This document shows, piece after piece, positions 1 through 64,000 of a stretch of 64,000 nucleotides of DNA. The notes beneath the pieces were generated by a model. The model searched no databases. It saw only the letters and a list, made by a program, of their open reading frames with translations, and had not been told where the DNA came from. The position numbers were made by a program, and so were the translations under genes. Positions within the stretch are counted from its first letter, which is position 1. Each line of letters begins with the position of its first letter. Source of the stretch: a virus. Where the stretch lies: positions 62,001 through 126,000 of the IMG/VR virus record IMGVR_UViG_3300026512_000003. One strand, given 5' to 3'.

Positions 1-1287
1 AATAGTGCATACTATACAAGAAATTATCTCAGATAACAGTTTTTTTTCAGGTGCTTTAAGAATAGTAGAAAGTACCTTTATGCGGCTACTATTACCTACC
101 GGCTTCTTTCTAAATTTTTTATTGATTAGCTCTTGACTGAATCTAGAGTTAGTGCCATCGCTTAAGTGAATACAGTTATGAGTGAAGTCAAACTCAAAAG
201 AACCTGAGTGTCCACTAAATATATTGGATAATTTAGTAGATGCAATCTGAGCAATTTTTTTATCACATATTTTAAGGGGAGAGTTGCGAAATAATTTTCT
301 AAAAAAAGAATTTTTTTTGAGTTTACGGGCTGCATTTCTCGAGGTAATCGTTCTATTGTTATTTAACTTATCAAACACTTTTCCGTCAGAGAAAGCATAT
401 AGGCTTAGAATCGCATTTTTTTCTTTGTCAGGGATATGAATGTGTTCTAATTCATCAGGAGATACATAGCTTAGTAATTCTACGGGAATATTAGTAGGAT
501 GTATAGTTGCTTCTTTTATGAAATTTCGTAATGTAGAGATACTTAAGAATTCTCTGTTCTTGTACAATAATTCAGATAAAGGAATATCATTAAAGTGAGT
601 GTCTATATATTGTGCAAGTTCGTTACAAAGAATAATTTTTCTGAGTATACTAACAGTAATACTCTTTGAAAAGATTATTTGCTTCGCAAAGGTTGATGAT
701 AATTCAAAATACAATGTTTCTATAGAACCAACAAAAATAATATTCTCCCTTTTTGAGGAAGTCGCTTTTACGCTCTTTTGTATGTGTAAAGCTTTTTCTT
801 TCGGATTAAACCTAAAAGGTCTTGCTTTGTACCCGCTCATTAGAAGAATTTCGGATGATTTTCCGTTTGTAACGGAAGCAAAACCTATTGGCAACCCTTC
901 GTAATTATGCATTATTATATATGTGGTGTTCTTTCTGAAAACACCATTATTTAGAAATTCTACAGAAAATGTTTTTGTCGAAAAATAGACATCTTTTTCT
1001 ATTTTTTTCAAAGAGTTGTCATATATAAGAGTCCCTATTAACTCATTCCAATTGTAATGTTTAGCATTTGGGATAGAACATTTTAGGTACTTATGTCGCA
1101 TAGAATTAAAAATTCTTTTTTCTTGAAGAAGGTCCTCGAAGGCAAATCTAATTCCTTTGAAGTCAAGCAAAGATCTTAAATTATCTGTCTTAAATCCTTC
1201 TTCGGTTTCAAAAACTCCATTCCTGTATACAACTGTAATGTCAAAGAAATCAGTAATCAAAGAAACTTCTGTTTGAGTGAATAACAT
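1..1287 (-). CDS. Unknown virion-block protein, 3' end outside window
   Basis: Open frame of 429 codons that starts with ATG at 1287 and runs off the left edge without a stop. The start is set by AAGGA seven bases upstream. It lies two bases after the stop of the frameshift extension (1289), so it is the next gene of the same minus-strand operon. The visible part has mixed helix/strand character and is rich in Lys, Phe and Ile; it ends in this window at a basic region containing a Cys pair. No signal peptide or membrane segment is evident. I do not recognise the family; a tail or baseplate role is inferred only from position. Confidence 0.75.
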   Translation of the reverse strand, partial: MLFTQTEVSLITDFFDITVVYRNGVFETEEGFKTDNLRSLLDFKGIRFAFEDLLQEKRIFNSMRHKYLKCSIPNAKHYNWNELIGTLIYDNSLKKIEKDVYFSTKTFSVEFLNNGVFRKNTTYIIMHNYEGLPIGFASVTNGKSSEILLMSGYKARPFRFNPKEKALHIQKSVKATSSKRENIIFVGSIETLYFELSSTFAKQIIFSKSITVSILRKIILCNELAQYIDTHFNDIPLSELLYKNREFLSISTLRNFIKEATIHPTNIPVELLSYVSPDELEHIHIPDKEKNAILSLYAFSDGKVFDKLNNNRTITSRNAARKLKKNSFFRKLFRNSPLKICDKKIAQIASTKLSNIFSGHSGSFEFDFTHNCIHLSDGTNSRFSQELINKKFRKKPVGNSSRIKVLSTILKAPEKKLLSEIISCIVCTI

Positions 1288-1288
1288 T

Positions 1289-1531
1289 CTATAATCCTTG
1301 TTGAAGTTTATCAACCATGTCCATAACATCTCTAGAGTCAGACTTATTAACAGCAAGTAGTCCACCTTTTATCAAAGCTAAAGCAGAGTATATTTTATCT
1401 TCTTTTGCTTTTCTAAACCGTGCTACTAATAAATTATTGTAGCAAGAGGATTGAAAACTATCGGCTGGTGGTGTCACTAAACTATCAATATATTTATAGC
1501 CCCAAATAGCTACTGCTGGGGCTGTTCTAGC
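1289..1531 (-). CDS. Frameshift extension of the upstream gene (80 residues)
   Basis: This frame is open from the slippery site at 1531-1537 down to a TAG at 1289. As an independent gene it would have to use a GTG at 1477 that has no ribosome site, whereas a -1 slip after codon 212 of the upstream gene joins it in frame, giving a predicted 292-residue product beside the 218-residue one. The extension begins ARTAPAVAIW and is moderately basic and helical. This matches the lambda G/GT arrangement of tail assembly chaperones, where a minority frameshifted product adds a domain that recruits the tape measure. The function is inferred from the arrangement, not from sequence similarity. Confidence 0.65.
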   Translation of the reverse strand, partial: ARTAPAVAIWGYKYIDSLVTPPADSFQSSCYNNLLVARFRKAKEDKIYSALALIKGGLLAVNKSDSRDVMDMVDKLQQGL

Positions 1532-1537
1532 AAAAAA
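1498..1537 (-). promoter_or_regulatory. Programmed -1 ribosomal frameshift signal
   Basis: On the minus strand the zero frame reads T TTT TTG (1537-1531), a perfect X-XXY-YYZ slippery heptamer. Seven bases later AGCCCC (1523-1518) can pair with GGGGCT (1503-1498), a six-pair, five-GC stem with a 14-base loop. The zero-frame stop is only seven codons after the slip, and the -1 frame stays open for 80 codons. All three standard elements (slippery site, spacer of the usual length, stem) are visible. Confidence 0.75.
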
Positions 1538-2166
1538 TCAGTCAGTCCTGGATGAAGAAGAAGATGTGAAATTCTCCAAAAATCAACACTTTGTTGGATA
1601 ATCATTGTAATTTTGGCATCAGACATAGCGTATAAAAATTGAAATTTATCCTCTATTTCCATTTCTGACAAATCATCACCATCAATTTCAACAAGAGCAT
1701 ATGATAAGTTTCGAATTTGAGTGAGTGTTTCATATTGTTTTTCTGTAATTGGATCAACCATCAACCTTCTAACATATTCTAAATAATCAGTAAAATCATT
1801 AATAGTTTTGCTTCTAAGAGTGAAAGTACTACCAAATGGTAACTTATATGATTTTTCAAAATATCCTAAAGGGGATAAGACTTCTCTAGCTGCTTTTATG
1901 ACATCTTCTTCGTCTACTTCTAAGTTAGATACTGCTAACTCAAAAGGTTGTTCACTAATCTCATCCATAAGTTCCTTATAGCGTTCTTCGTCTGTTCTCG
2001 TATCTACTTCTTCTTGCTGTTCAATATCATCAACATCTTCTTTTTTGTCTTCAGCTGTTTTATTGGACGCATATTTATTTTTTTCTACAAAAGAACTATC
2101 TTCAAAATCAATTGCTTCTGTTGAGATAGAGTCTTCTGTTAAAGTTTCTTGTGCTACATCTTGCAT
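1510..2166 (-). CDS. Candidate tail assembly chaperone (short, unshifted form)
   Basis: A 218-residue acidic protein with ATG start and AAGGA seven bases upstream. Residues 1-75 are very rich in Glu, Asp and Lys and look disordered; residues 80-205 look folded. The last codons carry a -1 slippery site that can add 80 residues. A short protein with a frameshifted C-terminal extension in a tail gene block is the pattern of tail assembly chaperones. Unlike most phages it lies downstream of the tape-measure candidate, separated from it by the GroES/GroEL genes. I see no residue motif that proves the family. Confidence 0.5.
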   Translation of the reverse strand: MQDVAQETLTEDSISTEAIDFEDSSFVEKNKYASNKTAEDKKEDVDDIEQQEEVDTRTDEERYKELMDEISEQPFELAVSNLEVDEEDVIKAAREVLSPLGYFEKSYKLPFGSTFTLRSKTINDFTDYLEYVRRLMVDPITEKQYETLTQIRNLSYALVEIDGDDLSEMEIEDKFQFLYAMSDAKITMIIQQSVDFWRISHLLLHPGLTDFLLEQPQQ

Positions 2167-2179
2167 ATTTCTTTCCTTT

Positions 2180-3601
2180 TTATTGTTTTATCATGACGAC
2201 AGCTTTTGTTTTTCCAAGTAGAAAACTTAACTCTAAGGCTTGTTTTAAAACAGTGCTGACAACTTTTGTAGGGTCGAGAGCTTTATTTTTATTACCACCG
2301 CATTTCTCAAACAGAGCCAATCCTGCTTGATACAGATCTGTCTTCGTCTGTAAGCCTTTTAAAGCATCACGGTATGCTACGGCTCCTCCTGGAACCACTC
2401 CACCTGCTAAAGCCAAGGAAACAGCATTTACGCAATCGTCAGCTCGATCTTTTCTTTCCACAAGAGAACTTTTACTGTCTCCTCCAAGAATTACGCTTAC
2501 AGATTTTTGCTTCACAATCGAAGTTAAAATTTTATACATATCACGCTCTTCGTCAGTAGTGGCGTCACCCTGCAGTTCTAGGTATCTATTAGCTAAAAGA
2601 TTACATTTGTCGCTATCTCCATTACCTATAAATCTAACACTATTTTTGTTCATAGAAAAATTTTGAATTTCTGGACATCTTTCGATATCAATATCACCTA
2701 TCTCTATCCCTCTAGAATCTCCCAAAATTGAATCCTGACCACAAGCAGTACTTAATGCTTCAGCCAAAAGACTATTTCCTACCGCTGAACCACCATTGTA
2801 GATAACAGGAGCAATATTAATAGAATGTCCATTGTTTAGCATCATAGTAGACAGTGAATTCACAGCGAAACCAGGTGCTATAATAATTAAATTTTCAATT
2901 TCTGTCTCTACACATTTGTTTATCAAATTAAATACTGTATCCTCCCCTATAATTTCAGAATCAGAGATTACAACCGAAGCTTGGTCAAAAAATACCTCGT
3001 ATCCATTTGCTTTATGCAAAAAAGAATCATTCGCAAGGTACCCTGAAAATGCTATTCCATTATAAGTAGAGACAGCTGATTTATGACCAACTTTCATTTC
3101 CACAATAACAGTGCCTAGATTATCTTCGTCTGCTTTGTGGTAAGCATCCAATATAAGGCCTGCGAGTTCAGAGTCTCCAGCTACAGATGTTTCAGCAACT
3201 TGTAACAACTCTTTTGAGTTAATAGAAACAGGGACTGACATTTTCTTAAGATTATTTTCAATATTTTTCAAAATATTTGTTTTATTCATATAATCTTCAG
3301 CCTTAAACCTTTTGTAAATCTCATTTGCAAGTAATATTGTAGATGTTGTCCCATCTCCTACAATTGCAAGAGTATTTAAAGAAGCCTCTTTGATTATTTC
3401 AAGGACTCCGTTTTCTGAAAGATCATCAGAATAAAGAGATCTTAATACAGATACCCCATCTTTAGTTATTACAGATTTTTTTCCTGAAGTTAGGATTACA
3501 AAGTCGCCTTTTGCTCCATATGTCTGTTCAACAAGTAGCGCTGCTCCAGTAATGGCACTACCTACAATGTTACTTCTTGATTGTAAAGTTGCTTGAATCA
3601 T
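2180..3601 (-). CDS. groEL: Phage GroEL-type chaperonin
   Basis: A 473-residue group I chaperonin, about 70 residues shorter than bacterial GroEL (about 545). Nucleotide-site motifs are present: TKDGVSVL around residue 46 (Asp48, equal to GroEL Asp52), GDGTTSTILLA from residue 82 (Asp83, equal to Asp87) and Asp389 (equal to Asp398) before GGVVPGG. The C-terminus keeps LDPTKV but lacks most of the preceding equatorial segment and the GGM tail. Its ATG overlaps the stop of the GroES gene by one base (TAATG), so the two are translationally coupled. It probably folds phage structural proteins as an ATP-driven ring; whether it forms single or double rings cannot be read from sequence. Confidence 0.92.
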   Translation of the reverse strand: MIQATLQSRSNIVGSAITGAALLVEQTYGAKGDFVILTSGKKSVITKDGVSVLRSLYSDDLSENGVLEIIKEASLNTLAIVGDGTTSTILLANEIYKRFKAEDYMNKTNILKNIENNLKKMSVPVSINSKELLQVAETSVAGDSELAGLILDAYHKADEDNLGTVIVEMKVGHKSAVSTYNGIAFSGYLANDSFLHKANGYEVFFDQASVVISDSEIIGEDTVFNLINKCVETEIENLIIIAPGFAVNSLSTMMLNNGHSINIAPVIYNGGSAVGNSLLAEALSTACGQDSILGDSRGIEIGDIDIERCPEIQNFSMNKNSVRFIGNGDSDKCNLLANRYLELQGDATTDEERDMYKILTSIVKQKSVSVILGGDSKSSLVERKDRADDCVNAVSLALAGGVVPGGAVAYRDALKGLQTKTDLYQAGLALFEKCGGNKNKALDPTKVVSTVLKQALELSFLLGKTKAVVMIKQ

Positions 3602-3849
3602 TATTGAACTCCTGCAATGATATCTTCTGGAGTAATATAGACATAATCTTCATTTTCATATTCAAATTCCATTCCACTAAACCGAGCTATTAAATATTTC
3701 TCGTTTTTTTTCACATTTTCTACAGCACTTGAAAGGATAATCACCTCTAAAGGTTTCTCTTTATTTGAAGATGTTCTTTTTACTCCATTTTTGTTCTCGG
3801 TCTCTGTTCCAATTCTGCGACAAAGAATTCCTGAATAGGGAAATAACAT
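3601..3849 (-). CDS. groES: Phage GroES-type co-chaperonin
   Basis: Start chosen at the ATG at 3849 because AAGGAG sits five bases upstream; an ATG 33 bases further out has no ribosome site. The 82-residue product starts MLFPYSGILCRRIG, matching the first strand of GroES (positions such as RPLHDRVIVKR), has a polar segment at residues 17-32 in place of the mobile loop, and ends with DYVYITPEDIIAGV, close to the GroES C-terminal strand. It should cap the chaperonin encoded immediately downstream. Both together make the phage independent of the host co-chaperonin. Confidence 0.85.
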   Translation of the reverse strand: MLFPYSGILCRRIGTETENKNGVKRTSSNKEKPLEVIILSSAVENVKKNEKYLIARFSGMEFEYENEDYVYITPEDIIAGVQ

Positions 3850-3923
3850 AGTAGCTCCTTTTTTAAACATAAGTATAGCCATATATTCTTAAAAATCTTT
3901 GAATAAAAGCGAAGTATTAGGCA

Positions 3924-6900
3924 TTATCCCCTAGAAACTACAACTTTTTGTGTTGATGTTTTACTATTGATTTCTTTCAGCACAGCTAGTATCTGACCCC
4001 ATATATCTGTTAATGATGAGGTGCTTTTATCTTCTGATGAACCTACTTTTGAAGTTTTGGACATATCTGAAACCTTAGGACTAGAAACACCTACATTTAA
4101 ATCAAGTTTCGATTGGAAATCCTGAAGACTTTCTTTGTCTACGGCACCAGTTCCTCCATTGTGTCGAGCTTCTCTTTCTAAGGTATGTCGAATTTCTAAA
4201 TTTCTAGCATATTTTACAGCTTCTGTTTCAAAAGATTTTTTAGTCTCAACTTTTTTTATTTCTATATTTGCACTAGAATCTTTAGTGATATCGTAACTAT
4301 GTCTTCTGTGTTCTGTATGAGATACTATTGAATCATCAACATGAGTTAACCTTTTATTATTGTTTTCAGACTTCTTAGAGGAAACGCTATGAGAAACATC
4401 TATCTTAGTTGTTTTGGCTTCTGTTCTGAATACTTTAAGGCTAGAGAGTTCTATATTTTCATCTCTAACTTTAACAGACTCTTTTTTTCCTGTTAAATGA
4501 AGATAAATACTCGCTGTATTTTGTTCAATTTTTGCTAAATGATTTTCGATAGGACTTCCTCCACCATTTAGATTCTGAGAAAGCATACCTAGAGTTCCTC
4601 CAGTATTTCCAGACATATCAAACATCTGTCTAGCTATAGCCGAACCACTCTTCTTGTCATCCCCTGATAAAGCGTCTCTAGCTTCTAATAAGTTATTGTC
4701 GAAAGCTGTTCTATCCTCTGTCTTTTTAGCTTCAGCAACTTTTACATCTTTCATGATGTCTAAATTTGTTTTAGCATAATAATTACCATCTTTCCCTTTT
4801 TTTAATAATCCCATGATGGACTCTGCCATCTCTAGCTTGTTTTTAGAACCAAATGTTTCTCCAAAAGCTTTAGATGTTGCATCAGCTAGGTTAGTACCAG
4901 CTGCAATTTTAGAGGATTTTGTTGCAAATTCAGACAAGTTATCAACAATATGAGAATTTCCTGCAAGAGACATTACAGCACTTTCTTCTTTTTCTGATAA
5001 GTTAAATTTTTTAAGAATTTTCATTGAATGTATTTGGTCTGTAACAACAGATCTGTCTGTACCTCTAGCTTTGTAATCGTCAGATATTGTTTGAAGGGCC
5101 TCTGTCATAGAGTCTTTCTTTTTAGATCCACTAAATATAGTTGTTGCTCTAGATAGATCTTGAGATCCTAAGATTTCTTTTGACAATTTCCCCATTTGTC
5201 CTGTATGTTCTAAACTAAAAACCTCTGATGGGGAATATTGCCCTATAGCGGATGCTTCTGCGTTCTTCGTCAGTAAATTGCCTGCAGCTTTTTGAAAAGT
5301 AACAGCTTCATCTTTCGAGAAGCCTTTTTTTAGCAAACTATCATAAAATTCACTTTCTTTTAGGTCCTTTGCAAACTTCTGTCTTTCTTCTACAGTAACC
5401 TTTCCTTTATAATCATAACCCATTGATGATAAAACAGAATGCATACTGTATCCAGAATGCTTAATACTTTCAGCTCCTCTCAAATTTAGTTTTTCCTGAG
5501 CCTGATTGTATTCTCCGTAAGCTTTCTCTTTTATTCCTTTTGTGATACCAATTAAGCTATTTGCCCCTAATTTGCTTCTTGTGTCGGAGTCTATAGTATC
5601 ATAAATTTCTTTTCCATACTTAACAGTTGCTTTTTCTGTGCCGTATTGCTCAGACAGTTCATCAAAGCGATCTTGTTTAAAAAGATTTGCACCTATTATT
5701 TTTGAAACAACATTTTGTTTCTTTTTATAAGAAAGTTCTTGTAGTTCTGCATGAGATTTTGTCATACTCTTGACATTGCTACCTTGTTTCAATTTGTTTA
5801 AATCATACATACTCCAACCAGAAGCACTTGTTTCAAGTTCAGAGGCACCTTTTTTTGCTAGGTAATCAAAAGATGAGAAAAATTTATTGTCCTCATTCAT
5901 AATGTCTTTATTGAATTTCTCAGAAGATGAAATATTTAAAGAAGTGTCGACAAGTTTCTTAACTTGAGTAAGACTTTTTTTACCTTCAAGATCTTCTACT
6001 GATTGTAGTTCTTTTGCATGTATATCATTTAGGTTGTCGTTTTGATATTTATAACCATGTGCATATCTTATCATTGTGGAAGTTCTATTGCCATTGTATA
6101 TTTGCCATTTACCATGAGCTGCATTGTTTATGTAGTTAAAATCCTTGTCTCTAACATCGTCTTTTGTCCATCCAAGACCTCTACCAATAGCATGTAAACT
6201 ATCAAAAGAGTTAAGAAAAGTCCCAGCGTTATCTACTCCTGCTCCAACAGCAGAAAATATTCCATTTATATCGTGCTTCTGTTTTCCAACTGCATCTCTA
6301 GCTCTCTCGAGTGCAAACCCCTCGTCTGTACTACGAAATAAATTTCTTGTAGTATCTAAAAGAGTACCCTCATTTTTTTTCCTTACAGCTGCATATTTTA
6401 TAGCATTATCCATGTCTTCTGAGGTTACATCTCTTTTCTTTTCAAATCTATTTGTTCCAGAAAGAATAAACCAATCTAACCCTTGAGCTGTAGCAAGTTT
6501 TGCTTTTTCAATTCTATTTGCAAAAGTATTAGTTTTCCTAGAGTGACTTTCTTGTTCAATTTTCCTTGCGGCTTCATTTTGGTCTCTGTAAACAGAAATC
6601 CCTTTATTATACTCATCTGCGTAGTCTGAAACACCTTGATTATACTGTACATGGTTAATTGCACGGAATGTGGAATCTTCTTGTAGCCTAAAAACTTTTT
6701 CTTGTTGTTTTGCTAAAAACTCTGTATTTTTCTCATTTACATTAATTCTTGCGCTAGATGCTGAATTTGTCAGGGTTCTAGTGTCGCCTTGATATATAGC
6801 AGTCCATTCTGTTAATCCAAGTGCTCCAGAATTATGTAAGCTATCCGTTTTTTTCTGTAGACTTCCACCAGCTTCTACATATTCAGAAAGTCTTGACATG

Positions 6901-8114
6901 GCTTCGTTATCTTTTTTGTTTCGTTGTTTCTTTGTAAGTTTTCCCCATTTTTCATCACCACCAACAGATTCTATAGCATCTGCATGTGATAAGACTTCTA
7001 AAGCACTGACAGAAAGCACATTTTTTTCTAAAAAGCTATATCTTCCTTTCTCCCCTGAAGTAAAAGAAGCTGCCATATTAAAAGCATCCTGTTGTGCTTG
7101 TTTATGATCATCTTTATTCATAAAATGGCTACCTGCTCCAGAAGTAAATCCTCTATCCCCAAACATAGCAAGTTTCATGTATGTAGATGCTTTCATAACC
7201 CCAGCTTGTTCTTGGCTTTGACCCCTCTGAAGATTATGTTCCATATAATCTTTTTCTTTAACTCCTAAGGCTCGAGCAGTAACACCAAGCGCTCTTGCCG
7301 CTTCCATACCTTTTCTGTCACTAAGCCCTATACCATTAAGTTTTCTCATAGTGTCCATTATGACACCTATGTTAGAATCTCCCATTATTTCAACAAGGCT
7401 TTTTGCTGTTTGGGTCATTTCTTTCAGTTTACTTTTGATTCCAGAAGTATTAGTTGTTCCCTTAACTGCTCCTGTCCTAATACCTTCATCGAGTATTCTT
7501 CCTATTTGTCCCATACTCATAGATTGGTCCTGCATAAACATGTCTTCTATCCCAGAATTAACTTCTTTTGCTTGTTTCATGTTGTATCCGAAACTTCCAT
7601 AAGAAGATTTTGCATTTCCTAATCTCATAAGAGAGGAATGGGTATTTGCTATTCTATTTCCTCTCCTTGCTATTGATTCACCTACAAACCCTCCAATGGT
7701 ATCTCCAGCTACTGTTCCGAGTATCATGCCTGGAAGTCCACCAAGCTTAGAACCAACAAAGCCACCAAGTATACTACCTGACTCATCTATTAATCCCGCT
7801 TCAATAGATGTTTTAGCCCTAAAGCTAGAGTTTTCCATATGAGCTCTATAAAAACCTCCTTGAGATGCTTGTGGTGTAGGAACAATTCCCATAGTTTGCT
7901 TAAATGAATCCATGAAGTGATTTCTATATAACCCAGAATAAGGACCGTTAAGAGGACTTTGTTGTTGCCCACCAAAGACACTTTTCATTGTAGGAAGCGT
8001 GTCGTAAGACATGTAGCCTTGTGCTCCACTGGTCATCATTCCTGGTGTAGCAGTATATCCTTGCCATGGGTTCATATACATAGCACTAGTGGTTTGTTGC
8101 ATTAATGGGTCCAA
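3924..8114 (-). CDS. Very large tape-measure-like or ejected virion protein
   Basis: A 1396-residue protein, one of the two largest in the window. TTG at 8114 is taken as start because AAGGAG lies five bases upstream; the first ATG (8102) is too far away. Residues 1-90 are rich in Met, Gln, Gly and Tyr. Residues about 100-150 form a glycine zipper (repeated GxxxG) able to cross a membrane. The rest is mainly helical, Lys/Ser/Ala-rich and without enzyme motifs. Length, helicity and one membrane segment fit a tail tape measure protein; a pilot or ejection protein is the alternative. The next genes are the chaperonin pair and the frameshift gene. Confidence 0.55.
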   Translation of the reverse strand: MDPLMQQTTSAMYMNPWQGYTATPGMMTSGAQGYMSYDTLPTMKSVFGGQQQSPLNGPYSGLYRNHFMDSFKQTMGIVPTPQASQGGFYRAHMENSSFRAKTSIEAGLIDESGSILGGFVGSKLGGLPGMILGTVAGDTIGGFVGESIARRGNRIANTHSSLMRLGNAKSSYGSFGYNMKQAKEVNSGIEDMFMQDQSMSMGQIGRILDEGIRTGAVKGTTNTSGIKSKLKEMTQTAKSLVEIMGDSNIGVIMDTMRKLNGIGLSDRKGMEAARALGVTARALGVKEKDYMEHNLQRGQSQEQAGVMKASTYMKLAMFGDRGFTSGAGSHFMNKDDHKQAQQDAFNMAASFTSGEKGRYSFLEKNVLSVSALEVLSHADAIESVGGDEKWGKLTKKQRNKKDNEAMSRLSEYVEAGGSLQKKTDSLHNSGALGLTEWTAIYQGDTRTLTNSASSARINVNEKNTEFLAKQQEKVFRLQEDSTFRAINHVQYNQGVSDYADEYNKGISVYRDQNEAARKIEQESHSRKTNTFANRIEKAKLATAQGLDWFILSGTNRFEKKRDVTSEDMDNAIKYAAVRKKNEGTLLDTTRNLFRSTDEGFALERARDAVGKQKHDINGIFSAVGAGVDNAGTFLNSFDSLHAIGRGLGWTKDDVRDKDFNYINNAAHGKWQIYNGNRTSTMIRYAHGYKYQNDNLNDIHAKELQSVEDLEGKKSLTQVKKLVDTSLNISSSEKFNKDIMNEDNKFFSSFDYLAKKGASELETSASGWSMYDLNKLKQGSNVKSMTKSHAELQELSYKKKQNVVSKIIGANLFKQDRFDELSEQYGTEKATVKYGKEIYDTIDSDTRSKLGANSLIGITKGIKEKAYGEYNQAQEKLNLRGAESIKHSGYSMHSVLSSMGYDYKGKVTVEERQKFAKDLKESEFYDSLLKKGFSKDEAVTFQKAAGNLLTKNAEASAIGQYSPSEVFSLEHTGQMGKLSKEILGSQDLSRATTIFSGSKKKDSMTEALQTISDDYKARGTDRSVVTDQIHSMKILKKFNLSEKEESAVMSLAGNSHIVDNLSEFATKSSKIAAGTNLADATSKAFGETFGSKNKLEMAESIMGLLKKGKDGNYYAKTNLDIMKDVKVAEAKKTEDRTAFDNNLLEARDALSGDDKKSGSAIARQMFDMSGNTGGTLGMLSQNLNGGGSPIENHLAKIEQNTASIYLHLTGKKESVKVRDENIELSSLKVFRTEAKTTKIDVSHSVSSKKSENNNKRLTHVDDSIVSHTEHRRHSYDITKDSSANIEIKKVETKKSFETEAVKYARNLEIRHTLEREARHNGGTGAVDKESLQDFQSKLDLNVGVSSPKVSDMSKTSKVGSSEDKSTSSLTDIWGQILAVLKEINSKTSTQKVVVSRG

Positions 8115-8127
8115 AACAGCTCCTTTG

Positions 8128-8850
8128 TTAATTGTCTAAAATAACAGTGTGATTTGCTTCGATAATTATACTATTTTGTAACTCTTGATAAGCTTTTTTC
8201 AAGTGAATGATAAGCATCTGATTTTCAAATTCTATGTTCACAGGTGAATCTATTGGTTCGTCTATAGGAATCGAATCGCCTATTTCTTTTGAAAAAGCTA
8301 ATGGATATTTTAAGTTATATGTGTTTGTGTCTGTGGAAACAATATCTCTTTCTTGTGATATGTCAGTTATATCTTCTGTTTTTTTAGAAAAAGTTACTTG
8401 GATTCTTTCTTGAAGTAGTCTTAAATATTTATTCGAGCCAACCATGGTATGAATTTTACCTTCAATATCAATATTCTTTGAAAAGATTACTTGAAATAAA
8501 TTAGGATCCTGCTCTATTTGAGTTAGTAATACTGTTTTGTCCTCAGTAAACCATTCTAACGACTTATCAAAAGGACCACTCGCATCTACTTGATACCATG
8601 TGCCAAGTATATGAACCCTAGAAATAGTATTTGATATATCTTCACCAAAAAAATTTTCTAAAACAAACTCAGTGTCTGATATGCTTTTAATTATAGAAGG
8701 AAGAATAACTTTTCCAAGACCCATATTTTTTAAAGAAAAAATTATAGCCTGTTCTATATCTAAAATCATTTTTGTGCTAACTTGCACATAAGGATCTTCT
8801 TTGAAAATTTGAGCTCTATAAGGATAAAGTATGTTATAAGGTGACAACAT
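8128..8850 (-). CDS. Unknown structural-block protein, 240 aa
   Basis: The ATG at 8850 is preferred over an in-frame TTG at 8871 because GAAGAG precedes it and it leaves only a 17-base overlap with the upstream gene. The product starts MLSPYNILYPYR and alternates predicted strands and helices, with an acidic stretch rich in Asp, Ser and Pro around residues 175-215. No enzyme motif, signal peptide or membrane segment. It sits between two virion-block genes and directly upstream of the tape-measure candidate, so a tail-tube or baseplate role is possible but unproven. Confidence 0.7.
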   Translation of the reverse strand: MLSPYNILYPYRAQIFKEDPYVQVSTKMILDIEQAIIFSLKNMGLGKVILPSIIKSISDTEFVLENFFGEDISNTISRVHILGTWYQVDASGPFDKSLEWFTEDKTVLLTQIEQDPNLFQVIFSKNIDIEGKIHTMVGSNKYLRLLQERIQVTFSKKTEDITDISQERDIVSTDTNTYNLKYPLAFSKEIGDSIPIDEPIDSPVNIEFENQMLIIHLKKAYQELQNSIIIEANHTVILDN

Positions 8851-10075
8851 CGCCAGTCTCTTCAATAACAACAGTTAAAGCTTTCAGAAAAGATGCTTCT
8901 GGCGTAATCCATCTAGCTACAGAGTTTGTTCCTACATCAAATCCTTCTCTATTTAAGAGTGCTTTTTTCTTTGTTAAAGGATTTACATATAAATCAACTT
9001 CTGTTTTTATAACAAAATTGTGCATTTTAACAAGTTGTTCCCCTAACAATTCAATATTCTGTGAAAAAACATTACCTATAACAGCTTTTGAAAAAATCTT
9101 TTTTACAAGTTCTAAGCCACTCGTGTTACGAAGAAAAATGGTAGCTTTACCATATGTATGTCCTCTAAAAAAAATTTGATATGCAGGATATTGTAATTTA
9201 ATATCAGATTCTTGGAGGTCATCACTTTCATAATAATACCCTACAAACTGAAGACTTGAATTTGGAGGAATAGTAAAAGAGATTGCTTGGCTTTCACATC
9301 CTACATATGTTTCCAGAGAATCACACTTTACGCCATTTGTGTAGTTGAACATGTCAAAGTATGCCCATTTTCTTTTTTTAAGTTGTAGAACATCAGCATC
9401 ATCTGTAGTGCTTATTGAAAATGATTTTTTTATAAGAGTTGGTTTCGTTAGAATATCTAAAGTACCAGACACATTTCCACCCATCTTTAAGTTAGCTAAC
9501 AACGATATGTCTTCACCGGTTAATGGAGTATTTTCTAGCTCAAGAACAGGAATATCTTGCTTTAAATTCTCTACAACAAGAGGAGCAATAAATTTGCTCT
9601 TCCTAAATTTCTGTAACTCTATTGATGTTCTTAATAGATTAATACTTGCTCCATAGATACTTCCAAAAGAATAACCATATGTATCTAAAATGCTTCTTGA
9701 AATTTTTCCTATTTCTAATGTTGTCAAAGACATCTTACTCTCAATCAGCCCTACGAGTTCATGAGTTGTTTTTTCTTCTATATTTATCCCCATAGATGAT
9801 GCGAATGAACTAACTATTGTATCTATTGTTGTTTGCGAAATATCGGGGTTGTTTATAGTTTCAGTTAAACTAAAAGGTGTTGTCATTTGTGTGAGGCTAT
9901 AATTGTGAAAAAGCATTACATAAAAAAGGGGTTGTTCTAAAAAATTTTCTACTAAAACACTCTCATCGGTAGTCATATTTTGAGGTAACACTGACTGAAC
10001 CTGACGAACCACATCTGCATGAATAGCCTGCTTCATGTCATCGGAAACAACTAGCTCTAAATCTTTGAGTACCAC
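8834..10075 (-). CDS. Unknown structural-block protein, 413 aa
   Basis: GTG start directly after the TAA of the preceding gene; AGGGA lies about ten bases upstream. Residues 1-160 look helical (Val, Glu, Leu, Ile-rich) and residues 200-380 look beta-rich with aromatic residues (for example YYYES near 280). No recognised motif. The tight packing on both sides places it in the tail/virion operon. I cannot assign a function. Confidence 0.7.
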   Translation of the reverse strand: MVLKDLELVVSDDMKQAIHADVVRQVQSVLPQNMTTDESVLVENFLEQPLFYVMLFHNYSLTQMTTPFSLTETINNPDISQTTIDTIVSSFASSMGINIEEKTTHELVGLIESKMSLTTLEIGKISRSILDTYGYSFGSIYGASINLLRTSIELQKFRKSKFIAPLVVENLKQDIPVLELENTPLTGEDISLLANLKMGGNVSGTLDILTKPTLIKKSFSISTTDDADVLQLKKRKWAYFDMFNYTNGVKCDSLETYVGCESQAISFTIPPNSSLQFVGYYYESDDLQESDIKLQYPAYQIFFRGHTYGKATIFLRNTSGLELVKKIFSKAVIGNVFSQNIELLGEQLVKMHNFVIKTEVDLYVNPLTKKKALLNREGFDVGTNSVARWITPEASFLKALTVVIEETGDVVTL

Positions 10076-11086
10076 TTACATTATCCCTAACATCTTGTCA
10101 TAATTATCTACCTTGCCTGCCACAGAAGCACCTGTTATCCCAGCACCTCCATAAAACATAGCTCTATCTAGACCATTTAATTTTTTTTTAGGGCCTTTTT
10201 TGAAAAGAGACAAAGTGGAATGTCCTATATCCTGTGCTTTGTTTATAGATTTTATTGTACCTTTTGTTGCTGAAAGTGCCCCTTTTCCAAGAGCTCCCAC
10301 TCCAGTCAACCCCCAATTTAATATTTTGGAAGTAAGCATAGCGATAGCTTCTTTGTCTGAACCTTCTTTTAATAGCATATCTAACTGATGAACAGAAGAG
10401 AGGGTGTCGACCATATTTGAATGCTTTTCCCCAGAGAATTCATCTGTAGCAACTTTCGTAAGAACTTGCTCATTCATATTTAATCTGTTCACTATTAAAG
10501 GAAGAGAGTCCACTAGGTCATGTTCCATTGCAACTTTTACTAAGCCTCTAACCTCTTCTTCTGAATTAAGACTGTTTGCTATTTTGTCACAAGCAAAATC
10601 AAGAGTTTCTTTTGCTTTAAATATTAAGCTATTCTCTCTTTTTTTGTTTGTCTCAGCCTGTATGTCTTGAGCTGAAGCTATCTTCGTCATAAGAAATTTG
10701 TCGTCAGCTTCTTTTAAGAGTGTCGTGCTTGAAGATGTTTTTGCTTTAAATCTTTTAGAAGACTGTAATACGAACATATCATCAGTAATAATAAATTCAG
10801 GACGAACACCACTCCCTACATCATCAGAGGCCGTCTTAGTTAAAACAGACGCTGTCTTCTGTATGGAGCTATTAGCAGCACTGTCTGTTGACGACGGAGT
10901 TATAACATCAAAAGAAATATCACCATCTGTGGATTTATCAGCAATTCTACTTAAAAAGAATTGCTTATTTACCTCTCTAGCTAAACTAACCTGATGTGTT
11001 TCATCTAAGGCTGCGGCTTCTTTGCTAAAATCAGTATACGGATCCTCAGAGGACGCTATTTGTATTGCCAATTGTTTAATGTCCAT
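10076..11086 (-). CDS. Virion-block protein with repeated Lys-x-Ala motifs
   Basis: A 336-residue protein, ATG start with AAGGATGAGAG upstream. It contains several copies of a short pattern, hydrophobic-x-Lys-x-Ala-(Ser/Glu/Asp): IQKTAS, LTKTAS, LLKEAD, MTKIAS and, more loosely, LVKVAM and LTKVAT. Residues about 250-336 hold Gly/Ala-rich stretches (GLTGVGALGKGALSATKG and a second one near the C-terminus) typical of membrane-interacting glycine zippers. The same two features recur in neighbouring virion genes (11144-12202, 23494-23862, 24867-25454). An internal or ejected virion protein is the most likely role; this is inference. Confidence 0.7.
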   Translation of the reverse strand: MDIKQLAIQIASSEDPYTDFSKEAAALDETHQVSLAREVNKQFFLSRIADKSTDGDISFDVITPSSTDSAANSSIQKTASVLTKTASDDVGSGVRPEFIITDDMFVLQSSKRFKAKTSSSTTLLKEADDKFLMTKIASAQDIQAETNKKRENSLIFKAKETLDFACDKIANSLNSEEEVRGLVKVAMEHDLVDSLPLIVNRLNMNEQVLTKVATDEFSGEKHSNMVDTLSSVHQLDMLLKEGSDKEAIAMLTSKILNWGLTGVGALGKGALSATKGTIKSINKAQDIGHSTLSLFKKGPKKKLNGLDRAMFYGGAGITGASVAGKVDNYDKMLGIM

Positions 11087-11101
11087 TCTCTCATCCTTGT
11101 T

Positions 11102-11144
11102 GTGTATTCTAGTGTTGCCACCGAAGTGACAACTAAGAATACAC
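11102..11144 (-). terminator. Long intercistronic hairpin
   Basis: GTGTATTCT (11102-11110) pairs perfectly with AGAATACAC (11136-11144), and the inner sequences can extend the stem with a bulge. It lies exactly between the stop of the 352-aa gene and the 336-aa gene in the minus-strand operon. There is no U-run on its 3' side, so it is more likely an mRNA stabiliser, processing site or partial terminator than a full intrinsic terminator. Confidence 0.5.
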
Positions 11145-12202
11145 TAGTTGCGCGCTCTATTGTATCCGTATGCAGCTCCAGCTCCAGCTCCAGCCAAAGC
11201 AGTTCCTGCTAATCCAGCAGCAGCTAAGTATTTGTTCTTTTTGCTAAGATTTCTTAGAGACCCTCTAAGAGATCCTCCTAATTCTTTTGCAGCTTCCGTC
11301 TTACCTTTACTGAGCCCTTCTGTATTACCTATACTACGCCAATGTTTGATAGTATCTTTTCTAGCAGCAGCGGCTGGACTAGTTTTTGCCCTCTTCGCTG
11401 CTTTTTGTTGAAGCTTGTATGCTTCCCTTTGTTCTGGTGTCATTCTGCGTTGAAAGTTTGTCTCACCATTCAGCTTTCGAGCTTTTTGAACTCTAGGAGT
11501 AACTGGTTTCTTTTTCCCAGGAACACTATACTCAGTATTTTTATAAAGCTCACGATTTGCGGCTATTCTTGCTTCTGTATTAGACATATCATTCAAGACA
11601 CCAGCTTCTTTGTCATACGCAATCATCGCATCTTCAGGGTGAACAACTTCTAAATCCATAAGGAAATCTTGAACTTGAGCAAGTTTGTCCTCCATATCAG
11701 CATCAAGATCACTATACTCACTCGCAATTTTTTCACCTTCTTCAGGAGACCCAATATTGTTTAGATCAGTAATTAAAGTAATTGCTGAAACAGGATCAAT
11801 GCCGTTTTCTTCTAAAAACGCATGAGCTTCTGCAACTTTATCTAAGTCTCTGTCAAGGGCAATCTCTTCCATTTGTCCATTTAGAGCTTCAGCCACTTTT
11901 TCATAGTCTTCAACTTCTAAGCCATAAGAAGCTAATTCAGCCATCGCATCTTCATCAGAATAGTTATCACTCGCCATCTTTTCAAAAACATTCACTGCAC
12001 CTAGCAGTGCACTTGGCTCAATTTCTTCTGCAATCTTAATAAGGTTCTCACCTGTGAAAAGATTTCCTTGTGTAAGGTTGTGATGAACGATTAAATCATT
12101 CACAGTCACTCCGCTGTCTTCAGCTACTTTTACCAGTCCGTCAAAATCAGCTGCGGCATCTGAAGCCATAGCAAAACTTTCAACTCTATCATAAAATGTC
12201 AT
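11144..12202 (-). CDS. Virion-block protein rich in Lys-x-Ala motifs, C-terminal glycine zipper
   Basis: A 352-residue protein, ATG start with AAGGA nine bases upstream and its own predicted promoter. The first 200 residues are acidic and helical and hold at least seven copies of the hydrophobic-x-Lys-x-Ala-(Ser/Glu) pattern (LVKVAE, LIKIAE, FEKMAS, YEKVAE, LDKVAE, GEKIAS, YDKEAG). The middle (220-300) is strongly basic. The C-terminus (about 325-348) is an Ala/Gly membrane-type helix followed by RARN. The domain order fits an internal head or ejected protein. No database family is recognised. Confidence 0.7.
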   Translation of the reverse strand: MTFYDRVESFAMASDAAADFDGLVKVAEDSGVTVNDLIVHHNLTQGNLFTGENLIKIAEEIEPSALLGAVNVFEKMASDNYSDEDAMAELASYGLEVEDYEKVAEALNGQMEEIALDRDLDKVAEAHAFLEENGIDPVSAITLITDLNNIGSPEEGEKIASEYSDLDADMEDKLAQVQDFLMDLEVVHPEDAMIAYDKEAGVLNDMSNTEARIAANRELYKNTEYSVPGKKKPVTPRVQKARKLNGETNFQRRMTPEQREAYKLQQKAAKRAKTSPAAAARKDTIKHWRSIGNTEGLSKGKTEAAKELGGSLRGSLRNLSKKNKYLAAAGLAGTALAGAGAGAAYGYNRARN

Positions 12203-12257
12203 TATGCATTCCTTGTGTGTTAAGATTTTTGCGTATTCTCTGTGAAATACTTAAGGT

Positions 12258-12286
12258 ATTGTAACTAAAAGATATGAAAAAAGCAA
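12258..12286 (-). promoter_or_regulatory. Sigma70-like promoter for the 352-aa gene
   Basis: Minus strand TTGCTT (12286-12281), 17-base spacer, TACAAT (12263-12258). Start of transcription would be near 12251, about 50 bases before the ATG at 12202. It lies in one of the few long gaps of the late block and just after an intercistronic hairpin. Confidence 0.5.
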
Positions 12287-12308
12287 TAAATTTATAAGAG
12301 GGTTGTGT

Positions 12309-12335
12309 AATTCCTTGGGAGACTCCCAAGAAATT
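12309..12335 (-). terminator. Intercistronic hairpin after the 277-aa gene
   Basis: CTTGGGA (12314-12320) pairs with TCCCAAG (12324-12330) with a three-base loop, and AATT/AATT extends the stem past one mismatch. It follows the stop of the gene at 12343 on the minus strand. No long U-run follows, so termination may be partial; the promoter at 12258-12286 restarts transcription just downstream. Confidence 0.5.
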
Positions 12336-12342
12336 AAGAGGA

Positions 12343-13176
12343 CTACGCTTCTCTTAAGTAAGAAACACGACAAGTTTTGCCGTCATAATCACCAGAAGTT
12401 GCAGGGACAAGCTTCCATTCAGTAGCAGAATCTCCAGCAGTAACATCAACAACATCAAATGTTCCATCATCTACTTCAACTTCAGCAGTTAACCCTACAA
12501 TAGAACCTAGCACATCATGAGCAACAGTAAAGTCGTCACCAGTAATAGCAAGACCAGTCTCTACTTCCATTACAGTAACAGAACCTTTATTGTCAATAAG
12601 GCTTTTTAATGTCTTTCCTTGCTCAGCAGACAATGGAGCTTCTGTTCCACCAGTTGTAAGATCATCAACAATTGAAGATTTTAAAACTAGAGTATCTGTA
12701 TCAATGTCTTGTCCAAGAATTTGAAGTAATTTCCAACCGTCACCTTCTTTGTACATATATGCAGCTGATTGACCTTCAAAGTCACCTAAATCAGTGTCTC
12801 CTGTAGTATCAAGAACATATGCAATCATTGTTTCAAAAGGATCAGAAATTTCATTTCTTGCATCAATTGTATCAACCATGATTGAATCATCTACAGATGC
12901 AACATAAGATTTAATTTTATCAACAGACCAAGTAGTGTCAGAACCATCAGTAGCAGTATCATCAATCATACCATCAGTAGTCTGCTCTACAGCATCAAGT
13001 CTCGATGTAATATCATCAGAAAATGTTTTAAAAGCAGCAGTAGCCACAACAGTAGTTGCATTGTTAGCATCTAAGACATCACTCAAAGTTGCTTTGATTG
13101 CAGCTTTTTCTAATTTTAATCCGAGCGCAGACTCTAAGCCACTTACGGCCCCTATTCTTCTTCTATGTAAACTCAT
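12343..13176 (-). CDS. Tail-fibre/appendage-like structural protein
   Basis: A 277-residue acidic protein with a strong AGGAGG ribosome site and an extended -10 promoter upstream. Residues about 10-80 look like a helical N-terminal region. Around residue 170-190 is a segment LSAEQGKTLKSLID that resembles the 'lsanqGk.L...i' motif common in phage tail fibre and baseplate proteins. The C-terminal 90 residues are beta-rich with many Val, Thr and Asp, as in small fibre heads. It is probably an abundant virion surface component; the exact position in the particle is unknown. Confidence 0.55.
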   Translation of the reverse strand: MSLHRRRIGAVSGLESALGLKLEKAAIKATLSDVLDANNATTVVATAAFKTFSDDITSRLDAVEQTTDGMIDDTATDGSDTTWSVDKIKSYVASVDDSIMVDTIDARNEISDPFETMIAYVLDTTGDTDLGDFEGQSAAYMYKEGDGWKLLQILGQDIDTDTLVLKSSIVDDLTTGGTEAPLSAEQGKTLKSLIDNKGSVTVMEVETGLAITGDDFTVAHDVLGSIVGLTAEVEVDDGTFDVVDVTAGDSATEWKLVPATSGDYDGKTCRVSYLREA

Positions 13177-13206
13177 GGTTTACCTCCTGTGTTTTTTTGA
13201 AATGTC

Positions 13207-13215
13207 ATTATATCA
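13207..13215 (-). promoter_or_regulatory. Extended -10 promoter for the 277-aa gene
   Basis: TGATATAAT on the minus strand (TG at 13215-13214, TATAAT at 13212-13207), with no clear -35. It lies in the 48-base gap before the ATG at 13176, which also holds AGGAGG. The identical nonamer occurs upstream of the gene at 28579. Confidence 0.5.
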
Positions 13216-13224
13216 CACTTTCTT

Positions 13225-13536
13225 TTAATCTTCTACATTTTCATATACAAACTTTAATTTCAAATAAAGGTTTCTTTTTTTTGTTCCATCTATAGTTGAT
13301 ACATGAACAAAAAGCGTATTTTGCGTTGTTACTATACTTTCGGTATCAAATAAAAAAGTTAGTTGACCGTCGTTCGAATCTGTTGGTTCAACTTGAAGAA
13401 CAAGATCAGTAAGTCCTTCTGAAAAACTCTTTGTTTTATACATAGCTAACATTGAGTTTGTCAGTGTATGCTCTGTATTTTCAAAGGACACGGTAAGCTC
13501 AACAGTGTTTCCGATAGTTATATATTTTGTGATCAT
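13225..13536 (-). CDS. Small beta-rich virion-block protein, 103 aa
   Basis: ATG start with GGAGAG upstream. The sequence alternates short strands (for example YITIGNTVELTVSF and TLFVHVSTIDG) and reads like a single Ig-like or fibre-associated beta-sandwich domain. No catalytic motif. It is placed between two structural genes; a decoration or fibre-adaptor role is possible but not shown. Confidence 0.65.
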   Translation of the reverse strand: MITKYITIGNTVELTVSFENTEHTLTNSMLAMYKTKSFSEGLTDLVLQVEPTDSNDGQLTFLFDTESIVTTQNTLFVHVSTIDGTKKRNLYLKLKFVYENVED

Positions 13537-13548
13537 TATAAACTCTCC

Positions 13549-14874
13549 TTAGTATGGACTATATTGAATACTTGTTGAAAGTATACCATTTTGTGCTATG
13601 ACCGATTGCCCTGTAATAAAATATTTTCCTGAAGGTGGTAGAACAAAGGTAGATTCTTCTGAAAAGCCTCCACTAGAGAAGACACCGGTAGGAATTTCAA
13701 TGGAACTAGTAAAGCTTATCTTTTCAAAGCACTCACCCACTACACCGTCAACAGTAACGCTCATAGGACGAGCTAAAGCAAGAGCTTTCAAGGCAGTTGC
13801 TTTCTGAAGATATTCAAGGAGTTTTACTGTGATTTCCGTAACTACCCCAGAATAATTTTCCACTATTTCTTCAGTTCCTGCTTCCCATGGCTTATTTTTT
13901 TTGGTTATAGCTCCTTTTACAGGCTTGCAAACTATAGGTTTGTTAAGAAAAGTAAGCTCTTGATTAGACAACTTGAATACATCTATCCGGAGCAAAGAAG
14001 GTACAGAATCGACCTGTAAATTTGCTACTTCTCCTACTGCTATAGATCTTCCAAAATCATACTCAAAAGCTTGTGTAAAATAGTGAGCACTTCCTTTCAT
14101 AGAGGAATTTTCCATTATCGCTTGTGTCATATTTGAAGATGCCTGACTATTTGCTAAATCAGAATCTATTATTGTACCTTCTCCAGATAAGTGTAATGTT
14201 TGTGTTTTAGGAAGAGCTCTAAAATCAGTTGACATTGATCCTTCTATTATGTCTTCCATACTGATTTCGCTTTCATTTTCTTTAGGTGAGAACAATCTTA
14301 ACACAAACTTGTCATTTGAAGTTTGGTCTATATATAAATTAAGCCCCCTATACACAGTAGATAAGAAACTTGCTATTGTAAATTTTGTTGTTCGACCAAC
14401 CTGATTTATCATTTCTACTGAAGGCTTAAAAAATTCATCAATATTTTTAAAGAGTTCTATCACTTCTGGATCAGCTACGAAAGTGTAACTAGATTCTCCA
14501 GATATAACGATATCTGCTAAGGTAGATAGTGCAGTATTTATGTCAAGAATGCTATTCCCTAATTGCATAGCTTCTTCAGGCGACATAATTTTATATGGAG
14601 TGTTTACATCTTCTGTTGCAGAAACAATAATCACTTTTTGCAGATCTTGGATAATTGCCGGAATAAAGGTTGCTGCAGAAGTTGTTCCTCCTGTAGAAAA
14701 ATTTGTTCCTGAAGAGGCTAATAAATATCCTTCAGGAGGGACAACCGTTGTTCCAAGAAAACAAGTTACAGAAAGTGTAAAAAAATTTATAATTCCATTA
14801 AAAGTACTTCTTGCTTCTACGGAGATTACTTCTTCTCCTATAACAGACTCAACTAAATCACTCCCTACTCCCAT
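13549..14874 (-). CDS. Unknown structural-block protein, 441 aa
   Basis: ATG at 14874 overlaps the stop of the preceding gene by ten bases. The protein is beta-rich at both ends with a helical middle (residues about 90-180) and a Gly/Ser-rich stretch near residue 50. The last 60 residues again alternate strands and Gly/Ser turns. No enzyme motif. By context it belongs to the tail/baseplate set with the 448-aa protein directly upstream; the two have similar size and style but I see no clear mutual similarity. Confidence 0.7.
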   Translation of the reverse strand: MGVGSDLVESVIGEEVISVEARSTFNGIINFFTLSVTCFLGTTVVPPEGYLLASSGTNFSTGGTTSAATFIPAIIQDLQKVIIVSATEDVNTPYKIMSPEEAMQLGNSILDINTALSTLADIVISGESSYTFVADPEVIELFKNIDEFFKPSVEMINQVGRTTKFTIASFLSTVYRGLNLYIDQTSNDKFVLRLFSPKENESEISMEDIIEGSMSTDFRALPKTQTLHLSGEGTIIDSDLANSQASSNMTQAIMENSSMKGSAHYFTQAFEYDFGRSIAVGEVANLQVDSVPSLLRIDVFKLSNQELTFLNKPIVCKPVKGAITKKNKPWEAGTEEIVENYSGVVTEITVKLLEYLQKATALKALALARPMSVTVDGVVGECFEKISFTSSIEIPTGVFSSGGFSEESTFVLPPSGKYFITGQSVIAQNGILSTSIQYSPY

Positions 14875-16211
14875 TCCACAATCTCCACTATGCTTGTTTG
14901 CATTTTTACTACATCTAATAAATTTTCTACTGTACCAATTGCAGATTCTGTGTTAATAATCATAGGTCTGTTCGAAAATACTTTTTGTGTTTCCGATATA
15001 TATAAAGAGTGATTTTGAGTTACTTTCGTAAAAAGGTCTTCTTTGTGAAAAAGTTGATTATTTTTCAAGTAAAGCAAAACCGAACCGATATTTACAACAT
15101 CTGAAAATGTGAGTGCAAAATCATGAGCTTCAGCATTTTCTATTTTCAGTTGGTTATCTTCAGTGTATACACCTAAAACTCTTTTTAAAGCAACAGGAAG
15201 ATTGCTAATAGTCACATCTACTTCATCATGCAAACCTTTTGAAATTTCCGATACTTCTAATAGATTTGTAGGAACCCCTAGAAGATTTAACATATCGCTA
15301 GAAAAAAGCTGGGTATTTGTTATAGCTGAGCTTGTTTGTGCTATTGTTATGTTTGAAGATAAAAAAGACTGAGCTGTAGATGCTATTTGTTCTAGTAAAT
15401 CCTCAGTACATACAGTATCATCTGAATCTGTTGTCCCTATTCGAATAGGCATCCAATTGCTACCATCCTTAAACAGGCAAACGCTTCCTATATTAGTAGG
15501 AGTAACTAAACTTGTAGAGATAGAACATGAGGTTGCATTAACATTAGAGGCCACCACAAGAGGAATATCGTTAGTAATAGATATGTTGTCATTTGCAACT
15601 GAAACAACATTGCTGATTAACACCTCAGATGAAGCAGATAATGTTTTTTTATCGAGATTAATAGCGCTCATCTTTTTTGCCATTTCCAATGAAACTCCAG
15701 AATTCATATCGGAGCTATCAGAATGAGATATAACCTTCCGTGTAATAAACGGAGCTTTTTTTGTTAAAAAATTGTCTTCATAATATTTAATATCAACAAT
15801 ATCATCATCTTCAAAAGATAAATCTTGAGAGTACATAAGTTCTATTTGAGGACTTGTCTCGTCTTTTTTAATAAAATCTTCTGCTAAATATTCAATTTGT
15901 GAGGTAGTGATTTTTTTTGGGAAAAGTGAGAAATCTGATACTGTAGCATGCTCATTAATTATCAGTTCACCAATTGCGTTCTCAATGTATATTCCAGCTG
16001 GAGCTTCAACTATTCTTGATGTAGGTACAGTATTAAGGATACCGATCTGAATTGATTCTATATCTGTAGAATGCCGAACAAGATTACATGTTGCATTCTG
16101 TCTAGCAAAGATAGTATTATCAATCAGCTCTTGAAGTGACACAGAAACACCTATTGATGAAACCCTTATAAAGTCAACTATAGATTTGTATTTTGTAAAA
16201 TCAAATTTCAT
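14865..16211 (-). CDS. Unknown structural-block protein, 448 aa
   Basis: ATG start with AGGAG seven bases upstream. Rich in Ile, Ser, Val, Asn and Thr, with long beta-type stretches and few aromatic residues; residues 1-30 are predicted helix. No recognised domain. The gene is tightly coupled to both neighbours. Probably a baseplate or tail-surface protein by position only. Confidence 0.7.
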   Translation of the reverse strand: MKFDFTKYKSIVDFIRVSSIGVSVSLQELIDNTIFARQNATCNLVRHSTDIESIQIGILNTVPTSRIVEAPAGIYIENAIGELIINEHATVSDFSLFPKKITTSQIEYLAEDFIKKDETSPQIELMYSQDLSFEDDDIVDIKYYEDNFLTKKAPFITRKVISHSDSSDMNSGVSLEMAKKMSAINLDKKTLSASSEVLISNVVSVANDNISITNDIPLVVASNVNATSCSISTSLVTPTNIGSVCLFKDGSNWMPIRIGTTDSDDTVCTEDLLEQIASTAQSFLSSNITIAQTSSAITNTQLFSSDMLNLLGVPTNLLEVSEISKGLHDEVDVTISNLPVALKRVLGVYTEDNQLKIENAEAHDFALTFSDVVNIGSVLLYLKNNQLFHKEDLFTKVTQNHSLYISETQKVFSNRPMIINTESAIGTVENLLDVVKMQTSIVEIVEWE

Positions 16212-16221
16212 TGAGTACTCC

Positions 16222-16896
16222 TTAAACTTCGGCTAAAACATGCTTATTCAGATCAAAAGTTTGTTGCTCTAAATCAGATGTTTTTTTATATAGATTTCTA
16301 TCTAATGCAGGAAAAGGAAGAGCGCTTTTAAAAATATTAGCTGCTTCTTGGTCCTGTATTCGCATATTATATATTGTGGATGTTTTTGTTCCAGGTCTCA
16401 TAGTGTACCATTTTCCAACTTTAAAGTCACAAGTAAAAACAAAACCCTCGCTGTTATTAATCACTATTTTATCTTTAGATGAAAGAACATAAATAAAGAG
16501 TCTTGTTTTTTTTGGGAAAACCTCAGCTATCCCTTTTGCTTTTGCTTGCTCTTTAGCATAACCTCCTCTTTCAAGTTTTGCTCCGACCGAAGGAAGCTCA
16601 TACACATCTGTTAAATCTTCTTTTGCTAAAATCTTACCTCTTTTTACAGATATTTCATATGTAGAAATAAAAACACCTATGTTGATGTTATCTGCTTTTT
16701 TTGGTGAGGTTAGAAAAAACATTCTTGCATTTTTGTCATACCTCAATCCTGCAATATGTTTAGATTTGTCTTTGTATTCCACATTTCTAACATCCATAAA
16801 ACCAATTATACTTTTTCCTCTAAGTGCTGTTGCTATTCCAGAAGCTTTATCTTTGTAGTACTTAGACAAGCTTGCATTTATTACTATATTCGCCAT
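16222..16896 (-). CDS. Unknown structural-block protein, 224 aa
   Basis: Its ATG overlaps the stop of the 103-aa gene (TAATG), so translation is coupled. The product is basic (many Lys), with strands in residues 25-80 and 120-175 and a C-terminal Gln/Leu helix. No family recognised; a small tail or neck protein is possible. Confidence 0.65.
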   Translation of the reverse strand: MANIVINASLSKYYKDKASGIATALRGKSIIGFMDVRNVEYKDKSKHIAGLRYDKNARMFFLTSPKKADNINIGVFISTYEISVKRGKILAKEDLTDVYELPSVGAKLERGGYAKEQAKAKGIAEVFPKKTRLFIYVLSSKDKIVINNSEGFVFTCDFKVGKWYTMRPGTKTSTIYNMRIQDQEAANIFKSALPFPALDRNLYKKTSDLEQQTFDLNKHVLAEV

Positions 16897-17207
16897 TAAT
16901 ATTCTCCATGTGTATATTTTATTTCAAAAGGGAAAATATTCCCTTTAAAGATATGCTGACATTCGAATAAAATAGAACCATACGATTGAACTGAATTCAC
17001 GACTTTTAGATTTCTTATTCTTAAAATATTGCGTAAAACAACCCCAATATTAGAAACATCAGACAGCCCATACATAAACATGTTTAGTTTCTTTAACTCA
17101 AGAGGTGGTGTTTTTGGCAAAATGCCTTTTTTATTATCGAAACGATCTAAACTTCTTGTATCAGAAAGAACATTTGTCTCATAAAGAGACACTATTTGAG
17201 TATTCAT
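16896..17207 (-). CDS. Unknown small protein, 103 aa
   Basis: ATG start. It contains no motif that I recognise. The C-terminal half (strand-rich, for example GSILFECQHIF) suggests a compact alpha/beta fold. It is one of five small genes (16896-17861) packed between a 224-aa gene and a 1272-aa gene, a position where phages often encode connector or tail-completion proteins. Confidence 0.6.
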   Translation of the reverse strand: MNTQIVSLYETNVLSDTRSLDRFDNKKGILPKTPPLELKKLNMFMYGLSDVSNIGVVLRNILRIRNLKVVNSVQSYGSILFECQHIFKGNIFPFEIKYTHGEY

Positions 17208-17216
17208 TATTGTTCC

Positions 17217-17423
17217 TTAATATTGGTATGTCACTAGCTTTGTCAGCACGCCATACTGATCCCAGTTTTCAATTTCGGACAGTAGCATTTTTTCGGTGTC
17301 TGTGGCAATCAAAGTAAGCAACTCCTCATACATAGCAATGTCATCAGTATCATTTAAGATAAACTGTTGAACTCTTATTCTAGGAGGCTTAGAAGTAAAT
17401 AAGTACTTCTTTACCCAACGCAT
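17217..17423 (-). CDS. Unknown small protein, 68 aa
   Basis: ATG overlaps the TAA of the previous gene by one base (TAATG). The N-terminus is basic (MRWVKKYLF), the middle acidic and helical. Too short for family assignment; the coupled start and shared strand support it as a real gene. Confidence 0.55.
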   Translation of the reverse strand: MRWVKKYLFTSKPPRIRVQQFILNDTDDIAMYEELLTLIATDTEKMLLSEIENWDQYGVLTKLVTYQY

Positions 17424-17623
17424 TATTGTCTTCCAATCTTTTGATCAAGGAAACTAAATAAACGGCTCATATTGGCATATGCTTCTTTGCTGCATCTATA
17501 TAATTTTCTTTTTATTATTTGCAAATCACTTAAAGTGATATTATCGGCTAACCATGCTACTCTTTTTTCCTCAAGCAAATTTCTCATTTTTGTGCAACTC
17601 ATTGATTGTATATCTATTGCCAT
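17423..17623 (-). CDS. Unknown small protein, 66 aa
   Basis: ATG with AGGAG nine bases upstream. Mostly helical, with basic residues spread through it and two Cys. It is coupled to the 68-aa gene downstream. No function can be named. Confidence 0.55.
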   Translation of the reverse strand: MAIDIQSMSCTKMRNLLEEKRVAWLADNITLSDLQIIKRKLYRCSKEAYANMSRLFSFLDQKIGRQ

Positions 17624-17639
17624 GATTACATTCTCCTTT

Positions 17640-17861
17640 TTATTCGACTATAATATCTGCAATTGTCTCATAAAGTCGCTTCGAATGACCTTTTGCTAGC
17701 AAAGAATCACAATGTCCAAGAATATCTCTGTTTGTTATCCCATCTTTTTCAGAAAAAGGTTTTCTTTCACTTGATTTAGTATCCACAAAAAAATTATATA
17801 CTTTTGACAAAGAAGATAATTCCTTTTGAGATAGATTCTGTTGCTGTTTCGCTATTTTCAT
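17640..17861 (-). CDS. Unknown small protein, 73 aa
   Basis: ATG with GGAG upstream. The product is helical and basic at the N-terminus (KQQQNLSQKELSSLSKVYNF). It is packed between the small genes and the 1272-aa gene. No motif recognised. Confidence 0.55.
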   Translation of the reverse strand: MKIAKQQQNLSQKELSSLSKVYNFFVDTKSSERKPFSEKDGITNRDILGHCDSLLAKGHSKRLYETIADIIVE

Positions 17862-17881
17862 AATTTCAACTCCCTACTTAG

Positions 17882-20800
17882 TTATGCTGTATGATATGTC
17901 ATATAATCTTGACTAGTATGTGTTTTTCCAAAAATATCTATAAACTTTACTTTAAATTGAACTTCACCTGAGCCATCTCCAGAATAGGTAGCTTTAAAAG
18001 TATTTCCTGGATTACTGGTTTCAACTAAAGTAAGCTTAGTAATATCAAAGTCAGAGATAGTACTTGAAACATCCTCGAAACCTACTGCATTCATGTCTTT
18101 TAGTAAAAGTCCATCAGGCGTGAAACCAAGAAAAGCTTTATAAGGAAAATCTTGTCCAAAATCAACAGACGAAGAACATTCAATTAAAATAATCACATCT
18201 TCATCTGAACGAACATGCACATCTAACTCCATTTTTTTTGAAGAGCCATTAAGAGATGCTGAGAAATATGACAGAATTTCTTGTTTTTTAAATATATCGT
18301 TTTCTTGTACAAAACACGCTTCTTTAAAAAGTGTGCCAGACATAGTTGGAAAAACATTACTAAAAGCATCTTCTATATCCGTAGAATAAGAAAATGCTTT
18401 TGAGCCAGAAATTAAGCATATCCAAACAAGAAACCAATCATAAGGTAGTAAATCTGTTTTCTCCTCATCATCAGTAAATAAAAGCCCTGTAATTGAATCA
18501 AAATTTGTCTTCCAATCAGAGTAAGCAATACTATCCCCTTTACTTTTTAAATAAAAGAATATTTTTAAAAAAATTGTATGTAGAGCATTTTTATGATTAG
18601 TGTTATTTTGTGTCATAATAGTATTTAGTAGAAGAAGTGTTCCGAGTTCCTCTTTTGTTAAGACAGTTGTGTATGAATGATAAAGCGTTTGTAGCATAGA
18701 CTTAGCGCTATTTATAGAGACTATGTCTCCCCCATCAGTAATCTCAACAGCATCCATTAAAATACTCCATAGGGAATCTTTATGTTTTTTTGAATATCCT
18801 GAAAGAGAATGGTTTATAGCCAGACTTAAACTATCAGCAAAATATCCTTTTCTTACTATCTCACCATAACAGTAATCCTCAGCAGAAGAATCACTTATTT
18901 TTGCTTGAAGTTGATATTTCGTTATTTTATGTTGGCATAAAGACAATGGAACTTTTTCTTCAAGATATCTATCTTGTATATAAAGACTTTTATTGCTTTC
19001 TATGTTGGATATCTCAAAATCTCCTTGAAAAAGAAGAGCTGTATAACTATCTATTAACATGCTAGCATCAAACGGATATACTTTTTCTGTTAAAGGCAAT
19101 GCCATTTTTCTAAAGTTTCTAAAATACAAATCTTTCACTGTTACATGAGAATCTATAGGAACACCATCTATGCCATAATTGTTATCTGGACTATCTTCAG
19201 GGTCATCTGTTCCAAAAAGTTCTATTGCTAGGTCTTCTTGCACAAAAAATTCAGTGAGATAATAGTATGGTGCCACAAAAGCACTTGCTAATGCAATAAA
19301 GCGTTCTTCTCGTAGATCATCGTCAAGAGAAGCCGCTAATCTAAAAAGAAATGTGTATTGTTTTTTGCTATATTTCTTTTGAGGTACCCTTGCATCCATA
19401 ACAAAGTTTTCAATAGTTTCCTCCGATACTCCATAGCTGTCTTCAATCCAGCATTTTTCATAGTTAGAAAAAAAAGCTTTCTTGTCGGCATGTTTTTTGA
19501 CACTTATATCTTCAGTACACAGAGCGTTTAGACTACCAAAAATTTTATTCCCCTTGTATAGTCTTTCAGATAAAATTTCAGAAAAAGTGTTGTTTTCAGT
19601 TCCAAGAATTTTTTTCTCGTATACCACAGGAGCAATCGTTGTGAGAACCTCTCGGAGGGAATCTTTTGTAGCTAAACAATTAGAGCCTGCTTCTGCAAAA
19701 AACCATCTATCGGCTAGACCAGCTTGAGTAGAATTAAAAGGAGTTTCTATAACTGCACTTCCTCTAGGTACAGGATTAATACCCTCTGAAGAATGAATTA
19801 GATTTTCTGAACTAGCATTGATTATTTTAGATGCTTTTCTAATAAATCTACCTACAGAACAAACACTGTTTTCACTTGATGAAATTGGATGAGAAAGTAT
19901 TGGTCTGAAAACATTTGAGGGGTTTGCTAAAATACCATCAAATGTAAGTTGTTGAGCCTCATATTTATTTAAAGGCATTTTCTTATGATAGATTTGCCCA
20001 TGTTGTTTTTTTAAAAATGAAAGCTCAAACGAATCTAATTTAGGAAGTTCTTTAAGATCATTTCTCAAAATAGTGTTTCTTTCTACAGGGATAGTGTAAT
20101 TATTTTCGCCAGAGTTTGACAAGGTTATCTGTTCCCCAGCCGTCGTTGCAGTCAATACTATTTTTGCACCTTCTGTATTAGAATTCATAGAGAGATTTGC
20201 ATCATTTATTTTGGTCTCAAAAAGAGAAGCTAGTTCGCTTTCTGAACTCACTGCTTCCTGAGAGGCATCAATCGCCGTTTCGGTATCTGCTAATGTAATA
20301 GAAAAAGTATCTTCTTTGTTGAATTTAACAATTGTACATTCTGAAATTTGAGGGGTTGCTGCATTATAATTAGAAATATCAGTAACTTCGACTTGCCATG
20401 TATCCCCAGAGACAAAAGAAACATCAGCATCTCTAGTAAAGGAAATTTGCATCTTACTCTGAAACTGTTCCAATGTGACTGTGTCATTATAGGGATATTC
20501 GTCATCGTCCTTAAATCCATCCATCTTTATTACTTCAAACGGAGCTTCATCAAAAGTATTAACAAGATCAACGATATCAGCAATCAATGGATATACAACA
20601 TCTGAGCCATCATGCTCAAAAGTAATCGTTATTTTTTTTCCTCCACTGTCTGTATCAGAAGCCTCTATAGTTAAATCGTGTTCATCTGAAGGAGTAATCA
20701 TTTCCACTATATATTCTACATCTTCAGTTTCATCCCGAACTAACCAGTTAAAAACTTTATCACCATCATCATCCTTAAAAAGCATAGAGTAATATCCCAT

Positions 20801-21700
20801 TGTTGCTACAATGTCAATTCCGTCAACTTCAGCCAAAGCATCTTCAAGACCCGCTTCAATATCATCCAATGTATCATCAGTAGCATAAGTGTAAGTATAA
20901 TCTGTTCCATCTATTCTAATGGAATGATTCACTTCTTTTAATCTAATCAAGTTAATAATAGTAACATCGTCTGTTCCAGCTACAGGTTCCTGTGTTGTTA
21001 CAAATTGAGATATTTTAGAGCCACTACCATTTAATTCTGCATCTGTTAAATTTTGATTTATCTCTCCAACAGTTGCATCAGATAGCTCTATCCCTGCAAT
21101 ATCTTTCTCGAAAGAAAGTTTGATGTTTTTCATTCTACCAAATCTAGGGAGTATATTAAACCTGTTAGAAAAGGAGTTTCTTGAAATCATATAGTTTGGG
21201 CTTAGAACATCTTCTGATACAATACTTTTGGTTACAGCAATCTGTTCTCCCGTTTTAAAAATTGCATTACTTTTTTTTGAAAGCTGTTTTTTTGTTAGTG
21301 TGTTGGAAATCCAGGAATATTCAGTACTTATTTTATCGTCAAGTGTTATTTTTTTTGGAACAAAAGTACTTATCATTTTATTTTTAATATTTGCACCTGT
21401 CCATGCATCTTGAGATTGAGAAGTATAAGCAGACGCAACAACAGAAATGTCACTTGTCTCTAGGTGAAATTTATTTCCAGTTCCTATCTCTGTGTCACTT
21501 ATTGATTTTATAATTCCAACAAGTTCTTTTGTGACTATTTTTTTGTTGCTCATCCCTAACCCCTGTTTAAAATAATTATTTTTGTCTTTTTGCAGTTTAC
21601 TCATCATATTATCAAAGCTACAGACAATGCCTTCAACACTTTTTGAAAGACCTTGAAGACTTCTCCCAACAGATAGTGCTTCATGTTCCTGAGAGGTCAT
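17882..21700 (-). CDS. Very large virion protein with inserted beta domains, 1272 aa
   Basis: ATG directly follows the TAA of the preceding gene. Residues 1-200 are mostly polar and helical. Residues about 230-520 are acidic (many Asp, Thr, Ile) and look like three or more tandem beta-sandwich modules of about 80-100 residues, each with Gly/Thr/Asp turns. Residues 560-1150 contain aromatic and helical segments, and the last 120 residues return to strands. Such a layout suits a baseplate hub, tail-tip or large fibre protein. No peptidase or lyase motif is visible. The neighbouring RCC1-like gene ends directly before it. Confidence 0.65.
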   Translation of the reverse strand: MTSQEHEALSVGRSLQGLSKSVEGIVCSFDNMMSKLQKDKNNYFKQGLGMSNKKIVTKELVGIIKSISDTEIGTGNKFHLETSDISVVASAYTSQSQDAWTGANIKNKMISTFVPKKITLDDKISTEYSWISNTLTKKQLSKKSNAIFKTGEQIAVTKSIVSEDVLSPNYMISRNSFSNRFNILPRFGRMKNIKLSFEKDIAGIELSDATVGEINQNLTDAELNGSGSKISQFVTTQEPVAGTDDVTIINLIRLKEVNHSIRIDGTDYTYTYATDDTLDDIEAGLEDALAEVDGIDIVATMGYYSMLFKDDDGDKVFNWLVRDETEDVEYIVEMITPSDEHDLTIEASDTDSGGKKITITFEHDGSDVVYPLIADIVDLVNTFDEAPFEVIKMDGFKDDDEYPYNDTVTLEQFQSKMQISFTRDADVSFVSGDTWQVEVTDISNYNAATPQISECTIVKFNKEDTFSITLADTETAIDASQEAVSSESELASLFETKINDANLSMNSNTEGAKIVLTATTAGEQITLSNSGENNYTIPVERNTILRNDLKELPKLDSFELSFLKKQHGQIYHKKMPLNKYEAQQLTFDGILANPSNVFRPILSHPISSSENSVCSVGRFIRKASKIINASSENLIHSSEGINPVPRGSAVIETPFNSTQAGLADRWFFAEAGSNCLATKDSLREVLTTIAPVVYEKKILGTENNTFSEILSERLYKGNKIFGSLNALCTEDISVKKHADKKAFFSNYEKCWIEDSYGVSEETIENFVMDARVPQKKYSKKQYTFLFRLAASLDDDLREERFIALASAFVAPYYYLTEFFVQEDLAIELFGTDDPEDSPDNNYGIDGVPIDSHVTVKDLYFRNFRKMALPLTEKVYPFDASMLIDSYTALLFQGDFEISNIESNKSLYIQDRYLEEKVPLSLCQHKITKYQLQAKISDSSAEDYCYGEIVRKGYFADSLSLAINHSLSGYSKKHKDSLWSILMDAVEITDGGDIVSINSAKSMLQTLYHSYTTVLTKEELGTLLLLNTIMTQNNTNHKNALHTIFLKIFFYLKSKGDSIAYSDWKTNFDSITGLLFTDDEEKTDLLPYDWFLVWICLISGSKAFSYSTDIEDAFSNVFPTMSGTLFKEACFVQENDIFKKQEILSYFSASLNGSSKKMELDVHVRSDEDVIILIECSSSVDFGQDFPYKAFLGFTPDGLLLKDMNAVGFEDVSSTISDFDITKLTLVETSNPGNTFKATYSGDGSGEVQFKVKFIDIFGKTHTSQDYMTYHTA

Positions 21701-23491
21701 TTAGTCTTCCAAATTCTCTAATCTATCATAAATGTCATCAAAGTTGTTTTTCTGACTATTTGTTAGTGCTACTATTTTATCTCTAACGACCTCTTGACCT
21801 TCTATGAGAGCCTCTACACTATCCATAATATCAGTAATTAATGCTGATGCTTTTGTTTGCATCACAGAAACATCATTATCTCTATATATAACTTCTAAAG
21901 GAACAAGTAACGGATCTGTTTCATCAGTAATTTCTACAAAATCAATTTCAAAAGCAGAACAGTTTCTAATATATAATGCAATACGACAGTCACTGTAAGC
22001 TGCTTCGGATAAGTTCATATGTGATCCTTGCATTTTTTCAGAATAACCACCAAATAATTTTCTACAAGAAGTAACTTTACCTATTGGACTAAAACTAACA
22101 GTCATCTCATATTTTTCCTCTCCATTTGTAATAAGAGAACCTTCTAATGGAATATGTCCACTAGTCATCCCTGTTCCTTTTATGTCGTATATGAAATCTT
22201 GCCCACTTTTGTCTTTTGAAAGGATTGTTCCTTTCATTACTTCGGGAATCGCTTCAAAAAGTGTATCATGATTATTACTGCCTACAATAATTGGCCAAGA
22301 ATGATCAGAAATATCACTAAATGTTTGCATTGACTCAGGAAGTGATCCTTTTTGGATACCAAACATTATATTGAATCCACCTCTCTCTTGAAGCATTGGG
22401 TAGTTTTCAAAAGCATCATTCCAACTGTTTGCTGTTTTTTTACTACCAGATGTACCTGTCAACACATCATTAACACTACTAGGAACATTACCTATTTCAA
22501 CAAAACTAAGATTGTTTACAATCCCGATAGACCAACCATTTCCAGCTACCACATCTAAGAAAAAATTTCCATTCTCCCCAGTAATAGTATTAGTTCCATC
22601 CACATCTTTGCCCCAGGTAATAATCTCACCATTCTCTGTGATAGCACTTATTATTTGTTCTCCACAAGATACTTTTTTCGCAGTAATATTAGGCTTGTCA
22701 TCAACTTGCCCAAACTCATTATCTCCAAAAATATCAAAAGTACCATCTGTATGTAGAAGTGCAAGATTGTTGCCTTGCCCTGTAATTTGCACTGCTTTAT
22801 TGTCATCCCCTATATCTAAACCAATCACTGATACATTTCCTGAGTTAAAAATAGCTGCATAGAAATCTTCACCTGCACAAATATCAACTATCATATTCTC
22901 ATCTACCGTAGTCCATTCTGTTGGGAGAGCCAAATCTCCATCTCTATCGGAACCATAAAAAGTAACTGTGCCATTTTGTCTGAGTGCAATAGTAAAACCT
23001 GCGCCAGTTGCAATTTGAGAAATAGTTTCTAAGTCTTCAAGGTCTAGCTCAGCATTATCATTTGAACCTTGAAATCCAAATAGAGAACCTGATTTCACAA
23101 TAGTGTGAGTAGAAGAAGTGTCTACCCCATAAAAAGTTCTTCTTTGATATGAGTCTACATTCTCTCGGCGATCTTCTTTTTGACACCCATCAGACAAATC
23201 ATTTCCTGACCAGAGGTTATCACTATTGGGAGCCTTAGTAAGGAAAGCAAAATTGTCTCCAAATGAACTTCCAAAAGTACCAGAACGAACAAAAGGAGAA
23301 AAAGGCTGTGCTTTAAACACAATTCTTAATGTTTTGTTTGCTGCTGATAAGTCGAAAGATTCTCGAGAAACAATACCAATCAAATAATCATCTGTTTCTT
23401 CTCTTTCTATGAATAAAGAGCCATCTGTTCTTGCTTGCACTGCATTGCTATTTGAAACAAAGTCAGAACTAGTTAATACGGTAGTCGCCAT
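21701..23491 (-). CDS. Virion protein with RCC1-like beta-propeller repeats
   Basis: A 596-residue protein. Residues about 120-350 contain five to six repeats of roughly 45-50 residues of RCC1 type, seen in segments such as VDICAGEDFYAAIFNSGNV, KKVSCGEQIISAITENGEI and ITWGKDVDG. Each has the 'G..h..a....G.v..wG.n..G' pattern of an RCC1 blade. The C-terminal 60 residues are a helical, probably trimeric coiled coil. RCC1 propellers are protein- or ligand-binding scaffolds, so a receptor-binding or fibre-tip role is reasonable. It is coupled to the 1272-aa gene downstream. Confidence 0.65.
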   Translation of the reverse strand: MATTVLTSSDFVSNSNAVQARTDGSLFIEREETDDYLIGIVSRESFDLSAANKTLRIVFKAQPFSPFVRSGTFGSSFGDNFAFLTKAPNSDNLWSGNDLSDGCQKEDRRENVDSYQRRTFYGVDTSSTHTIVKSGSLFGFQGSNDNAELDLEDLETISQIATGAGFTIALRQNGTVTFYGSDRDGDLALPTEWTTVDENMIVDICAGEDFYAAIFNSGNVSVIGLDIGDDNKAVQITGQGNNLALLHTDGTFDIFGDNEFGQVDDKPNITAKKVSCGEQIISAITENGEIITWGKDVDGTNTITGENGNFFLDVVAGNGWSIGIVNNLSFVEIGNVPSSVNDVLTGTSGSKKTANSWNDAFENYPMLQERGGFNIMFGIQKGSLPESMQTFSDISDHSWPIIVGSNNHDTLFEAIPEVMKGTILSKDKSGQDFIYDIKGTGMTSGHIPLEGSLITNGEEKYEMTVSFSPIGKVTSCRKLFGGYSEKMQGSHMNLSEAAYSDCRIALYIRNCSAFEIDFVEITDETDPLLVPLEVIYRDNDVSVMQTKASALITDIMDSVEALIEGQEVVRDKIVALTNSQKNNFDDIYDRLENLED

Positions 23492-23493
23492 AA

Positions 23494-23862
23494 TTATGCT
23501 CCTATCTCATGTCTAAAACGATTATCTAGTTGCTCAAAAATAGCATCTCCTAAAGTAGTTGCAATTGTAGATATGTAAGCTAAATCAGAATTACCAGCTT
23601 CTTCAGCAATCTTAATGATGTCTTCAGGTGTAGTAGCCTGTTCCATTTGAGAAGCAACTTTTTCTAGAGTTTCGCTTAAATCAAGTGGCGCACCTATCTC
23701 TTGTTCTATTTGAGTCGCAACATCTAGTGTTTCCTCAGCTTCTTTTACTAAAGCAGTTCCTTGTGCAAGTGAGCTTAAGCTAAGATCTTTAGCACTCGCT
23801 GTTTTTTGTAACGACTGTTCTTCGCTTACTGATTGAATTAGATTACCTATATTTACTTCCAT
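23494..23862 (-). CDS. Small acidic protein with Lys-x-Ala motifs, 122 aa
   Basis: ATG with AAGGA seven bases upstream. Entirely helical and acidic. Four copies of hydrophobic-x-Lys-x-Ala-(Ser/Glu) are visible: LQKTAS, LVKEAE, LEKVAS and IIKIAE, spaced about 20-45 residues. It resembles a scaffold or internal head protein. The motif links it to the proteins at 10076-12202, 24867-25454 and 30021-31274. Confidence 0.65.
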   Translation of the reverse strand: MEVNIGNLIQSVSEEQSLQKTASAKDLSLSSLAQGTALVKEAEETLDVATQIEQEIGAPLDLSETLEKVASQMEQATTPEDIIKIAEEAGNSDLAYISTIATTLGDAIFEQLDNRFRHEIGA

Positions 23863-23875
23863 TTTGTATTCCTTT

Positions 23876-24406
23876 TTAGTTTGGTTTAGAGTAGATACCT
23901 TGAATAATTAGTGTTATTTTACCTAAAATCTGGCAAGAACTCAAGACAGATCCCTCACCTTCAAGTTTTTCTGTTTGACCCCAAAGTACAAGATCTGCTC
24001 CAGATATATTAGGATGTTCTGTCTTTAAGGCACCCATTGCGGATGTTAAAAGTGTCTCAACAACGATATTGCTTATTTTTTCTGTCTCTAAATAAGAGTT
24101 CCCTACACAAGTGAATTGAATAGGGTAGTCTATAACATGCATAGTGTTGTAAATATTTGAATTTGTATTGACATCGAATATTTTTTGTTCATTCATCATA
24201 AGAGATTTTGGTACATGAGACAATTGTCCTCTTTCTATAATAACAAGAGGTGCCCTCTGTGGATTTTTTTTAAACGAATCTCTCACCACTATTTCTGTAT
24301 CCGTATTTCCAAGATTAGCAAACTCTTCAGACAAAAACTTTTTATAAATAGAAAGCATATCTCTGAATAGTAAAAGCCTATCTCCAGTATCTCCTCTAAC
24401 AAACAC
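23876..24406 (-). CDS. Candidate tail terminator/completion protein, 176 aa
   Basis: GTG start, four bases after the stop of the preceding gene. The alpha/beta pattern (N-terminal helix, then strands, then the segment YPIQFTCVGNSYLETEKI followed by a helix) resembles tail terminator or tail-completion proteins that cap the tail tube. The similarity is structural impression only; no residue signature proves it. Confidence 0.4.
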   Translation of the reverse strand: MFVRGDTGDRLLLFRDMLSIYKKFLSEEFANLGNTDTEIVVRDSFKKNPQRAPLVIIERGQLSHVPKSLMMNEQKIFDVNTNSNIYNTMHVIDYPIQFTCVGNSYLETEKISNIVVETLLTSAMGALKTEHPNISGADLVLWGQTEKLEGEGSVLSSCQILGKITLIIQGIYSKPN

Positions 24407-24409
24407 AAC

Positions 24410-24865
24410 TTACTCTTTTATATGATACTTATCAGACAAAGCTTTTTTGTATGCTTTTGCCCTATCTGTATCTTTGCCTACAAGGTTTTCTCTTGCTCCT
24501 TGCTGTTTATTATATTCACTTCGCTGTTTTTTTAAAGATAACACTCCTGAAGCAAGAGCTCCAAGACCTCCAATAATCCCTTTTTTTCTTGTTGCAGAAA
24601 AAATTTTTCCAGAGTCTTTGTTAATTAAAGTATTACCCATTAGGTAAGCAAGCGATCCACCTGTAGCAATATCTTTTGTCGTCTCTTCTGAAGAAGAGGG
24701 AGCTGAACGCTTACCTTTTACATCTGCTAATAATTCGAGTTGTGCAAGTCTCTTATTTTCTAAAGAACCCTGGTCATCTGCTATTTTGTCCCCAGTTACA
24801 GGATCAAAATTTTCAAAAGCAAGTAGTCCTATTTTTTTATTTTTATTTTTCTTATATTTCTGCAT
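24410..24865 (-). CDS. Small basic protein with a Gly-rich segment, 151 aa
   Basis: ATG with GGGAAA upstream. The N-terminus is very basic (MQKYKKNKNKK). A Gly/Ala-rich segment GIIGGLGALASGVLS lies at about residues 95-110 and is followed by a basic tail. It shares the glycine-zipper style with several other virion-block proteins and could be an internal or membrane-active component. No family recognised. Confidence 0.6.
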   Translation of the reverse strand: MQKYKKNKNKKIGLLAFENFDPVTGDKIADDQGSLENKRLAQLELLADVKGKRSAPSSSEETTKDIATGGSLAYLMGNTLINKDSGKIFSATRKKGIIGGLGALASGVLSLKKQRSEYNKQQGARENLVGKDTDRAKAYKKALSDKYHIKE

Positions 24866-24866
24866 C

Positions 24867-25454
24867 TTATATTTCCCTAATCGAAGTGTCGTATGACTTT
24901 TGTGCTGAACCTAGCAAGCCATAAGTATTTTGAAAAGCGTTATTGCTTCTCCCTCCTCTTTGTTGAATCTCTGCAAGGTTTTTGCTAGTTGCTATATCAA
25001 CTCCACCAACAGCATGTGCTGTTGTCAAAAAAGTTGTAGCAAGTTCAGGATCTTTAGCTGCTCTAGGAGCGATAGTGTGAGCACTGTTCAGCCAATTTCT
25101 TAGTTTGCTATCTTTTACAGTTCTCAATGAAGGATTTGTTTGCTTTGCATATGCAATTAAGCCTGGTACTTTTTTCCTAAATTTCATATCATTATATTCA
25201 TCTGTCAAAGCTTCTGCACCAAGCCCAACTCCTGTTAGGGCTACAGCCATTGGTACAGCTTCAGCTAAAGCTGTTCCAATATGACCAAAACTAAAAGAAG
25301 CTTCTTTTTGTATTTCGTCTGAAATTGTAGGACTGTCTTTAAGCATTTTCAGCAAAGTATTCGCTTGTGCAATTTTTACAAAAGTTGTTTCAGAATCTTC
25401 TGAGAATCCATTTTTTTCAACTTCTTCCGCTAATTTTATTAATATCTTTTCCAT
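24867..25454 (-). CDS. Virion-block protein with Lys-x-Ala motifs and membrane segment, 195 aa
   Basis: The start is placed at the second in-frame ATG (25454), which has AAGGA eight bases upstream and does not overlap the outer spanin gene; the ATG at 25472 has no ribosome site. Residues 1-60 carry LIKLAE, FVKIAQ and IQKEAS. Residues about 70-95 are an Ala/Val/Gly membrane-type helix. The rest is helical and basic. It lies right after the lysis genes but its features match the internal virion proteins rather than lysis proteins. Confidence 0.65.
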   Translation of the reverse strand: MEKILIKLAEEVEKNGFSEDSETTFVKIAQANTLLKMLKDSPTISDEIQKEASFSFGHIGTALAEAVPMAVALTGVGLGAEALTDEYNDMKFRKKVPGLIAYAKQTNPSLRTVKDSKLRNWLNSAHTIAPRAAKDPELATTFLTTAHAVGGVDIATSKNLAEIQQRGGRSNNAFQNTYGLLGSAQKSYDTSIREI

Positions 25455-25458
25455 ATTA

Positions 25459-25779
25459 TTAATGTCCTTCATCTGTACTTATTGTTTTTTCTGTTATCTC
25501 TAATAAACGGTTGTGTTCATTTATTAGTAATAATAGCTCTTTTATTCTTTCTTTTCTCTGAATACACTTAGCTGATATTTTTTCAAGATCGTTTTTTGAA
25601 ATCACAAATTTGTTAATATCCATCTTTTTTATTGTGATATTAATATCGGTAAGTGCATCTGATTCCGATACATAAATTTTCTCTCCAACAGGAATTAATG
25701 ATTGCTGATGAACCACAGTACTACATCCAGCGAATAACAGACTAAAGAGAAAGAGTAATGCTTTGTTCTTTTTGCGCAT
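25459..25779 (-). CDS. Outer-membrane lipoprotein, o-spanin-like
   Basis: ATG at 25779 is chosen because AGGAG lies seven bases upstream; the in-frame TTG at 25785 is too close to it. The 106-residue product has a lipoprotein signal: MRKKNKALLFLFSLLFAGC, with the lipobox ending at Cys19. The mature part is helical and charged. It begins inside the 3' end of the inner spanin gene in another frame, the Rz/Rz1 arrangement. It should anchor in the outer membrane and bridge the periplasm with the inner spanin, fusing membranes at lysis. Confidence 0.75.
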   Translation of the reverse strand: MRKKNKALLFLFSLLFAGCSTVVHQQSLIPVGEKIYVSESDALTDINITIKKMDINKFVISKNDLEKISAKCIQRKERIKELLLLINEHNRLLEITEKTISTDEGH

Positions 25780-26041
25780 GTTCAATCTCCTGTATTGCTT
25801 TTTTAATTTCTTTACTCGACGAGATTTTATTTTGAAGTATTTTTTTTGCAGTTTCTCTATGTAATCCAGCTCTTTTTTCTTGAATGAGCATTTTCTTTGT
25901 AGAGGCTTTCACATTTTCTTTCAAAATATTATTTTCTTGAGACAAAGCGTCAATCTTTGACTGTTTAATGTTACTACTTATTTTAAAATAAGCGGTAACT
26001 ATACTTAAAACAGCCATAATGGCAATTGTTATATCAGACAT
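25742..26041 (-). CDS. Inner-membrane spanin (i-spanin-like)
   Basis: A 99-residue protein with an N-terminal membrane helix (residues 2-22) followed by a long charged coiled coil (25-90). The ATG overlaps the holin-like gene by eight bases, and the lipoprotein gene begins inside its 3' end. Membrane anchor plus periplasmic coiled coil is the Rz-type layout. Short for the family but sufficient. Confidence 0.7.
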   Translation of the reverse strand: MSDITIAIMAVLSIVTAYFKISSNIKQSKIDALSQENNILKENVKASTKKMLIQEKRAGLHRETAKKILQNKISSSKEIKKAIQEIEHAQKEQSITLSL

Positions 26042-26285
26042 CTTCAGTTACTTTTTCTTGAAGAGATGTTGTAGTTACTGTTCGCAAATAAGCACCTATT
26101 CCTGCGATAAGTATCATAAATACACCAAAACTTCCTTGAGAACCAAATAAAGATTCTATTTTTCCTGAATACAATTGAATTGCTCCTACTAATGCAAGTC
26201 CAATATTAAACAACATTGTTTTACTTTTCACAACTATCTTTGTAGTCTTTACTAATTTTTTCTTTGCTTTATTAAAAAAGTTCAT
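26034..26285 (-). CDS. Holin-like membrane protein
   Basis: An 83-residue protein: basic N-terminus (many Lys, residues 1-22), two hydrophobic helices (about 24-40 and 50-68) and a short charged tail. Size, two membrane segments and position directly before the spanin pair fit a class II holin. The endolysin that it would release is encoded on the other strand at 39147. A different small membrane protein cannot be excluded. Confidence 0.6.
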   Translation of the reverse strand: MNFFNKAKKKLVKTTKIVVKSKTMLFNIGLALVGAIQLYSGKIESLFGSQGSFGVFMILIAGIGAYLRTVTTTSLQEKVTEDV

Positions 26286-26303
26286 AGAATTATCCTTTAT
26301 TTG

Positions 26304-28046
26304 CTATAGTCTTCCAAGTAGAAGCTGGGCTCTATCGGAATGAATGTTTGATAAATTTTCATTATCACCTGAAGTTACATTTTGAGAGAGACCTTTTTTG
26401 ATTCCTCTGTAATTAATTTGTTGCCATATACTTTTCCCATTCATAGGGCGTTGTTCGTATGTTTTAAAAATTGTTTCATAATTCGGCTTGGAATGAGAGA
26501 CAGAGATTTCTTTTACACCGGCTTTTCTCAAATTAGAAATAGTGTCTTTTGTGATTTTATGGCCAATACTGTAATGTAGTTTTGGTTCAGCAAGAAACTT
26601 TTTAACTATTTGTCTGTCTCCCACTTTCATATTTACAATATTACTTCCTTTTAAATCACCAATGGATTCATCATAAGTCATCAAAGAATGCTCTCCATTA
26701 AGACCTTTTGGCTTAATAAGGTTTAGATACCCTCTACTAATAACTTCTAAATTTCTCTTATCTATTACGCCTCCGGTAGACTTTTGTAAAGCATTTGATA
26801 AGTAATGACGAGCTTCTACTACCCCTCTGTGTAAAAGGATATCTTTAGTGGAAGCTATTCCGTTTGTTAGGATATCTCCCTCTTCCACTGTATGTCCAAC
26901 TGAAACCTTTGGAGAAATTCCTGGAATTACATAATGATCTTTCCCAGCAATCGTCATGTTATATCCACCCGTAGGGAGCTTGGAGATTTTCGTTACAGTT
27001 CCTTGAGTGGTAGCTACAGTTGCTTTTCCTTTAAATTTCTCGGTAGAATTTAATAGAATTTTAGTTGCTTCAAAACCACTTGGAATATGGGAAGATTCTT
27101 TTCCTGCAACATTATGTTTAGCACTTAATACTAACTGTGTTGCTTTTTCAGCTAATGACTGAGAAGATTCTATTCCTATATTATGCCCAGTGTTATGAAA
27201 TTGCCCTGTTGAATTTTTTCCAAAACATAAAGCACAAACCCCATGTTTCGCTCGGCATGTTTCAACTGTTCTGGCAACGACATTCTTAACTCCCTTTGAT
27301 TTAAGAGATTTCAAATATTGTTCATCTAAGACTTTGTTTGTCTTAGCTTCAACTCTTCCTATTAAGTCACGATCATTTATAGAAAACAATTTTCCATTAG
27401 TTGTCCCACAATCATGCATAACAACTTTTAAATCTTCAGTGTTAGCAATTAGTACTTTTCCCATTGCCCCTGGTTCTGAAGTTGAAACAGCTGCTTGTAC
27501 TGCAGCATATCTAGCTTGTCCCCCTGAAGCATATTGTTCATGGGCACTTAGTCCATTTGATAAACTATTTTTTATCAAAAAAGGATATGGTTCGGAATTC
27601 ATATCAACAGCAAAACCTACAGCTCCTGTAACCCTTGTTGCAGTAGAAGGATTTCCTCTAGCTTTAGATAAAGCTTGAATTACAATACCATTGTTTTTGT
27701 TTTTAAGTGTCATACCTTGCAACTTGTTAAATGTTGAAATTAGATGTCTCTTTGCTTCCTTCTCTGGAAGTCTCGATATAATCTTGTCTTGCACATCTAA
27801 AAAGTTTTTGATTTCCTTGTGATTGCTTAGGTGCAAATCATTAATACCCATGTTGTGACCACTCAGATAAGCTAACTCTTCCCCAAGATCTCCAATTTTG
27901 TGTATGTTCTCAGAATATTGCAAAGGATATTTTTTTGCAAACGATTGAAGTCTTGCATTCACTTTTGGCTTGGTTAAAGGAGCATCACTGTTTTTAAAAT
28001 GAAGCTCCGTAGGTAGATATTTGTTTATCTCTCGAATGGAAGTCAT
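26304..28046 (-). CDS. RNA polymerase beta-prime subunit, C-terminal fragment (phage multisubunit RNAP)
   Basis: A 580-residue protein homologous to the C-terminal half of bacterial beta-prime. Seen in order: the ARGNPSTATRVTGAVG region (130), the bridge-helix region with GLSAHEQYASGGQAR (165), the second zinc site with all four cysteines (Cys213 in HDCGT, Cys264, Cys271, Cys274 in GVCALCFG), the trigger-loop region from IGIESSQSLAEKATQLV (290) with the conserved His311, and the C-terminal block VEEGDIL...DILLHRGV...IDKRNLEVISRGY (387-440). The catalytic DFDGD lies in the other half and must be on another gene, as in phages with split beta and beta-prime. The trigger-loop Met-Arg pair of E. 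coli is replaced. Its place among virion genes suggests a packaged, injected polymerase, though this is inference. Confidence 0.9.
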   Translation of the reverse strand: MTSIREINKYLPTELHFKNSDAPLTKPKVNARLQSFAKKYPLQYSENIHKIGDLGEELAYLSGHNMGINDLHLSNHKEIKNFLDVQDKIISRLPEKEAKRHLISTFNKLQGMTLKNKNNGIVIQALSKARGNPSTATRVTGAVGFAVDMNSEPYPFLIKNSLSNGLSAHEQYASGGQARYAAVQAAVSTSEPGAMGKVLIANTEDLKVVMHDCGTTNGKLFSINDRDLIGRVEAKTNKVLDEQYLKSLKSKGVKNVVARTVETCRAKHGVCALCFGKNSTGQFHNTGHNIGIESSQSLAEKATQLVLSAKHNVAGKESSHIPSGFEATKILLNSTEKFKGKATVATTQGTVTKISKLPTGGYNMTIAGKDHYVIPGISPKVSVGHTVEEGDILTNGIASTKDILLHRGVVEARHYLSNALQKSTGGVIDKRNLEVISRGYLNLIKPKGLNGEHSLMTYDESIGDLKGSNIVNMKVGDRQIVKKFLAEPKLHYSIGHKITKDTISNLRKAGVKEISVSHSKPNYETIFKTYEQRPMNGKSIWQQINYRGIKKGLSQNVTSGDNENLSNIHSDRAQLLLGRL

Positions 28047-28057
28047 AAGGCTATCTC

Positions 28058-28579
28058 TTAATCTCCGTCATCTTCAGACAGATTATCTATTTTGGCTTGA
28101 ATTGCTGCAACCAAATCAGTAAGACCCTGTTTTGTTGACATAATTATATCTCTAGGACTTTTCTCAATATGATTAAGAAGAATCTTCTGATCTGTAATAA
28201 GAGGCGAACTTGTATCAGTAGCAATTTGCTGTGCAAGTGCAGGTAACGCATAATCTTTAAAGAACACACTATTTGGATTGTATGATATATGCAATTTACT
28301 TGTCAAATCTGGTGAACAATTGAATACATATCCACCTTGAATATTTTTCTTTAAAGAAATTGTAACATCAGGTGCATCAGTATTTGTTGTGATGAGATCT
28401 TCAATTGTTGTGATAGCAGTAGCTATTTCTGTAACTGAAGAAGATAATTGCTGAACAGTTCCACTTAAGCATTGCAAATAGCATAAGTTTAATTGAACAT
28501 CATAAATATTGTTCGGTTCCCAGAGAGTGTAGTTACATTTTTGTAACTCAGCCTGTATTTTTTCCGAAGTTGTTGCCAT
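28058..28579 (-). CDS. Unknown virion-block protein, 173 aa
   Basis: ATG with AGGAG upstream and an extended -10 promoter in the gap before it. Residues 1-75 are helical with Thr/Ser-rich heptads and several Cys; the last 50 residues are a second helical region. It may be a trimeric or coiled-coil structural protein. Having its own promoter suggests it is needed in quantity. Family unknown. Confidence 0.65.
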   Translation of the reverse strand: MATTSEKIQAELQKCNYTLWEPNNIYDVQLNLCYLQCLSGTVQQLSSSVTEIATAITTIEDLITTNTDAPDVTISLKKNIQGGYVFNCSPDLTSKLHISYNPNSVFFKDYALPALAQQIATDTSSPLITDQKILLNHIEKSPRDIIMSTKQGLTDLVAAIQAKIDNLSEDDGD

Positions 28580-28620
28580 AATAGGTCTCCTGTTTTTTAA
28601 ATATCGAAATTTACTTTGCT

Positions 28621-28629
28621 ATTATATCA
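28621..28629 (-). promoter_or_regulatory. Extended -10 promoter for the 173-aa gene
   Basis: TGATATAAT on the minus strand (TG at 28629-28628, TATAAT at 28626-28621), identical to the nonamer at 13207-13215. It lies in the 65-base gap between the 456-aa and 173-aa genes. No -35 is apparent. Confidence 0.5.
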
Positions 28630-28644
28630 AAAAAACTACATTTT

Positions 28645-30015
28645 CTAAAGAGTTACAGCCGATGAGCCAAGCCTATCTACCTTAATTCCTCTACCTCCAC
28701 CTGCAATAAGAGTAGAATCTGCAGCATTTAATTCAATTTTACTACCTGCAAAGATAGAAAAGTCTTCTGTAACGGAAATTGACAGACTACCATCCCAAAT
28801 TATATTAGAAATAGGAACTCTATCACCACAAAATCCTGTAGCAGTCTTGCTTATGTTTATATTAGGAATAATAACATTATTAAAACTTAATTCGGAAACC
28901 TCTGAGTAAAGTGCTGATTTATTTGAAGAAGTCCATTGCCTAGAACATAGAGTTCCAAGAGTAGAGGCATATACCCTTTTATTTGCTGAATATTCAGTAA
29001 CATTACCATTTTGTGTTCTTATAGATAAAAAAGAAATCTTGTATACTTGACCACCTATTTTTATCTCAGGTTTTTTTATTTGTCCGATTGTTTCACTTTG
29101 GCAATCTGGAACACGAACAAAGGAAAGAGGTTCTGAATCTCCAGAAGTCGATAAGTCGAAGCTAATGGATTCTATAGATTTATCTCTGTATGCAGATTGT
29201 GTATAGGAAAAAAGTTCTGTAACATCTCCCACAGAACTAAAAATATCAGAAAAAGCACTCATGCTTCCTGAAAATTCAATCTTTTTTATTTGCAATGTCA
29301 ATAGGATTTCAGATAATTGTAATCCAAAAAATTTTAAAAAAGGCTGATAAGAACTGTTTGCTATTGTTTCTAAAAAGGCTTGAGTGTATGTTTTATTAGG
29401 TACATAATTATTGTTCTGAGTTCTCATATTGGATTCGGGCATCATAAGATCATAAATAGACTGTTTTATTTCATCTAAATCAACAGGAGAATCTACAGAA
29501 AAGTTTGCAATTTCCAATCTTATAGTAATGTCATCAGGAAGAGATGATACAAAGACATGCCTACCTTGTAATGATGCAAAATGAATAGAAAATTGTTCGC
29601 TTACTCCATCATCTCGTAATATAAATTTTGAAGTAGGTGAAACAACTAATCCCACTTCTCTATCTGAGATATATACAATTTCACCTGTCTCACCCTTAAT
29701 ACTATTAGTAATAGGAGGTAGGTCTGCATAACTAGAACCCATAATCTCTCCAACTGTACCTGAAGACATATCAGTAGAAGGAGTGTCGAAATAAAAGTTC
29801 ACGAATTTACTATCGTTTATCTCTCGATAAACAGGTTTTGCTTTGCGTATTTTAAGAACTCCATTCTCTGAAATAAGTTCCACACCCTCATGTAAAGAAA
29901 ATTTATCTTGGATATTATCCATCTTTACAATATTAGTTATCCCTTCCCCAGTAGTAACTGTTATTTCCCTAGATTCATTTGAAACAGCAGTAATATATCC
30001 CTTAGTTATTTTCAT
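28645..30015 (-). CDS. Unknown virion-block protein, 456 aa
   Basis: ATG start, five bases after the protease-like gene. Residues 1-70 form small strands with a KOW- or OB-like feel (ITVTTGEGITNIVKM), the rest is mostly strands with Ser, Ile and Thr, and the C-terminus ends in Gly-rich turns. No enzyme motif. It may be a head-tail or baseplate protein; its neighbour is the prohead-protease-like gene. Confidence 0.65.
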   Translation of the reverse strand: MKITKGYITAVSNESREITVTTGEGITNIVKMDNIQDKFSLHEGVELISENGVLKIRKAKPVYREINDSKFVNFYFDTPSTDMSSGTVGEIMGSSYADLPPITNSIKGETGEIVYISDREVGLVVSPTSKFILRDDGVSEQFSIHFASLQGRHVFVSSLPDDITIRLEIANFSVDSPVDLDEIKQSIYDLMMPESNMRTQNNNYVPNKTYTQAFLETIANSSYQPFLKFFGLQLSEILLTLQIKKIEFSGSMSAFSDIFSSVGDVTELFSYTQSAYRDKSIESISFDLSTSGDSEPLSFVRVPDCQSETIGQIKKPEIKIGGQVYKISFLSIRTQNGNVTEYSANKRVYASTLGTLCSRQWTSSNKSALYSEVSELSFNNVIIPNINISKTATGFCGDRVPISNIIWDGSLSISVTEDFSIFAGSKIELNAADSTLIAGGGRGIKVDRLGSSAVTL

Positions 30016-30020
30016 GATAT

Positions 30021-31274
30021 TTACCTATACACGATTTGTTCGTATCCTTCTGGCGAAATACCAATAAGTGCACTCGCATAACCTTTATCTATCATATCCA
30101 TATACTTTGGATTTGGCTCTCCTCTTGACATAGAAAGCCATCCAGTATTCCCTGTTGTTGTCGAGTTTCCATCAGGGAAAACAATCTTATACTCAGGATA
30201 TTCCCTCTGTCTGAGATTTTTTCTTTGAGCCTTTCTTAGTTCTTTGTCAGCCGCTGTTTTTAAAAGATAAGTTCTCGTGCTTAACTTACTTAGTGTTTCA
30301 TTTGAGTACATTTCTAAAGATGCTTCTTTAAGAAAAGGGCACTCTTGAGCAGAGAGAGCTTGATCTAATAACATAGTAATAATAGTATCTTTTCTCGCTT
30401 CTGATTTAAGTTTAGGAAATTCGGAATGATGAATACTACTTGCAAGAAACATTGCCTCTTCAGGGAGAAGTTGAATATTATGAGATCTAACAAGCTTTAT
30501 TATTGTTTTTTTAGGAAATCTATCTCTAAAAGTAGATAATTCCTTAGGACTAACAGCTTCAGGCATAGTGTCTATTGCTTCAATCCTTTTAATAAGCTCC
30601 GCTGTTTTGCTTTCCAATAGATTTTCAGCACTAGCAACCTTCTGAAACAAAGCATGCCCTTGAGCATCAGCCGGTCTTCTTACTATAGATATGTCAAAAA
30701 AATTCATAGGGGGCTTATTTATTGCATAGACTATTTGTCCATTTGGCATTTGCTGGTGCATCATAAACTTTAAATGGTCGCATCTGTTTGCTATAGACCC
30801 CTTAGTTATGGCTCCACAAAAAGAACAAATTTCTTGGGGTACTCGCACGCCCATGGACACCTTATATCGCATTCCACTTTTAATCCCTTCGTATATGTCA
30901 GGCGCTTTGTTTTTTGAAATTTCCAAAATGAGTTCTACTCTATGCATATGAGAGTTATAAATAGCTTTAAGTACCTTACCTAGTGTTTTACTTGGGTCTT
31001 TATTGTCATGTTGCATAAAGATACCAGCAGTTTCAAATGTTTTATAATATTCTTGAAGGTCTTTTTCATAAAAGAAATCACCATTATTGTTTTCTCCGTA
31101 GTAATCACCTGCACCCATTGCAATAACAAGCAAATAGGCATGGTCTTTTTTCTGTTTTATTTCCTCAAGGGGGTTGCTTTCTGCAGTTTTTTGAAGAGGA
31201 CAGTTTCCCCCAAAACAACTAGCATGTCCTATTTCTATATTCTCTATTGTGAAGTCTATTCTTTTTTCTAACAT
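30021..31274 (-). CDS. Prohead protease-like protein with zinc-binding insert
   Basis: A 417-residue protein. Residues 45-145 match the style of phage capsid maturation proteases: GENNNGDFF (60), then FMQHDNKDP with His89, a segment HRVELILEI (111) and VSMGV with Ser140, a plausible His/Ser catalytic pair. Cys150, Cys153, Cys165 and His167 form a likely zinc knuckle. PADAQGHA (201) follows, then a helical tail. Four copies of the Lys-x-Ala motif (LQKTAE, FQKVAS, FLKEAS, LLKTAA) lie in and after the domain. If it is the maturation protease, these could be self-processing or partner sites. Assignment is by motif, not by search. Confidence 0.5.
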   Translation of the reverse strand: MLEKRIDFTIENIEIGHASCFGGNCPLQKTAESNPLEEIKQKKDHAYLLVIAMGAGDYYGENNNGDFFYEKDLQEYYKTFETAGIFMQHDNKDPSKTLGKVLKAIYNSHMHRVELILEISKNKAPDIYEGIKSGMRYKVSMGVRVPQEICSFCGAITKGSIANRCDHLKFMMHQQMPNGQIVYAINKPPMNFFDISIVRRPADAQGHALFQKVASAENLLESKTAELIKRIEAIDTMPEAVSPKELSTFRDRFPKKTIIKLVRSHNIQLLPEEAMFLASSIHHSEFPKLKSEARKDTIITMLLDQALSAQECPFLKEASLEMYSNETLSKLSTRTYLLKTAADKELRKAQRKNLRQREYPEYKIVFPDGNSTTTGNTGWLSMSRGEPNPKYMDMIDKGYASALIGISPEGYEQIVYR

Positions 31275-31282
31275 ATTTTTCC

Positions 31283-31495
31283 CTAATAAATAATCTGTGC
31301 GTTTGTTTCTAAGTCTCTTATAATCTGAGTAACTCTATTGAAAGATATTTTTGACTCTGAAAAACAGTTGTCGTCAATATTAACTTCAATAGAATTGCTA
31401 CTAGTTCTAGTAACATGATGTGTAACTTTTTTTATTTCTCTTAAAAGAGAATCAGAGATTTTCTCTGACTCACCTAATTTTACCACAATTATCAT
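31283..31495 (-). CDS. Unknown small protein, 70 aa
   Basis: ATGA overlap with the stop of the 395-aa gene. Sequence is alpha/beta (MIIVVKLGESEKISDSLLRE and later a strand rich in Asn, Ser, Ile). Too short to classify. It precedes the protease-like gene in the same operon. Confidence 0.55.
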   Translation of the reverse strand: MIIVVKLGESEKISDSLLREIKKVTHHVTRTSSNSIEVNIDDNCFSESKISFNRVTQIIRDLETNAQIIY

Positions 31496-32679
31496 GATGT
31501 TGCGCTGTCCCAGTTCATTTCTATGTCATTGTCTAAAACAAGAATAGAGAAAGTATTAGGTTCATATATTTTAAGCTCTTCGTTATAAGAACATAATGGG
31601 AGATCATTTTGACTTTCTAATTCTGTCATATAATCTGGAGTGTATACAAAATTACATTCTCTTCCAGAAAATTTATCAACTCCAGAAATAAAAGATACAG
31701 GATAATCAACACCTGAAGCTTCTTTTAGCATAGGAATAAGAGTGTTGCCTACTGTGGCTATTTTTCCATCTTCAGTAGCTGGGATATTTAAAAATGCAAG
31801 ATTCCATTGATTCTTAAGAAGTTTAAGAGCACCTTTTTCAATTTGAGAGTTGACATGAGAAATGACAAGTTTTTTGTCCTCTTCTGAATAAGCATCACCT
31901 GTAAGTTGTATCACGACACCTGATACACTACTAGTAAGGTCAAATTTGATACCAGTCATATCTCTAACAGAACTAAGTAGTGTAATAGGTATAGAAAGAG
32001 AATATTCTATAGAACTAACCTTTGAAACAATTTGGTAATTAGAAGAATAAACAGTGCTTTTTAAATCAACATTTGGAAGTGAATCTTTTTCTACAAGGAA
32101 CGAGAGAGCCTCTACTGTGATTCCTTGGAGAATAGATGTGCGTAGTAGAAAGTCTTTTGTTGATAGTTTACTTTTAATGAAAATTGGGTTGTCTTCTATG
32201 GAAATTTTCGTCGCATAGTAGGGTTTGGCTTGAAAAACATTCATTGTTGTTCTTAAAGGAAAAGAGAAATCAAGGTTAGAGATGTCTGCTTTTAAAGAAA
32301 ATGAGAAATCAAGGTTATTGATGTCTGTTTTGGTGCAAATGTTTGTATTTAAAAGCACCTCAGGTAAATCTATTTCTATAATTTCATTTTTAGAACTAAC
32401 TATAGTTTGTTTTACAGTACCGTCTATAATCTCATTTTTAGAACTAACTATAGTTTGTTTTACAGTACCGTCTATAATCTCGCCATATATATTTTGAGTA
32501 GCAATAGAATTTTCAAAAACAGTTCCGCTAATGTGTTGTTGCATCTCGGTAACTTCATTAGATATAACATTGGAATTTACAGAAAAGCTTAAATCATTCT
32601 CAAAAACTGTGAACATTGCAGGATAATTAGGGGTACAAACCCCCATTCTACTTTGCATAAAAGGTAGGTTTGTAATCAT
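31492..32679 (-). CDS. Unknown virion-block protein with internal 16-residue repeat, 395 aa
   Basis: Beta-rich and Ser/Ile/Thr-rich throughout, with two exact copies of a 16-residue unit (EIIDGTVKQTIVSSKN) at residues about 68-99 encoded by the 48-bp DNA repeat at 32375-32470, and two related LDFSF segments further on. One Lys-x-Ala motif (MLKEAS) lies near residue 320. No enzyme motif. Probably a virion surface or fibre component. Confidence 0.65.
   Translation of the reverse strand: MITNLPFMQSRMGVCTPNYPAMFTVFENDLSFSVNSNVISNEVTEMQQHISGTVFENSIATQNIYGEIIDGTVKQTIVSSKNEIIDGTVKQTIVSSKNEIIEIDLPEVLLNTNICTKTDINNLDFSFSLKADISNLDFSFPLRTTMNVFQAKPYYATKISIEDNPIFIKSKLSTKDFLLRTSILQGITVEALSFLVEKDSLPNVDLKSTVYSSNYQIVSKVSSIEYSLSIPITLLSSVRDMTGIKFDLTSSVSGVVIQLTGDAYSEEDKKLVISHVNSQIEKGALKLLKNQWNLAFLNIPATEDGKIATVGNTLIPMLKEASGVDYPVSFISGVDKFSGRECNFVYTPDYMTELESQNDLPLCSYNEELKIYEPNTFSILVLDNDIEMNWDSATS
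32375..32482 (-). repeat. 48-bp tandem repeat inside a CDS (2.25 copies)
   Basis: Copies at 32375-32422 and 32423-32470 differ by one base near the start, followed by a 12-base partial third copy. The period is a multiple of three, so the reading frame of the 395-aa gene is kept. The near-identity suggests a recent duplication. Confidence 0.85.
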
Positions 32680-32688
32680 TTTATACTC

Positions 32689-34587
32689 CTATAGAGCGTT
32701 TACTGAAAAATCGTATTTCAACCAGTTTTCGCCATCTGTAAAAACAAATCTGTCTTCACCACTTACTTTACAAAGAATAATATCTTGAGCAAATCTTAGA
32801 TCTGTTATTTCAGCAGAGATATCAACAATTGTTGCATCAATTTTAACTTCTTTAAGCTCAGAAGCATCTGTTAATACAATCAATCTATCTCTTAAAACAA
32901 ATATGTCTGTAGCAACTATATCAGATGTTGTAGTATATTCTTCAAGACCATCTTTTGTTACTTTCTGAATTTTACCATCAGTATCTAATGCAAGCATAAT
33001 ACCATTGAAAATGACAGCTTTTGAGAGAGCATCTTTGTTCTCAGCCAACTTGCCTACAATTGCTTGTTTATCTTCACCTAGATTTCCAATAAAATAGAAA
33101 TTCGCAGAAGTTCTGATAATTATCGCATTTTCCGTAACAGAAACTGATTGTATTTCTTCTTCACCAATATTTATGTCAGTAACAAATTTTGAAGAAATTA
33201 CTTTCCCTTCTTCTGTTATCCCAACAACATGTCCAACAACATCTCTTAAAAATTGATAACTATAGTCAGTAAATTTAGTGTATAAATTTAAACTATTAGC
33301 GTCTTCAACAACAATTTGTGCAAAAAGATCGAGAGCTAAAGCTGAACCATTGTTTAAAACAACAGGAGCAGAGAATACTCTTTCATCGAGATTATTTTTC
33401 GAAACGCTACCAACTTTTGTCTCAGAAAAATCGCTTAAACTAACAAGAAGTTGTTTTAAAGCAAGATTGTCATCAGCATAATCAACAGTTAATGTTCCAT
33501 CTTTTAAGAGAGCACTGTATTTTTGAGTCACTGACATTTTTGCTAATATTGCTTCTTTGAATGGAACTTGAAGACTAGATGTAAAATTAGCTTTACCAAA
33601 AAATCTAACCAAATCTCTATTTCTTACAAAAGCATTTCTTACATCAACAAGAGAATCATCAAAAAAGATATTAGAAACTGTGACAACAGAATCGAGGCCA
33701 AGTTCTTTGGAAGCAATTACTCCAAAATTTTCATCATTATTAATAATGTGAGTAAACATTTTAGAATCTTCTACAGAAATCATAGCTTTTACAGATAATA
33801 CTGCTGAAAGATATCCTTCATCCTCATCTAAAGTGGTTATAGTATCATCATTTTCTGCAATTTCATCAAGATTAAGACTACTAAAAATAAACATCATTCT
33901 AGATTGTACACCGAATATAGAAGATTGTTCTATTTCTGCAGCTTCTGAAACTTCCAAAATTGTTGTCATTGCAGGTGTGTCTTCAGCCAAAAATTTAAGG
34001 TCTTTGTATCTAGTAAAATCTAAACCTGCCTTGTTTGCTACAATTTTAACATAAGCTTTTTCTGCTGTTTGTATAGCGTGAGTATAGTCATCAGGATATG
34101 TTGTAGCAATATGATCTGTAAGGTCAGTATCTGTAAGCAATTTATCCCAAAAACTACCATTGTTAAAAAGAGCTTTTTTAAAGTTACTATCATTTGAGTT
34201 GAAAATAATGTCTAGTACATCAGCTGTAAAAAATAAAGCTGAAAAAGTTTCATCTTCAAAAAGTCCTTCAGCAAATCCATCAACATTAAATGCTATTAGT
34301 TTGCCATCAACAAAGATATTCCCACCACTTTCTGTAACTTCTTTTCCATCTGCGGTTTCATAATCTTTATAGCCTTGTTTTAAAACATCTTTTAGGCTGT
34401 CAAAACTGTCTTCTGACAGTTTAAAATTAAGTAAAGACTGTAATTTTTTTCTAAGAGCTACTGAAGAAACAATATTTTTCAGCGCATCCAAGGTTAAATC
34501 ATTATCGTAGATACTTGTTAGTATACTCACATCAGGAAGCTCCTGAATAATATTAGAATCTGTTATTTGTGTTGTAAAGTTTGCCAT
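32689..34587 (-). CDS. Large virion-block protein, 632 aa
   Basis: ATG with GGAG upstream. Residues 1-220 are helical (tandem helical hairpins with Asp/Leu/Phe), residues 230-400 mixed, and residues 430-632 a series of short strands separated by Asp/Gly turns (for example NFYFIGNLGED and VFTDGENWLKYDF) that could be a propeller-type domain. No Cys-rich or catalytic motif. Probably a tail or fibre protein. Its C-terminal style resembles the RCC1-like protein at 21701-23491 without clear homology. Confidence 0.6.
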   Translation of the reverse strand: MANFTTQITDSNIIQELPDVSILTSIYDNDLTLDALKNIVSSVALRKKLQSLLNFKLSEDSFDSLKDVLKQGYKDYETADGKEVTESGGNIFVDGKLIAFNVDGFAEGLFEDETFSALFFTADVLDIIFNSNDSNFKKALFNNGSFWDKLLTDTDLTDHIATTYPDDYTHAIQTAEKAYVKIVANKAGLDFTRYKDLKFLAEDTPAMTTILEVSEAAEIEQSSIFGVQSRMMFIFSSLNLDEIAENDDTITTLDEDEGYLSAVLSVKAMISVEDSKMFTHIINNDENFGVIASKELGLDSVVTVSNIFFDDSLVDVRNAFVRNRDLVRFFGKANFTSSLQVPFKEAILAKMSVTQKYSALLKDGTLTVDYADDNLALKQLLVSLSDFSETKVGSVSKNNLDERVFSAPVVLNNGSALALDLFAQIVVEDANSLNLYTKFTDYSYQFLRDVVGHVVGITEEGKVISSKFVTDINIGEEEIQSVSVTENAIIIRTSANFYFIGNLGEDKQAIVGKLAENKDALSKAVIFNGIMLALDTDGKIQKVTKDGLEEYTTTSDIVATDIFVLRDRLIVLTDASELKEVKIDATIVDISAEITDLRFAQDIILCKVSGEDRFVFTDGENWLKYDFSVNAL

Positions 34588-34605
34588 TTGTATTCTCCTT
34601 TGTTA

Positions 34606-34893
34606 TTAAGCGTCTTCACCAGTAGATAATACCCACTTAGTTCCATTATACCATATAGGTTTGTTTAGGTCTGTATCAAAATATGAAAAACCACTTGCCT
34701 CAGTTAAATCAGGTCTATTCGCTGAAGGTCCAGCAAAATAAGAGCCTGCTTGTTTAATTACTACTGCATCAGATGTTTCATCTGTAAAGTATTTTATTGT
34801 CTTGTCGTTAAGGTCTGTTATTTGACAAGGGTATAATAACCCACTTCTATCAAAATCACTACCTTGACCAACTGGTATTGTATAAAAAGTCAT
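34606..34893 (-). CDS. Small fibre-associated protein with NKPIWYNGTKWV motif
   Basis: A 95-residue protein. The C-terminal part reads FSYFDTDLNKPIWYNGTKWV, a motif that is common in phage fibre and appendage proteins and thought to form a small trimeric beta domain. It sits with other fibre-type genes (34907-38497). Assignment as a tail appendage component is reasonable. Confidence 0.6.
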   Translation of the reverse strand: MTFYTIPVGQGSDFDRSGLLYPCQITDLNDKTIKYFTDETSDAVVIKQAGSYFAGPSANRPDLTEASGFSYFDTDLNKPIWYNGTKWVLSTGEDA

Positions 34894-34906
34894 CTATTCT
34901 CCTTTG

Positions 34907-35512
34907 TTATCCAGAAAAGACTTCAAAGTCTTCCTGTCCAATGTTTGAAATTTGTCCACCTAAACTAGCAAGTGATTGTAGTGTAGATTGAAAGCCATCG
35001 TGTACTTTGTCTATTACATCATTTAAATTAATATCCGTCACTCTATATTGAACTCCTTTTGTAGCAATGTTTAAACTAGGATTTGAAAAATAAAGTGCAT
35101 ATGAACCTGTAAGGTTATGTGTCATCTCTATTTTATAAATACCTGTATTTCCAACTTGAGTTAGTTGGGTATCAACTTCTATTCCTTGTCTTAAAGGGAA
35201 TTTCAATACTATGCCATCTTCATTAATTTCATAAATGAAATACATTTCTCCATTTGTATCAGTAAAAACCATTCCACTTTCTAAATTACTATTGCTAATT
35301 GGGATATTCTTACTTCCTTTTGCAACAGATGTAGCAACTGTAGCAGATTTTGGCTCAGCTATCTCTTCCATTACCTCTGAAACAGGAGTATCTATTAGTT
35401 GCACTTCAGAAGTGCTCAAATTTAGCATTTTAGTTACAAAACCATCTGCTCCAAAGTGTTTTTGATGACTATTTAGTTCAACAAAAAATGTCTCACCTAC
35501 TCTCTTATCCAT
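34907..35512 (-). CDS. Unknown virion-block protein, 201 aa
   Basis: ATG start. Beta-rich to residue 150, then a C-terminal helix (FQSTLQSLASLGGQISNIGQ). It lies between the fibre-motif protein and a conserved structural family, so it is probably part of the same appendage. No catalytic motif. Confidence 0.6.
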   Translation of the reverse strand: MDKRVGETFFVELNSHQKHFGADGFVTKMLNLSTSEVQLIDTPVSEVMEEIAEPKSATVATSVAKGSKNIPISNSNLESGMVFTDTNGEMYFIYEINEDGIVLKFPLRQGIEVDTQLTQVGNTGIYKIEMTHNLTGSYALYFSNPSLNIATKGVQYRVTDINLNDVIDKVHDGFQSTLQSLASLGGQISNIGQEDFEVFSG

Positions 35513-35522
35513 AAATTACTCC

Positions 35523-35972
35523 TTAACTTGTTGTTATTGACCATTCTTCACTAGATGAAACACCATCTAATCCAGAAAGATCTATATCTGAAGATACTGC
35601 ACCTACAGAAGATGCACTTACTATATCAACTAGGTTCGATACAGACATCATAATAGTAACTTTATAATCACCTAATGTGTCAACTATTGGGTCTTCTCCA
35701 TTACTAGAAAAAAGATTTCCATTAATAATAAGTCTGTGATCACCTTCGAAAGGACGAATTTTCCATCCATTTTCAAGGAAATAAGTAACACCTAGATTTT
35801 TTAAAGGTAACTTATTTCCACCAACAGTAGACATCGCTTGAAGATATTTAGCGTTGTCTTCTCTTCTAACCCATTTTTTCCACTCGATATAAAGATCTGT
35901 TTGTAAATCAAGAAATGTTTCTCCTGGATTAACCACAATTAACTTCTGAGCTCCTTCAAAAGAAATTTTCAT
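35523..35972 (-). CDS. Conserved phage structural protein (LYIEWKKWV family)
   Basis: A 149-residue protein with a pattern familiar from many phage virion genes: an opening strand, then LDLQTDLYIEWKKWV (about 22-36), the segment MSTVGGNKLP (47), and NGWKIRPFEGDHRLIINGNL (68-87), followed by a Ser/Asp-rich C-terminus. Members are usually annotated as virion structural proteins near tail fibres. The exact role is unknown. It overlaps the gene upstream by four bases. Confidence 0.6.
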   Translation of the reverse strand: MKISFEGAQKLIVVNPGETFLDLQTDLYIEWKKWVRREDNAKYLQAMSTVGGNKLPLKNLGVTYFLENGWKIRPFEGDHRLIINGNLFSSNGEDPIVDTLGDYKVTIMMSVSNLVDIVSASSVGAVSSDIDLSGLDGVSSSEEWSITTS

Positions 35973-36274
35973 GACAACACTCCTACTTGTAAACTTTCTT
36001 TATTTTCAAGTGACATTATATCATCTATAATTGTAATATCAGCTGTCTGAATAACTTCTGGCAAACCTGAACTATTAATACATAAACCCACTTCGTTAAT
36101 CAATGGAATTCTTGCTCCATCAACAACATTAAATTTTTGAATAACAGAGCCTGTTTTGTTTTTAACGATAACCCCATCCGTAGAAGGAATTGCTTCCCCT
36201 CCGATAAGGTCTTTAATACATTGTACTTCTACGATAAGATGAGCTAACATTTTTTTAGTACTAGTCAATTCCAT
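35969..36274 (-). CDS. Unknown small virion-block protein, 101 aa
   Basis: ATG with AGGAG upstream; the stop overlaps the next ATG. Short helix at the N-terminus followed by small strands. The order (beta-helix protein, this gene, LYIEWKKWV family protein) is that of an appendage cluster. No motif. Confidence 0.6.
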   Translation of the reverse strand: MELTSTKKMLAHLIVEVQCIKDLIGGEAIPSTDGVIVKNKTGSVIQKFNVVDGARIPLINEVGLCINSSGLPEVIQTADITIIDDIMSLENKESLQVGVLS

Positions 36275-36286
36275 ATTCTCTCCTTT

Positions 36287-38497
36287 TTATAATTTAATTA
36301 CACCATGGTCTGGCTCAGCTAATAAAGAAAAAATATTTATTTGTCCTCTATCAAAAACCTGAGAAAACACTTTGTTTTTAGCAATATTTGAACCTGCAAA
36401 GACCAAAGTCATTTCTATTGGTTGATTAGGTTCTCTTCCATTACTAGTATCTCCAGCAAAATCATATGTAAATTTGATAAAGTCTCTACCTGATATTTTC
36501 CCTGAGATACTGTTTCCGTCCGCATCTTTTACCAATACTGCATCGTCTGTTCCATATCCATCTGTATAAAAAAGTGAGTATCTAGCATCAATATCCATAG
36601 AAGCAATTTCATTAAAATTTATAACCCCATGTTCCACATCTAATGGATAGATCACCTGAGAATCGTTAGTAGCTATAGACACTGTTTTTACTTTTGCAGA
36701 ATCCGAATTTTCTAAAAGAGTGACTCTTACTTTCATAAGAAATCCGACATTAGTGTCGATGACTTCTGAAGAGAGGTTTTCTCCAGTTAATGTTTTGAAA
36801 TCTGAATATTCTCCATTTGTTTCAATCGAATATTCTAAAGAAAGGTTAGATAGATCCTGACCATCTATCTCAGGGTCTTCATCGGTGAAAGTAACACCTT
36901 TTATCCTATAAGGAGTATTCACAATAATTGTGTCTCCTTTTGATGACAATCTAGCAGAACCTGCATTGTCAAATTTTACCGTTTCCGAAAACATATCTAG
37001 AAAAAAACCACTGTCTATACTTGGATCGTCTTGTCTCATAGCAAAAATGAGTTTACCAGTATTGTCTGGACCATATTGTTGTGCAAAGTTGCTTCCAATA
37101 CTATTAGGCTTATCTAGTTCAAAGTTAGAGATACCTACCCCTTTGATATGAACATTAGGGGCTTCAACTTTCAAAATCTTATCAGAAGGTGTTGTTATAT
37201 TTTGAAGGAGAATACCATTGTTTTTATTTGGAACTAAGAAAGGTTCATCTTTTTTACAACCTTCAAAGTAAAGTTCGGAAATTCTACTTCCAAAACTAAC
37301 ATTACAAGCAATAACATTATTTGCATTTGAACTATTTATTACTGTTTTTACAATATCTATTTTTGGTGAGTTTAGTAGATTTATATAACTCAACGCCGCT
37401 CCACCATTTTCTAATATAGTAGTTTCGCGGAAAACTATTGAATTTGAGCTTTCTATCATTATGTTGTATGTTCCAACAGAAGAATCCTCAACCTTTAAAG
37501 TATTGTCAATAAGAGTAGTTTTTTCAAATCTGCTTTGAGATGAGTCTTTTACTGAAAATGAACCTCCCACAGAAAGAGTATTTGTAGCTTTAATATTAGA
37601 GCTTGCAAGGATCGAAACAGGATGATCGGATGAGCTATTTCTTTTAGCAACAATTCCATATACTTTATTTAAAGTTACTCTTTTTGAATAGTTCACAGAT
37701 AGACCTGTAGATGCAACAGAACAAGCAGTAACATTATCTAAGGTAACATTTGAACTATAAGCAACCATTACCCCTGAGCTAGAGTCGCTTCTAAAAGTTC
37801 CATGCGTGTCTAGGATAGTGGCATCAGTTAAGTATCTAAGATAAACAGCTCCTGGAAGAGAAACATGATTCATATTTAAAGCACCCATTCCATCAAAGCC
37901 CATATCAAAATCACAAAAAGACATATTTTTTAAAGATAAAGTTCCACCTTCGTAATCAATAAATTTTGCTGCTTTTGTTGATGAAAAAGGATCTTCAGTA
38001 GATAAAACTATATTAGGTATAACAATATTACAATTTGCATCAGGAACGCAAGAGTTGCCATCTGTGTCAGAAAAAGAGATAACACCATCAACCCATTTAA
38101 ATACTCTTCCTAACTTTTTATCATCAGGGAAAGAATCAAAATCAAGTTTACTAACATCAGGCATGTTTATGCAGTACCATGGGTGATAGTCATTTTCTCC
38201 TGAAGTTTCTTCTATCCAAATAATTCCGGAAGGATGAGTGTCTTGCCAATCATTTATAGTTTGCCCTCTTGTCCCATCAGTAGAACCTAGAGAAATAAGT
38301 TTTCCTTCAATATTTAATGTACCATATGATTTAACATCCACGGTAGCACTACTATCAAAGACAAATAACCATCCATCTTCTGTTTCGTTTTTAATATCAA
38401 GAGTACCATCAAGCACTCTAATTTTAGAAATCTGCTCACTTGGTTGCGAATCTACAACAACACTGTCTCCATTTTCTACAACATATTCTATTGACAT
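36287..38497 (-). CDS. Tail protein with parallel beta-helix (tailspike-like)
   Basis: A 736-residue protein. Residues about 1-110 are strand-rich with Trp and Gly. From about 170 to 430 there is a regular succession of short strands with Asn/Ser/Thr turns (for example NVTLDNVTACSV, KRVTLNKVYGIVAK, SNIKATNTLSVGG), the signature of a right-handed parallel beta-helix. The C-terminal third is made of Ig-like strands. Such proteins bind or cut host surface glycans; no catalytic pair can be picked out. It is near the divergent promoter region and so is probably early in the late transcript. Confidence 0.6.
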   Translation of the reverse strand: MSIEYVVENGDSVVVDSQPSEQISKIRVLDGTLDIKNETEDGWLFVFDSSATVDVKSYGTLNIEGKLISLGSTDGTRGQTINDWQDTHPSGIIWIEETSGENDYHPWYCINMPDVSKLDFDSFPDDKKLGRVFKWVDGVISFSDTDGNSCVPDANCNIVIPNIVLSTEDPFSSTKAAKFIDYEGGTLSLKNMSFCDFDMGFDGMGALNMNHVSLPGAVYLRYLTDATILDTHGTFRSDSSSGVMVAYSSNVTLDNVTACSVASTGLSVNYSKRVTLNKVYGIVAKRNSSSDHPVSILASSNIKATNTLSVGGSFSVKDSSQSRFEKTTLIDNTLKVEDSSVGTYNIMIESSNSIVFRETTILENGGAALSYINLLNSPKIDIVKTVINSSNANNVIACNVSFGSRISELYFEGCKKDEPFLVPNKNNGILLQNITTPSDKILKVEAPNVHIKGVGISNFELDKPNSIGSNFAQQYGPDNTGKLIFAMRQDDPSIDSGFFLDMFSETVKFDNAGSARLSSKGDTIIVNTPYRIKGVTFTDEDPEIDGQDLSNLSLEYSIETNGEYSDFKTLTGENLSSEVIDTNVGFLMKVRVTLLENSDSAKVKTVSIATNDSQVIYPLDVEHGVINFNEIASMDIDARYSLFYTDGYGTDDAVLVKDADGNSISGKISGRDFIKFTYDFAGDTSNGREPNQPIEMTLVFAGSNIAKNKVFSQVFDRGQINIFSLLAEPDHGVIKL

Positions 38498-38507
38498 CTA
38501 TTTTCTC

Positions 38508-38909
38508 CTAATTGTTTTTTTTATTTACTAGGCTACCAAGATTGTAATTAATTCCAGAAGAAAGTAAACCTTGTGCTGCTCCAGCAACAGTATTGGGGAC
38601 TGCTTTTTTAGTTCCATTTTGAAGAATACCTTTTTCTAATCCACCTATGGCACCACCAGCTAGACTACCATAAAAAGTATCCTTTAGCGTGTCGACACCA
38701 GTGTCTTTAGAAATAGCCCCACTTACAGCAGTAGAACCACCAGCTAGTCCAGATAAGCCATGTTTATATTTGTGTCCCTGTATTAGTCCAAGCATATTTT
38801 GCGACACTTGACCTTTTCTTCCAAAAGATGCTTGAACAAACCCTTGTTCAGCACCTCGCAAAAAAGCATTTTTGTGCTGTTTTTTTTTAGATTCTTTCTT
38901 GTGAGACAC
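38508..38909 (-). CDS. Glycine-zipper protein at the start of the late block, 133 aa
   Basis: GTG start with GGAG upstream. The N-terminus is very basic (KKESKKKQHKN). Residues about 50-125 are Gly/Ala/Ser-rich with GxxxG patterns (LAGGSTAVSG, YGSLAGGAIGGLEKG, VAGAAQGLLSSG), consistent with membrane insertion. It is the first gene after the divergent intergenic region on the minus strand. Probably an internal or ejected virion protein; no family recognised. Confidence 0.6.
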   Translation of the reverse strand: MSHKKESKKKQHKNAFLRGAEQGFVQASFGRKGQVSQNMLGLIQGHKYKHGLSGLAGGSTAVSGAISKDTGVDTLKDTFYGSLAGGAIGGLEKGILQNGTKKAVPNTVAGAAQGLLSSGINYNLGSLVNKKNN

Positions 38910-38998
38910 TTTTTCTCCTACAGTACTTTTGCAAAGAAAGTATAGCTAAAATATACAAAAAAAGCTATAATACTAAAATAACTTTATGGAGAAATTTT
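38910..38998. promoter_or_regulatory. Divergent intergenic region with bidirectional -10 elements
   Basis: On the plus strand TATAAT lies at 38966-38971, 28 bases before the HNH start codon. On the minus strand TATACT lies at 38944-38939, 30 bases before the GTG at 38909. Neither has a clear -35. This is the only place in the window where the two large gene blocks diverge, so both promoters are expected here; the exact boxes are my reading. Confidence 0.4.
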
Positions 38999-39301
38999 AT
39001 GTCTACTTATCATAACACAAAAGAATATAGGGTTTTTAGAGCCTTAGTTATACGGAGAGATAAGATTTGCCAAATTTGCAAAAGTAGAAAAAATAGGCAA
39101 GTTCATCACAAGAACAGTGCTAGTTATTTTAAAAAGGAGCGTTATAATGTTGAAAACGGTGTTTGCCTTTGTAAAGGCTGTCATACTCAATTTCACACAA
39201 ATTTCAAAAGGTCGTTCAGAGAAAAATGCACAGAGTACGATTTCAGGAATTTCGAAGAATTATCCAAATATCTCATCTCAAAAGGATCAGAGAAGCACTA
39301 A
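38999..39301 (+). CDS. HNH-type protein with two zinc-binding CxxC pairs
   Basis: A 100-residue protein, ATG with GGAG seven bases upstream. It shows CQIC (about 24-27), VHHKNS (about 38-43) and CLCKGCHTQFH (about 57-67), the beta-beta-alpha HNH fold with a structural zinc. It probably cuts DNA as a monomer or dimer. Free-standing HNH proteins occur as homing endonucleases or as packaging factors; the divergent position away from a terminase gene favours neither. Its 3' half overlaps the endolysin gene in another frame. Confidence 0.8.
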   Translation: MSTYHNTKEYRVFRALVIRRDKICQICKSRKNRQVHHKNSASYFKKERYNVENGVCLCKGCHTQFHTNFKRSFREKCTEYDFRNFEELSKYLISKGSEKH

Positions 39302-39854
39302 AAAGGTAGCTCTGGTTGTAGGACATGAGGAATATAGGCAAGGAGCTATAGGGGCAAAAGGCATATCCGAATGGATATTCTGGAAAGCTTTCTTAGAGGA
39401 AAACATAGCAGAGTTTGCAAAAGTATGCGATGTTAAAATATTTCTAAGAGACTCTAAGACTTCTGGCTACAATGCAAAGATGAGACAGCTTCATCATCGG
39501 ATTGATGATTGGGGTGCAGATATAACAATATCATTTCATTTTAATGCAAGTGCTAGTTCAAAAGCCTCAGGGTTCGAAGTACTTGCTTATGCAAAATCAG
39601 ATGTTTCAAAAAAGATTGCGAAAATATTTATTGATGAATTTGAAAAAAATGAGCTTGGAAGAAATAGAGGTCTAAAACCTGTCACTAGAAAGGAAAGAGG
39701 AGGAGGATTTTTAGCCAAAGGAAAATCAAAATGCATACTCGTTGAACCTTTTTTCGCAAAAGATCAAGGTGAATTTATGCCAAAAAAAGCCAAGCGAAGA
39801 GCTCTAGCAAAAGCTATTTCAGACGGAATAGCACAATCCCTAAACCTAGTATAA
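39147..39854 (+). CDS. N-acetylmuramoyl-L-alanine amidase endolysin
   Basis: A 235-residue Amidase_3 protein. ATG at 39147 is chosen because AGGAG lies seven bases upstream and no other start occurs before the domain. Residues 53-233 hold the domain: VALVVGHE with His60, Glu75, FHFNAS with His131 (zinc ligands) and ILVEPFF with Glu200 as catalytic acid. It cuts the amide bond between muramic acid and the stem peptide. The first 20 residues are moderately hydrophobic (FAFVKAVILNF) and could be a weak signal-anchor, followed by a polar linker. The start lies inside the HNH gene, overlapping it by 155 bases out of frame. Confidence 0.85.
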   Translation: MLKTVFAFVKAVILNFTQISKGRSEKNAQSTISGISKNYPNISSQKDQRSTKKVALVVGHEEYRQGAIGAKGISEWIFWKAFLEENIAEFAKVCDVKIFLRDSKTSGYNAKMRQLHHRIDDWGADITISFHFNASASSKASGFEVLAYAKSDVSKKIAKIFIDEFEKNELGRNRGLKPVTRKERGGGFLAKGKSKCILVEPFFAKDQGEFMPKKAKRRALAKAISDGIAQSLNLV

Positions 39855-40123
39855 TCACATAAAAACTATCTCCTGTGACTGCCTCACAGGAGTACAACCC
39901 ACAAGCAAAAAACCACCACTTATCTATCAAAAAACCAACCAATAAATCTTGGGAAAAATCAACATTTTTGTGGCATATATAGATGTAAGAGATATACCTT
40001 ACACAAGAATTTCTATTGTATAGAGATTGTACTGTGAGGTAAAAAGTGTTCTTTTTTAGAGGACGAAAATGGTCGTTGAGCGACAAAGGTTTCATAGCCT
40101 AAAACTTTTTGAAGGAGTAAATT
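39855..40123 (+). other. Gap without a gene; one perfect hairpin
   Basis: A 269-base stretch between the endolysin and a 40-residue ORF. CTCCTGTGA (39870-39878) pairs perfectly with TCACAGGAG (39884-39892) over a five-base loop. There is no U-run on the plus strand; on the minus strand the 3' side is ATAGTTTTT, so it would read better as a leftward terminator. The rest is AT-rich with no ORF that I trust. Promoter-like sequence may exist around 39965-40045 but I cannot fix the boxes. Confidence 0.45.
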
Positions 40124-40246
40124 ATGAGCGCACAAGAAATTAACCAAAGAGTAGAAGAAATTAAAAAATCTGCTGAGGCGAAAAACCTCAGAATATCAAA
40201 AGCGCAAATCAAAGCGCAACTGGTATTACAAACAGCTGGGATTTAA
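40124..40246 (+). CDS. Small unknown protein, 40 aa
   Basis: ATG with AAGGAG seven bases upstream, a strong site for such a short ORF. The product is helical and charged, starting MSAQEINQRVEEIKK. It lies between hairpins and is the first of several tiny ORFs in the likely early region. Function unknown. Confidence 0.5.
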   Translation: MSAQEINQRVEEIKKSAEAKNLRISKAQIKAQLVLQTAGI

Positions 40247-40368
40247 AACCCCAGCTTCAAACAAAAGCATAACATTAAAAATAAGTTTTTTACGAAAACC
40301 TTATTTGTGATGTTATATCAAAGAAGCATAGTACTAAGGCTGTACTATTTACTACCCCGTCTAACGGG
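40234..40368 (+). other. Cluster of four hairpins
   Basis: Consecutive inverted repeats: AGCTGGG/CCCAGCT (40234-40240 with 40250-40256); a long imperfect stem 40271-40289 with 40295-40314 (one mismatch, one bulge); ATAGTAC/GTACTAT (40328-40334 with 40342-40348); CCCGT/ACGGG (40356-40360 with 40364-40368). The last lies just before the ribosome site of the ORF at 40382. None has a U-run that would make it a strong terminator. Confidence 0.6.
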
Positions 40369-40381
40369 AAGAAAGGTCATC

Positions 40382-40570
40382 ATGAAAAAGTTTAATTCTA
40401 AACGAGTGTATGCTATGGCGGATAACTGCAATGTTATCCAATACTACGCATTTGGACGAGTAGATCGACTATATGCTGAGATAACCCTAGGTCTCAAAAG
40501 CATAGGAGATCGATTGATTGGTAAAGATAATAAGTACGAAGCAAAAAGAAAATTAGCTGAAGAGCTCTAA
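40382..40570 (+). CDS. Small unknown protein, 62 aa
   Basis: ATG at 40382 chosen because AAAGG lies close upstream; an in-frame ATG further left has no ribosome site and falls in the hairpin cluster. The product is basic (MKKFNSKRVYAM) with a helical C-terminus. Hairpins flank it on both sides. A small host-takeover protein is possible from position. Confidence 0.55.
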   Translation: MKKFNSKRVYAMADNCNVIQYYAFGRVDRLYAEITLGLKSIGDRLIGKDNKYEAKRKLAEEL

Positions 40571-40575
40571 TACTT

Positions 40576-40784
40576 CGCCAAGCTGGGCGTAAAATGGAGC
40601 AACAAAGAGGTCTTTTCTCCTAAGAGTTAAGGTGTCCCCTCTTTGAAAAAAGCATACATTTAAGAACATCCTCGCTTAGTAATCTAGACGATGTGACTCT
40701 CAGACGAGAGGCGATGTTCTTAAATGTGTGTTTTTAGGCCGCATTAGTTTGCTACAAATCCACAAGAGTGGTCGCAGTCATGCG
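40576..40784 (+). ncRNA. Structured non-coding region, candidate small RNA
   Basis: This 237-base gap has no ORF but four stems in series: CGCC/GGCG (40576-40579 with 40586-40589); AAAGAGG/CCTCTTT (40604-40610 with 40638-40644, with a further inner stem); an 18-pair arm with one G-U pair (40653-40670 with 40713-40730) closed by a branched loop and followed by TTTTTA; CGCAT/ATGCG (40740-40744 with 40780-40784) enclosing CCAC/GTGG. The third, with its U-run, reads as an intrinsic terminator. It could be a stable small RNA or the leader/terminator of an early transcript. Confidence 0.45.
40653..40735 (+). terminator. Long-stem intrinsic terminator candidate
   Basis: 18-pair AT-rich stem (40653-40670 with 40713-40730) followed directly by five U. 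Its low GC is offset by length. It ends transcripts from the 40382 ORF before the gene at 40808. Confidence 0.5.
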
Positions 40785-40807
40785 TTCCAAATATTAAGGA
40801 GGAAGAA

Positions 40808-41197
40808 ATGAAAGTAGAATTAAAAGAAACTAAAAATAGTTTTGGGGAAATGGTAAACCATATTTTTATAGATGGCGTAAAAAAAGCATCTCTTGTAATA
40901 GAAAAAGATGCTGTTGAGGTTGCTTTTTTAAGCGTAAACAACACAGAAATTGTGGATCGTTTTGAAATAGACAATCCAAACAGGAAGAATACAAGAGGGT
41001 ACATGGATACCCTTATTGGTATTGTGGCTGCGAATAGCAGCAATCTCGGTGAAAAACACGCCGAGTACATAAGAAATAACCGAGAAACAATGTTATCAAA
41101 TGATAACAGATGTTTCAGGATGGTTAAAAAAGAGGGGAGTGGGGAAGACTATGAAAAAGAGTACACTGTACTCTTGACGGGAGACTGTAATGACTGA
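40808..41197 (+). CDS. Unknown protein, 129 aa
   Basis: ATG with AAGGAGG six bases upstream, one of the strongest ribosome sites in the window. Residues 1-60 look like a small beta sheet (VKKASLVIEKDAVEVAFLSV); the rest is polar with a helical part. No family recognised. The strong translation signal and position after a terminator suggest a highly expressed early protein. Confidence 0.65.
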   Translation: MKVELKETKNSFGEMVNHIFIDGVKKASLVIEKDAVEVAFLSVNNTEIVDRFEIDNPNRKNTRGYMDTLIGIVAANSSNLGEKHAEYIRNNRETMLSNDNRCFRMVKKEGSGEDYEKEYTVLLTGDCND

Positions 41198-41306
41198 TGT
41201 AATAATTACAGGCTCCGTCCTGCTGACAGTAGGTGCCGTGGGTTATATCCTAGGGCTTGTAATAATAGAAGCTTTTGGAGAAGATGCTCTTCAAAAGTTT
41301 TTTTAA
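41190..41306 (+). CDS. Tiny single-pass membrane protein, 38 aa
   Basis: ATG overlaps the end of the 129-aa gene and has GGGAG six bases upstream. Residues 4-28 form one hydrophobic helix with Gly residues (ITGSVLLTVGAVGYILGLVI), followed by a short acidic tail. Below the usual size cutoff but well supported by the ribosome site and membrane pattern. It may act on the host membrane. Confidence 0.55.
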   Translation: MTDVIITGSVLLTVGAVGYILGLVIIEAFGEDALQKFF

Positions 41307-41318
41307 AAGGAGTAGAGA

Positions 41319-41489
41319 ATGAAAATTTTTTATAAAAAAAAAGAGTTGGGAGAACTCTCTGGTGGTGATTTGCGCCACCTAAAAAAAACTCTTAAAAATG
41401 AGAGAGTCAGATACAATGACGACTCTCTCGTCATTCAAACAAAAAAAGGGCTGGAAATTGCCCAAAGAGAGTTCTGGGAACTCTCTTGA
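41319..41489 (+). CDS. Small unknown protein, 56 aa
   Basis: ATG with AAAAGGAG six bases upstream. The product is charged (MKIFYKKKELGELS at the start, FWELS at the end). It is followed by a hairpin and then a strong terminator. No function can be named. Confidence 0.55.
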   Translation: MKIFYKKKELGELSGGDLRHLKKTLKNERVRYNDDSLVIQTKKGLEIAQREFWELS

Positions 41490-41495
41490 AAATCC

Positions 41496-41511
41496 CGCCC
41501 AGCTGAGGGCG
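41496..41511 (+). other. Hairpin after the 56-aa ORF, related to one at 40576
   Basis: CGCCC-AGCTGA-GGGCG followed by TAAAAA. It resembles CGCC-AAGCTG-GGCG plus TAAAA at 40576-40593; both begin five to six bases after a stop codon and share the loop core AGCTG. Confidence 0.5.
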
Positions 41512-41527
41512 TAAAAATCAGCCTTAC

Positions 41528-41593
41528 CTTCCCCCTTCAGGGCGAGTGCTTTTTGCATTCGTTCTGGAGGGGGGGGAAGTGTTTTATTTTCTT
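41528..41593 (+). terminator. Strong intrinsic terminator before the replication block
   Basis: CTTCCCCC (41528-41535) pairs with GGGGGAAG (41572-41579); inside, GCGAGTGC pairs with GCATTCGT (two G-U pairs) around a TTTTT loop. A U-rich tail TTTTATTTTCTT follows at 41582-41593. This is the best terminator in the window. It ends 23 bases before the ATG at 41616. Confidence 0.7.
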
Positions 41594-41615
41594 AGCTTAC
41601 ACGAAAGGAAAAGGT

Positions 41616-42014
41616 ATGCGATTAACTAATTTGACCCCACATAAAATAGTGATGATTATGGCTGGTGGAGAGAAAATAACTTTTAAACCTGCTAAAGTTG
41701 AGCAGTTATTAAGAGTTATTACAACAAGCGTTGTTACTGACAGAGTTGGAGGAATTTCTATTTTAAAGCCAACACATGAGGTAACTGGAAATATTCCAGA
41801 AGAAATAGAAGGTCACTATTATATTGTTTCAAAACAAGTGGCACAAGCGTTAAAAGGGCGAAAAGATTTTGTGTATCCAACAAATGTTGTACATAAAAAA
41901 GAACTCATTAGCGTTATTGATCAATATGGAAAGGAAATTGTAGACAATGATGATATTCCGGTTAAGAAATTTGTTACTCATATTGATGGGTGTGGTGCAC
42001 TGAGTTTGCCATGA
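41616..42014 (+). CDS. NLTPH-family phage protein (paralogue 1)
   Basis: Start set at ATG 41616 (AAAGGAAAAGG upstream); the frame extends further left only through the terminator hairpin. The 132-residue protein starts MRLTNLTPHKIVM and contains HYYIVSKQVAQAL, matching the layout of a common small phage family whose N-terminus reads N-L-T-P-H. Function of the family is unknown to me. A second copy lies at 52344-52715. It is the first gene after the strong terminator. Confidence 0.6.
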   Translation: MRLTNLTPHKIVMIMAGGEKITFKPAKVEQLLRVITTSVVTDRVGGISILKPTHEVTGNIPEEIEGHYYIVSKQVAQALKGRKDFVYPTNVVHKKELISVIDQYGKEIVDNDDIPVKKFVTHIDGCGALSLP

Positions 42015-42190
42015 GTAGTTTGAACTTAGAAAGATCTATCTGTACAGACTTAAAAAGAATATATGAGATAGACAAGGATTTATATAAAGCTGGAATTATT
42101 TCTAGAGATAGAGTAGATAAAAGCTTTTTAAAATACAATATACAAAAGGCTAAGGTACTTTTTGAATGGAGGAAAAAAAGTGAAAATTAG
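42011..42190 (+). CDS. Small unknown protein, 59 aa
   Basis: ATGA overlap with the preceding stop, so translation is coupled. The product is helical and charged (CTDLKRIYEIDKDLYKAG). The next gene starts inside its last codons. No family recognised. Confidence 0.55.
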   Translation: MSSLNLERSICTDLKRIYEIDKDLYKAGIISRDRVDKSFLKYNIQKAKVLFEWRKKSEN

Positions 42191-42530
42191 TTTTAGAAAA
42201 ATATTAACCGATTGGGTATATGAATGCAATGATTGCAACAATGTATCAAGTGATACTAAAGAAAGCAAACGCATATGGGAAAAAAATGGATGCCCAAACT
42301 GTAGTGGTGATAATTTTAGCAAATTATATGATCTCGTTGCTGTATTTAAAGATGATTTTGGTGAATTAGAAAGCTATATGCATGTTGGACAACATAGCGA
42401 TGCTTCAAATTCATTCGTAAAAGAATGCACAACTGAATCTGATATAACAATTGATTGCCATGGTGATTTAAAAAAAGAACTAGAATCCATAGGGTATGAT
42501 GTTGAAAAAGTTAATTATGAAGATTTATAA
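42180..42530 (+). CDS. Zinc-ribbon protein, 116 aa
   Basis: GTG at 42180 is chosen because GGAGG lies eight bases upstream; the in-frame TTG further left has no such site. The first half has CNDC (about 16-19) and CPNC (about 38-41), a zinc ribbon of transcription-factor or recombination-mediator type. The C-terminal half is acidic. It directly precedes the annealing-protein candidate, so a DNA-binding role is plausible but not proven. Confidence 0.55.
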   Translation: MKISFRKILTDWVYECNDCNNVSSDTKESKRIWEKNGCPNCSGDNFSKLYDLVAVFKDDFGELESYMHVGQHSDASNSFVKECTTESDITIDCHGDLKKELESIGYDVEKVNYEDL

Positions 42531-42539
42531 GGAAAAAAA

Positions 42540-43094
42540 ATGACAGAAACAGAATTAGAGAGCTATGTTACGGTAGCAGAAAGAGTTAAGATATTTGTAA
42601 ATGAATATCAGCCAAGAGGAATGTTTATGAAAACATCTCACTATTGGCAGCCTGTAGATAACGATATGATGATAATTTTTACCACTGAAATTTTTGCTAG
42701 AAATTCAAAAGGCAAAGAATTTTTGTTAGTAAATGCAACAGCATGTGAAAATGTCTCTAGAAACAAAAACTCAACTGTCGATCCAGTTCGGTTTTGCGAG
42801 ACTTCTTCCAGAGGTAGAGCCTTGAGTGCTCTCGGCATAGAAATCATCAAAGGGTTATCTTCTCTAGAAGATATTAGTACTGACAGGGATTATTCAGGGA
42901 AAAATAAAAAGAAAGAAACTGTGCCTAAACAGGATTTAGTTCCTCTTCTAAAAAGATTAAAGGTGAATTTTTTAGAAACAGATGAAACTCTTGAATTCAA
43001 AATAAAAGATGTCTCTGAAAAAACTCTTGACATATTAAAAAAGAAAGGCTTTTCTATTGGTGCAGTTACGGCAACATATATTAAAAAAGGATAA
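42540..43094 (+). CDS. Candidate single-strand annealing / ssDNA-binding protein
   Basis: A 184-residue protein. Residues 10-105 resemble a phage family of annealing-type proteins: a strand-rich half ending with RFCETSSRGRALSALGIE (about 83-100), a motif of the form 'ETSA.GRALA.lG'. The C-terminal third is polar. It stands three genes ahead of the Cas4/RecB-like nuclease, with only a small membrane protein between them, and annealing protein plus nuclease is the usual phage recombination pair. The assignment is by motif and context only. Confidence 0.4.
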   Translation: MTETELESYVTVAERVKIFVNEYQPRGMFMKTSHYWQPVDNDMMIIFTTEIFARNSKGKEFLLVNATACENVSRNKNSTVDPVRFCETSSRGRALSALGIEIIKGLSSLEDISTDRDYSGKNKKKETVPKQDLVPLLKRLKVNFLETDETLEFKIKDVSEKTLDILKKKGFSIGAVTATYIKKG

Positions 43095-43097
43095 AAA

Positions 43098-43301
43098 ATG
43101 AAGGTGATATTGTTATTGTTGTGTACAACTATTCTTTTTGGGCTTAGTGTAACTTTTACACTACCAAAGATTTGTACAGCAGAATTAATTCATAAAAAAA
43201 ATGGAAAAGTGGTTTATGTAGAAAAAGTTGACTGTAAAACAGTTCAAACAAAAGAAGGTATAGTTTATCAAACTGCACCTAGAAAAGAGAAAGGCAAGTA
43301 A
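43098..43301 (+). CDS. Small membrane or exported protein, 67 aa
   Basis: Residues 3-22 are a hydrophobic helix (LLLLCTTILFGLSVTFTL), followed by a basic polar region with two Cys. Could be a membrane anchor or cleaved signal. The ATG of the nuclease gene overlaps its stop codon. Function unknown. Confidence 0.55.
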   Translation: MKVILLLLCTTILFGLSVTFTLPKICTAELIHKKNGKVVYVEKVDCKTVQTKEGIVYQTAPRKEKGK

Positions 43302-44449
43302 TGGATTTTTTTAACAATATAATGGGAAAAGCTTTTAAAGTAAGACAAGAGGATACTAAGTATTCTAGAATGACTCTCGATGGCATTAAAGCAAAACTAG
43401 GTGCGAGCGATATAGCACTATGTGCAAGAAAAGCGGCATATGATGTCATTGTTGGTTCAAAATCTAGAACCCTTTCGGAGTTTTTTAGAATGTCTAAAGG
43501 AAATATTGCTGAGGGTGTTGTAGAACAAAATCTAGACACTTTAAGCGTTCCTTATGAAAGACAAGGTGAGTATACAGGAAAAGGCACATATGATTTTATG
43601 GTAGTCCATCCAGATATACTGATAAAAGTTCAGGATTTGAAAAAAGTGGATGATCCAGAAGTTAAAAAATGGTATATTTATGCATTGAAAAACAAATACA
43701 AATATTTGTTAGTTGAATTAAAAACAACTAATGGAATACCTGTTAATGTCCATGATTACTGGGAAAAACAAACTAATATTCAAATGGATATAATTGCCCA
43801 AGAAATTGGAATAGAGCCAGAGGAAATTGGTACAATAGTTTATGCTATTGAACTTAATGATGGTAACACAAAAGAATTTCCAATCAAATATGATCTCGAG
43901 GTCACTACGCTAGCTTTAGAGGAAGCAATGTTTTGTTTAGATGTAATCCAAGACTATTTCGATTGGTCTAATGGAGATAAAGAAAACAGAGAGTTTGAAA
44001 TACAAAATGTTCCAAGAAGAGTTGGAAGTGCCTGTATGTTATGCGATCACACTGATGATTGTCTTTCAAAAACAGAAGCAATCGAACTTGAAGATAATTA
44101 TAATTCAACTCTTGAATACATCGCTAAATACAATGCTGAGAAGAAAAATATAGATAAAAATAAAGGCGATATTAAAAATCTTTTGCTTAAACTTGGTGCA
44201 AAAAAAGCCTTTACTAAGGATTTTGAGGTATCATTACGAGGTGGAAATAAAAAAAAAGTAATAGATCCAAGTAAATTTTCAGATAAAGAAAAACTGGAAA
44301 TTGCAAAAAAACTTCCAGATTATATATCAGTAAGCGCAAAGCTAGATGGAGCTAAAGTACCAAAAGATATGGAATGGATAAATTCTGATGATAAATATAT
44401 AGACAAAACAACTTCTGTTTCTATGATTATCAAAGATAAAAAAGGATAA
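43301..44449 (+). CDS. PD-(D/E)XK nuclease of the Cas4/RecB type with Fe-S cysteines
   Basis: A 382-residue protein. Nuclease core: Asp98, Glu139-x-Lys141 in LLVELKTT, and Gln161 in the following helix. Four cysteines, Cys41, Cys245, Cys248 and Cys254 (SACMLCDHTDDC), are placed like the iron-sulfur cluster of Cas4 and AddB. The C-terminal 120 residues are extra and basic. It probably resects double-stranded ends for annealing by the upstream protein. It is not linked to a CRISPR array here. Confidence 0.7.
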   Translation: MDFFNNIMGKAFKVRQEDTKYSRMTLDGIKAKLGASDIALCARKAAYDVIVGSKSRTLSEFFRMSKGNIAEGVVEQNLDTLSVPYERQGEYTGKGTYDFMVVHPDILIKVQDLKKVDDPEVKKWYIYALKNKYKYLLVELKTTNGIPVNVHDYWEKQTNIQMDIIAQEIGIEPEEIGTIVYAIELNDGNTKEFPIKYDLEVTTLALEEAMFCLDVIQDYFDWSNGDKENREFEIQNVPRRVGSACMLCDHTDDCLSKTEAIELEDNYNSTLEYIAKYNAEKKNIDKNKGDIKNLLLKLGAKKAFTKDFEVSLRGGNKKKVIDPSKFSDKEKLEIAKKLPDYISVSAKLDGAKVPKDMEWINSDDKYIDKTTSVSMIIKDKKG

Positions 44450-44452
44450 AAT

Positions 44453-45520
44453 ATGCATAAACTAGAGGAATTACTACTAACTAGTCAGCCTCTTGTGTTG
44501 AAGCCAGAGTTGGCTGTCGCTATTGGATTAAATGAAGCCATAGCTTTACAACAATTACAATATTGGCTTATTATTAAGAAAAAATCAGGTGACCCAAGAG
44601 CTAAAATAGATGGATATTATTGGGTTTGGAATTCTATTGAATCTTGGTCAGAACAATTTCCTTTTTGGAGCAAAAGAACAATAAAAAGGACATTTGCTTC
44701 ATTAGAAAAACAAGGTCTTATTTTAGTAAAAAAACTTTCTCTAGATAAAACAGATAGAACAAATTACTACACAATAAAATATGAATGTCTTGACCATGGG
44801 GACAAAATGACCCAATGGGAAAATAAGGGACAGAATGACCCAATCCCATTGGGACAAAATGGCACAATGCCATTGGGACAAAATGGCACAATGGATGGGG
44901 ACAAAATGACCCAATCCAATTTAACAGAGACTACTCATAAGACTACAACAGAGACACCTCAAATTTCCGTAAGCGAAAAGTTTGAGCAAACTCCTCTTAC
45001 TGAAATTCAAGAACAAGCTCTAGAAGTTGTTGAAAAACTTGAAAATAATTTACTATCTGAAGTTCCAAAGTTTAAACCGCTAACTGAAGCACAAAAAAAG
45101 AAGTGGATGAAAGACATTGATTTAGCTATCCGTAAAGATAATATTACCAAGGAAGAAATCTTGGGAGTAGTAGATTGGATATACACAAATCCTAAAGGCT
45201 CATTTTGGATTCCAAATATAATGTCAGGAGCTAAACTTCGTAAACAGCTCCCTAAGCTTCTATACGACTCAAAAATACCTAAGCCTAGGAAAGACATTAA
45301 AGAGATGCTTTTCGAAGCGTATGGCATAGGTAATGTGTTTTTAAAGGCTATTAATAGCAGAATAGATAGAACGATATCTGTTTGTCTTAACGGAGAGCAC
45401 CCTTTTTTAGAATATACCAATTATAATACAGGTGATAAATTACAAGGCGAATTTCTAAAAAAAGTTGAAAAATATGTTGCTGAACACATAGATTCAATTA
45501 TAAAAGGAGACAAACAATGA
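44453..45520 (+). CDS. Replication initiator with iterons inside the gene
   Basis: A 355-residue protein. Residues 25-105 form a winged helix domain (YYWVWNSIESWSEQF..WSKRTIKRTFASLEKQGLI) of replisome-organiser type. Residues about 115-160 are encoded by the repeats at 44799-44916 and read as repeated GDKMTQ or GQNGTM. The C-terminal half is helical with a basic end. An initiator that carries its own binding sites is the lambda O layout. It is followed by the helicase gene. The DNA-binding role is inferred from fold and iterons. Confidence 0.6.
   Translation: MHKLEELLLTSQPLVLKPELAVAIGLNEAIALQQLQYWLIIKKKSGDPRAKIDGYYWVWNSIESWSEQFPFWSKRTIKRTFASLEKQGLILVKKLSLDKTDRTNYYTIKYECLDHGDKMTQWENKGQNDPIPLGQNGTMPLGQNGTMDGDKMTQSNLTETTHKTTTETPQISVSEKFEQTPLTEIQEQALEVVEKLENNLLSEVPKFKPLTEAQKKKWMKDIDLAIRKDNITKEEILGVVDWIYTNPKGSFWIPNIMSGAKLRKQLPKLLYDSKIPKPRKDIKEMLFEAYGIGNVFLKAINSRIDRTISVCLNGEHPFLEYTNYNTGDKLQGEFLKKVEKYVAEHIDSIIKGDKQ
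44799..44916 (+). repeat. Five iterons, probable replication origin
   Basis: Five copies of a 19-bp unit near GGGACAAAATGNCNCAATS at 44799-44817, 44827-44845, 44851-44869, 44875-44893 and 44898-44916. Copy starts are spaced 28, 24, 24 and 23 bp, so the sites lie roughly on one face of the helix. Copies 1, 2 and 5 have ATGACCCAAT, copies 3 and 4 have ATGGCACAAT. They lie within the initiator coding region. Confidence 0.7.
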
Positions 45521-45999
45521 ATGTAAACATGTTTCATATATTCTCACCTACAGAGGACGAAGATAAGACGATGATGGCAGATGGAGTAATTACCATGGCA
45601 AAAAATCAAACAGAAAAAGGAATTTTTACTAACTATTCCTCGGTATATTATCTTAAGATACAAAGCAAAAAAAGAGTGCAGCTGTCTGGAAACAAAATAG
45701 ATAATGCTTATCTAATAAATCTTAGTTCGAGGGATGTTAAAAGTATTTTAAAACAGTTTAATGGTGGTCATAAAATACAAATAGATAAAGTAGCAGAAGA
45801 TAATACAAAAACTTTACATATGCTTATTTCTCAGTCGGTAGTTGATATTACGGTATCAAAAAATGGTCAAAGCGATACATGTAGAATTAGCAAAAATGAT
45901 TTAGAATTATTTTTGTCAGAATTGAAAGATTACATGTATTTGACCGAAACAAAACTTATAGATCTAAAAGCCATGGTAATTTTAAGGGCAAGTAGATGA
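45517..45999 (+). CDS. Unknown replication-block protein, 160 aa
   Basis: ATG with AGGAG seven bases upstream, overlapping the initiator stop by four bases. The protein is alpha/beta with several strands and no motif I recognise. Its stop overlaps the ATG of the helicase gene. Placement between initiator and DnaB suggests a helicase loader or replication accessory role, which is inference. Confidence 0.55.
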   Translation: MNVNMFHIFSPTEDEDKTMMADGVITMAKNQTEKGIFTNYSSVYYLKIQSKKRVQLSGNKIDNAYLINLSSRDVKSILKQFNGGHKIQIDKVAEDNTKTLHMLISQSVVDITVSKNGQSDTCRISKNDLELFLSELKDYMYLTETKLIDLKAMVILRASR

Positions 46000-47306
46000 T
46001 CAATACAGTCCCTATGGAAAAAACTATAATATCAACAATAATGTCTGATGTTAAAATGATAGAATCAGTAATGGATTTTTTACATACAGAACATTTTTTT
46101 GATGAGGTATGTTCAGAATTATATGGACTGGCTCTTACTGCGTATCTAGCAAAAGTTCCGTTTGATGAAACTTTTATAATCAGTAAATTTCCCGATAGGC
46201 AGGAAGATGTTATTGGAATAATGACTTTTACCCCAATTGGCAGAGAAAGTATTGTTAAACAAGCACAGCTAGTTATTAAAACAGCGAAAGATAGAGCAAT
46301 TATTACTAATTTAGATAATGCGAAGGCTACTATCCTTGCTGGGAAAGACTATGATTTTTCATCGCTACTTCAGGTTGAAATGACTCAAAAATTGGAAATA
46401 AAATCTAATAAGGAAATCATTCATGAGATGGAAGAGAAAATAAACAACCCTGTAAAAGATCATGGTGTAGGGCTCAACGATGTAGATAGGTTTATAACGA
46501 TAGCGCCGGGATCTTTATGTGTACTAGCTGCTAGGCCAAGTATGGGAAAGACGGCTATGGTAATTACTACGATATTGCATCTCCTTAAAAACGGAGAAGG
46601 ATCACTATTTTTTTCGCTTGAAATGCCAAGAGATACAATTATGGCGAGGGCTATTGCAAATAAGGCTGATGAAGATCTATCTAACATAAAAAAAGGCCAA
46701 CTTAAAAATTACCAAGCGTATAAAGAGGCTAAAGATTATCTTGCAAATACAGATGATTTTATGATAGTTGACACAGCTTTAGATCATAACCAGATTTACA
46801 ATCATGCAACAACAATTCTTCGTAGAAATCCAAATATAAAAAATGTGTTTGTTGATCACATTGGATATATAAAAGATCCCGGTGGTTATCAAAATACACA
46901 CCTTAGGATAGGAGATATAACAAAGACATTTAAGCGACTTGCAAAAGAAATGAATGTAAAATTCTGGGTATTATCTCAATTAAGTAGATCTATTGAAAGT
47001 AGACCAAACAAAAGACCACAGCTATCAGATCTTAGGGAGTCGGGTTCTATAGAAGAAGATGGCGATTTGATTATTGGTTTATATAGAGACAGCTACTATA
47101 AAGTGAGAGAGGAGGGTACAAGAGAAGAGTCAGTTAATCCCGCAGAGGTAATAGTTTTAAAAAATAGGGATGGCGAAGTTGGAATAGCTCATACGAAATT
47201 TGTTGGACCTACTGTTAAATTTACAGATAGGGTTGCTGCAGTTGAAACTGTGTATGAATATATTCCTAATGAAGATGATTTAAAGATTGAGCTACCAATT
47301 CTATAA
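45996..47306 (+). CDS. dnaB: Replicative DNA helicase, DnaB family
   Basis: A 436-residue DnaB-type helicase. The N-terminal domain (1-130) is followed by the RecA-like core with Walker A ARPSMGKTA (179-187), Walker B VFVDHIG (284-290), the motif WVLSQLSR (324-331) and RPQLSDLRESGSIEEDGDLI (340-359). It unwinds the parental duplex at the fork, as a hexamer with the primase encoded at 52726. Near the family's usual length (about 450). Translation is coupled to the preceding gene. Confidence 0.93.
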   Translation: MINTVPMEKTIISTIMSDVKMIESVMDFLHTEHFFDEVCSELYGLALTAYLAKVPFDETFIISKFPDRQEDVIGIMTFTPIGRESIVKQAQLVIKTAKDRAIITNLDNAKATILAGKDYDFSSLLQVEMTQKLEIKSNKEIIHEMEEKINNPVKDHGVGLNDVDRFITIAPGSLCVLAARPSMGKTAMVITTILHLLKNGEGSLFFSLEMPRDTIMARAIANKADEDLSNIKKGQLKNYQAYKEAKDYLANTDDFMIVDTALDHNQIYNHATTILRRNPNIKNVFVDHIGYIKDPGGYQNTHLRIGDITKTFKRLAKEMNVKFWVLSQLSRSIESRPNKRPQLSDLRESGSIEEDGDLIIGLYRDSYYKVREEGTREESVNPAEVIVLKNRDGEVGIAHTKFVGPTVKFTDRVAAVETVYEYIPNEDDLKIELPIL

Positions 47307-47315
47307 GGAGAAAAT

Positions 47316-47525
47316 ATGGTAAACACAGTGAATATGAAAAATATTCCTCTTGAAAAAGTAGGGGAACAAGTGTCTGAAGTGATTAGAAAGACAGGACTAA
47401 AGCCAAAGTATATTGTGATTGATGAAATTCAACATGGTGAACTTATTAAAAAAGAGGGGCTTGTTAAAGTAAAAGCAAAAAGAGTTGTTAAGTGGAAAGG
47501 TATGAGCGTGCTAGTAAGTAACTAG
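47316..47525 (+). CDS. Small unknown protein, 69 aa
   Basis: ATG with AAGGAG seven bases upstream. Alpha/beta, basic C-terminus (KVKAKRVVKWKGM). It converges with the HU-like gene, overlapping it by four bases. No family recognised. Confidence 0.55.
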   Translation: MVNTVNMKNIPLEKVGEQVSEVIRKTGLKPKYIVIDEIQHGELIKKEGLVKVKAKRVVKWKGMSVLVSN

Positions 47526-47782
47526 CTCGCTTTTACTTTGTCTTTAAATGACTTGGATGATTTAAAGTGGATTACTTTTGAATCAATTTTATAGTCTTGG
47601 CCACCTATTGAACTTGTTCTTTTTAAAGAAGAAACATTAAAAGAGCCAAGATTTGGAATACTAAAGCCTTCTCTGTTGGCAACTTCTGATGTCAAAAGAG
47701 AAGTAAAAGTATCAACTGTTGTTTTTGCTTGCTTCTTAGTACAATTTAGTTTTAGAGCAAGTTTGTCAATAAAAGCTTTCAC
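47522..47782 (-). CDS. HU/IHF-type DNA-binding protein
   Basis: An 86-residue protein with the HU fold: N-terminal helices (FIDKLALKLNCTKKQAKTTV), the GSFNVSS strand turn (about 46-52), a short arm region, and VIHFKSSKSFKDKV at the end. The usual arm motif (GRNPxTG) is replaced by a shorter polar stretch. GTG start with AAGGA six bases upstream. It is the only minus-strand gene in the plus block and so must have its own promoter in the 63-base gap to 47846. It may compact phage DNA or help initiation. Confidence 0.85.
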   Translation of the reverse strand: MKAFIDKLALKLNCTKKQAKTTVDTFTSLLTSEVANREGFSIPNLGSFNVSSLKRTSSIGGQDYKIDSKVIHFKSSKSFKDKVKAS

Positions 47783-47845
47783 GAGATATCCTTGTTTTTT
47801 AAATATAGGGTATTTTATCGAAAAAAATAATTAAAAGGAAGAGAA

Positions 47846-48283
47846 ATGAGTTTTTTAAGAGATGCTAATCTTGAAATTAGTAAAAAAACGAGTAATAATC
47901 TAGTTATTCTAATACAATATAGAACAAAAAAGGTAATTGAGGCTATAAGTAGTAATGATGCAAAAGAATGTTTGTATCGTCTAGCTAAGCTATCAATGAT
48001 GTCAAATGATATCTATGTGCATAGATTTGCACTTGCTGAAGATTTAGATGAAGTAAGAGAGTATTCAGATGCAATGGATATTTTCTCAGAAAATGTACGG
48101 GAAGTAGCAAGTGCTTCTTTGTTGTTTTTAGAAGAGAAATACAAATCTTTTGTTACAAAAGAAAAATTGCAACAGTTTATTGACTATGCAAGCAAAAATA
48201 AAATCACAAGAAAAACAATAAAGAAACAGTTGAAATTAATAATTCCAACAGCTGCTCCTATAAAAAAAAGAGGTGTTAGATGA
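47846..48283 (+). CDS. Unknown helical protein, 145 aa
   Basis: ATG with AAGGAAGAG upstream; its stop overlaps the NrdA start by four bases. Almost entirely helical and charged, basic at the C-terminus (KKQLKLIIPTAAPIKKRG). No motif. The direct coupling to NrdA may be only operon packing. Confidence 0.6.
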   Translation: MSFLRDANLEISKKTSNNLVILIQYRTKKVIEAISSNDAKECLYRLAKLSMMSNDIYVHRFALAEDLDEVREYSDAMDIFSENVREVASASLLFLEEKYKSFVTKEKLQQFIDYASKNKITRKTIKKQLKLIIPTAAPIKKRGVR

Positions 48284-50580
48284 GTGAATTAGAAAAACTT
48301 TTCGAGAACCCACCAATAACACAAGTTACAAAAAAAGGTGGTTATTTAGCAAATGTAGACATGAGTAAAATCACAGAAGAAGCAAAAGGTGCTTGTAAGG
48401 ATTTGGAGCATGTTAATTATGAAGAATTAATAATTGATGCACACATTTCATGGAAAGAAGGAATGACAACTTCTGAACTTCAAGAAGTGTTAATAAAAAC
48501 AGCAATAAATAAAATCAGTGCAGAAAGATCTAGTTGGACATTTGTTGCAGCAAGACTCACTTTAAGGAGGATGTATCATGATGTTGGAAGGTTGTATGGT
48601 AACAAGAAGGGTAAAAGATATCCTTCGCTAGAGCAATATATAAAAGTTGCAATGTCTACAGGAAAATACCACAAATCGTTTTGGAAAAAATTTGATTTAG
48701 AGTTATTAAACAAACAGATTGATGAGACAAGAGATCTCCAGTTTAATTATCTTGGAATAAAAACATATTTAGATAGATATGCTATATGCAATATGAAAGG
48801 TGCCTTGGTAGAACTTCCTCAACATATGTTTATGGGAATTGCAATGTTTTTAGCCCAAAAAGAGGATGATTGTAATAAGTGGGCAATAATTTTTTACAAC
48901 AAAATAAGTAAGTTTAATGTCATGCTTGCAACCCCAACACTGTCTAATGCAAGATTAAACAGACATCAATTATCAAGTTGTTTTGTTGGAGGACACTCAG
49001 ATAGTTTAAGTGATATTTTTAGAGGATATGACACAAAAGCAACAATTTCAAAATACGGAGGTGGAATAGGATGGGATTGGACTCAGACAAGAGCCTCTGG
49101 TGGTGATATTGATGGTTATATTGGCGTGGCAAAAGGTACAACATCTTTTCTTAAAATTGATAATGACATTGCTATTGCTGTAGATCAGCTTGGTGTAAGA
49201 AAAGGAAGCTTTGCTCCGTATATGCAGGATTGGCATATGGATATTTTCGAGTTTTTAAAACTTAAAGAGGCAGGTGGTGAAGATAGAAAAAGAGCGAGGG
49301 ACCTAAACCTTGCTTTATGGATGTCAGATGAATTTATGAGAAGAGAATCTGAAAATAAGGATTGGACATTATTTGATCCAGCAGAAGTTCCACATTTGAA
49401 TGAGCTTCATGGTGATGCTTTTACGGTAGCATATTTGAAAGCTGAAAAAGATCCTACTCTTAGAAAAAGAGTAGTTCCTGCAAGATTGATTTTCGGAGAA
49501 GCGATGAGGCTTGCTTTTAAATTTGGTATGCCATTTATAGGTTTTAAAGATGCTGTAAATAAAGGCAATATGAATTCAAATACAGGGATAATAAGATGCT
49601 CTAACTTGTGTACAGAAATACTTCAAGTAACCGAACCATCAAAAGATATTATAAAAATAACTTTTAATGATAATGAAAAAAGAGAATATCTTGAAAAAAC
49701 AAGGCTGAAATCTGTAAAAGCTAAAGATATTGAGCTAGGTGATATTATAGATGGTAAAATAGTTACTAAAAAAGAAAGCTCTTTTACTAAAGAAAGGATG
49801 GCAATATGTAATCTTGGTTCTGTCCATTTAGCTAAATATGTAAAGAGTGCTCTTGCTGAAAGAAAAGATACTATTTTTACAATGATTAGAATGCTCGATA
49901 ATGTTATAGATAATAATTTGTACACAAAAGACTCCATAAGAGACACAGCTTTTGCAACTAGAGCTATTGGAATGGGTGTGATGGGAGAGATGGAAGCTCT
50001 TGCTGATGCAAAAATTTACTTTGGAAGCGAAGAGCATTTGCTGTGGATAGATGAGGTTTATTCGGAAATAAGAAAATTTGCAGAAGAAGCGTCTCAAACT
50101 CTAGCAAAAGAAAAAGGTGTTTTCCCAGAATATTCTATGTCTGATTGGGAGAAACCAATGAGAAATGCGTATTTGATGGCAATCGCCCCAACAAGTTCAA
50201 TAGCTATTTTTGTTGGGACAACTAACTGTATTGAGCCTGTTTTTGATAGATTCTGGTATGAGGAGAATATGGAAGGAATTGTTCCTATGACTGCTCCAGG
50301 GCTAAATGTAGAAAACTACGCATACTATCAGTCTGCTTACGATATACCTTTTGAAAAACAAGCAGTTGCAGTAGCTACGAGACAAAAGTATATAGATCAA
50401 GGACAGTCATTTAATATACATATAAGACCTGATGACATAAAAGAAGTTAGTGACATGGCAAAAATGTATAGATATGCATGGATGCTAGGTATAAAAACAA
50501 TATATTATGTGCGATCTCAAGCACCAGAAGCTGACAATTTAGTAATAGATAGAAAAATGGAGTGTACAGGATGTCAATAG
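48280..50580 (+). CDS. nrdA: Class I ribonucleotide reductase, large subunit
   Basis: A 766-residue NrdA. Residues 10-100 resemble an ATP-cone. Catalytic residues are present: Cys234 and Cys510 (redox pair), Asn442, Cys444 and Glu446 in SNLCTEI, and Tyr742-Tyr743 for radical transfer. The C-terminus ends CTGCQ with the Cys762/Cys765 pair that takes reducing power from thioredoxin or glutaredoxin. Residues about 455-505 are an insertion between SNLCTEILQ and the second redox Cys that is absent from the E. coli enzyme. It makes deoxyribonucleotides with the NrdB encoded next. Confidence 0.95.
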   Translation: MSELEKLFENPPITQVTKKGGYLANVDMSKITEEAKGACKDLEHVNYEELIIDAHISWKEGMTTSELQEVLIKTAINKISAERSSWTFVAARLTLRRMYHDVGRLYGNKKGKRYPSLEQYIKVAMSTGKYHKSFWKKFDLELLNKQIDETRDLQFNYLGIKTYLDRYAICNMKGALVELPQHMFMGIAMFLAQKEDDCNKWAIIFYNKISKFNVMLATPTLSNARLNRHQLSSCFVGGHSDSLSDIFRGYDTKATISKYGGGIGWDWTQTRASGGDIDGYIGVAKGTTSFLKIDNDIAIAVDQLGVRKGSFAPYMQDWHMDIFEFLKLKEAGGEDRKRARDLNLALWMSDEFMRRESENKDWTLFDPAEVPHLNELHGDAFTVAYLKAEKDPTLRKRVVPARLIFGEAMRLAFKFGMPFIGFKDAVNKGNMNSNTGIIRCSNLCTEILQVTEPSKDIIKITFNDNEKREYLEKTRLKSVKAKDIELGDIIDGKIVTKKESSFTKERMAICNLGSVHLAKYVKSALAERKDTIFTMIRMLDNVIDNNLYTKDSIRDTAFATRAIGMGVMGEMEALADAKIYFGSEEHLLWIDEVYSEIRKFAEEASQTLAKEKGVFPEYSMSDWEKPMRNAYLMAIAPTSSIAIFVGTTNCIEPVFDRFWYEENMEGIVPMTAPGLNVENYAYYQSAYDIPFEKQAVAVATRQKYIDQGQSFNIHIRPDDIKEVSDMAKMYRYAWMLGIKTIYYVRSQAPEADNLVIDRKMECTGCQ

Positions 50581-51680
50581 AAAAAAAATATAATATGGTT
50601 AAAGCAAGTGAAGTAACTTTAGACACAGAAATTACAGAACTTGTTTTGTTTAATCCAGAACCAACAGTGTGTAACTCTTCTGCTGCTCCTATTGGTTCAA
50701 ATGTTGATGGAATTATAGACACCTCAGTTGGCCCTCAATGGGCAATGAAGCTATGGGATGTAATGAGATCAAATGACTGGTTTCCAGCAGAAGCAGATAC
50801 TAGCTCAGATGGTGCAGAGTATGTAAAGCTTGACGAAGCACACAAAAGAGCATATGATTTAGCTATTTCATCTCTTATATACAACGACAGTGTTCAGACT
50901 CGCAACCTTGCAAACAACATGATACCATATATAACTGATGGTAAAATAGTCATGGTGCTCACAAGGCAAGCCTTTGAAGAAGCAAACCACACTATTTCCT
51001 ATTCGGTGTTGCTAACAGATGTTTCCCCAAATAAAGATGAAATTTATGAGCTTTATCGAAAGGACGAATTTCTCAAAGAAAGAAACCAATACTTAGATGA
51101 GCTATATGGCGAATTAGCCTATTCAAAAGGAGAAAAAACAACAGTAAGAATCTTAATTAGAGCAATGATAGCAAATAATATTTTGGAGTCTATTATGTTT
51201 TATGCAGGTTTTGTGTTTTTTTGGTATCTTGGAATAAGAATGCCTGGGACAGCAAAAATGATTTCTTTTATTGCAAGAGATGAGAGAACTCATGTTGTGC
51301 TATTTAGGCAACTTCTTAAAAGTACATTAAAAAGTTACCCCGGAATAGACAAAGGCGAAGTTGAACAAATGCTTAGAGAAGAAGTACATAAAGCAACAGA
51401 AAATGAAAAACGATGGCTGAAGTACTTTACGGGTGGAAAAATTGCTGAATTTTCAGAAAAAGCTATCTCTGCATATATAGAAGATAAAGCTAACCAAATT
51501 ACAGAAGGATTTGGCTTTAATAAAATATATCCAAAAATAGGATATAATCCTTTAATGGCTTTTGAAAAGGCTTACGATAAGCCAAATGAGCAAAAGACAA
51601 ATCAGCTAGAAATGAATCCTACAACATATGATGTAAGAACACTTCCTATGGAAGATTATTTAGAAGGGGGCGAAATATGA
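50571..51680 (+). CDS. nrdB: Class I ribonucleotide reductase, small subunit
   Basis: A 369-residue NrdB; ATG at 50571 has GGAG eight bases upstream and overlaps the NrdA stop. The di-metal ligands Glu137, His140, Glu206, Glu238 and His241 are visible, and Tyr144 in EANHTISY stands where the E. coli radical tyrosine (Tyr122) is. The first ligand is Asp88 or Glu89. It supplies the radical to NrdA. The C-terminal tail (METLP-like, YLEGGEI) would dock on NrdA. Confidence 0.95.
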   Translation: MSIEKKYNMVKASEVTLDTEITELVLFNPEPTVCNSSAAPIGSNVDGIIDTSVGPQWAMKLWDVMRSNDWFPAEADTSSDGAEYVKLDEAHKRAYDLAISSLIYNDSVQTRNLANNMIPYITDGKIVMVLTRQAFEEANHTISYSVLLTDVSPNKDEIYELYRKDEFLKERNQYLDELYGELAYSKGEKTTVRILIRAMIANNILESIMFYAGFVFFWYLGIRMPGTAKMISFIARDERTHVVLFRQLLKSTLKSYPGIDKGEVEQMLREEVHKATENEKRWLKYFTGGKIAEFSEKAISAYIEDKANQITEGFGFNKIYPKIGYNPLMAFEKAYDKPNEQKTNQLEMNPTTYDVRTLPMEDYLEGGEI

Positions 51681-51725
51681 AAAAAATTATTGCATGCTAA
51701 TTGCTTAAAAGATTTATTAATATGT

Positions 51726-51743
51726 GCTAGCTGAAAAGCTAGC
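51726..51743 (+). other. GAAA-capped palindromic hairpin after nrdB
   Basis: GCTAGCT-GAAA-AGCTAGC, seven perfect pairs with a GNRA tetraloop, in the 94-base gap between nrdB and the 168-aa gene. No U-run follows. Probably an mRNA-stabilising or processing hairpin. Confidence 0.5.
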
Positions 51744-51774
51744 CAAATAAACAAAAAAACAATAAGGAAAAGAA

Positions 51775-52281
51775 ATGGATTTTAGTTACACAGATGGAGT
51801 ACTGAAATATAAAGGCAAAAAATGTGGGACTGCTGTTGTTTATGAGGATGGAAAGGTTGATGTAGAGATTGTTGTAAAAACAGCAAAAAAAGCATGGGAT
51901 GATGCAGCCTTGACTGAACAAGAAGTTTGGGATCTTGTCGATTATAAAGTTGAAGTTGGTTTAAAAAAAGAGACAGACTCTACAACTGAAGTTGAAACAA
52001 AAACTGAAGAAGCTAAAAATGTTGAAGAAGCTAAAAATGTTGAAGAAGCTAAAAATGTTGAAGAAGTTGAAAAATCTGAAGTGAAACCAGAAAATGAACA
52101 GCTTAAAAAATTAAAAGAAAGAGCAAAAGAAGAAAATCTAGTTTTAGCAAAAACAGAAGATGGCTTATACATGCTCCTTAAACCTCAGTTCGAAGATTAT
52201 GATGGAGACGATATAATTGAAGCGTCAAAACCAGAAGAACTTATTGGAAAGAGTAATATTGTTGAAATTATCGTAGGGTAA
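51775..52281 (+). CDS. Acidic protein with Glu-rich repeats, 168 aa
   Basis: ATG with AAGGAAAAG upstream. Residues 1-60 look like a small folded alpha/beta domain, residues 65-115 are Glu/Lys-rich and include three exact copies of EEAKNV encoded by an 18-bp tandem repeat, and the last 55 residues are folded again. The repeat segment is probably a flexible or coiled-coil linker. Function unknown. Confidence 0.65.
   Translation: MDFSYTDGVLKYKGKKCGTAVVYEDGKVDVEIVVKTAKKAWDDAALTEQEVWDLVDYKVEVGLKKETDSTTEVETKTEEAKNVEEAKNVEEAKNVEEVEKSEVKPENEQLKKLKERAKEENLVLAKTEDGLYMLLKPQFEDYDGDDIIEASKPEELIGKSNIVEIIVG
52006..52059 (+). repeat. Three 18-bp tandem repeats in a CDS
   Basis: GAAGAAGCTAAAAATGTT three times without mismatch (52006-52023, 52024-52041, 52042-52059), keeping the frame of the 168-aa gene. 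Confidence 0.85.
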
Positions 52282-52343
52282 TTTTTAGTAAAAAGGGGGA
52301 AGAATGTTTTCCCCTTATTTTTTAAGAAAATAAGGATAGATAA

Positions 52344-52715
52344 GTGGAAGAAATTAAAGTAGGAGAATTGCTTGGATTTAAAAAAAAAGGAAGTAAACAA
52401 ATTTTTTTAAATCTTTGTCCACACTCAGTGGAAATACTAACTGTAGAAGGTATTTTTAGTATACCCCAAAGTGGGACAGTAGCTAGAGTTGAAAAGAGAT
52501 ATTGCGAGGAAAAGGTGCATTCCGGAATTCCAATTGAATCTCCAAAATTTGGAAAAGTACATGGACTACCAGATGCGAAAGAAAATGTTATGTATATAGT
52601 ATCAGGGATAGTTTTAAATGCATTAGGTGATAACAGAAAGAGAGATGTGTGTGCTATTGGAAGTAGAATAACACAGGGAAATATTAAGGTAGCAACTTCA
52701 TTTAGAATATTATAG
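52344..52715 (+). CDS. NLTPH-family phage protein (paralogue 2)
   Basis: GTG start with AAGGA seven bases upstream. The 123-residue protein has FLNLCPHSVEIL (about 21-32), IPQSGTVARVEKRY and MYIVSGIVLNAL, the same order as the protein at 41616 (NLTPH ... HYYIVSKQVAQAL). The T of the motif is a Cys here. The two copies are diverged paralogues. Function unknown. It precedes the primase gene. Confidence 0.55.
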   Translation: MEEIKVGELLGFKKKGSKQIFLNLCPHSVEILTVEGIFSIPQSGTVARVEKRYCEEKVHSGIPIESPKFGKVHGLPDAKENVMYIVSGIVLNALGDNRKRDVCAIGSRITQGNIKVATSFRIL

Positions 52716-52725
52716 AAGGACTACT

Positions 52726-54333
52726 ATGATTAGCAATTCTACAATTGAAGAATTAAAAAGCAAGATTGATGTCTTAGAAGTTGCAGAGCTATTTGTAGAG
52801 CTAAAAAAAGCGGGGAGTATATATAAGGGGCTGTCTCCTTTTGGTTTTGAGAAAACACCTTCTTTTGTTGTTTCACCATCAAAAAATATATGGAATGATT
52901 TTTCATCTGGAGTAGGTGGAGATGCAATAAAATTATTTCAACTTGTAAACAATATGACTTTCCCTGAAGCTGTTGAAGAGCTTTGTGAAAAATATAATGT
53001 AACAATGGTTAATGACAATGTTACTAAAAATGTACTTTCTAGAAGTGAGTTAGAACAATATTCAAAATGGTGTTGTGAAAATTTGAAAAAAAGCGAAATA
53101 CAAACTAAGTATTTAAAAAATCGTGGACTAACTATAGAAACTATAGAAAAATTTCAAATAGGATTATCCCCATCTTCAAGAGAGGTTGTAGATTTTGTAA
53201 AAAGTAATTTTTTGAATGTGCAAAATTGTATAGATGTTGGGATTATAGACAATGGCGAGAGAGGTCTTTATGCCAGATTTATAGACAGAATAATGTTCCC
53301 AATTTTTGATGTAAGGGGAAAAATCTGTGGTTTTAGTGGTAGAACAATTAATGGTCATGTTGCAAAATACATTAATACTAGAGATACAGAACTGTTTAAA
53401 AAATCAGCTTTGTTATATGGGTTTAATTTTGCAAGAGAAAAAATATCAAAAAAAAACTTTTTTATTCTGAGTGAAGGGCAAATAGATATTGCTTTGCAAC
53501 ATCAAGTCGGCATAAAATATGCTATAGCATCAATGGGAACAGCTCTAACAGAAATACATGTAAAAGCAATAAAGAGGGTTGCTAATAAAGGGATTGTTGC
53601 TTATGACGGGGATCCTGCTGGAATTAAGGCAGCTATAAAAGCTTGCGGATTGTTTATGAAAAACGGCGTTGAAGTTAGGGTTGTGTTGCTGGATGATGGT
53701 CAAGATCCAGCAGATATGATTTCCCAAGGAAAATCTCTAAAATATTGGGAACTTTTAAAAAAAGGAATAAAGGCAATAGATTTTTGTGTTGCGAGAATAC
53801 TTGGGCAATTTGATATTAAAAACCCGTATCAAGTAGAAGAGGCACAAAAAGAGCTTTCTCTTTTTGCAAAAAATATGCCAGAGGCAATAGAAAAAGAGAT
53901 ATTGAATATTGGGGAACAAAAAACAAATTGTAAAATCCTTAAAACAGTTGAAAAGTATGTAAAACCCAAAAAAAGTACTTTGAGCTTAAAAGAAAAAGAA
54001 CTTCTTAAATATGTGCTTGAAAATAAACATGAACTTGGAAAAATAATTTCCATAAAAAAATGTTTCTCAAATATCGAAGTAATTCAACTTCTAGAAGATG
54101 GTAAATTTGAGGATACTAGGCTAACAGAAATAATACTCGATGAGGACATATGGTTACATGAGACTATTGATGAGGAGGTGTTGCTTTTTAAAATAGAATG
54201 TCTTCAAAAACATATTCAGAAACTTCCAAAAATGAAACTGTCTTCGATAAGAAGAGCAACTTTAATAAGGGATGGTCAAAATAAACTTAGAGGTTTAAGA
54301 AATGAGTTAAAGGAGCAAAGAGGTGATAATTAG
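52726..54333 (+). CDS. dnaG: DnaG-type primase lacking zinc ligands
   Basis: A 535-residue primase. The N-terminal domain keeps the CHC2 outline (SPFGFEKTPSFVVSP, about 37-51, and DFSSGVGGDAI) but the four zinc ligands are replaced by Ser37, Gly40, Asp58 and Ser61. The catalytic core has RIMFPIFDVRGKICGFSGR (188-206) and a Toprim fold with Glu250, Asp294 and Asp296 in AYDGDPAGIKAA, and DDGQDPAD (323-330). It makes RNA primers for lagging-strand synthesis with the DnaB at 45996. Template recognition must work without the normal zinc knuckle. Confidence 0.88.
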   Translation: MISNSTIEELKSKIDVLEVAELFVELKKAGSIYKGLSPFGFEKTPSFVVSPSKNIWNDFSSGVGGDAIKLFQLVNNMTFPEAVEELCEKYNVTMVNDNVTKNVLSRSELEQYSKWCCENLKKSEIQTKYLKNRGLTIETIEKFQIGLSPSSREVVDFVKSNFLNVQNCIDVGIIDNGERGLYARFIDRIMFPIFDVRGKICGFSGRTINGHVAKYINTRDTELFKKSALLYGFNFAREKISKKNFFILSEGQIDIALQHQVGIKYAIASMGTALTEIHVKAIKRVANKGIVAYDGDPAGIKAAIKACGLFMKNGVEVRVVLLDDGQDPADMISQGKSLKYWELLKKGIKAIDFCVARILGQFDIKNPYQVEEAQKELSLFAKNMPEAIEKEILNIGEQKTNCKILKTVEKYVKPKKSTLSLKEKELLKYVLENKHELGKIISIKKCFSNIEVIQLLEDGKFEDTRLTEIILDEDIWLHETIDEEVLLFKIECLQKHIQKLPKMKLSSIRRATLIRDGQNKLRGLRNELKEQRGDN

Positions 54334-54814
54334 CAATAAGTCAAACAGAGCATATAATGGGCTTTTGAATGAAATAAGAAAAAAGTTTTTTAAAGATTTT
54401 TCTGTTAAAGACTTTAGGAAGATGATAAAGCAAATGGATCCGGAATACCCAATTAATAGTGATGGTACATATATAAGTATGACTACTATTACTGAAGTAC
54501 AGTTAAAAAAACATATGAGTTTTATTAAGCTATTTGCATACAAAAGAGGGTACCGAGTTGAAAGCTTAACTGAAGTGGAAAACATAATCTTTTTGGAGTC
54601 TAAAATAGATACTAGAATAATAGGAATGCCTGTTGAAGAAGATGGAATGTATACAGCAGTAGTTGTGTGCTCTAACTGTGGTATGGCTACAAAAAAAGGA
54701 CTTACTAAAAATAGGCTTAATCAACTTCGACGGATAGAAAAAAAAGAAGAAGCAGAGCAAAAAGGAGTGAATAGTTTTACTTGTATGTGTTGCTATGGAA
54801 AATATGGAGTATGA
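54323..54814 (+). CDS. Unknown protein with zinc-binding C-terminus, 163 aa
   Basis: GTG start with AGGAG seven bases upstream, overlapping the primase stop. The N-terminal two thirds are helical and basic. The last 55 residues contain CSNC (about 117-120) and CMCC near the end, a likely zinc site. No family recognised. Confidence 0.55.
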   Translation: MIISNKSNRAYNGLLNEIRKKFFKDFSVKDFRKMIKQMDPEYPINSDGTYISMTTITEVQLKKHMSFIKLFAYKRGYRVESLTEVENIIFLESKIDTRIIGMPVEEDGMYTAVVVCSNCGMATKKGLTKNRLNQLRRIEKKEEAEQKGVNSFTCMCCYGKYGV

Positions 54815-54815
54815 C

Positions 54816-55118
54816 ATGATTATTGTTTTTATAGTTATACTTGGCTTGGGAATTATCTTTGGTGAAAAAACATTTATGATTCTAACAGGGTTCTTTTTGT
54901 TGTTGTTCGGAATAGAATTTGTATTTAAAGGGTTAACAGAATATACTGAAGCAAAATTAAAAATCATAGGTTTCTCTTTGATAGTTATAGGGTTCTTAAC
55001 AATCTTTTTAACACAATTTTTTGGGCTAGCTTTATTTGCTACAGGAATATTTGCTTGCATTAAGGTACTTATAATATGGTTGATTATTATTGAAAGGAGA
55101 TATTGTGACATGGGGTAA
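54816..55118 (+). CDS. Multi-pass membrane protein, 100 aa
   Basis: ATG at 54816 is preferred over an earlier in-frame ATG because GGAG lies six bases upstream. The product has three to four hydrophobic helices with short polar loops (IIVFIVILGLGIIFG, then FMILTGFFLLLFGIEF, then a further pair) and almost no soluble part. Could be a superinfection-exclusion or other early membrane protein. Function unknown. Confidence 0.6.
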   Translation: MIIVFIVILGLGIIFGEKTFMILTGFFLLLFGIEFVFKGLTEYTEAKLKIIGFSLIVIGFLTIFLTQFFGLALFATGIFACIKVLIIWLIIIERRYCDMG

Positions 55119-55650
55119 AAAAAAATATAAGCCAGTGGACTTAAACGAACCAAATGATAATATTGTTATATATCCCTCTCTTAATAGGGAAGTTAGACAT
55201 GCATCATTTCAAAACAAAAGAAATGCTGGGGCAAAAGTAGCGATTGAGCGTGGTATGAGAAAAGTTGCAAAAAAGAATGTCCTTATAATTAAGGAATATA
55301 TGAGTTTTCTACACAGTATTAGTCACATGAATATAGAGGTTCACCATTGGAAATTAAGGAGTGAGATACAAAGAAATGACTATTTTATATGTTGCCTTAC
55401 GCCTGAGGAACACAAGGCAGTTCATGCGAATGGACCGAAGAAGTTCGTAGAAGATAGAGGTATGGAAAATTTACTTTTGGATTCTGCTAATTTGTTTGCT
55501 AAATGGATACAGACTGAGGAAGCACAAAAGCACAAGAACTTCGTTGAGTATTATGGAATGCTGAAAAACATACATCAGAAGCCAACAGATTTTGAGTATG
55601 TATTAGAATGTACAAGAGATTGTGTAAATGAAATAAGGTATAAGAGATAA
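55105..55650 (+). CDS. Unknown protein with His-rich HNH-like segment, 181 aa
   Basis: GTG at 55105, chosen over a TTG upstream because AAAGGAG lies five bases before it. Residues about 80-115 read EVHHWKLRSE ... CCLTPEEHKAVHANG, with spacing of His, Cys and Glu that recalls HNH-type endonucleases, but the usual Asn and the structural zinc cysteines are not clear. Helical C-terminus. A degenerate or divergent HNH protein is possible. Confidence 0.45.
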   Translation: MTWGKKKYKPVDLNEPNDNIVIYPSLNREVRHASFQNKRNAGAKVAIERGMRKVAKKNVLIIKEYMSFLHSISHMNIEVHHWKLRSEIQRNDYFICCLTPEEHKAVHANGPKKFVEDRGMENLLLDSANLFAKWIQTEEAQKHKNFVEYYGMLKNIHQKPTDFEYVLECTRDCVNEIRYKR

Positions 55651-55801
55651 GAGTAGAAATGAAAACCTATAATTAAATTAATGTAGGAATGGTAAAGAAA
55701 ACAAGGACAGCTTCGATATTAAATAGAATGCTGAACAAAAAAGGGTCTATTTGTAAAACAGAAGTAGATACCTAAAATATACAGTCTTAAAGGATAAATA
55801 A
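55651..55801 (+). other. Short gap, no confident gene
   Basis: A 150-base AT-rich gap. An ORF of 28 codons (about 55689-55775) is the only one of note but it lacks a spaced ribosome site. No hairpin with a U-run and no clear promoter seen. Confidence 0.4.
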
Positions 55802-56074
55802 ATGGAAGTAAATAATATGAAAATAAAAAAAATAGATGACGAAATGTCTGTTGTTGAGGGTGTTATAAAAGGGGACAATGCTTTCATGTTAGCTCAAGGC
55901 TCAAAGTGCCTAATAAATGCTGAAATTATAGATGAATTTTCTACTAGTAGTGCTTTAAAAATCACTTTTATGGGAGAAAAAGGATTAGTGACAGCGATAG
56001 TAAAGCCATGTTCAATAGCTAGAGTTGATAGTAAAATTGGAAAAAAATTTTGTCAAATAAGTATCAGGTTGTAG
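55802..56074 (+). CDS. Small unknown protein, 90 aa
   Basis: ATG with AAGGATAAATA upstream (a second in-frame ATG lies 15 bases on). Two predicted small beta sheets (MSVVEGVIKGDNAFML and TAIVKPCSIARVDS). No family recognised. It overlaps nothing and ends two bases before the methyltransferase start. Confidence 0.55.
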   Translation: MEVNNMKIKKIDDEMSVVEGVIKGDNAFMLAQGSKCLINAEIIDEFSTSSALKITFMGEKGLVTAIVKPCSIARVDSKIGKKFCQISIRL

Positions 56075-56076
56075 CA

Positions 56077-56979
56077 ATGAATGTATTAAGTCTATTTAAT
56101 GGAATTTCTGTAGGAAGAATGGCATTAGATAAAGCTGATATAAGTGTGTCTAGCTATTTTTCGTCAGAAATAAAACCAAATGCATTAGAATTTTGCAAAA
56201 GACATTTTCCTGAGGACGAAAAAAACTGTTTAGGAGATATCACAAAAATAGATAGTTCAAAATTGCCAAAGATTGATCTTCTTATAGGTGGTAGTCCTTG
56301 TCAAGATTTTAGTCAAGCCAATGCAATAAGGCGTGGGGTGGAAGGGAAGAAATCAGGTCTTTTTTACGAATATGTAAGACTTTTAAATGAGCTGAAACCG
56401 AGATGGTTTTTACTTGAGAATGTTTCGATGAAAAAAGAGCATGAAAATATTATTACCGAGGAACTTGGAGTGGAGCCAGTAGTAATCAACAGTAAGCTTG
56501 TGTCAGGGCAACTTCGCAAAAGGTTATATTGGACAAACATTCCACAAAATGAAGAACTCAAGGATAAGGGAATTATATTACAGGATGTATTGGACAGTGG
56601 ATATACAGACAGAAAAAAAGCAAGATGCTTACTCGTGTCTGATAGTAGACCTTTGGCTACTCCTGTTAAAATGTTTCATAGATATCATGCAACAGGATTT
56701 ACGACCCTTGTGTTTAAAGATAAGATTCATTACATAAAATGTATGGCACATTATAGAAAAAACTTTCCAGAAAAAACAGCGTTATCTATAGATAGAAGCA
56801 ATATAGATACTAGTATTTACAATGGAATAAGGTATTTAAATAAGAGGGAACGGGCTAGGTTGCAAAATATTGATGAAAAGTATGTAGAAAATATGGTAGA
56901 GAATGAAGTTTCTGGATTGTTAGGGGATAGTTGGACCCTTGATGTAATAGTACACTTAATAAAAGGGATAAAAAAATGA
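56077..56979 (+). CDS. DNA (cytosine-5) methyltransferase
   Basis: ATG at 56077 starts the family motif directly (MNVLSLFNGISVG); the earlier TTG adds nine non-conserved residues. The 300-residue enzyme has motif IV GGSPCQDFSQ (71-80) with catalytic Cys75, motif VI ENV (114-116), motif VIII QLRKRLYW (145-152) and motif X GDSWTLDVIVHL at the end. It transfers a methyl group from SAM to cytosine C5; the target sequence cannot be read. No restriction enzyme is adjacent, so it probably protects phage DNA. It is shorter than Dcm (about 470). Confidence 0.92.
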   Translation: MNVLSLFNGISVGRMALDKADISVSSYFSSEIKPNALEFCKRHFPEDEKNCLGDITKIDSSKLPKIDLLIGGSPCQDFSQANAIRRGVEGKKSGLFYEYVRLLNELKPRWFLLENVSMKKEHENIITEELGVEPVVINSKLVSGQLRKRLYWTNIPQNEELKDKGIILQDVLDSGYTDRKKARCLLVSDSRPLATPVKMFHRYHATGFTTLVFKDKIHYIKCMAHYRKNFPEKTALSIDRSNIDTSIYNGIRYLNKRERARLQNIDEKYVENMVENEVSGLLGDSWTLDVIVHLIKGIKK

Positions 56980-58202
56980 AAATTGCAGGAATTAGGATAG
57001 AAAATTATAAAAACATAGAGTTGGCTGAGTTAGAACTAGATAGTAAAATGAATATTATTAGTGGGAAAAATGGAGCGGGCAAAAGCTCTGTAATTGAGGC
57101 TATGATAGATGCTATTAAAGGAAAACAAAGTTTAGGGAAAAACCCTGAAAGGAAAATAAACAAAGGTAAAGACAAAGCTGTAATACAGCTTGAGACAAAC
57201 GAGTTGTATATAACAAGAACTATTACCCCAAAAGATGTGTATCTTAAGGCTGAGAGGATAGATGGAAAGCCTGTGACACAGACAGATTTAAACAACTTAT
57301 TTGAAGAAAGTACAATTCAAATAACAAAAATGTTACATTTAAGTCCGAAGGAGCAAATCGACTTTGTTAAAGAAATTGCAAAGATAGATACTTCAGAGGT
57401 TGAAAATAAATACAAACAAGTGTATGACGAGAGAACTTTCGACAATAGAATGCTTAAGCAAAAAAAAGCAATTCTTGATGATCTTGGCGAAGTACCAAAA
57501 GTAAAAAGTGTTGATTCTATGGAAATCAGTAATGGTCTTCAAGAAGCACTGGCGAAAAATGCTGCTATAACGAAAAAGATAACCAGGAAGAAAGAGCTTA
57601 GGGCAAAAATGGATGATACTACTTTGAAAATTGTAGAGATCCAAGCCGCTTTAAAAAAGCAAGAGGAATATCTAAAAGATCTTCAAAGACAAGAAATTGA
57701 AATAGTAGAAACAGAAGAGATGCTTATAGACACTACTGAGTTTTCTAAAAAGCTAGAGCAGGCTGATGAAATAAACAGGCAAGCAAGAAAATATGCTGAG
57801 TATAAGAAGATTTCAATCGAAGTTATGCAGGCGAAGAAAAAAGTAGAGAAAAGAAATGATGATTTGGAAAATTTACTCAAAGAAAGAGAAGCTATTATTG
57901 CTAATGCAAATCTTCCTTTTAATGGAATAGAATTTGATAAAAATCTTGGTGTTGTAATCAAAAGAATTCCATTTAGTGAACATTCTACAGCAGAAAAAAT
58001 ATCTATAATGGCGAAGATATACGCTAAGCAAAATCCATTACTCAAAGTCATATATATTAAAGACGGCTCATTGTTGGACAATGAAACGATGAAGGAAATA
58101 GTGGAAGACCAAGAGTTGGGGGATTATCAGTTTTTGATTGAATTAGTTGGTGAAACAGAAAATTCAATCATTATAAGAGAGGGAGTTATTGTAGAGCAAT
58201 AA
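56976..58202 (+). CDS. SMC/RecF-like AAA ATPase
   Basis: A 408-residue P-loop ATPase of the RecF/Rad50 group. Walker A is GKNGAGKSS (30-38). Residues about 150-300 are charged and coiled coil. The C-terminus has a degenerate signature (STAEKISIM) and a Walker B-like IYIKDGSLLD in which the usual catalytic Glu is not obvious. The gene overlaps the methyltransferase by four bases. Likely a DNA-repair or replication ATPase; its partner nuclease is not seen nearby. Confidence 0.75.
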   Translation: MKIAGIRIENYKNIELAELELDSKMNIISGKNGAGKSSVIEAMIDAIKGKQSLGKNPERKINKGKDKAVIQLETNELYITRTITPKDVYLKAERIDGKPVTQTDLNNLFEESTIQITKMLHLSPKEQIDFVKEIAKIDTSEVENKYKQVYDERTFDNRMLKQKKAILDDLGEVPKVKSVDSMEISNGLQEALAKNAAITKKITRKKELRAKMDDTTLKIVEIQAALKKQEEYLKDLQRQEIEIVETEEMLIDTTEFSKKLEQADEINRQARKYAEYKKISIEVMQAKKKVEKRNDDLENLLKEREAIIANANLPFNGIEFDKNLGVVIKRIPFSEHSTAEKISIMAKIYAKQNPLLKVIYIKDGSLLDNETMKEIVEDQELGDYQFLIELVGETENSIIIREGVIVEQ

Positions 58203-58236
58203 GTACCAATATTGTTAAATTTATTAAGGAGACGAA

Positions 58237-59826
58237 ATGAAGTATAAAGAAAATGTCAGAGAAATGCACATAGGTGCGATAAAGTCTTTTTTCAAGGTGG
58301 ACAAGTGCCCTAATAAAGAGCTAGAAATAAGAGATTTGTCTACTGCCGTAGCATGTTGGTATGCGTATAAGTGGCAAACGGCAGAAGAGAAATTATCTTC
58401 TATCAAAGAATATTCTTCAAAGACAAAAAATGCGATTGTTAAGAACAAAAGAGATACTCTTTTTATATCAAGATGTACTATTGATGGGAAAGAATATTCT
58501 TTTGACGACTCACGAAGAGCAACAGAAGCTTTTGGTGAATATAGAATGAGAAAAATTATCGCAGAACCATGGAAGTATGTGTCTTCTATTAGCGTGTATA
58601 GAGACCAGATTGAACCAATTTGCATTGTTGATATTGGGTTCCCAGAGGATGCTACAGATACAAGCATTGAAGATACTGTACGAGGAGTTTTTGAGGAGGC
58701 AGGGTATACTGTAGTCGGAACTCAATATGATATTTACGAATTAGAAGACATTGACGGAGTGTTTGGTATTAGCAATAGAGATAGATGGTTTGCTGAGGTT
58801 GGAGATAATACTGTCCTTAATCCTGATTGGGAGGAAGTTGTAAATGTAGATTGTAGAGTCTATTACGCAACAAATACTGTAATAGACGATTATTGGAATT
58901 TTGAGCATCAACACAATATGGAATATATTAGTGATTATCTTGATCCGGATGAAAAATGTTCTGTATATGAAAGAGCTGGAAAAGACTGGTATATTGCACC
59001 AACTCTTATTTCCGAAGAAAAAAATGTTGATTATATTCAAGAAAATGAAGGTGAGATAAATGAATCTGAATACAGCTTTGACGATTTAACAGAACAATCG
59101 TTTTTGACTATTGTTTATTTTAAAAATAACTATAGAGAAGAACAAAATAAAATAGCAGAGTTTCTGAATGAGACAGTAACGGACCTAAATATGAAAGGTA
59201 TTGTAGATAACTTTATAACTGACAATGAAGAACTCTTTGACTATTTAGAGGAAGAATATGGAATAAACAGATGGGATATAGCATCTGAAATAGAGCCTAA
59301 AGATGTCTTAGAAACAGCGGTGTTGTTAGCAATGGATAACTATATGACAACAGCAATAAACATTGAAAATGATCGTTTATTAAAAAAAATGTTTAGAGTT
59401 GTGGACCGTATAGGGATGGTTGTTCAAAAGGACGAATTTGGCTATTTTGTAGGATGGAATAATGAAAAATATCATTTTAGTATAACAGAATACCTTGTAG
59501 ATGTTGTTTGTGGAAATGTTACAAACAAAGAGTTTATTCGTAAGATTATAAAAAGTACTTTGGCTAAAAAAGCAAAGAAGATAGAAGAGAAAGAATTGTG
59601 TGAAAAAGCCACTAAAGTCTTTGTGGGTATAGATGATTCTACATCTTCAGGAAATTGTTCTTTTGGTACAAGACAATTTGCTTATAGATATGGTATTGAC
59701 ACAACAAAAATAGGTGGAATAAGAGGAGATGTAGTTCTTGATTATGAGTTCACCTCTTATACAAAAAGAGCTGTTCAGGCAGCAATATTAAGGATGGAAA
59801 ATGGAAACAATAACAGTATCAATTAA
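58237..59826 (+). CDS. Unknown large protein, 529 aa
   Basis: ATG with AAGGAGACGAAATG upstream. The N-terminal 100 residues are basic and helical; residues 110-290 are acidic and strand-rich; the C-terminal third is helical with a short DDSTSSGNCSFG segment near residue 465. No family recognised. It overlaps the next gene by 26 bases. Length and strong ribosome site mark it as a real gene. Confidence 0.65.
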   Translation: MKYKENVREMHIGAIKSFFKVDKCPNKELEIRDLSTAVACWYAYKWQTAEEKLSSIKEYSSKTKNAIVKNKRDTLFISRCTIDGKEYSFDDSRRATEAFGEYRMRKIIAEPWKYVSSISVYRDQIEPICIVDIGFPEDATDTSIEDTVRGVFEEAGYTVVGTQYDIYELEDIDGVFGISNRDRWFAEVGDNTVLNPDWEEVVNVDCRVYYATNTVIDDYWNFEHQHNMEYISDYLDPDEKCSVYERAGKDWYIAPTLISEEKNVDYIQENEGEINESEYSFDDLTEQSFLTIVYFKNNYREEQNKIAEFLNETVTDLNMKGIVDNFITDNEELFDYLEEEYGINRWDIASEIEPKDVLETAVLLAMDNYMTTAINIENDRLLKKMFRVVDRIGMVVQKDEFGYFVGWNNEKYHFSITEYLVDVVCGNVTNKEFIRKIIKSTLAKKAKKIEEKELCEKATKVFVGIDDSTSSGNCSFGTRQFAYRYGIDTTKIGGIRGDVVLDYEFTSYTKRAVQAAILRMENGNNNSIN

Positions 59827-60097
59827 TTATGATGTGAAAATCCCAAAAAAATTTCAAGAAGCTTCTCCTGAAGAAATTCTAAGTTGGGTTGAAGAAGAAT
59901 ATTCCTTAAAAGGGGAAAGGTTACTTCAAAATATGGATAGTGAGCTGGATACAATAGAAGTAACACATATTGATGATAAAGAAATGGGAGGCATTGATAC
60001 AGCATATGGGCAAGAGGTAGTTGAGAAGAGAAAATCAACTTATCGTTTAATCCTCGATGGTCAGCCAAATTCATATGCTATAAAAAAACAAATATAA
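59801..60097 (+). CDS. Small unknown protein, 98 aa
   Basis: ATG inside the last codons of the 529-aa gene, with AAGGA upstream. Begins with a strand (TITVSINYDVKIP), then a helical acidic part with EEILSWVEEE. The ORF is well formed but I recognise no domain. Confidence 0.55.
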   Translation: METITVSINYDVKIPKKFQEASPEEILSWVEEEYSLKGERLLQNMDSELDTIEVTHIDDKEMGGIDTAYGQEVVEKRKSTYRLILDGQPNSYAIKKQI

Positions 60098-60114
60098 GAT
60101 AACAGGAGAGGAAA

Positions 60115-60747
60115 ATGCCTAATTGGTCAAATACAACAATGGAATTTAAGGGCAACAAAAGTGTATTAGAAAAAATCGAGACAGCCGTAAGAGAAAATAA
60201 TCTTAGTTGTTTAGGACTAGAGGAACCCTTGGATAATCCTAAATGGGAGAACTATGTTAATGAGAATGGAGAACCTTGCACAGGATTATGGCATGAATGG
60301 CATATTCAGTATTGGGGTACTAAATGGGAAATGGAAATATCAAACATAGAAAACATAGATGGAATTTTGACTATAAGTGGACAGTGTGCTTGGAATGGTC
60401 CAAATAAATGGTTTAAATATATTTCCCAAAAATTTAAGTTGTCATCTACATATACAGATTGGGAAACTGGGGCGGACTTTTTTGAGGTTATTGAATATAA
60501 AAAAGGCGAATTGATAAAAGAGGCTACTGTAGAGTTACTATCGAAGGAAGCATACACTTATATCGCAACCGACGCTTTCTCAGGATATGAGTATGTGTTA
60601 TATGAAAGTAAAAATCTTGAAGATGCTAGTCAAAAGTTTCCTGAAGTTTTCAATAAAGCAAAACTTATGGGGATTTCAAACAAGGAAGTCGAAAATATAT
60701 TATTCGAAGTAGGAGCAGAATATGGGGAAGAAGAGCAAGTTTCTTAA
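60115..60747 (+). CDS. Api92-like phage protein (ferredoxin-like domain)
   Basis: A 210-residue protein that starts MPNWSNTTMEFKG and contains HIQYWGTKWEMEI (about 63-75) and a Trp-rich region (CAWNGPNKWFKYI), the pattern of the Api92/DUF1281-type domain found in many phages. The family is of unknown function and often lies among early genes. The C-terminal half is helical and acidic. ATG with AGGAGAGG upstream. Confidence 0.65.
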   Translation: MPNWSNTTMEFKGNKSVLEKIETAVRENNLSCLGLEEPLDNPKWENYVNENGEPCTGLWHEWHIQYWGTKWEMEISNIENIDGILTISGQCAWNGPNKWFKYISQKFKLSSTYTDWETGADFFEVIEYKKGELIKEATVELLSKEAYTYIATDAFSGYEYVLYESKNLEDASQKFPEVFNKAKLMGISNKEVENILFEVGAEYGEEEQVS

Positions 60748-60973
60748 AAAAAATCCAAGACAAGGTGATTTGTTTAAGGGTACAGTGTTTGAAAGAGGTC
60801 CTGATGTCGATCCTGTGCAAGTATATAGAGATAATCTTGCTGTTGTTGGCTTTGAAGGTTTAATTAGTCTTGAAGTTGTCAATAAAAGTACTGGAAAGGT
60901 TGCAAAAATTGATTTAAAAAAAGATAGTATTAAAGCAATGCTAGAATATTTACACATTTTAAAAAAAGGATAG
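60722..60973 (+). CDS. Small unknown protein, 83 aa
   Basis: ATG overlapping the preceding gene by 26 bases, with GGAGCAGA upstream. Basic N-terminus (KKSKFLKKNPRQGDLFKG), then small strands and a C-terminal helix. No family recognised. Confidence 0.55.
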   Translation: MGKKSKFLKKNPRQGDLFKGTVFERGPDVDPVQVYRDNLAVVGFEGLISLEVVNKSTGKVAKIDLKKDSIKAMLEYLHILKKG

Positions 60974-60977
60974 ATTT

Positions 60978-61142
60978 ATGAATTTGATATTGAAAGTTAA
61001 ATTTGGGAAAGAAGTGGAGGAGATAGTTATAGCAGATGTGAAGTTTTATAGTTTCGAAAGAAATTTCATTGCTGTACATAGAAATAATGGAAAAAAAATA
61101 TATATTAAGACAGGTGCTCTATATCAGCTAAAGGAGGAATAA
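60978..61142 (+). CDS. Small unknown protein, 54 aa
   Basis: ATG with AAGGA seven bases upstream; the stop overlaps the next ATG (TAATG). Strand-rich (LILKVKFGKEVEEIVI and later AVHRNNGKKIYIK). Probably a small beta barrel fragment; function unknown. Confidence 0.5.
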   Translation: MNLILKVKFGKEVEEIVIADVKFYSFERNFIAVHRNNGKKIYIKTGALYQLKEE

Positions 61143-61225
61143 TGTTAGAAAAGAAAACGATATGGCTTAGTGCAGTTGCGATAGTAATTGCTTCTTTGAT
61201 TCAATTAATTTTAGAATGGAGTTGA
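61142..61225 (+). CDS. Tiny single-pass membrane protein, 27 aa
   Basis: ATG preceded by AAGGAGG and overlapping the previous stop. Residues 7-24 are one hydrophobic helix (IWLSAVAIVIASLIQLIL) with a basic N-terminus. Very short, yet the ribosome site and coupling support it. Confidence 0.45.
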   Translation: MLEKKTIWLSAVAIVIASLIQLILEWS

Positions 61226-61226
61226 G

Positions 61227-61472
61227 ATGACAGATTGGATAAAAACACTCAATAATGTAATCTTTAGATGTCCTAAAGATAAAGTCACTATGTCAATAAA
61301 AGATGTTAATGAAATTAGAAGTGAACTAGTAAAGTTGACAAAAGATGTTGAATATAGAAAAAAAGAGATTGCGAGATTAAAAGCTGAAAACATGAGGCTT
61401 ACAGGTAAAACAATAGAATTAGCAGAAGCTAATGAGGCAATAGACATATATAAAATAAACGAGGTGGTGTGA
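61227..61472 (+). CDS. Small coiled-coil protein, 81 aa
   Basis: ATG with GGAG upstream. Residues 28-70 are a charged heptad-rich helix (SELVKLTKDVEYRKKEI and on), so a dimeric coiled coil is likely. No further motif. Confidence 0.5.
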   Translation: MTDWIKTLNNVIFRCPKDKVTMSIKDVNEIRSELVKLTKDVEYRKKEIARLKAENMRLTGKTIELAEANEAIDIYKINEVV

Positions 61473-61684
61473 TGAAAATAAAAACATATGCAACGCATAT
61501 CTTAAAGCAAAGAGATATGGAAAACATAGAGATGACGATAAAAAAACTTGGATTTAAAAAACGAGACTACAGAATAGTGCATTTTGGCAATTTATGGGAG
61601 CTGAAAATCATAAATAAAGAGTTGCATTGGCTTGTAAAATCTATCTCAAAGTTAGAGAGAATAAAAAAAGTAAAAAGGAAATAA
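61472..61684 (+). CDS. Small basic protein, 70 aa
   Basis: ATG at 61472 overlaps the preceding stop by one base, with GAGGTGGT upstream. Basic throughout, with helix-strand-helix pattern. It directly precedes ssb. Function unknown. Confidence 0.5.
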   Translation: MKIKTYATHILKQRDMENIEMTIKKLGFKKRDYRIVHFGNLWELKIINKELHWLVKSISKLERIKKVKRK

Positions 61685-61686
61685 AC

Positions 61687-62400
61687 ATGTTTAATAAAGT
61701 TATAATATTAGGAAATCTTACTAGAGATATTGAGTTGAAGTATTTACAATCAGGTACAGCAGTAGCAGGCTGCGGAATTGCATCTTCTCGAAAATGGAAA
61801 AGTCAAGACGGACAACAAAGAGAAGAGACAATGTTTGTCGACTTGTCTTTTTTTGGGAGAACAGCAGAAGTTGCGAATCAATATTTACACAAAGGTAGTA
61901 AATGTCTGATAGAAGGTAGATTAAAATTAGATCAATGGACAGATCAAAATGGACAAAAAAGATCAAAGCATACCGTACAGGTAGAAGAAATGAAGATGTT
62001 AGACTCTAGGCCTCAGCAAAGTGGACAGCAACAAGGAGGATATCAACAACAAGGAGGATATCAGCAACAAGGCAACTATCAGCAACAAGGCAACTATCAG
62101 CAACAAGGCAACTATCAGCAACAAGGCAACTATCAGCAGCAACCACAAGCATACCAACCTCCACCAACGCAATATGTAGATGCAAATGGTAATCCAATAA
62201 CTGAAGAGCAATATAAGCAGAATATGCAACAGCAAGCTCCACAACAGCAAGCTCCACAACAGCAAGCTCCACAACAGCAAGCTCCACAACAGCAAGATCC
62301 ACAACAGCAAGCTCCACAACAGCAAGCTCCACAACAGCAAGATCCAGTTGTAGAAAATATCCCTGTTATAGATGTTGATGAGGACGAAATCCCTTTTTAA
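61687..62400 (+). CDS. ssb: Single-stranded DNA-binding protein with long repetitive tail
   Basis: A 237-residue SSB; ATG at 61687 starts the family motif (MFNKVIILGNLTRDIELKYL) and has AGGAA upstream. The OB fold ends near residue 105. Residues 110-150 are QQQGGY/QQQGNY repeats and 180-220 are QQQAP/QQQDP repeats, encoded by two tandem repeat arrays. It ends in DVDEDEIPF, the acidic tip that binds partner proteins. Bacterial SSB is about 170-180 residues, so the tail is enlarged. It coats ssDNA at replication forks. Confidence 0.93.
   Translation: MFNKVIILGNLTRDIELKYLQSGTAVAGCGIASSRKWKSQDGQQREETMFVDLSFFGRTAEVANQYLHKGSKCLIEGRLKLDQWTDQNGQKRSKHTVQVEEMKMLDSRPQQSGQQQGGYQQQGGYQQQGNYQQQGNYQQQGNYQQQGNYQQQPQAYQPPPTQYVDANGNPITEEQYKQNMQQQAPQQQAPQQQAPQQQAPQQQDPQQQAPQQQAPQQQDPVVENIPVIDVDEDEIPF
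62026..62133 (+). repeat. Six 18-bp repeats in ssb
   Basis: Six tandem copies near CAGCAACAAGGCAACTAT; the first two read GGAGGATAT in the second half, the last four are identical. Encodes QQQGGY and QQQGNY. Confidence 0.9.
62227..62346 (+). repeat. Eight 15-bp repeats in ssb
   Basis: Eight tandem copies of CAACAGCAAGCTCCA; copies 5 and 8 have GATCCA (QQQDP instead of QQQAP). Confidence 0.9.
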
Positions 62401-62429
62401 TATTAGGTAACCATAAAGAAGGAGTAAAA

Positions 62430-62612
62430 ATGGAATATTGTACATCCCCTTTGAAAAAAAAGGGGCTATGTGATGATTGTAAAAGAGATATTAAAATTTG
62501 GGAAATGAATAATGAAACAAAAATTCTTCCAGATCCAATCGTCACAGTGGTAAAAAATTTAAAAACTAAAAAAAATGTTTGGAAATGCGAGAAGAAAATA
62601 AAAAAGGATTAG
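62430..62612 (+). CDS. Small Cys-containing protein, 60 aa
   Basis: ATG with AAGGAG six bases upstream. It has CTSP, CDDC and a C-terminal CEKK, a possible zinc site of three to four cysteines, and is strongly basic. Function unknown. Confidence 0.5.
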   Translation: MEYCTSPLKKKGLCDDCKRDIKIWEMNNETKILPDPIVTVVKNLKTKKNVWKCEKKIKKD

Positions 62613-62613
62613 C

Positions 62614-62865
62614 ATGACAATTTTAGAATTTGAAGAATTTGTAATGGATGTTTTTGTAACTAAAGGTTGGGCTAAAGAGCATTTAGAAAGTGGACTTTCT
62701 ACAAAAAGTTGGTTTAAAGTGAAATATACAAGTCTCTATAAGAAAAAAGAGATTGAAGTTATTAGAGAAATCAATAAAAAAACCATATGTCTGGTATCGG
62801 ATGATAATTTTAATGATGCCTTCAAGAAATGTTTAAAAATGATAGAAAAAATAGAGGAGAAATAA
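62614..62865 (+). CDS. Small unknown protein, 83 aa
   Basis: ATG with AAGGA upstream, one base after the preceding stop. Alpha/beta, with a helical C-terminus (FNDAFKKCLKMIEKIEEK). No family recognised. Confidence 0.55.
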   Translation: MTILEFEEFVMDVFVTKGWAKEHLESGLSTKSWFKVKYTSLYKKKEIEVIREINKKTICLVSDDNFNDAFKKCLKMIEKIEEK

Positions 62866-62870
62866 AAGAA

Positions 62871-63401
62871 ATGAAAACACATCCATTGATAGAAAAAAAT
62901 TGCACAAATGGACACAGTCAAAATATCCTAAATGAAGAGAGTTATTTTATAGTGCTAGAACAGTATGCTAAAAAAAAACAAGAACTTAGAGATATAAAAG
63001 AGAAGCTTGTTGAGTTAGGACAAAATAAAGTAAAAAAAGAGTTTCTTTTATTGTTACAGAAAAAAAGTTCCGAAGGAGATAAAAACGCTATTGTTATTAT
63101 AAGCCAACTTGAAAAATTCTTTGGTAAGGAAAAATTTGATATTTCTATGAACAGAGATGAGTTAGAGTATGATAACTACATTACTAGATGTGAATATTTG
63201 ACCTTTTCACAAGGTTTTACAGAGCGTTTTTTAATTATAAATAAAGACCTTGACTTTGAAATAACAGATATTACAGAGAAAGATGAATTGTTTCTTGACA
63301 AAGAAGGAGAAGAGATTGTTGATGGAGAGATAGATTGGTTAATAGATTTTTTCTATGCTCAAAACAATGAAATTATAGAAGTCTACGAAAAAAGGGGTTA
63401 A
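62871..63401 (+). CDS. Unknown protein, 176 aa
   Basis: ATG at 62871; GGAG lies about 11 bases upstream. Residues 35-95 are a charged coiled coil, and the C-terminal 80 residues are acidic and aromatic (WLIDFFYAQN). No family recognised. Confidence 0.55.
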   Translation: MKTHPLIEKNCTNGHSQNILNEESYFIVLEQYAKKKQELRDIKEKLVELGQNKVKKEFLLLLQKKSSEGDKNAIVIISQLEKFFGKEKFDISMNRDELEYDNYITRCEYLTFSQGFTERFLIINKDLDFEITDITEKDELFLDKEGEEIVDGEIDWLIDFFYAQNNEIIEVYEKRG

Positions 63402-63403
63402 AA

Positions 63404-63694
63404 ATGACAACAATAGAAGATGTAAGAAGAGTAGTACATGAAATGGACTTGTATCAAGTAGTGGTTATCCATATGACTGAGTTAGAAAAGCTATATCAAT
63501 TTCTAACAAAAGAACAAGCGGAAAAACTGTTTATAAAAGAGGCTAAGAGCTGGTACAATGAAGATGGGCTCGAAGAATTTGTTGGTGATGATGGTCAGTA
63601 TGATATAGAAATTTTAGAAGAGTATTATGGTAGCGAGCCATATCTTGACAATGAAGATCTGGCACATGTTTTCATGGAGCCAATGAATATATAA
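63404..63694 (+). CDS. Small acidic protein, 96 aa
   Basis: ATG two bases after the preceding stop. Acidic, helical, with aromatic residues in the second half (DIEILEEYYGS). No family recognised. Followed by a hairpin. Confidence 0.55.
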   Translation: MTTIEDVRRVVHEMDLYQVVVIHMTELEKLYQFLTKEQAEKLFIKEAKSWYNEDGLEEFVGDDGQYDIEILEEYYGSEPYLDNEDLAHVFMEPMNI

Positions 63695-63710
63695 GGCACT
63701 TTTGTGCCTT
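63693..63710 (+). terminator. Hairpin terminator candidate
   Basis: AAGGCAC-TTTT-GTGCCTT (seven pairs), followed by GTTTGAT. The U-run is weak, so termination is probably partial. It overlaps the stop codon of the 96-aa gene. Confidence 0.5.
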
Positions 63711-63736
63711 GTTTGATAAGAAAAAAAGAGGTAAAG

Positions 63737-64000
63737 ATGAGACACCCAATATATAAATACGAGATGCTTCCAGTACAAAAGGCTGCGACGCTACTTGCAA
63801 ACAATAAATGTAGTCTTGATACGGCTTGCAATATGGCTCTTCAAGGAGTTGGAGATATGACAGTGCTGTCTAAGAGGATGAAGAGTGCATCAGAAAGTCT
63901 TTTACGGGTAAAGTTAACAGCGCTTGCTCTAATGATTAGCGAAGGACATGTTTTTATAGATGCTGCATCAGACGATTGGAACTCAGCTGTTTCTCAAAAC
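63737..64000 (+). CDS. Unknown protein, 3' end outside window
   Basis: ATG with GAGGTAAAG upstream; 88 codons are open to the right edge with no stop. The product is helical with Ala, Leu and Met-rich parts (KAATLLANNKCSLDTACNMA) and a Cys pair. It follows a terminator-like hairpin. Family cannot be judged from the fragment. Confidence 0.6.
   Translation, partial: MRHPIYKYEMLPVQKAATLLANNKCSLDTACNMALQGVGDMTVLSKRMKSASESLLRVKLTALALMISEGHVFIDAASDDWNSAVSQN

Follow-up and report, generated by a model that had tools for sequence, protein, structure and literature searches.

A predicted two-chain, alpha-less phage RNA polymerase distinct from the phiKZ and AR9 enzymes

Phage multisubunit RNA polymerases

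Multisubunit RNA polymerases (RNAPs) of phages have so far been known mainly as enzymes of giant phages, made up of four to five pieces. In the phiKZ and AR9 enzymes, beta and beta' come as four to five polypeptides per enzyme, with two enzymes per phage and no sigma factor, and in jumbo phages the non-virion RNAP set is encoded by early genes (PMC7598289). Intron mobility has been proposed to have split the phage RNAP genes, as reported by Sokolova et al. (PMC7598289). Furthermore, single-chain phage RNAPs with two barrels, including gp66 of the crAss-like phage phi14:2, gp96/gp64 of P23-45 and YonO, have been described and belong to a QDE-1-like clade; P23-45 gp96 is a virion enzyme which is fused to the tape measure (PMC10770324). 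Another lineage, the mReC RNAPs of Caudovirales (Weinheimer and Aylward 2020, PMC7481178), was recovered from metagenomic data including IMG/VR; it forms a deep phage clade apart from the cellular enzymes, and its beta and beta' come close to the cellular subunits in size. The mReC search filter was NADxDGD and the capsid hits were PF07068, and in the accessible portions of the paper neither a beta-beta' fusion nor a displaced C-terminal part of beta' (beta'C) is reported (PMC7481178).

Here we focus on a 580-aa open reading frame (ORF) in a stretch of 64,000 nucleotides, referred to as the window, taken from a virus record of 165,427 bp (IMG/VR IMGVR_UViG_3300026512_000003, window at positions 62,001 to 126,000) that is linear and possibly incomplete. 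Judged by its genes, the enzyme to which this ORF belongs is a two-chain, alpha-less RNAP, composed of a fusion of beta with the N-terminal part of beta' (beta-beta'N, chain 1) and of a separate beta'C (chain 2), and thus a phage multisubunit RNAP predicted to be distinct from the phiKZ/AR9 members. In contrast to the QDE-1-like phage RNAPs, its family aligns with bacterial beta and beta' from end to end.

The two chains and the surroundings of beta'C

A sequence-only reading had taken the ORF for a C-terminal fragment of beta', and this assignment was borne out by domain, profile and structure comparisons. The ORF is matched by Pfam RNA_pol_Rpb1_5 (2.7e-11) and by NCBIfam rpoC TIGR02386 (1.2e-41, with residues 8-447 on positions 558-1046 of 1147), and PHROGs likewise assigns it to RNAP beta'. 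Solved bacterial beta' chains match it by sequence (7e-30, PDB sequences), and the profile-profile comparison of 47 relatives with 10 bacterial beta' subunits reached a probability of 100 and an E of 2e-64 over 533 columns, the template span being 568-1193 of 1302. The chain extends from the F-bridge region ('TTVGR..NEILP') to near the C-terminus, which corresponds to S. aureus beta' from about residue 563. In the AlphaFold model (pLDDT 85, pTM 0.70) a 36-residue bridge helix and the trigger helices are present, and a PDB structure search with this model returned bacterial RNAP beta' as the best match (1e-25), with weaker matches in a library of viral models. The ORF is confirmed as a genuine C-terminal half of RNAP beta'.

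The bridge-helix, four-Cys zinc and trigger-loop signatures that had been read from the letters were all recovered (Table 1), and the four cysteines as well as H311 are unchanged across the 47 relatives. The trigger loop reads TQLVLSAKH where bacteria have TQLTMRTFH, with Ser308 in place of the Arg and K310 in place of the Phe, so the earlier observation that the Met-Arg pair is gone and the His retained also stands.

Table 1. Positions of the features discussed; coordinates refer to the window unless a relative's locus is given
Feature	Position	Strand	Remarks
Arash gp221 homolog (annotated structural protein)	24867..25472	(-)	conserved neighbour of the RNAP module
beta' C-terminal subunit, phage RNA polymerase	26304..28046	(-)	ATG start, 580 aa
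trigger-loop region, residues 290-333	27048..27179	(-)	H311 at the catalytic position
four-Cys zinc site C213, C264, C271, C274	27225..27410	(-)	invariant, 47 relatives
bridge helix, residues 168-203	27438..27545	(-)	AlphaFold helix and alignment to the bacterial bridge helix
173-aa gene directly upstream of beta'C	28058..28579	(-)	11-base gap, same strand
TGATATAAT, extended -10-like motif	28621..28629	(-)	upstream of the beta'C gene pair
head maturation protease homolog (Arash gp222)	30021..31274	(-)	conserved neighbour
PF18823-bearing RNAP of a relative	L106:9257-15049
PF18823-bearing RNAP of a relative	L108:9833-14779
PF18823-bearing RNAP of a relative	L111:9032-14668

The catalytic half of beta', which had been described as absent, is indeed missing from this gene but not from the genome, where NADYDGD is encoded beyond the window, at 20278-24513(+), in an unbroken frame of 1411 aa. 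In this chain 1, beta (Rpb2_3, Rpb2_6) is followed by beta' N (Rpb1_1, Rpb1_2), fused in frame, and the two parts cover residues 110-1093 of T. aquaticus beta and about 170-500 of B. subtilis beta'. The chain holds the NADYDGD magnesium triad and the beta-barrel GDK lysine motif; it has no cysteine at all and therefore lacks the N-terminal zinc finger of bacterial beta'. By the position of the end of chain 1 (about 500) and the start of chain 2 (about 563) on bacterial beta', the subunit is cut after the catalytic barrel, and about 60 beta' residues between them are missing. The catalytic elements are conserved in both chains, across which the functional core is complete, including the magnesium triad, the beta-barrel lysine motif, the bridge helix, the trigger-loop His and the beta' zinc site. 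A further RNAP fragment is hence present in the genome, namely the fusion chain, and instead of the two beta fragments that had been expected elsewhere, beta forms one chain.

PF00562, PF00623 and PF04998 each occur at a single place in the genome record, which may be incomplete, and neither phmmer nor profile searches of the 165,427 bp of this possibly incomplete record revealed a second copy of either chain. An alpha subunit (no PF01000 match) and tubulin were likewise not found in the genome record. A sigma-like protein is encoded at genome positions 59834-60454 (Sigma70_r3 1e-9, FliA/WhiG 2e-6); it is short, of the region 2-3 type, and homologous to gp10 of Salmonella phage Arash, annotated as a sigma factor.

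The placement of beta'C among structural genes, also part of the sequence-only reading, was corroborated by the two neighbours in Table 1, homologs of an Arash protein annotated as 'structural protein' and of the head protease. The 173-aa gene and beta'C are probably co-transcribed, because they share a strand and are separated by an 11-base gap. An extended -10 motif without a clear -35, TGnTATAAT, was found in 7 of 59 upstream regions vs 0.5 expected, at genome positions 3908, 4308, 5436, 18971, 75207, 90621 and 149254 and 19-42 bases before the start codons. Structural genes are preceded by it, among them the portal gene and the beta'C gene pair. Given these motifs, the host enzyme may transcribe the structural genes; the motif itself does not separate host from phage polymerase. 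The structural gene block also contains a GroEL/Cpn60-like chaperonin (2180-3601(-), PF00118, 1e-22), and a putative tail protein with apparently RCC1-like repeats, by eye only, is encoded at 21701-23491(-). The homolog of the major capsid protein (MCP) has no Pfam match, PF07068 included, and shows a weak HK97-fold NCBIfam match. Like the mReC lineage (PMC7481178), the present family is an RNAP clade separate from bacteria; unlike the mReC capsid hits, its MCP has no PF07068 match. An overlap of the two families is likely.

Relatives, inserted elements and phylogeny

Single-sequence scans of IMG/VR with each chain as query gave no matches. Alignment-based scans recovered 29 relatives of beta'C and 189 of the fusion, from which 80 matches at 78 loci were retained. 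Because [AN]ADYDGD was among the scan patterns, the enrichment of NADYDGD over NADFDGD is not taken as a family trait; the trigger-loop difference is free of this bias. Among cultured phages, Arash (gp206 and gp216) and Vibrio phage D69 (VPHD69_0261 and _0264) carry the same fusion and a separate beta'C, with 25-30% identity to the window phage, which they also resemble in portal, protease, MCP and TerL homologs. In Arash and D69 the two RNAP genes lie close to each other and adjoin the portal gene; about 64 kb separates them in the window phage. In the database records of Arash and D69, the RNAP chains are called only 'RNA polymerase subunit beta' or 'hypothetical protein'. Our literature search, which covered papers available outside subscription, found no paper on Arash and no published report of fused phage beta-beta', or of inteins or pyrophosphatase in phage RNAPs.

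Several architectures are present in the family. A beta-beta'N fusion with separate beta'C is represented by 53 distinct complete fusion proteins in IMG/VR, and a single-chain beta-beta' of about 2040-2150 aa occurs at loci L051, L086, L090, L091, L093-L097, L099 and L103, most of them near portal or terminase. In other members, beta is fused to about 120 beta' residues, the remaining beta' N and beta'C being separate; a homing-endonuclease gene interrupts beta (D181, D148); or additional cuts are found (L044, L049 and copies). In YerA41 and Carin-5 the RNAP genes are unfused. Arash gp7 (L022:7425-8105), a protein of 226 aa annotated as structural, is a stand-alone beta' four-Cys zinc region. 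Three records, 'Staphylococcus phage SA 1306 Kay', 'Enterococcus phage Efs 1-1-1' and a gut contig, were first taken for two-gene phage RNAPs and were rejected as bacterial rpoBC by subunit lengths and tree position; AFYI01000006.1 and CAKLQF020000005.1 were rejected as bacterial rpoBC by annotation. In the phage collection, these two accessions, as well as OR844998.1 and OR846602.1, contain bacterial rpoB/rpoC and resemble host chromosome contigs.

In 78 of 93 scorable loci, some of which are near-duplicates, a portal gene on the same strand precedes the RNAP gene by no more than 6 kb, and beta'C follows the fusion 0.6-7.6 kb downstream in 59 loci. Where the locus extends far enough, the conserved order is portal, RNAP, beta'C, gp218, gp221, protease and MCP. 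The subclade of the window is an exception: about 64 kb separates the fusion from beta'C and the portal link has been lost, yet beta'C keeps its place between the homologs of gp221 and of the protease.

Several RNAPs of the family carry inserted domains. Insertions of about 490-540 aa directly follow NADYDGD in L036, L068, L079, L081 and L085 (fusion residues about 1362 onward) and show LAGLIDADG and weak intein-splicing matches; others are found at the fork motif SPE|G in L092, L100 and L102, with Cys first and GN-Ser last in the two that were read (L092, L102), and in L049 a Hint domain lies inside beta'C. By these features, the insertions at all three places are probable inteins. In Vibrio phage D181, a homing endonuclease gene (L013 10584-11201; record 145897-146514) lies between the beta halves, and beta is unbroken in its close relative D69. 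The family would thereby supply the kind of intermediates which the intron-mobility proposal predicts. A phage-type inorganic pyrophosphatase domain (PF18823, 4e-25 to 9e-32) is present inside beta at one shared site in the three RNAPs of Table 1.

A tree of 57 rows and 1302 columns was built under a site-heterogeneous model (quick search, SH-aLRT support only); it included 21 bacteria, Helicobacter among them, with Wolbachia, cyanobacteria, archaea and eukaryotes outside the sample. The bacteria, the phages and all fused phage enzymes each form one clade with a support of 100, and beta'C was thus not taken from a host in recent times. The single-chain form and the cut forms are sister groups (support 99), and a larger tree without a mixture model left the branching order of the two open. 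YerA41 and Carin-5 branch outside the fused clade, on a long branch. Both Helicobacter sequences, which have an rpoBC fusion of their own (2883-2896 aa), fall inside Campylobacterota and apart from all phages, a placement by which Helicobacter is seen to have fused rpoBC independently of the phages. Bacteria and the single-chain form have a trigger loop of the type M-x-x-F-H or L-x-x-F-H, and nearly all cut forms have L-x-x-K/R-H. On the tree, the change to L-x-x-K-H maps to the branch on which beta' was split. On the simplest reading, the phage family would go back to one beta-beta' fusion, followed by a single cut of beta' behind the catalytic barrel, with the trigger loop changing from M-R-x-F-H to L-x-x-K-H on that same branch, and then by more cuts. 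Cyanobacterial split rpoC1/rpoC2 and Helicobacter fused rpoBC represent the same kinds of rearrangement, independently acquired; the combination of a beta-beta' N fusion with a free beta'C is found in neither.

Proposed role and alternatives

We consider it rather probable that this two-chain RNAP without alpha is made late with the head proteins, packaged and injected, and that it derives from one fusion which was then cut. Chain 1 would contribute both double-psi barrels, and chain 2 the bridge helix, the zinc site, the trigger loop and the rest of the clamp/jaw; with the barrels on one chain and the bridge helix and trigger loop on the other, neither would be catalytic alone. The two chains would assemble without alpha or omega, for which the alpha-less phiKZ/AR9 enzymes are a precedent. 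Virion association is a trait of the phiKZ/AR9 enzymes (PMC7598289); for the present family, known from its genes, a virion role is proposed mainly because the RNAP genes stand in the head module, near the portal gene, which is circumstantial support; the wide spacing of the two genes and the lost portal link in the window's own subclade count against it. From this placement, synthesis alongside the head proteins, packaging and injection appear moderately probable, and the injected enzyme would then begin to transcribe the incoming genome, perhaps together with the sigma-like protein of the phage.

The same two-chain enzyme could also be made early or in mid-infection and act late as a non-virion polymerase with the sigma-like protein, its head-module position reflecting co-regulation only. 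The sigma-like gene and the TGnTATAAT motifs upstream of structural genes are in line with this view, which we nevertheless regard as unlikely, as the genes are kept within the head module beside portal and protease across a very diverse clade and as the non-virion set of jumbo phages is early-encoded (PMC7598289). That beta'C is instead a degenerate fragment, domesticated as a non-transcriptional structural piece of the virion, is very improbable: although Arash gp7 illustrates that such pieces are reusable, neither chain has lost any of its catalytic elements, and the partner chain has an intact magnesium triad.

Two further alternatives concern the origin of the two-chain enzyme. The sequence-only reading had placed it with the phiKZ or PBS1/AR9 multi-piece group, with which it shares the lack of alpha, pieces encoded as separate genes and the identical cut of beta' after the catalytic barrel (PMC7598289). 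This cut position is the part of the likeness that stood, whereas the remaining architecture, sequence and predicted fold depart from it. The window phage has two chains, one set, a beta that is unsplit and fused to beta' N, a sigma-like protein and no tubulin, and the weak tblastn matches to PBS1/AR9 beta' pieces (7e-7) compare with the far stronger cellular beta' match, as do the viral-library matches in the fold search; membership in that group is therefore hardly credible. Equally hard to sustain is the view that the phage took over a host beta-beta' fusion, Helicobacter- or Wolbachia-like, and cut it later. Helicobacter does have a natural fusion, among rpoBC profiles the fused one matches chain 1 best, and an epsilon-like TTTTTTTGATATAAT motif occurs at the beta'C gene pair, but both Helicobacter sequences lie within the fully supported bacterial clade (Wolbachia being outside the tree sample), and the best cellular matches are 27-32% identical and scattered over many phyla.

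On a broader scale we tentatively suggest, with somewhat less than even confidence, a widespread and largely non-jumbo phage lineage whose portal-module virion RNAP had a single-chain origin and was re-cut by mobile elements, in which the single-chain, two-chain and three-chain forms of today, the inteins at the catalytic and fork motifs and the homing endonuclease inside beta would display the cutting process, so far suggested but unobserved, behind the split RNAPs of giant phages. The two-chain and single-chain forms, with their near-cellular sequence, represent a tractable minimal system of at most two recombinant proteins and no alpha, and the ordered series from a single chain via a cut beta' to more cuts offers a way to test the origin of split RNAPs. 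The trigger loop, in which Met-Arg is replaced and a Lys stands beside the catalytic His, is a natural experiment. Finally, the link to the portal and the pyrophosphatase in the beta of some relatives make a packaged, self-driving polymerase a proposal that is testable in the cultured phages Arash and D69.
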